From contig CAMDQH010000029.1 in NCBI GenBank assembly GCA_945905815.1, forward strand, positions 1-32,450: a DNA stretch of 32,450 nucleotides, given 5' to 3'. Source of the stretch: Bacteriovorax stolpii. Its GTDB lineage: Bacteria > Bdellovibrionota > Bacteriovoracia > Bacteriovoracales > Bacteriovoracaceae. Both the position numbers and the translations under genes were made by a program. Positions 1 through 32,450 of the stretch are shown here, piece by piece (the first letter of the stretch is position 1; the number at the start of each line of letters is the position of its first letter). The notes below the pieces were generated by a model that saw nothing but the letters and a program-made list of their open reading frames with translations, ran no database searches and was not told where the DNA came from.

Positions 1-162
1 ATCAGTCGTAGTATCAGTTGTAGTGTCAGTCGGAGTATCAGTCGTAGTATCAGTTGTAGTGTCAGTCGGAGTTTCTGTTTTAGTGTCAGTTTTAGTGTCA
101 GTCGTGGTATCAGTCGTAGTATCGGTCGTAGTCGGAGTATCAGTCGTAGTCGGAGTTTCTGT
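1..162. repeat. Degenerate 6/12-nt tandem repeat encoding Thr-Asp units
   Basis: About 27 consecutive hexamer-like units of the form GTMGTA/GTATCA/GTGTCA read on the plus strand. On the coding minus strand they give ACTGAT/ACGACT/ACTGAC, that is Thr-Asp, Thr-Thr and Thr-Pro. Units differ mainly at third codon positions and by occasional Pro, Lys or Glu codons. This is coding low-complexity repeat and is prone to length change by slippage. It continues past the left edge, so its full length is unknown. Confidence 0.85.
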
Positions 163-579
163 TTGAGCGTCTTTCGGCTTTGTTCTTAGACTTTTTCTCG
201 GTGGCTTAATCTCTACGACAGGTTGAGGTTCTTCTTCATAAATCCACAATGCTAAACCAGCAACAACAACTATTACTAACACGACGGGATTGATTTTCTT
301 TTTTGCAGGCTTTTTAACTTCACCAACAGCGGTACCATCATCGTCTGCTTCGTCTTTATCAACTTTCTTTTTAGGTATCAGTTTTGACTTGAGCTTATCA
401 ATTAATGTCTGGGGTTTATCGTTAAGTTCACCAATATCAGTAACACCAGTGCTATCCGACGCACTCAATCCAGGATCAGTAGCATCCTGGTTTTTATTAG
501 ATGAATCTTCATCTTCATCTAGCTCTTCATCCTTCGCTTTTTTCTTGGAAGGAAGCTTGGCCTTAATGTCGTTTATCAA
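1..579 (-). CDS. Single-pass membrane protein with Thr-Asp repeat tail (partial, 3' end outside window)
   Basis: I do not recognise this gene. The open frame reads from a TTG codon at 579 down to the left edge (193 codons). The N-terminal part is charged: a Lys-rich stretch, then an acidic Asp/Glu cluster around residues 16-23. A single hydrophobic segment follows (about residues 91-108, rich in Val/Ile/Leu, ending near a Trp), then a Pro/Lys/Arg-rich linker. The tail is a Thr-Asp-Thr-Thr / Thr-Asp-Thr-Pro repeat that is still running at the window edge. This suggests a cytoplasmic N-terminus and a long disordered envelope tail. The start is uncertain: no in-frame ATG lies after the upstream TAG, and the only in-frame ATG before it overlaps a good -10 box. 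TTG at 579 is the first conventional start. A GGAG lies too far upstream to fit it well, but would fit a rare ATC codon. Confidence 0.7.
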   Translation of the reverse strand, partial: MINDIKAKLPSKKKAKDEELDEDEDSSNKNQDATDPGLSASDSTGVTDIGELNDKPQTLIDKLKSKLIPKKKVDKDEADDDGTAVGEVKKPAKKKINPVVLVIVVVAGLALWIYEEEPQPVVEIKPPRKSLRTKPKDAQTETPTTTDTPTTTDTTTDTTTDTKTDTKTETPTDTTTDTTTDTPTDTTTDTTTD

Positions 580-646
580 CTTAGCGAAGATAACTGCTCC
601 AAAGTAATTTGTGTCTTGAATTAACTATATGTTATCCAGTATCCTC

Positions 647-674
647 ATTATAAGGTACCTCGTGGAGTTTGCAA
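647..674 (-). promoter_or_regulatory. Candidate sigma-70 promoter for the Thr-Asp repeat protein
   Basis: On the minus strand, TTGCAA (674-669) is followed after 16 bases by a perfect TATAAT (652-647). Transcription would start near 640, leaving a leader of about 60 nt before the TTG start at 579. The ATG that overlaps this -10 box would then lie upstream of the transcript, which explains why it is not the start codon. This is a sequence match only. Confidence 0.5.
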
Positions 675-704
675 TAAATTCTCTATAGGGATCAAGGACT
701 TAAC

Positions 705-1322
705 GTGAATAATGTTCGCGACGAAGGCATAATCAAGTTTAAGCTTACTCTTAAGAGGGCACCGGCCCCTGAGCAAGCCCAATTTATCGCTCTAGAAAAG
801 TGGAGAGCGCTCTTTTATAAGCTAAGTTTAATTGGCGAATACCCGAACGAAAAAATCGGATATGGGAACCTATCATCTCGTCTGCCCAAGAAAGCTTTTA
901 TCATTACTGGAAGCCAAACAGGTCATTTGGCACATTTACAGGCACACCATTACACCAAAGTTATAGATTGTGATTTAAAAAAAGGGTTAGTTTCAGCTGA
1001 AGGATTAATACCCCCATCCAGCGAATCTCTCACTCATTATGGAATCTATGAGGCCAACCCAGCTATCCAATATGTTTTCCATGTTCACCATCCAAAACTT
1101 TGGGAAATACTCCAGAATGGGGACTGCGATTATATAAGTGAAGATATTCAATATGGGACTCAGGAAATGGCAAATGCTGCCTGTACACTTTTAGCAAATA
1201 AGACTTCTGGAATATTTGTCATGAAAGGTCATGAAGATGGGATTATCTCCTATGCTACAACGGCCGATGACGCTGGCAAGAATCTTCTAGAGCTTTACCG
1301 TAAACTTGCCGTCAGGCAGTAG
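705..1322 (+). CDS. Class II aldolase/adducin family protein
   Basis: This is a 205-residue protein of the class II aldolase/adducin fold (zinc-dependent sugar-phosphate aldolases, epimerases and dehydratases). Visible motifs are a phosphate-binding-type Gly-Asn-Leu-Ser-Ser-Arg near residue 54, a Thr-Gly-Ser-Gln-Thr-Gly stretch near 69, a His-x-His-His zinc-ligand cluster near 126, and a late Gly-His-Glu-Asp-Gly where these enzymes carry another metal-binding His. Substrate cannot be told from sequence. The first 25 residues precede the usual domain start. The start is GTG at 705 with AAGGAC about six bases upstream. The gene stands alone on its strand, and its last 36 bases overlap the 3' end of the convergent ATP-grasp gene. 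Confidence 0.85.
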   Translation: MNNVRDEGIIKFKLTLKRAPAPEQAQFIALEKWRALFYKLSLIGEYPNEKIGYGNLSSRLPKKAFIITGSQTGHLAHLQAHHYTKVIDCDLKKGLVSAEGLIPPSSESLTHYGIYEANPAIQYVFHVHHPKLWEILQNGDCDYISEDIQYGTQEMANAACTLLANKTSGIFVMKGHEDGIISYATTADDAGKNLLELYRKLAVRQ

Positions 1323-2363
1323 GGCATTTAATTTCTCTATCAGCTTCAAACCCTCATTTTTATTTTCAGCTGTAAGCAAGATAATCTCAAATCTTGAATC
1401 ACCAGGTGAAAGAACCATCATTCCCTCGAAACTTGAGAGCCGTTGCCAAAGTGGCTGGACTAAAGGATTTTTTTTCATCATTAACAATGCGGTCCAGTTT
1501 CTGTCATTTGAAAATTTTTCGGATAACTCATACGTGAGTCTTCCCATCGTTCTTCGATAGTTGATTTCACTCATCACTCTAATCTTCAGCTCCCCTTCTT
1601 CTTCATAGATAAATGAATCAATGGAGTAACCATATTCATTGGAATGCTGAGAGTAAAAATCTATAATCGCTTGAGTTTGTACTTGAAAAATGGACCACTT
1701 CTCTTCACTCACTTGTTTGTAGAATGAAAGATCCTGCAAGCAAGACGATTTCAAATTATTAAAAATCGTCCCTTTATATTGAAATTTTTCATCTACTTGG
1801 TTCTGATAAGCAATAAGTTTCCCGTCCGGAAAAATGTACTGAGAAAAATCATGCAGTCGATTGAACCATGGCTCTACAATAACAGGGCCTGAAGCGATCG
1901 CCTTAAGGATCATTTCCTGACGCTCACTCAAAGACATCTTCTTCAGAAGAAGTTGAAATTTTTGTCCAGACATACCAAAGGGATCTTTCAGTAGTAAATC
2001 TCTACTCCAGTTAATCGTTTTGAAGTTATCCTCGTTCTTAATAATGTGTGTATCAGCACACCAACCCTGATTAATAATGAGTTCCGTGCTGGTTATTTTG
2101 GAGTTCCACCATTTTTCAAGTTCTTTATTTTTTAATGGTCCCCAGAAATTTTCAAAACTACCTGCTTTTACGATCTCAGGTATATGATTCGTTCTTTTTT
2201 CAATGTAGTTTAGGTATTCAGATGAATATTCTTTTTGCGTATAGAGTGGATGAGAACTTAAAAAGAAGAGAATAAACTCTATTGATTCATTAATTGCCAG
2301 TGGTGCCAGTTTATTGTGAAACAACTCTACTTCGTAGTCAGCATTAACTTTAAAAGGCTTCAT
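1287..2363 (-). CDS. ATP-grasp family protein, partner of DUF455 protein
   Basis: This 358-residue soluble protein has the marks of the ATP-grasp fold. A Lys followed by a Gly-rich loop lies at residues 126-135 (KDPFGMSGQK). A Val-Glu-Pro-Trp segment at 163-166 sits where the adenine-binding linker is expected. Asp249 and then Glu266-x-Asn268 match the metal-binding acid and E-x-N pair, followed by Tyr-Arg-Arg. ATP-grasp enzymes usually join a carboxylate, via an acyl-phosphate, to an amine or thiol. The substrate is unknown and the N-terminal 100 residues match no domain I recognise. Its ATG overlaps the stop of the DUF455 gene by 4 nt (2360-2363), so the two are probably translationally coupled. 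It is the last gene of a four-gene minus-strand run, and its 3' end overlaps the aldolase-like gene on the other strand. Confidence 0.75.
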   Translation of the reverse strand: MKPFKVNADYEVELFHNKLAPLAINESIEFILFFLSSHPLYTQKEYSSEYLNYIEKRTNHIPEIVKAGSFENFWGPLKNKELEKWWNSKITSTELIINQGWCADTHIIKNEDNFKTINWSRDLLLKDPFGMSGQKFQLLLKKMSLSERQEMILKAIASGPVIVEPWFNRLHDFSQYIFPDGKLIAYQNQVDEKFQYKGTIFNNLKSSCLQDLSFYKQVSEEKWSIFQVQTQAIIDFYSQHSNEYGYSIDSFIYEEEGELKIRVMSEINYRRTMGRLTYELSEKFSNDRNWTALLMMKKNPLVQPLWQRLSSFEGMMVLSPGDSRFEIILLTAENKNEGLKLIEKLNALLPDGKFTVKL

Positions 2364-3175
2364 AAGTTGGAAGCTCTTTTCGTAATATTGAAATTATCAT
2401 CAAAACCGATAAGCGAAGAAATAAATCCCTCGTCATTCATGGCCTTGGCATGAAGAGTAGGGTCAAAGTAGATACCTTTACTTCGTGAGGGAGTGATTGG
2501 CCCTGGCATACAGCTAAGATAGTAATCCCAAAGTTTTTTATCTGATCGCCATTTTTTCATCCAGTGAGAACCAAAAGCAACATGAGTAATTTCGTCTTCT
2601 AGTACCATTTCTAAAATTTCAGAAGTTTTTGTATCTCCTAACGAACGAAATACTTTGGCGTAGTGTTGAGCAAAATCCAGATTAGCAGCTTCAAAGGTTA
2701 ACGCCATCATCGCCGTATATTGTGGTGCTGTTTTGAGCTTTTCCATTTGTCGCCAAAAAAAGTCATTTAATGGAAAATCACCAAATTCGTAGCCCACTTC
2801 GTTCAACCGTTTGATATAAAGACCAAGATGCTTTTGTTCATCTTTGAGTGTCGTTAAAATACCTTTTTTAAAACGAACATCCTCATCAGAAGTATGAGGA
2901 TAAATCAAAAGGGCCGCGGCCATCATTTCAATCGCAAGCAATTCATGATTAGCAAAACTGTGAAGGGCCATGGCCTTCTGATCATTTTCATTTAAACGAG
3001 ATGATTTTGGAAACTTGAAGTGTCTATCAGAGAAGGATAAACGGCCGGTTCTTCCCGGAAGTTTTGGTAATTCAAACTCCTCCCAGGGAACCCAATCAAA
3101 CGGAATATCCAAGTTTTTATCTTCAATAGTTTCTCCTAAGAGAATCTTCTGAGCATAGTCACGATAGGAATTCAT
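2360..3175 (-). CDS. DUF455 ferritin-like (putative diiron) protein
   Basis: This 271-residue protein belongs to the DUF455 branch of the ferritin-like four-helix superfamily. The putative diiron ligands are all present: Glu78 and Glu83 in HELLAIE, Glu113-x2-His116 in DEQKH, Glu162 in the third helix, and Glu195-x2-His198 in EDEITH. This is the E...ExxH...E...ExxH pattern of carboxylate-bridged diiron oxygenases and oxidases. The family's reaction is not established. The gene follows the helicase stop by 3 nt and overlaps the ATP-grasp start by 4 nt, so it is clearly in one transcription unit. The ATG at 3175 has no strong Shine-Dalgarno sequence, which fits translation coupled to the upstream gene. 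Confidence 0.85.
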   Translation of the reverse strand: MNSYRDYAQKILLGETIEDKNLDIPFDWVPWEEFELPKLPGRTGRLSFSDRHFKFPKSSRLNENDQKAMALHSFANHELLAIEMMAAALLIYPHTSDEDVRFKKGILTTLKDEQKHLGLYIKRLNEVGYEFGDFPLNDFFWRQMEKLKTAPQYTAMMALTFEAANLDFAQHYAKVFRSLGDTKTSEILEMVLEDEITHVAFGSHWMKKWRSDKKLWDYYLSCMPGPITPSRSKGIYFDPTLHAKAMNDEGFISSLIGFDDNFNITKRASNL

Positions 3176-3178
3176 ATT

Positions 3179-5989
3179 TTATCTATGTTTACGAAATGCT
3201 GCTGCCGCATTTTTTTTCCCGGCGCTACCGCCACTAGATGGTCTTTTTAGTCCACCACCAGAAGGTTTTTTGATGCCAGTATTGCTAGGTTTCTCTCCAC
3301 TTTGAGTGGGCTTCTTGGCATGAGAATTAGAACTTGAATGCTTGCTCTTACCAGAATCTGAGCGCTCTGAACGAGGAGAATTTTCATTTTTACGTCCTCC
3401 ATCCTGTTTCCGCTCATCTCTTCGGCCCCGACCTTGATCGCGCCCCTGGTCCCGACCTTGGTCTTGAGCTGATCTACTATCCGGACGACGGTTAAACTTG
3501 CGTTTAGAAAAACAGACATCACAAATATTAAATTGGGCGTTCGCTGCCATTTTGCAACCACAGCTTGAGCAACTTTTCCCAATTTTATCCGACAGAAGTT
3601 CGTTGAGTCGTTCTATTGCCTTTGATTTATTTTCGAGGAGAAGCTTTTCTTCAAAATCAAAGTTTTTGTTATCAAAGTGTCTTGATAGCCATTGATACAA
3701 TTCAACGCATTTAATTGTTGTTTCAAGGTAATCAATATTATCTGACCTATCATCAATCAATTCATTCACAATGGAATGGTTGCCAACGTAGTGCTTGAGA
3801 ATCCAAAGATAATACTGAACATGTTCAAGTAGACCCAAGTTAACAGGAGCACATGCGAAGCCAAAGATCTCTGAGTTTGATAAAGTACGGTCCTCATCAG
3901 CTGCCTCAACCATTTCGGCCAGCTCAATCATCTCTTTCATGTCCACGCAATAAAATGGCTTTCTAAAGGTCATGGTATTAAATAGACGCAGGAATTCAGA
4001 CAGAGAAAGACTAGGGAGAGAATTAGCATCCAAAGCATTATTAACGCTACTAAATATATCTAAATCGGGTCCAACCATTGCCTTGTCATTTTGCGACAAA
4101 GTATGAGCGAGTGCATTTTTTAAAATACGCAGGCCATCTTCAACTTTATTGAGAGTTGTAACTTCTCCCACAGGGAACCGTTTAAATCGTCCTGCTCGCC
4201 CAGAAATTTGCTTAATCTCGCTAAAGGTCAGTGGATTTTCTTTGTTATCGATAAATTTAGAAAGTGCCGAGAAGACAATTCTCTTTACTGGCAAGTTCAT
4301 CCCCATCGCAATTGCATCAGTTGAAACCATAATATCGGTTTCACCTTCATCAAACTTGCGGGCCTGTTCACGACGAACCTCTGGAGATAGTCGGCCGTAA
4401 ACAATCGAAACTTTAAAATCGAGTTCTTCAAGATCTGCTTTATATTTGAGTGCATTTTTACGAGAAAATACAATCAAGGCATCATTTTTTTCTAATTGAG
4501 AAAGTGGAATCTGATGGGGCATAACATTCAACTCGGTCATACGAGTGTATTCTCTGATTTCGAGTGTATCTCCACAGAGAGCTAGAACTTGTTTTACGAG
4601 TTCTAGTACAGAATGATCCCCACATATATGAACTTCATCAGCTTGAATATTTACCAGTGCACGAGTCCATGCCCAGCCACGTTGAGAATCAGTGAGCATT
4701 TGGATTTCATCGATGACACAACATTCAAATCTTTGCTGAAGTTTTGCCATTTCAATCGTTGATGAATAATGAGTAGCGTTTGGAATCTCCAAAACTTCTT
4801 CACCTGTTAACAGGTTGGTTTTTACACCTTTGCTATTCATTGTATCAAAGAGTTCCGAGGCAAGAAGCCTTAGAGGAGCTAGGTAGCAGCCATTTTTTGC
4901 CTTACAGAGGGCTTCGATAGCGTGGTAGGTCTTTCCTGAATTGGTTGGGCCCATATGATAAATAACTTTACGATTTAATCTTCGAGCTTCAGTGTGAAGC
5001 CAGAATTGACCAAGATAATCGCGAAGGATTGTCGAAGAAACGTCTTTTCTTTTAAAGGCCATAATGGCCTGGATAAATCGCTCAAACTCTTTCTGTAGGA
5101 AGAGTTCCCCTTTCCAGATATTCGTCTCAAGTTGGATAAAAAAACGATCGTATTCTTCCTGCGCCACAAGTTCGGGTTTCAGACCTTTTTCTACAAGGAT
5201 TGTATTGAAATATACGTTCAGTTTTTCTTTATAAACTTTTCCGAGATCACTCTTTGGACCAAATTTCTCTCTGAAATAAGTTTTAACTTCTGTTTCTAAC
5301 TTATTAACTGAAGAGCGCTTGAGCTTATTGCGCATATTGTGGAAGTTCTTTTCGAGAGCTGTTTTAAGATTAAAAACGGCTCCTGAAACGTCAGTTATTT
5401 TTTTTGTTAGAATCCAATCATGGAGCTTTTCTTCTGCTTTATCAATTAGCCCTATCTGAATGGCATAAACTGATTCTCTTACTTGTGTGCGGTAATCTCC
5501 TAAACACTGGACGCACTGACAAGTTAGTTCTCTATCATTAACATTTATATCGAAATTAACTTTAACTAGTTCTTGTGTTTGAACGTGCTTCGCAAGTTTA
5601 TCCTCGGCCCATGCCTTGAAAGTTTCTTTATATGAGGCTGCTACTTCAGAACTGAAATCACCATCGACTACAAAAGAGTAATTATTGGTCGCAGGAAATA
5701 TAAAGTCATCAATAAGAGCTGTTTCGACAATGGCTTCCCGATCATATAGGTCTCGCGATTTGCCAAAGCTTTTTTCAAATATTGAATCAAGGGAGGAAAA
5801 TTGATCGAAAAGATTTCTAGTATCTAACGCAATAGATTCCAGGGTATCTAAAACAATTAAAGCGTCTTCTAAAGATCGTAACCCGGGAGATTCTTCATCT
5901 CCCGAGAAACTAATCGTTATTAAGGCTTTTCTGGATATTTCAAGATTAGTACGGATGTCCTGATATAAGGACGATATTTCACTGCTCAA
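3179..5989 (-). CDS. Suv3-like DExH RNA helicase with zinc ribbon and RG-rich tail
   Basis: This 936-residue protein resembles mitochondrial/alphaproteobacterial Suv3 RNA helicases, ATP-dependent 3'-to-5' unwinding enzymes that work with exonucleases in RNA decay. Walker A is GPTNSGKT (347-354), the DExH box is DEIQ (427-430), and motif VI is QISGRAGRF (594-602). The Suv3-like C-terminal helical region follows (about 660-800). Then come a small Cys4-type knuckle (Cys807, 810, 812, 823, 826) and a disordered tail rich in Arg, Gly, Asp-Gln-Gly-Arg repeats, Ser and Lys (830-936), probably RNA-binding. The first 340 residues match nothing I recognise and hold their own Cys157-x-Cys159-x2-Cys162 cluster. 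The start is TTG at 5989, with GGAAG 10 bases upstream and 15 nt after the aminopeptidase stop. No in-frame ATG occurs nearby. Confidence 0.88.
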   Translation of the reverse strand: MSSEISSLYQDIRTNLEISRKALITISFSGDEESPGLRSLEDALIVLDTLESIALDTRNLFDQFSSLDSIFEKSFGKSRDLYDREAIVETALIDDFIFPATNNYSFVVDGDFSSEVAASYKETFKAWAEDKLAKHVQTQELVKVNFDINVNDRELTCQCVQCLGDYRTQVRESVYAIQIGLIDKAEEKLHDWILTKKITDVSGAVFNLKTALEKNFHNMRNKLKRSSVNKLETEVKTYFREKFGPKSDLGKVYKEKLNVYFNTILVEKGLKPELVAQEEYDRFFIQLETNIWKGELFLQKEFERFIQAIMAFKRKDVSSTILRDYLGQFWLHTEARRLNRKVIYHMGPTNSGKTYHAIEALCKAKNGCYLAPLRLLASELFDTMNSKGVKTNLLTGEEVLEIPNATHYSSTIEMAKLQQRFECCVIDEIQMLTDSQRGWAWTRALVNIQADEVHICGDHSVLELVKQVLALCGDTLEIREYTRMTELNVMPHQIPLSQLEKNDALIVFSRKNALKYKADLEELDFKVSIVYGRLSPEVRREQARKFDEGETDIMVSTDAIAMGMNLPVKRIVFSALSKFIDNKENPLTFSEIKQISGRAGRFKRFPVGEVTTLNKVEDGLRILKNALAHTLSQNDKAMVGPDLDIFSSVNNALDANSLPSLSLSEFLRLFNTMTFRKPFYCVDMKEMIELAEMVEAADEDRTLSNSEIFGFACAPVNLGLLEHVQYYLWILKHYVGNHSIVNELIDDRSDNIDYLETTIKCVELYQWLSRHFDNKNFDFEEKLLLENKSKAIERLNELLSDKIGKSCSSCGCKMAANAQFNICDVCFSKRKFNRRPDSRSAQDQGRDQGRDQGRGRRDERKQDGGRKNENSPRSERSDSGKSKHSSSNSHAKKPTQSGEKPSNTGIKKPSGGGLKRPSSGGSAGKKNAAAAFRKHR

Positions 5990-6004
5990 CGTTTACCAAC
6001 TTCC

Positions 6005-7189
6005 TTATTTAGCCAACTCCACAACAAATGCTGTTGCTAGTTTTGCAAATTTAGCTGCATGTTTAGCATCTCCACCTGAAGTCTGCAAAGTATCGTTTGG
6101 TGTATGGATCTTGTGATTGATGTCTTCCATTGTAGCTTCAAAAGGAAACGAAGATGGATAACCATTCGCAGTCCAAGACGCGTGATCTGAACATCCGTAG
6201 CCACAACGAGAATAACCCCAAGAAACTTTCACATATTCATCGATCAGTTTTCCAAGAAATTCATTTTGTGCACCGTTAGTAAAATCGGCCATCATTACGA
6301 TGTCTTTGTCTGCAGTGCCCTTAAAAAGAGTCATATCTAGCTGCATTACGCCTATAACTTTTATGCCTTTAGCTTTGTAGCTCGCTGCAATTTCTTTAGA
6401 ACCAAGAAGCCCAACTTCCTCAGCTGAGTAACCCATGAACTGAACTGTGCGCTTAGGCTTATAGTTATTATTCATGAGAATTTTAATGACTTCAGTAATT
6501 GTTGCAATTCCTGAAGCATTATCATCTGCGCCTGGAGCTTTACCACTTCCACCGAACATTCCTGCAATAGAGTCAGCGTGACCTCCAAGGATGACGACCT
6601 CGTCAGATTTTTCAGAACCTGCGATCGTCATGATGATTGAAGTCTGAGGCCAACCAGCATGTTTATAAAGTTCTACTTTTACGTCTGATCTGTGCTTAGA
6701 AAGATCTGCCCACGTATCACGGATAAACTCTGAAGATTTAATTCCTGTATCAGATTTATAATAGCGAGTATTGAATGCCGATAGTTTTTCAATCATGCCT
6801 CTGATCGAAGGCTCTTCAACTTGAGCTACCATTGGAGCCACTAAAACTGACTGATCAATCGTGTAGTCAGAGAAAATAGCTGATTTTGCAAAATACATGT
6901 CGCCCTGAAAAGAAAGAGCTGCTTGAGCTTCTTCATAAGACTCATGAGTAATGAAACCACCACAACGGTGAAGTTCATCGTGAATCGTTGCAGAAAGTTG
7001 TTCAACTTCAGACTGAGTCAGTTTTACCACTGATGCGCCTTGAGCTGAAAAAAGAGTCTGAACAGATTTGTTAAGTTTTGGGCGAATTTTGGCCAAAACA
7101 TCGTTATCGACAGTAAGCCACTGAGCTTTTGGCGCAGCGAATGATGCTGCTGAGAGAGTCAGGGCAATCAATCCTATGATTTTTTTCAT
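6005..7189 (-). CDS. Exported M28 family zinc aminopeptidase
   Basis: This is a secreted di-zinc metallopeptidase of family M28, close to the Vibrio/Aeromonas leucyl aminopeptidase type, which removes N-terminal residues from peptides. A Sec signal peptide (Lys-Lys, a hydrophobic run, then Ala-Ala-Ser-Phe-Ala-Ala) leads the protein. The expected ligands are visible (numbered from the chosen start): His204 in GGHAD, Asp222 in GADDN, the Glu-Glu pair near 257-258 in YSAEEVG, Asp285 in QLDMT, and His362 in NHKIHT. A Cys-Gly-Tyr-Gly-Cys pair could form the small disulfide known in this group. I chose the ATG at 7189, not the one at 7198, because AAGGA sits 8 nt before 7189 but directly abuts 7198. 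It is first in the run leading to the helicase and likely feeds on host protein outside the cytoplasm. Confidence 0.9.
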   Translation of the reverse strand: MKKIIGLIALTLSAASFAAPKAQWLTVDNDVLAKIRPKLNKSVQTLFSAQGASVVKLTQSEVEQLSATIHDELHRCGGFITHESYEEAQAALSFQGDMYFAKSAIFSDYTIDQSVLVAPMVAQVEEPSIRGMIEKLSAFNTRYYKSDTGIKSSEFIRDTWADLSKHRSDVKVELYKHAGWPQTSIIMTIAGSEKSDEVVILGGHADSIAGMFGGSGKAPGADDNASGIATITEVIKILMNNNYKPKRTVQFMGYSAEEVGLLGSKEIAASYKAKGIKVIGVMQLDMTLFKGTADKDIVMMADFTNGAQNEFLGKLIDEYVKVSWGYSRCGYGCSDHASWTANGYPSSFPFEATMEDINHKIHTPNDTLQTSGGDAKHAAKFAKLATAFVVELAK

Positions 7190-7265
7190 TTTTTCCATCC
7201 TTGCTAATAAAAATGACTGTTACAATTAACCCATAGTTTTAAGGCCTTTGTGAAGGAAAAGTTCT

Positions 7266-8303
7266 ATGTCTTTGCCTTACAATGACGCAACGATTAAACA
7301 AGGAATCTCTTTAATGAAAACCGCACTCACCGAACTTCTAGGAATTGATTTACCGATTATTATGGCCCCCATGTTTTTGGTCACCAATGTTGAGATGATT
7401 GTTAAGGCCGGTGAGTCAGGAATTGCAGGCTGCATTCCAGCACTTAATTTTAGAACCATTGAGGATCTAGAGGCGGGATTAAAGGAAATAAAATCTCGCA
7501 GCAAAAAACCTTTTGGGGTGAATTTGATTGTGAATAAATCGAACATCCTCGCCAAGAAGCAAATGCACAAGTGTCTCGACATGGGCGTGGACTTTTTTAT
7601 CACCTCTCTTGGGTCACCAGAAGAGGTCATCAAGGAGTCAAAAAAATTAGGTATCAAAGTCTTTTGCGATGTTATTGAAGAAAATTACGCAAAAAAAGTT
7701 GAAGACCTTGGGGCCGATGGAATCATTGCAGTCAATTCGGGGGCAGGAGGTCATTTAGGAAATTTACCGGCCTCAGTTTTAGTTCCAGCACTTAAAAACA
7801 AGTGCAAAATACCAGTTATTTCAGCAGGCGGAGTTGGAACCGGCTCAGGAATTTTATCCATGCTGGCATTAGGGGCCGATGGCCTTTCGATTGGCACACC
7901 ATTTATTGCAACCAAAGAGTCGGGTGTTACTGAAGAATATAAAAAAGCCTGTGTCGATTATTCTGCCAAGGACATTGTTGTTACCACTAAACTTTCTGGA
8001 TCTAGATGTACTGTTATCAATACGCCATATGTGCAAAAGATTGGCACTGATCAGAATATATTAGAAAGTCTCTTAAGCAAGAATAAGCAAATAAAGAAAT
8101 ACGCTAAAATGATTACTTACTATAAGGGTATGAAGGCAATTGAAAAAGCAGCTTTTAGTGCCACTTATAAAAATGTTTGGTGTGCTGGAAGTTCAGTAGA
8201 ATTCACAGAAGAAATTGGGACTATTAAAAGTATCGTGGATCGCTTTATCTCCGAAATGACTGAGGCGGAAAAAAACTTATTTAAAACTTTAGGGCGTGTA
8301 TGA
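7266..8303 (+). CDS. Nitronate monooxygenase family (NMO/2-nitropropane dioxygenase-like) FMN protein
   Basis: This TIM-barrel flavoprotein belongs to the nitronate monooxygenase family, which oxidises nitronates using FMN; related enzymes include FabK enoyl-ACP reductases. The opening LTELLGIDLPIIMAPM, the VNSGAGGHLGN loop and the C-terminal phosphate loop GGVGTG...ALGADGLSIGT are family hallmarks. Substrate cannot be assigned. There are two plausible starts: ATG at 7266 with a GAAGGA ten bases upstream, and ATG at 7314 with AAGGA nine bases upstream. The latter matches the usual family N-terminus (MKTALTELLGI). Its stop overlaps the next gene's ATG by 4 nt. The pairing with a hotdog thioesterase-like gene hints at an acyl-CoA or acyl-chain role rather than nitronate detoxification, but that is inference. 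Confidence 0.85.
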   Translation: MSLPYNDATIKQGISLMKTALTELLGIDLPIIMAPMFLVTNVEMIVKAGESGIAGCIPALNFRTIEDLEAGLKEIKSRSKKPFGVNLIVNKSNILAKKQMHKCLDMGVDFFITSLGSPEEVIKESKKLGIKVFCDVIEENYAKKVEDLGADGIIAVNSGAGGHLGNLPASVLVPALKNKCKIPVISAGGVGTGSGILSMLALGADGLSIGTPFIATKESGVTEEYKKACVDYSAKDIVVTTKLSGSRCTVINTPYVQKIGTDQNILESLLSKNKQIKKYAKMITYYKGMKAIEKAAFSATYKNVWCAGSSVEFTEEIGTIKSIVDRFISEMTEAEKNLFKTLGRV

Positions 8304-8812
8304 AATTTGCATTTAATTTATTAGACAAGTTAATTAAAAATCCTACGACAATGAACCTAATGGCGCTAAATAAACTTCTAACCGTTGGAATTGCTTTTAA
8401 TGCCCCTCATGGTTTTAAAATTAAAGAAATTAACGATGATGTTGTTAAAATCACTTTACCCAATCGAAAGCTAAATCATAATCATCTCGGTGGAATACAC
8501 GCTTGTGCTATGGCCACAGTGGGAGAATATTGTGCAGGGATGTCACTCCTTAAAACGTTTGGAGTTAGTCAGTATCGACTTATCCTGTCTGATCTCCATG
8601 TGAAATATACATACCAAGGAAGAAGTGATCTTGAAGGTACTTGCTCACCAAGACAAGTGGATAAAGAAGCCGTTAAAAAAGTTTTAGATTCGGACGGGAA
8701 GTATCTACAAAAACTTGAAACTAAAATCCAAGATAAGAATGGCAAGGAAGTTGCCATCGTCACTACCACCTGGCAATTAAAATCCTGGGACCAGGTTAAG
8801 ACCAAAGGTTAA
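8300..8812 (+). CDS. DUF4442/hotdog-fold thioesterase-like protein
   Basis: This 170-residue protein resembles DUF4442 members of the hotdog thioesterase superfamily (YiiD C-terminal-like). The segment LNHNHLGGIHACAMATVGEYCAGM (about residues 60-83) is the central hotdog helix region. It has the Asn-His...Gly-x-x-His-Ala pattern, with a polar residue near the helix start where the catalytic acid lies in relatives. No active residue can be proven here. The ATG overlaps the NMO-like gene's stop (ATGA), so the two are likely translated together. The final 17 nt overlap the 3' end of feoB on the opposite strand, leaving no space for a separate terminator. Confidence 0.75.
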   Translation: MKFAFNLLDKLIKNPTTMNLMALNKLLTVGIAFNAPHGFKIKEINDDVVKITLPNRKLNHNHLGGIHACAMATVGEYCAGMSLLKTFGVSQYRLILSDLHVKYTYQGRSDLEGTCSPRQVDKEAVKKVLDSDGKYLQKLETKIQDKNGKEVAIVTTTWQLKSWDQVKTKG

Positions 8813-10658
8813 CAAGAATTTTCGCGATATATGCGAAGAGGTAGGCCAGAGTCAGTGTGTAACCTACCATGACTGATGGCCAGAGATATCCGTCAGTCTC
8901 CCTTTTCATCACCGCAAAAGTTGAAATGCACTGGGGAGCAAAAACAAACCAGATTAATAGGGCGACTAAAGACCCTAGTCCAAATTGCTGAATAAGAGCT
9001 GTTGACATATTTTTTTCAAAGCCATCAGACCCTTCTTCAATAGAAAGTACCATTGAAAGCGCACTTACAACAACTTCTCGGGCACCAATGCTTGGAATTA
9101 ATGCCGTTGTGATTCTCCAATCAAACCCCAATGGCCTAAAAACGGGCTCAAAAGTTCTTCCTATACTGGCAGCATATGATGTTTCGATATGACTCTTTCC
9201 ATCTATTTGAGGAAAAGTTATTAGCACCCAAATAACGATGCTTATGGCGAGAATAATACCTCCGGCCTTCTTTAAAAAAATCTTTCCTTTATTTTTCATC
9301 ACTAAAAACAAATTGGAAAATTTAGGCAAGCGATATGGAGGAAGTTCCATTAACAACATTGAGGGCGAAGAATGTGGGAGAGATTTTTTAAAAATCAAAG
9401 ACATTATCATGGCGGATAAAAAACCCAACATATAGAGTCCGAAAAGAATTAACCCAGGTAGACGCAAGAACTCTATTCCAAAGAGCGGATTATTAGGAAT
9501 TATTGCTCCGATCAATACAGCGTAGACTGGTAATCGGGCGGAACAGGTGGTTAGAGGGATGACAAGCATGGTAATCAAACGCTCACGATAATTTTCAATC
9601 ACTCGGGTAGACATTATGCCAGGAATAGCACAAGCGTGCGATGAAAGAAGTGGAATTACGGCCTTGCCGGGTAGCCCCATCTTTCTCATGCAAGAATCCA
9701 TCATAAATGCGGCCCTACCAAGGTAACCCACATCTTCAAGAAACTGTGTAAATAGAAACAGGATCATAATCTGTGGTAAAAAAACGAGCACTCCACCTAC
9801 TCCACTAATAATTCCATCAACAAGAAAACTTTTAATTAGTGGTTGGGTAATATTGCTGGATGCGATGTCACCCATATAACTAAATATATTTTCAATTAAA
9901 TCTGACAATGGAGTAGACCAGCCAAACAAAGTTTGAAACATCACAATAAGAACAGTAAACAAAATCAAGATTCCCCAAACCGGATGAAGAACGAAATTAT
10001 CAATTTTCTGACTAAAAGTATCCGGACGCAGTGGTGATAAAGTGACTTCCTTCAGAAGCAAGTCGACTTGTCTGAAAATATCATTTACGTACACAGGTGA
10101 ACGAAAAAATTTCTGCATGTTAGCTGGAATTGTGATTTGAGATAACTTTTTATCTTGAGCATGTCTTTTTATTGACTGTATTAATTCTGTTATCCCAAAC
10201 CCTGTTGTGGCGCTAGTTGGAATAACTTCAGCATTAAGTTCACTCGCTAATCTCTGAAGATCAATTTTAAAACCTCGTTTTTCGGCTTCATCCATCAAAT
10301 TTAAGGCGATGATTAAATTATATCCCATCTGCTTTAACTGAAAGGCCAAAAAGAGGGACTTGTCCAGATTAGTAGCATCTAGAACGAGTACAAATATACT
10401 TGCTGAGGGCTCTTTTTCTTTCTGAAGAAGAAAGTCCTTAGTAACTTTTTCGTCCAGAGTTGTGGCATCAAGCGAATAGATTCCAGGAAGGTCTATTACT
10501 TCTAGAATCCTTTCCTTATTCTCTGAGATCCAACCCGATTTTTTTTCAACCGTTACGCCGGGAAAGTTCGCTACTCGTTGAAAAGATCCTGTTAATTTAT
10601 TAAAGAGAGCGGTTTTACCAACATTCGGCATGCCAACGAGAGCAACTTGGGCCATCAT
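8796..10658 (-). CDS. feoB: Ferrous iron transporter FeoB
   Basis: This is the inner-membrane Fe2+ permease of the Feo system. The N-terminal G domain has G1 GMPNVGKT (residues 9-16), the FPGVTVE switch I region, G3 DLPG near 57 and G4 NLMDE near 120. A helical linker then precedes the polytopic membrane part (about residue 225 onward) with two Gate-like halves. The stretch around LGRAAFMMD and the later GAREV motif are typical FeoB signatures. At 620 residues it is shorter than E. coli FeoB (773), like many compact FeoBs. The start overlaps feoA's stop by 4 nt. The 3' end converges on, and overlaps by 17 nt, the DUF4442 gene. Confidence 0.97.
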   Translation of the reverse strand: MMAQVALVGMPNVGKTALFNKLTGSFQRVANFPGVTVEKKSGWISENKERILEVIDLPGIYSLDATTLDEKVTKDFLLQKEKEPSASIFVLVLDATNLDKSLFLAFQLKQMGYNLIIALNLMDEAEKRGFKIDLQRLASELNAEVIPTSATTGFGITELIQSIKRHAQDKKLSQITIPANMQKFFRSPVYVNDIFRQVDLLLKEVTLSPLRPDTFSQKIDNFVLHPVWGILILFTVLIVMFQTLFGWSTPLSDLIENIFSYMGDIASSNITQPLIKSFLVDGIISGVGGVLVFLPQIMILFLFTQFLEDVGYLGRAAFMMDSCMRKMGLPGKAVIPLLSSHACAIPGIMSTRVIENYRERLITMLVIPLTTCSARLPVYAVLIGAIIPNNPLFGIEFLRLPGLILFGLYMLGFLSAMIMSLIFKKSLPHSSPSMLLMELPPYRLPKFSNLFLVMKNKGKIFLKKAGGIILAISIVIWVLITFPQIDGKSHIETSYAASIGRTFEPVFRPLGFDWRITTALIPSIGAREVVVSALSMVLSIEEGSDGFEKNMSTALIQQFGLGSLVALLIWFVFAPQCISTFAVMKRETDGYLWPSVMVGYTLTLAYLFAYIAKILVNLWS

Positions 10659-10903
10659 TTTTTTACCTCGACAGTAACTAGGCCAGCTTCCGCTTTACTG
10701 AGTGCAACCAGTCGGCCTCGGACTTCAACTAACAATGGCTCTTTAAACAAGCGAGATTTTCTCTTTACTTCAATTGTTGCACCGTTAACAAAACCAAGGT
10801 GCATTAGCCGCGATTCAATATCGGAAATATCTTCAACGTTTATCTTTTCAAAAGAAGTAATTATAAGCCCTTTTAATAGAGGGGCCTGGTTGATCGTCAT
10901 CAT
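10655..10903 (-). CDS. feoA: Ferrous iron transport protein FeoA
   Basis: This small SH3-like cytoplasmic partner of FeoB has the expected pattern: a short lead-in, the DIESRLMHLGFVNGATIEVKRKSRLFKEPLLVEVRGRLVALSKAEAGLVTVE core and a terminal beta strand. The frame can be extended to a GTG at 10924, but that codon has no ribosome-binding sequence. The ATG-ATG pair at 10903/10900 puts the N-terminus where FeoA proteins normally begin, so I chose 10903 (82 residues). The Shine-Dalgarno match is weak for either choice. It is translationally coupled to feoB by a 4-nt overlap. I could not find a convincing Fur box upstream. Confidence 0.9.
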   Translation of the reverse strand: MMTINQAPLLKGLIITSFEKINVEDISDIESRLMHLGFVNGATIEVKRKSRLFKEPLLVEVRGRLVALSKAEAGLVTVEVKK

Positions 10904-11006
10904 GTTGTTTGATATACCAAACACTATTCAAATAGGCCAGTTTTTTAGAAAAACATAAGTACCCGACAAAACTAATTGTAAATCCTGACAAAAGCTTAAC
11001 ATCTCG

Positions 11007-11037
11007 CTACTGGACGAAGATTACCTTCATCCAGTAG
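11007..11037. other. Strong hairpin in the feoA / nuclease intergenic region
   Basis: CTACTGGA (11007-11014) pairs perfectly with TCCAGTAG (11030-11037). After a single C/A mismatch, GAAG (11016-11019) pairs with CTTC (11025-11028) around a 5-nt loop. No T-tract follows on either strand, so it is not a classic intrinsic terminator. It sits between divergent feoAB and the nuclease gene, about 30 nt before the nuclease ATG. It could be an operator palindrome or a 5' leader structure of the nuclease mRNA. Confidence 0.6.
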
Positions 11038-11067
11038 TCTATTAATGAACTTAACAAATGGATCAAC

Positions 11068-11823
11068 ATGATGTTGAATATCGTAGCATGGTTGCTTTTC
11101 CCTATCTTGGTTTTAGCTTCACCCCTGGCCCAATCACCTCTAGATGAACAAATCGTAGAAAGAGATTTTTATTCTCTGAGCTATAATGAACAGCATGAAG
11201 TCGCCAATTGGGTAGCATACCCACTTGGACATCCACAAATTCGTGGTTGCGTTAGTCGAACGGATGCATTCAGAATTGATCCCATGATTACAACTGGCTC
11301 GGCCACTCTACAAGATTATCAAAACAGTAACTTTGATCGAGGGCACCTGCTTCCGGCCGGAGACATGAAGTTTGATGCTCAAGCGATGAAAGATACTTTC
11401 TTTATGAGTAATATGACTCCACAGCCTGCAAAATTTAATCGTGGCCGCTGGGCGATGCTTGAAACACTGATGCGTAGTTGGGCCTTGAAGTACGAACAAT
11501 TGTGGGTAGTCACTGGACCTATACTTAAAGAACGTCTACCGACAATTGGAATAAATAAAGTTTCTGTTCCTGTGGATTATTTCAAAGTGATCATAAGAAA
11601 AGATGGCGACTCTTATAAAGGTATCGGCTTTCTCATGAACGTTGATGTTCCCTACCCAGAGCTCGTTTCATACGCGTTGAGTATTAACCAAATAGAAGAC
11701 CTTTCAGGAATCGATTTTTTTCCCTTCTTGTCAGATAATGTTGAAGAAGAAGTTGAAAGTGATAGAGATTTAACTCAGTGGGATTTTCAGGCGAAGTTTA
11801 ATTATCTACCTTGTTCAAATTAA
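11068..11823 (+). CDS. Exported DNA/RNA non-specific endonuclease (DRGH family)
   Basis: This is a secreted or periplasmic beta-beta-alpha-Me nuclease of the Serratia nuclease/NUC1 family, which cuts both DNA and RNA. A signal peptide of about 18-22 residues (hydrophobic run ending Leu-Ala-Ser-Pro-Leu-Ala) precedes the domain. The catalytic motif Asp-Arg-Gly-His lies at 90-93 with His93 as the general base. The Mg2+-binding Asn is in the downstream FNRGRWAMLE helix (Asn124), preceded by MSNMTPQ (113-119). Length (251) is normal for the family. The ATG-ATG start has only a weak upstream GGA. In a predatory bacterium such an enzyme would suit degradation of prey nucleic acids, which is inference from context. 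Confidence 0.92.
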   Translation: MMLNIVAWLLFPILVLASPLAQSPLDEQIVERDFYSLSYNEQHEVANWVAYPLGHPQIRGCVSRTDAFRIDPMITTGSATLQDYQNSNFDRGHLLPAGDMKFDAQAMKDTFFMSNMTPQPAKFNRGRWAMLETLMRSWALKYEQLWVVTGPILKERLPTIGINKVSVPVDYFKVIIRKDGDSYKGIGFLMNVDVPYPELVSYALSINQIEDLSGIDFFPFLSDNVEEEVESDRDLTQWDFQAKFNYLPCSN

Positions 11824-11838
11824 TTCATTTAAACAAGG
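11809..11838. terminator. Possible bidirectional hairpin between convergent genes
   Basis: CCTTGTT (11809-11815) pairs with AACAAGG (11832-11838), and AAAT (11817-11820) with ATTT (11827-11830), around a 6-nt loop after one mismatch. It spans the nuclease stop codon and the 26-nt gap before the convergent M3 peptidase stop. The stem is AT-rich and neither side has a clear T-tract, so termination is plausible but unproven. Confidence 0.35.
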
Positions 11839-11849
11839 CAGATATCATT

Positions 11850-13880
11850 TTAATGAAGTCCAGCTCGTCGAAGTAAAGCAGCGACATCAGGCTCTTGTCC
11901 ACGAAACTGTTTATACAGTTCCATTGGGTGTTGTGTCCCACCCTTCTCAAGAATAAACTCGCGAAACTTGTTCGCCACAGCTCGATTAAAAATACCCGAA
12001 GTTTGAAAAAATTCAAATGCATCAGCATCTAAGACTTCTGCCCACTTGTAAGAGTAGTAACCCGCAGAATAACCACCCGAGAAAATATGAGAGAAGGCAG
12101 TCGACATACTAGTCCCTGAAATTTTGGGAAAGAGATTGGCCTTGTCACTAACCTTTGATTCAAATGCAGGTATATCTGCCACCAAAGCAGGGTCAGACAT
12201 GTGATACGCCATATCAAGAAAAGAAAAAGATAACTGTCTCAATGTTCCAAGCCCTTCAAGAAATTTCCCGCTGGCCTTAATTTTTTTTATGAGGTCGTCC
12301 GAAATTTTTTCACCTGTTTCATAATGAAAGGCAAAAAGATCAAGACATTCTTTTTCAAGAACCCAGTTTTCCATGATTTGAGAAGGGAGTTCTACAAAAT
12401 CCCAAAAAACATTCGTTCCAGAAAGTTCTCGATATTTACATTTTGAAAGAAGACCATGTAAGGCGTGACCAAATTCATGGTACAAAGTAGAAACTTCATC
12501 CAGTGAAAGAAGTGACGGTTTAGTATTGGTCGGTTTAGTGAAATTGCATACGATCATGATATGAGGTCGTTCGATTTTACCCTGATACATTCCCTGCTCT
12601 TTAATCCCTGACATCCATGCGCCACCTCTCTTCGTTGTACGAGGAAAAAAATCAGTGTAAAACAAACCTACGAAAGAATTTGCTTCTTCATCAAAGACTT
12701 CAAAGGTTCTGACGTCATCGTGATATTTGGGTACATTAAAAACTTCTTTAAAATTTAAACCGTAAAGTTTTCTAGCTACTTTAAAAACGCCATCGACAAC
12801 ATTTTCAAGTTTAAAAAAGGGTCTAAGCATTTCATCATCAAAGTCTAATTCACGAATTTTGAGAATTTCGGAGTAATACGCAGAATCGTATCTTTGGATT
12901 TCATCGATTCCGTCTAATTCTTTTGCTAAATTCTTTAGTTTATTAAATTCTTTTTCAGCGTGAGGCTTGGCCTTGAGACAAAGCTCATCAAGAAAAACCA
13001 TCACTTTCTTAGGTGACATCGCCATTCTTTCTTCCAGAACATAATCAGCGTGAGTATTAAAACCAAGAATTTTTGCTCTTTCAGTTCTTAGTTTAAGTAT
13101 TTGTTTTAGATTGTCCTGGTTATCATATTTGTCATTAAAAGCTTTGGACGAGTTTGCTATGAAGATTTTTTTTCTAAGCTCTCTGTTCTTGGCATAAGTC
13201 AGAAAAGGAACAATCATTGGGGCATCCAGACTGAAACACCAAGATCCTTCTTTTCCCTTTTTTAAAGCTAATTCGGCAGAAGCTTCAATCACCGAATCTG
13301 GCAACCCCTCAAGGTCCGCCTTATTAGTTACCTCTAATAAATAATCATTGGTTGCTTTGAGAACATTTTGTGAAAAGCTTAACGTTAGTTTAGCGAGATT
13401 TTCATCCAGCTCACGCATTTTATCTTTTTCACTTTCGGCTAACAAGGCGCCATTTCTTACAAACGATTTATACGTTTTTTCTATGATCATCATTTCTTCA
13501 GGATTGAGTCCTTGCCCAAAACGATTATCGTAGCATGCCTTAACTTTCGCAAAAATAATGGGATCAAGGGAAATATCGTTTCCAAATCTGGTTAGAGTCT
13601 CGGTCATCTGGGGTGATATTTTTTCTAATTCTTCAGAACACTCTGCAGAATGCAAATTGAAGAACATTCCCGCTATGTAATCAACTTTCTCTGTAATATC
13701 GCTTTTTTCAACAATGACATGCTGAAAATCGATTCCCTTATTATTTTTATATTCATTCAAATTCTTTTTTGCAGTTTCCATTGCAGCTTCGAGGGCAGGC
13801 AAAAAATGTTCTGGTTTTACTTGGTCAAAAGGATAGGCCCCATGAATAGCATGAGGGGTTTCCAAAAGTGGGTTTTGCAT
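11850..13880 (-). CDS. prlC: M3 family oligopeptidase (oligopeptidase A type)
   Basis: This is a cytoplasmic thimet-type zinc oligopeptidase that degrades short peptides, 676 residues as in E. coli oligopeptidase A (680). The zinc motif is HEFGH (His468-Glu469...His472) with the third ligand Glu497 in FVELPSQ. The N-terminal half is the usual helical domain and the C-terminal Gly/Tyr-rich segment (SGGYSAGYYSYKWAEV) forms the substrate cleft. The ATG lies 8 nt after the transporter stop with AAGGA just upstream, so it belongs to the DtxR-transporter operon. No signal peptide is present. In context it probably finishes digestion of imported peptides. Confidence 0.93.
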   Translation of the reverse strand: MQNPLLETPHAIHGAYPFDQVKPEHFLPALEAAMETAKKNLNEYKNNKGIDFQHVIVEKSDITEKVDYIAGMFFNLHSAECSEELEKISPQMTETLTRFGNDISLDPIIFAKVKACYDNRFGQGLNPEEMMIIEKTYKSFVRNGALLAESEKDKMRELDENLAKLTLSFSQNVLKATNDYLLEVTNKADLEGLPDSVIEASAELALKKGKEGSWCFSLDAPMIVPFLTYAKNRELRKKIFIANSSKAFNDKYDNQDNLKQILKLRTERAKILGFNTHADYVLEERMAMSPKKVMVFLDELCLKAKPHAEKEFNKLKNLAKELDGIDEIQRYDSAYYSEILKIRELDFDDEMLRPFFKLENVVDGVFKVARKLYGLNFKEVFNVPKYHDDVRTFEVFDEEANSFVGLFYTDFFPRTTKRGGAWMSGIKEQGMYQGKIERPHIMIVCNFTKPTNTKPSLLSLDEVSTLYHEFGHALHGLLSKCKYRELSGTNVFWDFVELPSQIMENWVLEKECLDLFAFHYETGEKISDDLIKKIKASGKFLEGLGTLRQLSFSFLDMAYHMSDPALVADIPAFESKVSDKANLFPKISGTSMSTAFSHIFSGGYSAGYYSYKWAEVLDADAFEFFQTSGIFNRAVANKFREFILEKGGTQHPMELYKQFRGQEPDVAALLRRAGLH

Positions 13881-13888
13881 AAATATCC

Positions 13889-15103
13889 TTAAAGAAAAAG
13901 TTTACGATGAAGGCCAAACAGCTTCATGACTACGATGAGCCAGATGCATAGAAAGCCTAACATCATCATATCAAGGATAGAGGAGGATTGAAGATAAATT
14001 AAAAGCACAGCAATCAGAGCTTTGGCCCCTCTATACACGAGCATATCGGTGAGATATTTTGCGCCGTACTTTTGAGCACCTTGTAGTGGTTGATATAAAA
14101 TTTCTTTACCAGCACTAAAAAAAGAGTAATCCGCCGCCTTAAAATAAATATAAAGTGTAGCAATTGGCATGAGTCCAATTTGTGGGGCAAATATTAGCGC
14201 GACGAGACATAACAAATATGAAAGCGGTATGAATAAATGAAGATTTTTCTCACTGACTCTTAGCAAGACGAAAGGAAGAATCAAGAACTGAAAAATAAAT
14301 GTGAGAGCATTAGTCCATGTATAAATATTACCTAGATATGCCGTGCGAAGATCTGATGTTGGTACACTTGCTTCAAACGCGAGATTAAATTTAAAGTCAG
14401 CAATATTGATAATGAATTGAGCCAGGGCAACCATGCAGCAGATATAGAAAACATATTTTTTTATGTCCGGAGTATCAAGACTTGCAACAGGACTTTTATT
14501 ATCAATGGCAATACTACCAGACCTATCAGTTAAGAGGAAAAAGACCAAGGGTAATACAACAAACGTAACTCCCACCTGAAGGACTATCAGTGTGCCCCAG
14601 CTGTTACTTAATGATGTTGTAAGTAAACCTCCCAAAATACCACCAAGGCTTCCAATGGCCCCTACAGGCCCAACAAGTATCCTGAAATTGGTTTTGTTAA
14701 AATAATTATTTGCATACCCCAGAAGTAAGTGAACTTGAATGACTATGCAGATTTCCTTCCAGATGAAAGAGAAGTAAGCGAATAATTTATTGCCTTGAAA
14801 AAAACTTAAACTACCAGCGAGAAAAATAATGGCAGATAGTACACTTGCAACAGTAAAGACAATTTGGACGGATTGTCTTCTCTGAAGCTTGTTACATAAA
14901 TAAACACTGATGGATAAAAAAACCACGGCCCACGCCCAAGCGGCTGGGGTCGACTTTGCCCCATAAGCCTCAAAAAAAAGTGACGTCGTTGAGGCCCTAA
15001 TGAGTGGGTAATTAAACAGAACGAGGAAATAAGATATAAAGAAAAAGCTTAAATTCTTTTTAAATTCGCGATCACTCTCTTTTAGCAGTAAAAGAAATTT
15101 CAT
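13889..15103 (-). CDS. NTT/Tlc-like (ATP/ADP translocase-related) multi-pass transporter
   Basis: This 404-residue protein has about 11-12 hydrophobic segments. Its C-terminal section has the layout of nucleotide transporter (Tlc/NTT, MFS-related) proteins: Lys333-Glu-x-x-Tyr-x-Pro-Leu (333-340), then a Lys-rich turn, then KYLTDMLVYRGAK (349-361). The latter resembles the NTT 'KAxxDVxxxRxGK' pattern. The Gly-rich RILVGPVGAIGSLGGILGG segment (141-159) also fits. The substrate could be nucleotides or something else, because bacterial members outside obligate parasites are poorly defined. The start overlaps the metalloregulator stop by 4 nt and the stop is 8 nt before the oligopeptidase ATG. A generic MFS transporter is the alternative reading. 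Confidence 0.65.
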   Translation of the reverse strand: MKFLLLLKESDREFKKNLSFFFISYFLVLFNYPLIRASTTSLFFEAYGAKSTPAAWAWAVVFLSISVYLCNKLQRRQSVQIVFTVASVLSAIIFLAGSLSFFQGNKLFAYFSFIWKEICIVIQVHLLLGYANNYFNKTNFRILVGPVGAIGSLGGILGGLLTTSLSNSWGTLIVLQVGVTFVVLPLVFFLLTDRSGSIAIDNKSPVASLDTPDIKKYVFYICCMVALAQFIINIADFKFNLAFEASVPTSDLRTAYLGNIYTWTNALTFIFQFLILPFVLLRVSEKNLHLFIPLSYLLCLVALIFAPQIGLMPIATLYIYFKAADYSFFSAGKEILYQPLQGAQKYGAKYLTDMLVYRGAKALIAVLLIYLQSSSILDMMMLGFLCIWLIVVMKLFGLHRKLFL

Positions 15104-15627
15104 TCAGACTTTAAGTAGCTGTCACCTTTTTGATTTTCTTCAAAGTCATGCTGATGATCAAACTTTGAAAAGTCATATGAAGTGGTAAAAGTCGTTTTTT
15201 TAATGTCTTCAGAACAAATTGTTTTCATAAAGTTAAAGAAGTTCTCTCGAGTTTCAGAACTCATAAGATGCTCCATTAAGCACGAATCTTTATGGGCAAC
15301 ATCTTCTTTCACTCCAATTATATCTTTCAAAAAATAAAACAATAATGTTCGAGATGACAATATTCCATGGACTGCTTCATGACCTGAGGCAGAGAGAGAC
15401 AAAAACTTACTGTCATCTTCTATAACCAAGTCACGTTTTTTTAAGTTTGTAAGGGCCGTGGAAACGGAACCTTTAGTTAGACCCATCTCATGGGCAATAT
15501 CAGTTACGCGAGCGTAGCCTTTGGACTCTTTAAGTTTATGAATGGCCAACAGGTAATGAACCATTGAGTGCGTGAGGTCATTGTCATGAGTGTGCTGAAC
15601 GCTTTGTTTTTTTTCTAACATAGTCAT
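15100..15627 (-). CDS. DtxR/MntR-family metal-dependent transcriptional regulator
   Basis: This 175-residue regulator has a winged helix (about residues 20-75, HTH around ARVTDIAHEMGLTKGSVSTALTNLKKRDLV) and a DtxR-type dimerisation/metal domain. The metal-site pattern is clear: His83 in SGHEAVHG, then DSCLMEHLMS with Cys116, Glu119 and His120, matching the DtxR Cys/Glu/His triad. The Cys argues for DtxR-like rather than MntR-like metal geometry. There is no SH3-like third domain, and the tail has a His/Asp cluster (FDHQHDFEE, 156-163) that may bind metal. It heads an operon with the NTT-like transporter (4-nt overlap) and the M3 peptidase. ATG at 15627 is preceded by GAGGAAAG; a second in-frame ATG lies 6 nt on. 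It could also act on feoAB, but no site was identified. Confidence 0.85.
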   Translation of the reverse strand: MTMLEKKQSVQHTHDNDLTHSMVHYLLAIHKLKESKGYARVTDIAHEMGLTKGSVSTALTNLKKRDLVIEDDSKFLSLSASGHEAVHGILSSRTLLFYFLKDIIGVKEDVAHKDSCLMEHLMSSETRENFFNFMKTICSEDIKKTTFTTSYDFSKFDHQHDFEENQKGDSYLKSE

Positions 15628-15656
15628 AAGTTACTTTCCTCGAGAGACTCTGTCAA
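15628..15656 (-). promoter_or_regulatory. Candidate promoter just before the DtxR-like gene
   Basis: Minus strand TTGACA (15656-15651), a perfect -35 match, is followed after 17 bases by TAACTT (15633-15628), which matches four of six -10 positions and abuts the ATG. If real, the transcript would start at or inside the start codon and be near-leaderless, which conflicts with the good GAGGAAAG ribosome site upstream. It is therefore only tentative. Confidence 0.25.
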
Positions 15657-15678
15657 CCATTTGAAATTACATGGATTT

Positions 15679-16110
15679 TCATTCGCCTAAATTATTAAAC
15701 ATATCAATGCGGGTCTGATGTCTTCCGCCTTCGAAAGGAGTCGAAAGAAACGTATCCGTTATCTTTTTGAGAAGCTCCAAAGATGTCCTTCTTCCCGACA
15801 GGCACAGAACATTGGCGTTGTTATGAAGACGACTCATTTTTGCATCATCCTCATCTCGACAGACAGCGGCCCTAATGTCAGAGAAACGATTGGCAGTCAT
15901 CGAAACACCTATTCCAGAACCACACAAAAGAATTCCGACAGCTTGTTCTGCCTTAACTTTTTCAACAAGTTTTTTTGCCCATTCGGGATAGTTTGTAGAT
16001 TCAGTGGAATATGTCCCTAGATCAACAACCTCTTGCTTACCCTTAAGATAATTAGCAAGTTCTTGCTTTTCATTAAAGGCCCCATGATCTGAAGCTATAA
16101 AGATTTTCAT
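15679..16110 (-). CDS. rpiB: Ribose-5-phosphate isomerase B
   Basis: This 143-residue RpiB interconverts ribose-5-phosphate and ribulose-5-phosphate in the pentose phosphate pathway. The N-terminal ASDHGA holds Asp8 and His9, LLCGSGIGVSM provides the catalytic Cys63 and the phosphate-binding Gly loop, and RLHNNANVLCLSGR is the conserved second half. Length is normal. The ATG is preceded by AAAGGG at a 4-nt spacing. The gene begins 11 nt after the T-tract of the ahcY terminator, so it either has a promoter inside ahcY or depends on readthrough. The following DtxR-like gene starts 51 nt downstream. Confidence 0.95.
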   Translation of the reverse strand: MKIFIASDHGAFNEKQELANYLKGKQEVVDLGTYSTESTNYPEWAKKLVEKVKAEQAVGILLCGSGIGVSMTANRFSDIRAAVCRDEDDAKMSRLHNNANVLCLSGRRTSLELLKKITDTFLSTPFEGGRHQTRIDMFNNLGE

Positions 16111-16121
16111 AAAACCCTTTC

Positions 16122-16151
16122 AAAAAAAAAAAGGGCGCTCAAAGCGCCCTT
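16122..16151 (-). terminator. Intrinsic terminator of ahcY
   Basis: On the minus strand, AAGGGCGC (16151-16144) pairs perfectly with GCGCCCTT (16138-16131) across a 5-nt loop. An unbroken run of nine T (16130-16122) follows. It lies directly after the ahcY stop and just before the rpiB ribosome-binding site. It is a textbook terminator. Confidence 0.93.
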
Positions 16152-16157
16152 CAATAA

Positions 16158-17498
16158 TTAATAGCGGTAATATTCAGGCTTGTATGGGCCTGAAGCAGAT
16201 ACACCTAGATACTCAGATTGACCTGGAGTTAAGACATCCAGTTCAACACCAATTTTCTTAAGATGTAGACGAGCAACTTTCTCGTCGAGGTGCTTAGGAA
16301 GCATATAAACTTTCTTGTCATAATTTTTAGCATTGGCCCATAATTCTAATTGTGCCAATACTTGGTTAGTGAAAGAAGCACTCATTACAAAGCTTGGGTG
16401 ACCTGTTGCACATCCAAGATTCACGAGACGTCCTTCAGCAAGAACGATGACTTGTTTGTTATTTTCAAGAGTATAAATATCAACTTGAGGCTTAATCGTA
16501 TCTTTAGTGTGACCATAAGTTTTATTCAACCAAGACATGTCGATTTCGATATCAAAGTGACCAATGTTACAAACTATCGCTTTATCTTTCATCGCAAGAA
16601 AATGTTTTGAATTGATGATGTCTTTACAACCAGTCGTCGTAACAACGATGTCGGCTTCCTTAACAGCTTCATCCATTTTCTTAACTTCATAACCTTCCAT
16701 TGCAGCTTGAAGAGCGCAAATAGGATCGATTTCAGTTACAATTACTCGAGCGCCTGCACCTTTAAGTGAGTCAGCAGAACCTTTACCAACGTCACCGAAA
16801 CCAGCAACAACAGCAACTTTACCGGCCATCATCACATCCGTAGCGCGACGAATTGCATCTACGCAAGACTCACGACAACCGTATTTGTTATCGAATTTTG
16901 ATTTTGTGACAGAGTCATTTACGTTGATACATGGAACAGGAAGCTTTCCTTGTTTCTCAAGTTCATAAAGGCGGTGAACACCTGTAGTTGTTTCCTCAGA
17001 AATTCCTTTAATGCCTTTATAAAGCTCAGGGTATTTATCAAGAATAAGCTGAGTAAGATCTCCGCCGTCATCAAGAATCATATTTAGAGGCTCTTTTTTC
17101 TCACCAAAAAATACTGTTTGATCAATACACCACATGAACTCTTCTTCAGTCATACCTTTCCAGGCATAAACTGGAACACCAGTAGCTGCGATAGCTGCAG
17201 CTGCTTGGTCTTGAGTTGAGAAGATGTTACAAGATGACCAAGTCACTTCAGCACCAAGTTCTGTCAAAGTTTCAATGAGAACAGCAGTTTGGATTGTCAT
17301 GTGTAAACAACCAGCAATTCGAGCACCTTTAAGAGGCTTGGTTTTGCCAAATTCTTCACGAAGTGCCATAAGCCCTGGCATTTCTGCTTCAGCGAGCTTC
17401 ATTTCTTTACGACCCCAGTCAGCGAGACTGATATCTCTCACCTTGTATTTAGCAAGATTTGAATTTCCATAAGTGCCCTGTGAAAAAGTTGCTTTCAT
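16158..17498 (-). CDS. ahcY: Adenosylhomocysteinase
   Basis: S-adenosyl-L-homocysteine hydrolase splits SAH into adenosine and homocysteine in the cytoplasm, keeping methylation reactions running. The protein is 446 residues from the ATG. It has the [15 protein letters not shown] substrate segment, [15 protein letters not shown], a [12 protein letters not shown] catalytic Lys/Asp region, the NAD-binding GFGDVGKG Rossmann loop, and the C-terminal [10 protein letters not shown]...KPEYYRY that closes the active site. The start is the ATG at 17498 (AAGGA 7 nt upstream), not the in-frame TTG 6 nt earlier. The upstream region shows no SAH riboswitch core. It is divergent from the methyltransferase gene at 17635. 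Confidence 0.97.
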
Positions 17499-17634
17499 CG
17501 ACAATTCCTTTTCCTAACCCTGATGGGTCTGGTAGATAAGCCAAAAACATAAATATTGGGAATAACCTAACATTCTTTACCTAAGGGCTCAAGGGCAAGG
17601 TTTAGATTGTGAAGGTTTGTTTAAGGCCACAAAA

Positions 17635-18873
17635 ATGAAAAAATACAATTATGAATACTTCGCTTCATGTCCGAGTGGTTTGGAGGAGATTTTATCCAAA
17701 GAATTAGCTGACTTGGGTGCTTCAACAATAGTTATTGTCCGAGGTGGAGTTCAGTTTGAAGGGGCGCATGAAGTGGCCCTTAAGGCCATCTTACACTCTC
17801 GTATTGCCAGCCGCGTTTTTAAATACCTGTTCCAATTTGATGTGAGCAATGAGCAAGATTACTACCTTGCAGCAACAGACATCAAGTGGAAGAGTCTAAT
17901 GGATGTTACCCATACCTTTCGCTTAACCACTATATTTGGAGACCTGCCTTTTGAAAGAGAGGAATTCCGAAATTCACAATTCGCAAATTTAAAACTCAAA
18001 GATGCTATATGTGATTACTTCAGGCACCACGAAACTGTGCGCCCAAGTGTTGAGAAGGACTTTCCAGATATCTCATTTCTGGCCCGTATCGACCGAGGTC
18101 AGGCAAAACCTTACGTTGCTACTATCATGTATGACCTATGTGGAGACTCATTAAATCAACGTGGCTACAGAGTGGCGAAAATTGAAGCTCCTGTTAAAGA
18201 AAACGTAGCTGCCGGAATATTAAAACTTATAAAATGGGACCCTGAAACCGAAGACTTTATCGATGGGATGTGTGGGTCTGGAACTTTCGTTATTGAAGCT
18301 GCCTTAATGGCAGCTGGTATTGCCCCAAGTTTCTTAAGAGTTGATAGACATCTTCACGGCTCCGGCCAGAAACAATGGACTTTTCTTAACTACCCTTGGC
18401 TCACGAAAGATGAAGAATTAAAGGCCAGTTTTAAAAAGCTTCTAGAAGATATTTCAGAATCAACTATCAAGGGAGTTGAAAAATTAGGCAAAATGAAAGG
18501 CAGAATAAGTGGAAATGATATTTCTGAAGTAAGTCTTATCTCGGCCAGAGAAAATCTAAAAAAAGCCAAACTTGATCATGTCATCCAATTGAGTCAGGCC
18601 GATGCGCGTGTTTTAAATCCAAATAAAAATAAAACACTCTTTATCTGTAACCCTCCGTATGGGGAGAGACTTGAACATGGGGAAGATGAAAGATTGAAGG
18701 CCCTCTATCAGGGTCTTGGAGATCATTGGAAGCATAACTTTAAGGGCCACAGAGCTGCCCTCTTTACTGGAAATCTACCAATGCTAAAAGTTGTTGGGCT
18801 TAAGACTTCTAAAAAACACATTCTTTACAATGGTGATATTGAATGCCGTGTAGCTGAATATAACCTATATTAA
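17635..18873 (+). CDS. THUMP-domain class I rRNA methyltransferase (RlmL N-terminal type)
   Basis: This SAM-dependent RNA N2-guanine methyltransferase is related to the N-terminal (m2G2445, RlmL) half of E. coli RlmKL and to Bacillus YpsC. A THUMP domain covers roughly residues 40-160. The methyltransferase domain then shows the SAM motif DGMCGSGTFVIEAALMA and the catalytic NPPY in FICNPPYGERLEHG. It is 412 residues and lacks the C-terminal RlmK half, as in many non-enteric bacteria. I chose ATG at 17635 (AAGG 8 nt upstream) over the in-frame TTG at 17617, whose AAGG is too close. Only 7 nt separate its stop from that of the convergent PD-(D/E)XK protein. Confidence 0.88.
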   Translation: MKKYNYEYFASCPSGLEEILSKELADLGASTIVIVRGGVQFEGAHEVALKAILHSRIASRVFKYLFQFDVSNEQDYYLAATDIKWKSLMDVTHTFRLTTIFGDLPFEREEFRNSQFANLKLKDAICDYFRHHETVRPSVEKDFPDISFLARIDRGQAKPYVATIMYDLCGDSLNQRGYRVAKIEAPVKENVAAGILKLIKWDPETEDFIDGMCGSGTFVIEAALMAAGIAPSFLRVDRHLHGSGQKQWTFLNYPWLTKDEELKASFKKLLEDISESTIKGVEKLGKMKGRISGNDISEVSLISARENLKKAKLDHVIQLSQADARVLNPNKNKTLFICNPPYGERLEHGEDERLKALYQGLGDHWKHNFKGHRAALFTGNLPMLKVVGLKTSKKHILYNGDIECRVAEYNLY

Positions 18874-18880
18874 AAGGTCC

Positions 18881-19705
18881 CTATTTCATCCGATCTTCAA
18901 GCTTGATTGCCAGTGCTGGAGTCGCAAATTTAAGCAGGGCCATTTTATTAACAACCTTATCAAAATGCTTATCTGATCGACTGAAAAAGTAACTTGCGAC
19001 ATCTTGGTCTTTCAAAAAGATCGTATGACCTTTAGTATCGAACTTTCTTAGAATGAATTCAGAATCAAGAAAAAGAATATCTCGGATAGTAAAATTCTTT
19101 GCAATGTAGATGATGATGCAAAAATCAGAAAGCTCCGCCAGAGATTTTTTGATTTTTACGCCTTTCGGCGAAGTGGCATCATGCCAATGGACTTTAACTT
19201 CTACAACTTTACCGTTGTCAGTTTTAAAATCAAAACCACGTTGAGAGGAAGACTTAATTTGATTGAGTCCAAAAATAATTTTTGAATACCACTCTCCCAA
19301 CTGAATGGGCAGATTCTTACCATTCATTAGAACTTTGTGATCTTTTAAAATTTGAAATGTTTGGTGAACTACTTCTACAGTGTCAAAAATGGCTTTTTGA
19401 TCCGGATAATGAAGAATCCCAATGTTCTTCGTTACTTTGGTTAAAAGTTTTTTGTTAAATTGATTGAGGTACCATTGATCGAATTCGCCCAATTCCAAAA
19501 AATCATAACTACTAAAAACAAATCCTTCGCCTTTTAGTTTTGCAATATGCTCTAAATCAGGGATTTCTTTTTGTAGATAACTAAATGGAACGTATTCATT
19601 GTCATGGCTGCCTCTGACAAAGATAACATCTTTATCATAGTCAGAACTGCCATGAGTTCCCCCAGAAAACTTCTGGGCAAGCTCAAAGACTTTATCTTTT
19701 AACAC
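18881..19705 (-). CDS. Hypothetical protein with PD-(D/E)XK nuclease-like C-terminal half
   Basis: I do not recognise the family of this 274-residue soluble protein. Its C-terminal half has the order and spacing of a PD-(D/E)XK nuclease core: Glu138 in GEWYSK at the end of a helix, Gly-Phe-Asp159-Phe on one strand, and Val-Glu169-Val-Lys171 on the next. A helix and strand follow (SLAELSDFCIIIYIAK). This is the pattern of type II restriction enzymes and many repair nucleases. The first 100 residues are unlike anything I know and contain several aromatic/acidic stretches. The start is GTG at 19705 with AAAGG six to nine bases upstream. No methyltransferase partner is adjacent, so a classic restriction system is unlikely. 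The gene lies alone between the RNA methyltransferase and the acyl-CoA dehydrogenase. Confidence 0.65.
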   Translation of the reverse strand: MLKDKVFELAQKFSGGTHGSSDYDKDVIFVRGSHDNEYVPFSYLQKEIPDLEHIAKLKGEGFVFSSYDFLELGEFDQWYLNQFNKKLLTKVTKNIGILHYPDQKAIFDTVEVVHQTFQILKDHKVLMNGKNLPIQLGEWYSKIIFGLNQIKSSSQRGFDFKTDNGKVVEVKVHWHDATSPKGVKIKKSLAELSDFCIIIYIAKNFTIRDILFLDSEFILRKFDTKGHTIFLKDQDVASYFFSRSDKHFDKVVNKMALLKFATPALAIKLEDRMK

Positions 19706-19753
19706 GGTGTAACCTTTTAAATTTAAATTACAACTATGTTAACACGGACTGAC

Positions 19754-21481
19754 CTAAATCTCTAGTGCTGTCACATCTTCGGTGAAATCTGTCACTGTTC
19801 TAGCGATGGAAAGATTATGAGTCAGATAATGAGCACAGTAGACTTTGAAATCCACCACCTTTGACTCATAGTATTTTTTTTCGTCACCAGTACTTGTCTG
19901 AATTTTTTGATCGGCCAATACTGCCGACTGAAGTAGTTTCCATGCCACTACCATTTGAGATGCGAAGTGGAGAAAATCACTACAGTTTTGAAGAATCAGA
20001 TTGTACTGATTACTTTTGCCGTATGTCGTCAGTTGTTGCATCACAGTCTGTGCACTTAAGAGAACTTTGTTAAACAGATCTTTTTCTTTTTTAAATTTTG
20101 TTTCATCTAGTGCCTGAACTGAAGCCACGATGTCTTGGGTCAGTAGACCTAAAGATTTTCCGCCGTCTTTAAGAATCTTTCTCATCACAAAGTCGATCGC
20201 TTGAATTCCATTTGTGCCTTCGTAGATCATGGCAATTTGTGTATCTCGCACAAATTGTTCGACCCCATACTCTGAACAGTATCCATAACCGCCGTGGGCC
20301 TGAAGCGCTGTTGATGAAACTAGAAAACCCTGCTCTGAACAGTAGGCCTTACATATGGGAGTAAGGAGTCCGATGATACCTTCAACTTTTTGGTCATCTT
20401 CAACTTTATTGAAAAGATCTGCGGTATGAAGACACAGAGCACGCATGCCGCGAGAGATTGCTCGCATTTTTAAAAGATTTCTTCTCACGTCTGGATGATT
20501 AATTATTTCTTTACCGAACTGAGACCTTTCCTTAGTATATTTTTCCGCCATTTGATAGGCCAAATTTCCTTGAGACTCGCCTTGAATCCCGCAATACAAA
20601 CGCGCCTCATTCATCATGATAAACATGGTTGCCATACCGTCAAGTTCTTCACCAATCAACCAGCCTTCTGATTGGCCATCGATTCCAAATTGCATTTCAC
20701 AAGTTGCTGAGGCATGAATACCCATTTTATGTTCAATTTTTGAACAGACTACATTGTTTGATCCAGCGTTTATTCCCTGATCATTAATTTTGAAACGAGG
20801 TACAACAAAAAGTGATATCCCCTTAGAGCCTTCAGGGGCCCCAGGTGTTCTTGCTAACACGAGGTGCATATTATTTTCATAAAGATCTGATTCACCGGAT
20901 GATATGAAAATTTTAGTTCCGCTAATTGAATACATTCCATTACCGATTGGCTTAGCAGTTGTTCGTAAGGCCCCAACATCTGATCCAGCACCGGCCTCAG
21001 TCAAACACATGGTTCCACCCCATTCACCACTCATCATTTTAGGAACGATGTTAGTTTTCATGAAAGGGTTACCCTTCAAATTGATAACGTTCAAGGCTGC
21101 CCTCGTAAGCCCCGGGTACATCATCCAAGCAACGTTGGCACCTGTAGCAAGAGACATGCACGCAACATAAAGCGCCTCAGGGACTGGAGTGCCACCAATT
21201 TCTTCGGGCATTCCCAAGGCAAACCATCCGTTCTCATAAAAATTCTTCTGGAGCGACTTTAAAGATTCAGGTACCAGCACTTTACCTTTAACATGCTTTA
21301 CACCTTCATGATCTGAGGGTTCGCGAGTTGGAAATATTTCATTTTCAACAAATTTGCTATACTCGGCTACAATTCCTTTAACATCCTGTTCACCAAAACC
21401 ATATTTTGTATGTTCCTGAACTTTTAGTAGCTCAATTAAGTTAAATTCAATGTCACGGATGTCAGCTTTATAATAGCCCAT
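19754..21481 (-). CDS. Acyl-CoA dehydrogenase
   Basis: This FAD-dependent acyl-CoA dehydrogenase carries out alpha-beta oxidation of an acyl-CoA, the first step of beta-oxidation. The middle beta-domain shows MCLTEAGAGSDVGALRTTA and KIFISSGE (about residues 158-196). The C-terminal helical domain has RSQFGKEI, LQAHGGYGY and MIYEGTNGIQ, with Glu421 at the position of the catalytic base. At 575 residues it is longer than short-chain enzymes (about 380), with an extra C-terminal helical domain as in DmdC-like and FadE-related members. Chain length is not predictable; the DmdC (methylmercaptopropionyl-CoA) group is one possibility. ATG at 21481 is preceded by AGGTACGTTC. It is a single-gene unit, following the lipoprotein terminator. 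Confidence 0.9.
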   Translation of the reverse strand: MGYYKADIRDIEFNLIELLKVQEHTKYGFGEQDVKGIVAEYSKFVENEIFPTREPSDHEGVKHVKGKVLVPESLKSLQKNFYENGWFALGMPEEIGGTPVPEALYVACMSLATGANVAWMMYPGLTRAALNVINLKGNPFMKTNIVPKMMSGEWGGTMCLTEAGAGSDVGALRTTAKPIGNGMYSISGTKIFISSGESDLYENNMHLVLARTPGAPEGSKGISLFVVPRFKINDQGINAGSNNVVCSKIEHKMGIHASATCEMQFGIDGQSEGWLIGEELDGMATMFIMMNEARLYCGIQGESQGNLAYQMAEKYTKERSQFGKEIINHPDVRRNLLKMRAISRGMRALCLHTADLFNKVEDDQKVEGIIGLLTPICKAYCSEQGFLVSSTALQAHGGYGYCSEYGVEQFVRDTQIAMIYEGTNGIQAIDFVMRKILKDGGKSLGLLTQDIVASVQALDETKFKKEKDLFNKVLLSAQTVMQQLTTYGKSNQYNLILQNCSDFLHFASQMVVAWKLLQSAVLADQKIQTSTGDEKKYYESKVVDFKVYCAHYLTHNLSIARTVTDFTEDVTALEI

Positions 21482-21606
21482 GAACGTACCTCATACAGGG
21501 ATTTGTAAACTCATATAGTTTATCAGGGATTCAATAAATGGGAGGAGGAAATTTGAGACAATCTATGAATTTCTTATCCGACTAAAACAATAAAAAGCAA
21601 AAAAAA

Positions 21607-21626
21607 AGGGCCACAAAAGTGGCCCT
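21607..21626 (-). terminator. Intrinsic terminator of the lipoprotein gene
   Basis: Minus strand AGGGCCAC (21626-21619), loop TTTT, GTGGCCCT (21614-21607), then a run of T extending to about 21599. It lies 11 nt after the lipoprotein stop. Confidence 0.92.
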
Positions 21627-21637
21627 AGAAGAGAAGA

Positions 21638-22318
21638 TTAATATCCTGAGTAAAATTCGAATAATTTAGAGCTTGGTGATTTATAACCATTGTTTACTGT
21701 TCCAACTTCAGTTGGGTTTAAGATGCTTGGTAGTGATGTGTTAATCACTGCGTATGATACTGGAGAGGTCGCTCCAGCAAATGCTCCGTAGTAGACAGTA
21801 TAAATTGAACCGGCCTGTTGAGTTTGAGCTTTAATCAGATTTTTTGCAGTTCCAAGAACAGCATCAGCAAGCTCTGTATTATCTATCTTGGTATAAAAAG
21901 TAGTGCTTTCAGTTGTAATATCACAATCGCCATATTTTTTTATTGTCAGTCCCAAGAAGGTGCTATTGTTCATAGTCACAGTACCTTTTAAAATTCCGTT
22001 GCTCGTGTGCTTAAAGCAAGCTGTTGGATCCACGCAATCAACAACAACTGTATTTTTTTGACACATCGATTTATTAAAAGTGCTGACCGATCTCTTATTA
22101 AAATATAAATGTGTACCAACTGTTGAAGCCTCTGTACTGCCTGCTTGCCAAGCTTTGAGGTTGTTATAAGCAGCTTCACCAAAAGCAGATGTGTTTGGAT
22201 TTGTATAATTACTGTTTGAATGACTACTGCCTCCTCCGCTTGAACTCTTCTTACCGCAAGAAGCAGCAAAAGAAACAATAAGCGAAAGTGCCAAAAGGTT
22301 AAGAATTGATGTTTTCAT
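21638..22318 (-). CDS. Putative lipoprotein of unknown function
   Basis: The 226-residue product starts with a short lipoprotein signal: Met-Lys, a hydrophobic run, then Phe-Ala-Ala-Ser-Cys at residues 17-21, with Cys21 the probable acylated residue. A Lys-Lys-Ser-Ser-Ser/Gly-rich flexible linker and an Asn/Ser stretch follow. The mature domain is rich in Thr, Asn and beta-strand-like segments. It contains four Cys (in SMCQKN, VDCVD, TACFKH and YGDCDI) that could form two disulfides. I recognise no family. The start is ATG at 22318 with a perfect GGAGG five bases upstream, not the TTG at 22330 that lies inside that site. It is monocistronic, bounded by its own terminator and a divergent promoter region. 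Confidence 0.8.
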   Translation of the reverse strand: MKTSILNLLALSLIVSFAASCGKKSSSGGGSSHSNSNYTNPNTSAFGEAAYNNLKAWQAGSTEASTVGTHLYFNKRSVSTFNKSMCQKNTVVVDCVDPTACFKHTSNGILKGTVTMNNSTFLGLTIKKYGDCDITTESTTFYTKIDNTELADAVLGTAKNLIKAQTQQAGSIYTVYYGAFAGATSPVSYAVINTSLPSILNPTEVGTVNNGYKSPSSKLFEFYSGY

Positions 22319-22391
22319 AAAGACCTCCAAAAAAGTAAAATGTATTGAGCATTACACTTCAAGTACCGTGCCAAAATAGGGTATTGAGTTT

Positions 22392-22421
22392 TTGAGACCT
22401 TGCGGATGGGTATTGTATAAG
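22392..22421 (+). promoter_or_regulatory. Candidate sigma-70 promoter of the glutathione S-transferase gene
   Basis: TTGAGA (22392-22397) and TATAAG (22416-22421) each match five of six consensus bases and are 18 bp apart. Transcription would begin near 22428, giving a leader of about 65 nt that carries the inverted repeat at 22444-22460. Confidence 0.55.
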
Positions 22422-22443
22422 AATTAGCTATCGTTGATACTAA

Positions 22444-22460
22444 TGTCTAGAAAGTAGACA
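22444..22460. promoter_or_regulatory. Perfect inverted repeat TGTCTA-N5-TAGACA, possible operator
   Basis: TGTCTA (22444-22449), spacer GAAAG, TAGACA (22455-22460). It lies about 34 nt before the GST start and downstream of the candidate promoter, the usual place for a repressor site. As RNA it would also form a short hairpin. The size (17 bp) suits a dimeric helix-turn-helix repressor. No matching site was found elsewhere in the window by eye. Confidence 0.4.
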
Positions 22461-22493
22461 CTTTAGTAAAATCTACAAAAACTCAAGGAACAT

Positions 22494-23072
22494 ATGGGAT
22501 ACGTACTTTACGGCTCAAAAACTTCACCTTTTGTTAGAAGAATCCGTATTCTTCTCGAAAATATCCCCTACGATTTTAAAGAAGTGAATATTTTTGAAGG
22601 TCAAGATGCTGTTGATTTGAACAAGATTAACCCTATTAATCAGATCCCCGTTTTGGTTGATGGTGACAATACGATCTGGGATTCTCGCCAGGTCTTTAAC
22701 TATCTCAATTCCCTTCACCGATTCCAGAACATGGACTGGCAGGATGAAAATCTTCTGACAGCAATAGATGGGGCGATGAATGCTGGAGTGGCCTTATTAT
22801 TAATGAAGAGATCAGGCATCAAGATCGATGAGCCTCTGATGTATGTGCAACGCCAGAAAGAAAGGATGGAGTCGATCCTTGATTTTCTTAAACCGTTTAT
22901 CATGGATCAAGGTTTAAAAAGTTGGGATTTCCACACCATTTCAATTTATTGCTTTTTAGATTGGGCCTTATTTAGAGGCATGATCAATATCGATACAAGA
23001 CCTGAATGTCTGACTTTCCTTAAAAAGCATAAGGACAGAAAAATCGTTACCTTAACTGCTATCCCTGTTTAG
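22494..23072 (+). CDS. Glutathione S-transferase family protein
   Basis: This 192-residue cytoplasmic protein has a thioredoxin-fold GST N-terminal domain (about 1-75). [10 protein letters not shown] at 6-15 gives the candidate catalytic Ser. The [26 protein letters not shown] segment has the cis-Pro (in IPVL) and the Asp-Ser-Arg that normally contacts the glutathione gamma-glutamyl group. The C-terminal part is helical and shorter than in typical 210-220 residue GSTs. The substrate is unknown. The ATG at 22494 has AAGGAAC in good position. Its last 4 nt overlap the 3' end of the convergent tyrS. Confidence 0.88.
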
Positions 23073-24289
23073 GCGACAACAATTTTAAGCATACGGAGCT
23101 TTCCGATCTTAAGGATAACCTCACTACCAGCTTCAAGATTTAAGGTTTCAGCTGCATGATTTTCAAAATTTACTTTCACTGCATTCTGCTGAATAAGACG
23201 GCGCCCGTCTCCCTTGGATTTAATTAGCTCAAGTTCAAGAAAGAGCTCTAGAAGATTAATAACTCCGGCCGCTTTATTGATTGTCTGAATATCGTCGGGA
23301 ATCTGCTTTTTAGTAAACCTAGCTTCAAATTTATCGCGCTCTTCTTTCCCGGCCGCTTCGCCGTGATAGTAGCCGGTAATTTCCGAAGCAAGGCTCTTTT
23401 TGGCTTCCATAGGGTGAATTGTGCCTGCACTCAGGGCAGCAATGTATGCTTCAACTTCTGTGGACGGTTTTCTAGATAAAAGGAGATAATATTTCTTCAT
23501 CAACTCATCAGAAATCGACATGAGCTTGCCAAACATGTTGGTAGGAGTTTCAGTCAAGGCAATATAGTTATCCATTGATTTAGACATTTTATTCACTCCA
23601 TCTGTTCCCTCAATCAATGGCATTGTAAGGATACACTGGGCTTCTTGCTCATAAGAGTATTGTAGGTGGCGTCCCATCATTAAGTTAAACGTCTGATCCG
23701 TTCCGCCCAATTCAAGATCAGCTTTTAAATGAACAGAGTCAAAACCTTGAAGAATTGGATATACGAACTCATGTAAATAAATGGCTTCCGCATTATTATA
23801 ACGTTTTGAAAAATCATCTCGCTGAAGAATTGCACCAACTGTGGCCCTAGACATAAGCTTAATTAAATCAAGCCCAGAGAACTTTCCTAGCCAGTCCTTA
23901 TTAAAGACAACTGTGGTTTTACTCATGTCCAAAACTTTTCCGACCTGTTCTTGATAAGTCTTGGCATTTTGTGCAACGTCTTCCTCAGTCAAAATCGGAC
24001 GTGTTTTATTTTTACCAGTTGGGTCACCAATTTGGGCCGTGTAATCTCCGATCAAAAAATAGATCTCGTGCCCAAAATCCTGAAGGAGTCTAAGCTTTTG
24101 AAGCACCACTGTATGGCCTAAGTGGATATCAGGACGAGAAGGATCTGCCCCAAATTTTATGATCAAAGGTTTTTGCTTCTCAAAAGACTTCTTTAGTTTC
24201 TTGAGAAGTTCCTCTTCAGGAAGTATTTCAAAAGCACCACGCTTAAGTTCCTTAAGTTGGTCTTCTGGGCTTACAGTAATTCGCGTCAT
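23069..24289 (-). CDS. tyrS: Tyrosyl-tRNA synthetase
   Basis: This class I aminoacyl-tRNA synthetase charges tRNA-Tyr. It shows the HIGH-type motif as HLGH in [14 protein letters not shown], the tyrosine-recognition segment [14 protein letters not shown], and the KMSKS signature in [11 protein letters not shown]-terminal S4-like RNA-binding domain covers about the last 65 residues. The opening '[14 protein letters not shown]' is the TyrZ-like variant rather than the E. coli-like one. The start is ATG at 24289, preceded by AAGGAG at 6 nt; the in-frame GTG at 24307 would include that ribosome site. The leader to the upstream gene is only 54 nt, too short for a T-box. Confidence 0.97.
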
Positions 24290-24343
24290 GAAAGTCTCCT
24301 TAAACACCTAGAGTTTAATCGACCCTGCGAATTTAGTAAAAAA

Positions 24344-25996
24344 TTATCTCAGGTTATTTTGACCTTTTATGGAAAGAGCTGCATTGGCACGGCCACGGCC
24401 ATCTGAGAAAAATTCTAATTGTTCAAGATATGTGTCTTTCAACTCTTTTAATTCCAAGTCAAAGAGAATTTTTTGATTAAAAGGGGCAATATCATGAAAA
24501 ATTCGCTGAATCACCTTCTGCTGGAATCTCACAGTGTTAACATTGGTAACGAGTCCGTACTGAGGAAGGCCCTTTAATAAAAGAGTTTGGTCAGTTTTTA
24601 CGCCTAATACTTTGATCTGAAGATGTGGAAATCCATTCTCAATAATGACTTTTAGGCCAATTCCCAATCGCACAGGGAAACGAAGCTCTGATCTTCCTAA
24701 TATAATTCTGTCTCTACCATTTAGTCTGTAGAGAATGTCGAGGTAAAGATTGAATACCTCCCCCTTCTCTTCTGCCAAAATAAATGCCCGTTCTGACCCA
24801 AGGGTAAAGTCTTTGCTTCCAAGATCAAGCACTCCGGCTTGAGCCGCAGCAGAAACAAGCTCATTTATATAATGCTCACTTATGCTAACTACTAAATTGG
24901 CGCGTTTTTGATTAAACAGTAAATCAATATCCTGCATGGACTGCTCGAAGGTTCCAATTTCTATCTTTCTTCTTTCTTTAGTCGGAAGTTGAGGCGCTCT
25001 ACACGGAAGGACCAGAAGATCGTTCTCGTTTGCGCAAAAATGTCCATCAAGTTTTGCTTCAAGAATTCTGGTATTAGCATCTACTGACATTGTTTTTAAA
25101 TCAAAGAATGTACTAACTTCACCCTTCGTTGAAAAAGATCTGGGGGTAAATATTTCCTGAGGCTTGTCTTTGATTATGTTGGCAAACCTATCCTGCATTC
25201 TGGCCTTTAGCAGATCAAGGATAGCCAATTTCATTTCTTCTTTTCTACTTAAAATAAAGTTTTTAATTTTTTCATGATCAAAAGTAATGACCCTGCCTCC
25301 AACTCTAATTGAAACGACAGGTATGGCAATATCTTTAATATGAAAGTCGATTAATTCTGGACGTTCAACAATTTTGGCAAACACTCTTGATAGATCAATT
25401 GTATGCAGGGAAATCATTAGGGAATCGGGCATTAGTGCTGTTTGCCATCCCATTGGAAGCTCAACCATCAATTCCGGACTAACAATAAACTCCGGTTCAA
25501 TTAAGCCTATTTCAAATTTTATAGATTCGTCGCTTTGAGGTTTTTTAAGTTCGACTTGAAAAGCGATTTTGCTCGAAGCAAGCTTTAAGCCTTCTACATA
25601 ATTTAAGGTTACGTAATCAATTCTATTTTGTTCAGAAATTCCAGGTTTAAATTCTGAACTAAATTGGTGCATTGAGTATGAGAATTGGTCAATTTGAATT
25701 TTAAAGTTTGATTCAAAAAGCCTAATATTAAAAAGCTCCTGCCAGTCTTTAATCCATGCTTGCGTGTCACTTGGTAGATCATCTATTAGTTTTTTAAAAT
25801 CAACTATGATCGGAGCTTTAAACGTTTGATTGTAAGGATCGCCGAAATTATTATTAATAAGAAATGTCCGAAGGCGGTTGATCAAAGAAGCCGATGCCTG
25901 CTGGTCCATTCTGGATTTTATTACGATGTCTTGGGGACTATCTCCCCAGGCGAAACTATTTATCAAAACTGACACAATTAATAAATATTTTTTCAT
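24344..25996 (-). CDS. Exported TULIP/BPI-like candidate protein
   Basis: This 550-residue protein starts with a Sec signal peptide (Lys-Lys-Tyr, hydrophobic core, cleavage near Phe-Ala-Trp-Gly-Asp, residues 15-19). It has no membrane segment afterwards. Residues 372-392 read ISEHYINELVSAAAQAGVLDL, strikingly like the start of the second half of BPI/LBP lipid-binding proteins ('ISEYFFNTA..YQEAGVL'). Long alternating-hydrophobicity strands follow, with Gly-x-Pro-x-Leu-Gln-Ile-Lys near 483. The first half also has a long helix-plus-strand layout, so a two-module tubular lipid-binding (TULIP) fold is plausible. Cys321 and Cys332 could form a disulfide. The ATG has no Shine-Dalgarno (CCCC precedes it). 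The alternative is a lineage-specific periplasmic protein without lipid binding. Confidence 0.6.
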   Translation of the reverse strand: MKKYLLIVSVLINSFAWGDSPQDIVIKSRMDQQASASLINRLRTFLINNNFGDPYNQTFKAPIIVDFKKLIDDLPSDTQAWIKDWQELFNIRLFESNFKIQIDQFSYSMHQFSSEFKPGISEQNRIDYVTLNYVEGLKLASSKIAFQVELKKPQSDESIKFEIGLIEPEFIVSPELMVELPMGWQTALMPDSLMISLHTIDLSRVFAKIVERPELIDFHIKDIAIPVVSIRVGGRVITFDHEKIKNFILSRKEEMKLAILDLLKARMQDRFANIIKDKPQEIFTPRSFSTKGEVSTFFDLKTMSVDANTRILEAKLDGHFCANENDLLVLPCRAPQLPTKERRKIEIGTFEQSMQDIDLLFNQKRANLVVSISEHYINELVSAAAQAGVLDLGSKDFTLGSERAFILAEEKGEVFNLYLDILYRLNGRDRIILGRSELRFPVRLGIGLKVIIENGFPHLQIKVLGVKTDQTLLLKGLPQYGLVTNVNTVRFQQKVIQRIFHDIAPFNQKILFDLELKELKDTYLEQLEFFSDGRGRANAALSIKGQNNLR

Positions 25997-26069
25997 GGGG
26001 ATATTTATATCAAATAAAACAAAGGGCAGGCATCTAAAAAATAAACGTGAGGTTTCTGATATTGGGCTC

Positions 26070-26651
26070 TTACACTCGCCATCCTACTTTTAGGAGCCAT
26101 AATTTGAGTTCAAGGGCTTTTTTAACTGGATCCTTAGGTGGTTTTGTATGTGTAACTTGTAAAAGAACTTCAGCAATTGGGGGAAGACCGAAGGCTTTTC
26201 TTCTCTCATCTACAAACTTAGGGTCCTCAATGGGGGTTGCTTTTAACTCACCCTCCTCCCATTCAAGATTGGTTCCAAATAACTGTCGTCTTCCTTCTAG
26301 AAAACATATCTTGTCTTCCGTGTAGGCCAGTAGTTCTTTGGGATAGTCTTCTTGGGAAACTGCTAAACGAATTTGAATCAAAGATTCTCGCATGAAATCA
26401 GGGAGAGAAATTGCGTGTTGAATAATTAACCAAGATAAGTGCACCCCTTTCTCACCGGCGTTTGAAAGGACTGGAAATCCCTTGGTCTCTATCATTCGCT
26501 TTAGTTTTTGAGCATTTAGCAATTGAGCTTTTTCTAGATCGGGATGATAGGTGTCCTCTAAAACACCTTTGCCCATTAAAACATCTTGGATGACTTGATC
26601 TCTTTCTATAAGGGGGGTTAGTTTTTCAATCCAGTACGTATCAACATTCAT
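26070..26651 (-). CDS. DUF6624 domain-containing protein
   Basis: This 193-residue soluble protein matches the layout of DUF6624. It has Asn/Asp-Leu...Lys-x-x-Ile-Glu-x-Lys-Gly-Phe-Pro, then GEKGVHLSWLIIQHAISLPDF (a Gly, His and Gln-His pair), then AYTEDKICFLEGRRQLFGT, where family members have 'Asp-Arg...Gly...Gln-x-Tyr-Gly-Thr'. The function of the family is unknown. No signal peptide is visible. It starts 4 nt after the small Cys-rich gene, so the two are probably co-transcribed. The AAGGA is very close to the ATG, suggesting coupled translation. Confidence 0.7.
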   Translation of the reverse strand: MNVDTYWIEKLTPLIERDQVIQDVLMGKGVLEDTYHPDLEKAQLLNAQKLKRMIETKGFPVLSNAGEKGVHLSWLIIQHAISLPDFMRESLIQIRLAVSQEDYPKELLAYTEDKICFLEGRRQLFGTNLEWEEGELKATPIEDPKFVDERRKAFGLPPIAEVLLQVTHTKPPKDPVKKALELKLWLLKVGWRV

Positions 26652-26655
26652 GTCC

Positions 26656-26898
26656 TTAAAAATAACTTATAATCATGTCATCTTCTTCTTCAGTACCTCG
26701 GTAGGCAGAGAAGTTGGCCTTATACATTAACATAAAATTTGTTTGCCCAATTTTAAAGAGCTGGACAGAATGGCTATAGCAGAGAGGGATAGTCAGGCTT
26801 CTCCCTTTTTTCGTATTAGTTCCAAAAATCTGGCTACTAACTGTCTCTAGATTTGTAATTCCTTGATATTTGCATATAAAACAGCGCTTATCTTTCAT
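26656..26898 (-). CDS. Small Cys/His protein, probable zinc-binding, unknown function
   Basis: The 80-residue product has Cys6-x2-Cys9 near the N-terminus and Cys40-x2-His43 in the middle (PLCYSHSVQLF), a spacing typical of a structural zinc site such as a treble-clef or HNH-like knuckle. No catalytic His-Asn pair is visible, so I do not call it a nuclease. The tail is acidic (EEEDD). The ATG at 26898 has only a weak purine-rich upstream sequence. Its stop is 4 nt from the DUF6624 start. It is divergent from the glutamine amidotransferase gene, 98 nt away. It is probably real, given its tight packing with DUF6624. Confidence 0.6.
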   Translation of the reverse strand: MKDKRCFICKYQGITNLETVSSQIFGTNTKKGRSLTIPLCYSHSVQLFKIGQTNFMLMYKANFSAYRGTEEEDDMIISYF

Positions 26899-26996
26899 GT
26901 TACTTATATCGATAAGACCTACATATAACTTTAACGAGTTTTTTAATATCTAATCAAATATTAAGATTGGAAGTGTAATTTCAGGGTAAAAAAATT

Positions 26997-27863
26997 ATGT
27001 GTAGGATTTTTGGATTTCGTTCGGTTCTTTTTTCCAAAGTACACTCAAGTTTAGTGTCTGCTGAAAATGCACTCATGGGTCAAAGTAGCAGGCATCCTGA
27101 TGGATGGGGTATGGTTTATTATATTGCTGATACTCCCCATGTTGTAAAATCGACAGTGACGGCCGAATCAGACTCTCTTTTTAAACATGTGTCTGGAATT
27201 GTAACCTCACAAACTGTACTCGCTCATATTCGAAAAGCGACACATGGAAAGCTGACTTTACTCAATACACACCCTTTTCAATACGGACGATGGACTTTTG
27301 CACATAATGGAAACATTAAACATTTTGAAAACGTAAAAAAAACACTTTTAGAAGAAGTCTCCAAAGAAATGCGCCCATTCTGCCTTGGCGAAACTGACAG
27401 CGAAATTATCTTTCATTTAATCCTGACTTCTATTAATAAACTTGTTCCAATTCATGACTCTCATCCGAACCTGAATCTAGTGATGCAAGGTATTTCAAAT
27501 GCCATTACCCGTATCTGCGAAATCGTTGGCGACTTATCAATCAAAGAGACTGGCATCCCTACAGAAAACTACCTGACTTTTGTGATTTCAAATGGCCCTA
27601 TTATGATTGCAATGAACGGGGGCATGAGTCTCTACTACAGTACTCACAAGAAGAAATGTCCTGAAAGAGATACATGTCAAAGCCTTGCCCCTTGGTGCGA
27701 GGCAGTTGCTCAAGGAGAAATGAATGTGAACCATTTAATTATTTCTAGTGAGCCACTACAGGGAGAAAATGTGTGGTTTAAAATAGCCCCAGGAGAATTG
27801 CTTGGTGTTGATTCTCAAATGAAACTTAATTCACATTTAGTGACTCTTCCTTTTACCAAATGA
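26997..27863 (+). CDS. Class II glutamine amidotransferase (YafJ/EgtC-like)
   Basis: This Ntn-hydrolase releases ammonia from glutamine. The mature protein would begin with the nucleophilic Cys2 in Met-Cys-Arg-Ile-Phe-Gly, fixing the start at 26997. Other family marks are SSRHPDGWGMVYY (about 31-43), HIRKATHGKLTLLNTHPF (about 76-93) and TFAHNGNI (about 98-105) with the Asn-Gly oxyanion pair, then GETDSE near 130. It has no synthase domain, so the acceptor is unknown; relatives include YafJ and gamma-glutamyl hercynylcysteine hydrolase EgtC. A late Cys-Pro...Cys...Cys cluster (about 222-235) is unusual. AGGGT lies upstream. The stop overlaps the next gene by 4 nt. Confidence 0.9.
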   Translation: MCRIFGFRSVLFSKVHSSLVSAENALMGQSSRHPDGWGMVYYIADTPHVVKSTVTAESDSLFKHVSGIVTSQTVLAHIRKATHGKLTLLNTHPFQYGRWTFAHNGNIKHFENVKKTLLEEVSKEMRPFCLGETDSEIIFHLILTSINKLVPIHDSHPNLNLVMQGISNAITRICEIVGDLSIKETGIPTENYLTFVISNGPIMIAMNGGMSLYYSTHKKKCPERDTCQSLAPWCEAVAQGEMNVNHLIISSEPLQGENVWFKIAPGELLGVDSQMKLNSHLVTLPFTK

Positions 27864-28246
27864 AAGTTATTTTCTTTGATGGTTATTGTGGTCTTTGTAA
27901 TGGATTTGTTGATTTCATGATTAAGATCGACAAAGAAGGCCAGTTCAAATTTTCTCCCCTTCAAAGTGAATACGCAAAATCCAACCTTAATCCTTCAGAC
28001 ATTTTGGATTTAAAATCCGTGGTCGTTTTGATTGATGGAAAAAGTTACCGTAAAGCCGAAGGAGTTTTTAAGGCCTTGACTTCAATTGGTGGGGTATGGA
28101 AAATGGCAGCAATTCTTAATTCGTTTCCTAATAGCATTTTGAACTTTGGCTACGAATTAGTGGCCGAGAATAGGTACCGACTGTTTGGAAAGAGAGACAC
28201 TTGTCGCTTACCTACTCAAGAAGAAAAATCCAGATTTATACTTTAA
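27860..28246 (+). CDS. DCC1-like (DUF393) thiol-disulfide oxidoreductase family protein
   Basis: This 128-residue protein is of the DCC family, named for the N-terminal Asp-x-x-Cys-x-x-Cys motif. Here Phe-Asp8-Gly-Tyr-Cys11-Gly-Leu-Cys14-Asn lies at the start, with FSPLQSEYAK and a closing RYRLFGKRDTC that are also typical. The fold is thioredoxin-like and a redox role is presumed from the CxxC. The ATG overlaps the amidotransferase stop, implying coupled translation. The stop is 1 nt from that of the convergent trpS, with no terminator visible between them. Confidence 0.88.
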   Translation: MKVIFFDGYCGLCNGFVDFMIKIDKEGQFKFSPLQSEYAKSNLNPSDILDLKSVVVLIDGKSYRKAEGVFKALTSIGGVWKMAAILNSFPNSILNFGYELVAENRYRLFGKRDTCRLPTQEEKSRFIL

Positions 28247-28247
28247 G

Positions 28248-29240
28248 TTAGCGAACCAACCCTACGGCATTGTAGGCATTCTCAAGAGTCACGCGCGATC
28301 GAACTCGAGCACGTTCAGCTCCACTTTTCATCAGCTGACTCAAGTAATCCTGATTTTTCATTAAATCGTCATATTTCTCACGAACTGGCTTAAGTGTTTG
28401 TACAACGACTTCAGCAAGGTCTACTTTCAGATGTCCATACATCTTCCCTTCATACTCTTTTGTCAGTTGATCAGTCGTTTTTCGACTTAGAACCGAATAG
28501 ATTGTCATAAGATTTGATAGGCCTGGCTTGGTTTCAGGATCATACTTAACTTCTGTTCCAGAATCAGTTGCTGCACCTTTGATTTTCTTTTCGATTACTT
28601 TAGCGTCATCAATTATTGAAACAAAGTTTTTTTCATTTTCATCAGACTTGGACATTTTCTTTTCAGGTTCCTGCAGCGACATGATCCGAGCTCCTGATTT
28701 TCCGATGTAAGCTTCTGGCATTTTGAAAATGCCAGGGCCATATCGGTTTTCAAAAAAACCTACGATATCTCTACACAGTTCGAGATGCTGTCTTTGGTCT
28801 TCCCCAACTGGAACTAAGTCTGCTTGATACAAAAGAATATCAGCGGCCATTAAAATAGGATAAGTATACAAACCTGCATTAATATTCTTAACGTGTTTTT
28901 CTGATTTTTCTTTGAACTGAGTCATTCGATTCAAGTAGCCCATTGGTGTAAGGCAAGTGAGTAACCAAGAAAGCTCCGTATGCTCAGGGACTTGAGATTG
29001 AACGAAAATAATATTTTTATGTGGATCTAAACCTAGAGCAAGATATTGAGCGAAAAAACTGAAAGTCCGCTGTTGCAAAACTTTAGGATCTTGAAAAACA
29101 GTAAGCGCATGCAAATCGGCTAGAAAGTATAAACAATCATACTGCTCTTGAAGTTGCTTCCAATTATGAATAGCACCAATATAATTACCTAAGGTTAAAT
29201 CACCGGTAACTGTACTGCCGCTCAAAATTGTTTTTTTCAT
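28248..29240 (-). CDS. trpS: Tryptophanyl-tRNA synthetase
   Basis: This class I aminoacyl-tRNA synthetase charges tRNA-Trp. From the ATG at 29240 it is 330 residues, normal for the bacterial enzyme. The N-terminus KKTILSGSTVTGDLTLGNYIGA carries the HIGH-type motif as Leu-Gly-Asn-Tyr. LLYQADLVPVGEDQRQHLEL is the tryptophan/ATP region and EKKMSKSDEN is KMSKS. An in-frame TTG at 29267 would add nine residues unlike any TrpS N-terminus, so I prefer the ATG, although neither has a good Shine-Dalgarno. The gene follows the exported beta-rich protein by 46 nt, too short for a T-box leader. Confidence 0.96.
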   Translation of the reverse strand: MKKTILSGSTVTGDLTLGNYIGAIHNWKQLQEQYDCLYFLADLHALTVFQDPKVLQQRTFSFFAQYLALGLDPHKNIIFVQSQVPEHTELSWLLTCLTPMGYLNRMTQFKEKSEKHVKNINAGLYTYPILMAADILLYQADLVPVGEDQRQHLELCRDIVGFFENRYGPGIFKMPEAYIGKSGARIMSLQEPEKKMSKSDENEKNFVSIIDDAKVIEKKIKGAATDSGTEVKYDPETKPGLSNLMTIYSVLSRKTTDQLTKEYEGKMYGHLKVDLAEVVVQTLKPVREKYDDLMKNQDYLSQLMKSGAERARVRSRVTLENAYNAVGLVR

Positions 29241-29286
29241 TTGGTAAGTATACGGTTCAATTTGCAAAAAAACAAGGAAGGTCAGA

Positions 29287-30396
29287 CTACAATTGTGGGG
29301 CAGAAGCAGTGTCCATTTTTTTAGTTTTTTTAAAAACCTTAACTGAAATACCTAAGGTCACTGGCATATAGTTCAGCCTGTAAGTCGCGGTTCCATCCAA
29401 AAATGACTGCTTAATTTTTGAGGTCGTTATTTTTTGATCCATGAAGACGGCCAGTCTTCCTTTTTCATATTCAAGCCTGTGCCCAGCAGTGAAAGTTGCA
29501 CCCTTTACGCCCCAATCCTGTGACTTAGAATCACTCCCCCAATAATCATCCTTCTTCATATATGCACTGTAGCTATTCCCAGCAATCAAACCAACCTGCA
29601 CTGACGGAGTGTAACTTAGTTTTCCATATTTTTCACTCGAAACAATATCAATTTTTCTACCATAACCAATCTGTGGATTTATTTGTCGATAAGTGTTTTC
29701 GAGTCTCCAAAGATGCATTTCACCTGGTTGATTATTATATCCATCAAATTCTTCGCGGACTTTAATTTCTTTATCGACAGCAACTCCATCGATGGTACCT
29801 GTAACCTGTTTGACCTGGTGATTTACCATCAGGTATTTCATGTGAAAAAGAGAAAGTGTAAAAACATTTTTTCCTTTTTCTACGTTAATCATAAAAGTAT
29901 TTGTTGGTTCATCTATAAATCGAAAAGCATTATCAATACCCTTCAGGTTTTCGGACCTAAAGTATTCAAAACTGTGTCTTTCCTTCCATTCAAAATCTTT
30001 GATGTCGACATTTACGCGAGAACTTCGCAGTTTAACATCGCTATTAAAATACTCAGTCCGAGTATATCCAAAATAAAATTTGATATTCCATTCATCCCTG
30101 TCTTGATCAAGCTGTTTAATCGTAATAGGCTCAAAAGCTTGATCTTTTCCCATTTGATTTAAATTTGTACAGATACTTTGAATTTCTTTGGGAACTGCTT
30201 CTTTCTCATCTAATACTTTGGCCAAGTTTTTATGTAATTCTTCAAATGTGTTTTCGGAAGCAGGTTGGAGAACGAGACACTCTTCTTTAATAACTTCTTT
30301 AGGACACAAATCGAGAATATTTATATCCACTGAAAAGCTTTGCTGGCCGTAAGCGAGATTCGAAATAATAAGTATTAATAAGAGTGAATATTTCAC
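29287..30396 (-). CDS. Exported beta-rich protein, possible outer-membrane barrel
   Basis: I do not recognise this 369-residue protein. It has a short signal peptide (Met-Lys-Tyr-Ser, hydrophobic run, cleavage near Ala-Tyr-Gly-Gln). A region with three Cys (31, 40 and 75), two of them close enough to pair, follows to about residue 80. From about residue 105 onward, alternating polar/aromatic strands dominate (for example FYFGYTRTEYF, HSFEYFR, FTLSLFHMKYLM, PVTLGISVKVF), typical of a porin-like beta barrel. The end does not finish on an aromatic residue: about a dozen polar residues follow the last strand-like segment. The start is GTG at 30396 without a clear ribosome site. It could be an outer-membrane channel or a surface protein of unknown role. 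Confidence 0.65.
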   Translation of the reverse strand: MKYSLLLILIISNLAYGQQSFSVDINILDLCPKEVIKEECLVLQPASENTFEELHKNLAKVLDEKEAVPKEIQSICTNLNQMGKDQAFEPITIKQLDQDRDEWNIKFYFGYTRTEYFNSDVKLRSSRVNVDIKDFEWKERHSFEYFRSENLKGIDNAFRFIDEPTNTFMINVEKGKNVFTLSLFHMKYLMVNHQVKQVTGTIDGVAVDKEIKVREEFDGYNNQPGEMHLWRLENTYRQINPQIGYGRKIDIVSSEKYGKLSYTPSVQVGLIAGNSYSAYMKKDDYWGSDSKSQDWGVKGATFTAGHRLEYEKGRLAVFMDQKITTSKIKQSFLDGTATYRLNYMPVTLGISVKVFKKTKKMDTASAPQL

Positions 30397-30459
30397 GAAT
30401 ACTTATCGGTATTAATCAGGTTTTCTTAAGCTTTCATGTAACCAACCGAAAGAACTGGC

Positions 30460-31860
30460 CTATCCCCGCCAGGTAACAAGTGTTTTTCTCTCGCTAAAAT
30501 CCTCCATCGTGAAGCGAATTCCCTCTCGCCCTAAGCCAGATTCTTTCACTCCACCGTAGGGCATGTTGTCCGCTCGATAGGTTGGAATATCATTAAAAAT
30601 TATCCCTCCAACTTCAAGCTCTTGAGCTGCCATCTGCTGCAATTTTGAGCTATCCGTAAAAACTCCGGCCTGAAGACCAAACTTTGAACTATTTATTTCT
30701 TCAATCACTTTTGCAAAGTCATCATATTCATGGAGGATTACGATCGGCCCAAATGCCTCCTCACATGAAATTGGTAAATTTTTAGGAACATTTTTTAAAA
30801 TGGTTGGTTCAATCAATCGAGGATGACTAAATCCATTGACCTCGTCAACGGCCTTACCTCCAGCTAAAAGTAGAGCTCCACTTTTAGTCGCCTGATTAAT
30901 CCAATCCAAAATCCTCTTAAACGATCGATCATCTATAATTGGTCCAATGAGGGTTTCTTTTTTCCATGGATCGCCAAAACTTATATTTTTTGTCTCAGCT
31001 ACAAATTTGTCTTGAAACTTAGACGCAATTTCTTTGTGAACAAAGACATGCTGAATTGAGATACAAATTTGTCCGGCATAGGCGAAAGATCCCCAAACCG
31101 TTCGCTGAACGGCCCTTTCGAGATCAGCATCTTTATGAATAATAACTGCAGCGTTTCCACCAAGCTCAAGACTTACTTTTTTACGAATGGCCTGAGACTG
31201 CAACATCCATCCAACTGCATTTGACCCAGTAAAACTTAAAATAGTAAGTCGAATATCTTTCACTGCTATGGCCGTAAATTCATTGGCCGCCGTAAAAACT
31301 TGAAAGGCTTCCTTGGGAATCTGATCTTGAGAATCTGAAACCTGCTCACGAGCGGCCTCGAATATTTCCGCTAAAATATTCGAAGCACCTGGTGCTTGTG
31401 GAGGTGGCTTCAACATGACAGTTGCACCAATAGCAAGAGCTGGTGCAACTTTATGGGCAACTAAGTTTAAAGGAAAATTAAATGGAGCAATCGCCAAGAC
31501 TGGGCCCCTTGGAACGAAATATGAAACTGCAGCCGAAGTCATGGATGAGTAGGCCCTACCATAAGCTTCTATATCCAGAGGAATAAGGTCACCGCTGTAA
31601 CGTTTGGCTTCCTCTGAAGCAATGGTAAAAGTTGAAATCGCACGAGTTACTTCAGTATCCGCTAAAGTGACCGGTTTTCCTGCCTCGTTAACTATGGCCT
31701 TAACCAGATCAGCACGTCTCAACTCAATTCCTTCTGCCATCTTCAGTAGTAAGCGCGAGCGTGTCGATCGACTGACATGACGAAATTTTTTGAATGCTTC
31801 ATCACAAGTAGTAATGAGTTTCTCCATCTGATCTTTATTAACGTTCAAATGCGTTTCCAT
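30460..31860 (-). CDS. NAD(P)-dependent aldehyde dehydrogenase
   Basis: This ALDH-superfamily enzyme oxidises an aldehyde to a carboxylate. Key residues are present: Asn128 in the FNFPLN oxyanion segment, Lys151 in MLKPPPQAP for cofactor ribose, the FTGSNAVG loop (210-217), the general base Glu232 in LELGGN, and the nucleophile Cys266 in AGQICIS. The C-terminal EEAFGPIVILHEYDD and GGVKESGLGREG are also standard. At 466 residues it is slightly short. The Pro-rich 'KPPPQAP' replaces the usual Lys-Pro-Ser/Ala-Glu, and the missing Glu may affect NAD versus NADP choice. The substrate is unknown; glyceraldehyde-3-phosphate (GapN-like), lactaldehyde and succinic-semialdehyde types are similar. GGAG precedes the ATG. 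It lies nearest the integrated element. Confidence 0.93.
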   Translation of the reverse strand: METHLNVNKDQMEKLITTCDEAFKKFRHVSRSTRSRLLLKMAEGIELRRADLVKAIVNEAGKPVTLADTEVTRAISTFTIASEEAKRYSGDLIPLDIEAYGRAYSSMTSAAVSYFVPRGPVLAIAPFNFPLNLVAHKVAPALAIGATVMLKPPPQAPGASNILAEIFEAAREQVSDSQDQIPKEAFQVFTAANEFTAIAVKDIRLTILSFTGSNAVGWMLQSQAIRKKVSLELGGNAAVIIHKDADLERAVQRTVWGSFAYAGQICISIQHVFVHKEIASKFQDKFVAETKNISFGDPWKKETLIGPIIDDRSFKRILDWINQATKSGALLLAGGKAVDEVNGFSHPRLIEPTILKNVPKNLPISCEEAFGPIVILHEYDDFAKVIEEINSSKFGLQAGVFTDSSKLQQMAAQELEVGGIIFNDIPTYRADNMPYGGVKESGLGREGIRFTMEDFSERKTLVTWRG

Positions 31861-32061
31861 TTTTCTCCTACAAAGACCAAATCTACTGGCCTAGAAACAG
31901 GTATCTCAATTATCGCCAAATAATTTTCCATTCGGCTAGTATGACTGCCTCAGAGTTATATTTGGATGGCGTTATTTTGATAGAAAATTTCTGGATAAAA
32001 GATTCTACATGCTCTAAAAATAAGCTGTTTCTGAATCTGTAATATAAGTGATTGTAAAAAT
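31861..32061. other. Intergenic DNA between aldehyde dehydrogenase and element boundary
   Basis: The gene-free stretch runs from 31861 to 32162 (302 bases). In this first part I see no open frame of note, no terminator and no clear promoter. It presumably carries the aldehyde dehydrogenase promoter and old chromosomal flank. The remaining part (32062-32162) holds the att-like sequence and the end of the recombinase gene region. Confidence 0.5.
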
Positions 32062-32078
32062 TGGTTGCGGGGGCCGGA
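32062..32078 (-). other. Putative att site: tRNA 3'-end fragment with CCA
   Basis: On the minus strand 32078-32062 reads TCCGGCCCCCGCAACCA. From memory this equals the 3' end of a tRNA (T-stem 3' side, acceptor strand, discriminator A, CCA), best fitting initiator tRNA-Met of many bacteria. The bases on its 5' side contain no TTCRANY T-loop and no matching 5' acceptor strand, so this is a fragment, not a tRNA gene. Such duplicated tRNA 3' ends mark the far end of elements integrated by tyrosine recombinases, and the C-terminal part of one lies 85 nt away. Confidence 0.6.
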
Positions 32079-32095
32079 CTACCGATAGACCCCCG
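32068..32095. repeat. Inverted repeat CGGGGG...CCCCCG at the att-like site
   Basis: CGGGGG (32068-32073) and CCCCCG (32090-32095) are inverted arms separated by 16 nt, overlapping the tRNA fragment. This is an unusual GC-rich block in AT-rich surroundings. It may be the recombinase core-binding site or a hairpin downstream of the recombinase gene. Confidence 0.5.
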
Positions 32096-32162
32096 TAATT
32101 ATTAAATTCAAGTTACCGCGAGAAGCAAAAAGAAGCAAATCCTAAAGAAGCTCTATAAAAGA

Positions 32163-32450
32163 CTATTTCCGATCTGTAATCTTGAAGACTTGGGCCTCAT
32201 GATCCTGAGACAATTTATAACCCAGCTTGTCAGTCCCGCCTTGAACCTCAACCCCTGCTTTCCTAAGATAGCAGTTTGTAGTTGTTAGCTGATGGTGACC
32301 AACAATCGACATTACCCTAACCAGAGATTCCCCCCTAGCTAGAAGATTAGTTATAAAAGTCGCTCTCAGATCGTGAAACTTTACTTGGGTAATTCCTAAA
32401 GATGCACAAAACTCTCTTGTAATCCTTGCTTGCTCACCATTCTCCCATTC
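32163..32450 (-). CDS. Tyrosine recombinase/integrase (partial, 5' end outside window)
   Basis: The last 95 codons and TAG stop (32165-32163) of a phage-type integrase are visible, reading in from the right edge. They hold the C-terminal catalytic set of the family: His26-Asp-Leu-Arg29, then Gly51-His52-His53, then the nucleophile Tyr61 in TNCYLRK (numbered from the edge). About 34 residues follow the Tyr, a somewhat long tail. The N-terminal arm-binding and core-binding domains lie beyond the window. The gene ends 85 nt from the tRNA-like fragment, the arrangement expected of an element integrase next to its att site. Local GC appears a little higher than in neighbouring genes, consistent with foreign origin. 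Confidence 0.85.
   Translation of the reverse strand, partial: EWENGEQARITREFCASLGITQVKFHDLRATFITNLLARGESLVRVMSIVGHHQLTTTNCYLRKAGVEVQGGTDKLGYKLSQDHEAQVFKITDRK

Follow-up and report, generated by a model that had tools for sequence, protein, structure and literature searches.

The window analysed here, a stretch of 32,450 nucleotides, comprises the entire contig C29 of a draft assembly (141 contigs, 3.01 Mb). Its right end very probably marks the edge, on the side of the integrase, of a mobile element that has inserted into the 3' end of the chromosomal tRNA-fMet gene and whose other junction resides on contig C35. The element is a tRNA-targeting integrative element, a kind which is well known, this example of it being new. 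With it, a mobile-element border becomes fixed in a lineage of predatory type, the mobile DNA of which is little described.

The integrase-side junction on C29

The features of the window to be considered for the junction and its chromosomal flank are as follows.

28248..29267, minus strand: trpS (PF00579), core gene on the chromosomal side of the fMet integration locus
29287..31860, minus strand: two lineage-specific genes (369-aa protein and aldehyde dehydrogenase) in the interval between trpS and the fragment
32041..32061, minus strand: original fMet trailer, chromosomal flank of the empty site (match in G025)
32057..32071, minus strand: block common to both element ends, 15-mer CCCGCAACCAATTTT, identical to the tRNA-fMet 3' end plus trailer on C35
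32062..32078, minus strand: tRNA-fMet 3'-end fragment, 17-mer TCCGGCCCCCGCAACCA (exact match)
32068..32095, minus strand: hairpin of tRNA acceptor strand and element-borne complement (fold -16.8 kcal/mol, z -2.4)
32119..32139, minus strand: paired direct repeat TTTGCTTCTTTTTGCTTCTCG with two GCTTC copies spaced by 10 bp, presumed arm-type sites for integrase/excisionase
32163..32450, minus strand: tyrosine integrase (PF00589), C-terminal 95 residues, 5'-open at the contig end

The open reading frame at 32163-32450 aligns with positions 113-168 of the 172 positions of the Pfam model PF00589 (Phage_integrase, E 4e-8) and possesses HDLR (HxxR), GHH and the tyrosine of NCY, which bears out the first-pass annotation, where an integrase C-terminus with these signatures had been recognised; the first catalytic arginine and the lysine would fall upstream, outside of the window. 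C29 ends at 32450, within both the integrase gene and the element. Relatives of this integrase were identified across the Bdellovibrionota with up to 80% identity, and in 18 of 52 homologous integrases a tRNA 3' end (at most 4 mismatches in 15) was found no further than 203 bp past the stop codon, as compared to 3 of 421 controls.

The fragment at 32062-32078 is the 3' end of the initiator tRNA (fMet). Its 17-mer is present as a single copy both in the window and in the genome, and since ARAGORN predicts no tRNA anywhere in the window, it is a fragment lacking the tRNA body, in agreement with what had been read for the minus strand beforehand. The sole initiator tRNA gene of the genome, complete according to ARAGORN, was located on C35 (24760-24836, plus strand) and its 3' end, TCCTGCTCCCGCAACCA, shows two mismatches in 17 to the fragment in the window. 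What both ends have in common is the 15-mer block, which comprises the acceptor 3' strand, the discriminator, CCA and the first trailer bases, while the sequences flanking it diverge on both sides between C29 and C35. The crossover should have occurred within or adjoining the block. As the exact 17-mer is found in none of the 57 relatives' genomes, bases 32072-32078 most likely stem from the half-site of the element itself and not from the host tRNA. To the left, positions 32041-32071 match the fMet 3' end and trailer of the relative G025 over 31 bp with one mismatch, as is expected for the displaced chromosomal half, and the element side is that to the right of 32062, as had been proposed.

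It had further been proposed that a second copy of the 17-mer would mark the far end and that its absence would speak against an integrated element. The genome was searched and contains no second exact copy, which, taken literally, is that very outcome. It is not regarded as refuting, because in complete sister elements the identity of tRNA and fragment extends over 12-19 bases only (acceptor 3' strand, CCA and first trailer bases); the exact 17-mer was hence dropped as a far-end criterion in favour of the 15-mer, which is the block truly shared.

The second junction and the repeats at both ends

Given that the window is a whole contig, the far end of the element is beyond the reach of walking to the right, and no contig of the assembly bridges C35 and C29. 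The intact tRNA expected at the far end was nevertheless identified in the expected relative orientation, albeit on another contig. Across 58 genomes, the pattern TTTGCTTCTTTT(1-2 nt)GCTTCTCG has exactly two occurrences, namely at C29:32119-32139 (minus strand) and at C35:24961-24982 (plus strand), and these repeats of 21 and 22 bases are near-identical, differing by one T. This repeat, present once per end, is one of three independent results which link C29 to C35, the others being the position of fMet relative to trpS and the layout of complete sister elements, both described below. On C35, a triple GCTTC-type repeat follows the fMet gene at +127, +138 and +149. When searched for more widely, a GCTNC pair spaced by 9-11 bp was found 3' of the integrase stop codon in 18 of 35 relatives, with a spacing of exactly 10 bp in 17 of these 18, as compared to 2 of 620 controls. 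The triple repeat was present in 5 of 62 distinct tRNA flanks, as compared to 15 of 4820 control stretches. Like the counts of tRNA 3' ends past the integrase stop codon given above, these counts are descriptive, as the motifs were picked after viewing part of the same sequences and the loci are partly related. The GCTTC repeats probably serve the integrase or its excisionase as arm-type binding sites.

C35 stops 1716 bp past the tRNA-fMet gene, and together with 388 bp on C29 this yields an element length of at least about 2.1 kb, the interior being missing from the assembly. The 1.7 kb at the right end of C35 encode a 56-aa ORF, a 179-aa protein and the C-terminal 205 aa of a truncated protein that contains the motif LDCCFSG. 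The latter two cargo proteins (L096:5290-6550, i.e., the right end of G000:C35) adjoin the intact tRNA; for both ORFs no significant family was found in Pfam and no match with PADLOC, and the LDCCFSG-motif ORF had no match among viral contigs. A caspase-like reading of the 205-aa protein is not claimed, as its sole basis would be the resemblance of this motif to the caspase catalytic site.

The fMet-trpS locus in related genomes

In the window, 2.8 kb separate trpS from the fragment to its right, both having the same orientation. Among the relatives, fMet likewise lies upstream of trpS in the same orientation, at a distance of 71 bp in G032, about 13 kb in G002, 23 kb in G003, 30 kb in G015, 35 kb in G005 and 49 kb in G012. 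This order, seen together with trpS left of the fragment, supports joining C29 to C35. The two genes preceding fMet are conserved in the genus, while the sequence 3' of fMet differs in nearly every member, and C29 beyond trpS is core chromosome, whose collinearity with genus members spans 20 kb (70-81% identity). Relatives which keep the integrase and its flank as core chromosome, named at the outset as an outcome that would contradict an integrated element, were looked for; what was found instead is variable sequence 3' of fMet, which in G032 is reduced to the 71 bp before trpS. The empty site that had been anticipated was encountered in other species, namely in G032 and in G025, where fMet is joined to the same trailer as found in the window.

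The two genes that separate trpS from the fragment probably represent older accessory content of the fMet-trpS locus, residing outside of the element. Neither adjoins trpS in 19 genus or phylum loci, and the best full-length match to the aldehyde dehydrogenase within the genus is 38% identical. The same pair is found on contig C129 of G025 with 95% DNA identity, against about 75% for the G025 core. This contig (95% identical to the window at 29.0-30.4 kb) was dropped as evidence: since the syntenic region of G025 itself is C15, at 74-78%, C129 is probably misplaced or misbinned, or was recently transferred.

Second fMet 3' copies were identified 3.4-12.6 kb downstream of fMet in G010, G011, G018 and G024. 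The fMet-trpS interval is an integration hotspot in the genus. In L183 (G010) and L192 (G024), 3.4-4.5 kb past fMet, islands devoid of an integrase are enclosed between fMet 3' copies; they have several genes in common, are stacked in G024 and may be moved by integrases encoded elsewhere. In L189 (G018:C24) the second copy lies 12.6 kb from the intact gene and is identical over 53 bases from before the anticodon onward, which is a different crossover subsite at the same tRNA.

Complete sister elements

Three elements with an integrase of the same family were found complete on single contigs, two at tRNA-Pro (L148, about 5.3 kb, and L152, about 5.8 kb) and one at tRNA-Ser (L154, 10.2 kb); L169 was excluded from this set, its tRNA fragment being located 1.2 kb beyond the integrase. 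All three possess the order tRNA, triple GCTTC-type repeat, cargo, integrase and tRNA 3' fragment, with the triple repeat beginning 126-136 bp past the tRNA. This layout matches the ends seen on C35 and C29 and supports joining them. These small integrative or mobilizable elements of Bdellovibrionota resemble the element described here in integrase family, tRNA-side triple repeat and order of parts, but target tRNA-Pro or tRNA-Ser instead of fMet. Moreover, L154 encodes a TraG/VirD4-type coupling ATPase as well as a Replic_Relax protein. For the C29/C35 element neither was observed, and a search of the genome for Replic_Relax, run without a positive control, gave no match. Directly before the integrase gene of L148 and L154 a small HTH_17 gene was identified, which is a candidate for the excisionase.

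The two junctions, the repeats, the order of genes in relatives and the sister layout are direct observations. We infer that a single element connects C35 to C29 and that it may still be able to move.

Alternative explanations

The alternative which fares best, yet is considered unlikely, is that C35 and C29 represent the outer ends of a tandem array, consisting of at least two related elements or of one element and a remnant. Stacking at the fMet locus of relatives, documented by the second fMet 3' copies in the four genomes named above, makes such an array conceivable, and a stack of two elements with one end visible of each would be expected to look the same. The two differences in 17 positions between the fragment and the resident tRNA also speak against the main reading given at the outset, as does the absence from the assembly of both a bridging contig and the N-terminal part of the integrase, which was searched for with a full-length relative. 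On the other hand, the arm repeats at both ends differ by a single T, and the assembly contains no second element of this integrase family. A single element spanning both contigs is preferred.

Far less probable is that the C29 end is misbinned or chimeric and the junction an assembly artefact. The assembly is indeed a draft of 141 contigs and C29 stops inside the integrase gene, but the collinearity of C29 with genus members, the presence of the expected fMet trailer and of trpS in its flank, and the repeat pair tying it to C35 within the same bin all argue for a genuine junction. That the 17-mer is a mere terminator stem of the integrase gene, resembling a tRNA by chance, is the least probable reading. 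In its favour, the 17-mer forms the hairpin of -16.8 kcal/mol and is followed by TTTTT; against it, the 17-mer is an exact tRNA end (shuffled windows yield 0.02 matches on average even when up to 3 mismatches are allowed), the trailer behind it matches the fMet trailer of a relative, related integrases show the same with tRNA ends of fMet, Pro, Ser and Gly, and a consensus terminator scan finds no terminator at 32068-32095. The hairpin may additionally act as a terminator. It probably reflects inverted core sites, and it may bind the integrase or help to end int transcription.

Proposed mechanism of integration

The suggested mechanism assumes that the integrase recombines a short block of the element, made up of acceptor strand, CCA and trailer, with its counterpart in the tRNA gene. 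The copy brought in by the element would restore the tRNA 3' end, which now resides on C35, while the displaced host fragment would come to lie beyond the integrase (32057-32078). In the direction of the tRNA, the resulting order would be the up368 gene, fMet, the triple GCTTC repeat, cargo (mostly unassembled), the integrase, the paired GCTTC repeat, the hairpin, the fMet fragment, the old trailer, the aldehyde dehydrogenase, the 369-aa protein and trpS. In Islander terms, the crossover would correspond to the J subsite, i.e., the T/acceptor junction (PMC4383910).

Comparison with known systems

Islander tDNA genomic islands, which range from 2 to 200 kb, are characterised by an intact tRNA at one end, a displaced 3' fragment in the same orientation at the other and a tyrosine integrase inside (PMC4383910). 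The element described here has these parts and the presumed subsite J crossover in common with them: the intact tRNA is fMet at C35:24760-24836, linked via the repeats and not by contiguity, the displaced fragment at 32057-32078 (minus strand) lies in the same orientation on the downstream side, the PF00589 C-terminus is inside, and the empty sites of G032 and G025 are from species other than the one studied. Its integrase is located distal to the tRNA and reads towards the fragment. In many tRNA islands, the integrase adjoins the intact tRNA.

Through the sister elements, the junction is linked to a family in which small elements (5-10 kb) are available in full and with both ends mapped, a useful resource for work on target choice by tRNA-targeting integrases. 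An even chance is given to the broader idea that one Bdellovibrionota integrase family kept a fixed arm layout, with a triplet of GCTTC-type repeats lying about 127-150 bp inward from the tRNA end and often a pair, spaced by 10 bp, past int, while members of the family switched among fMet, Pro, Ser, Gly and perhaps His, the element half of each att mimicking the acceptor arm of the target. If true, this family would provide a natural series on integrase target change. In L196 (G029), a genus-level neighbour, a similar triple repeat, GCTACCAATTGTGCTACTTCTGGCTAC, is located 167 bp after fMet, and this locus is possibly another element of the same integrase family.
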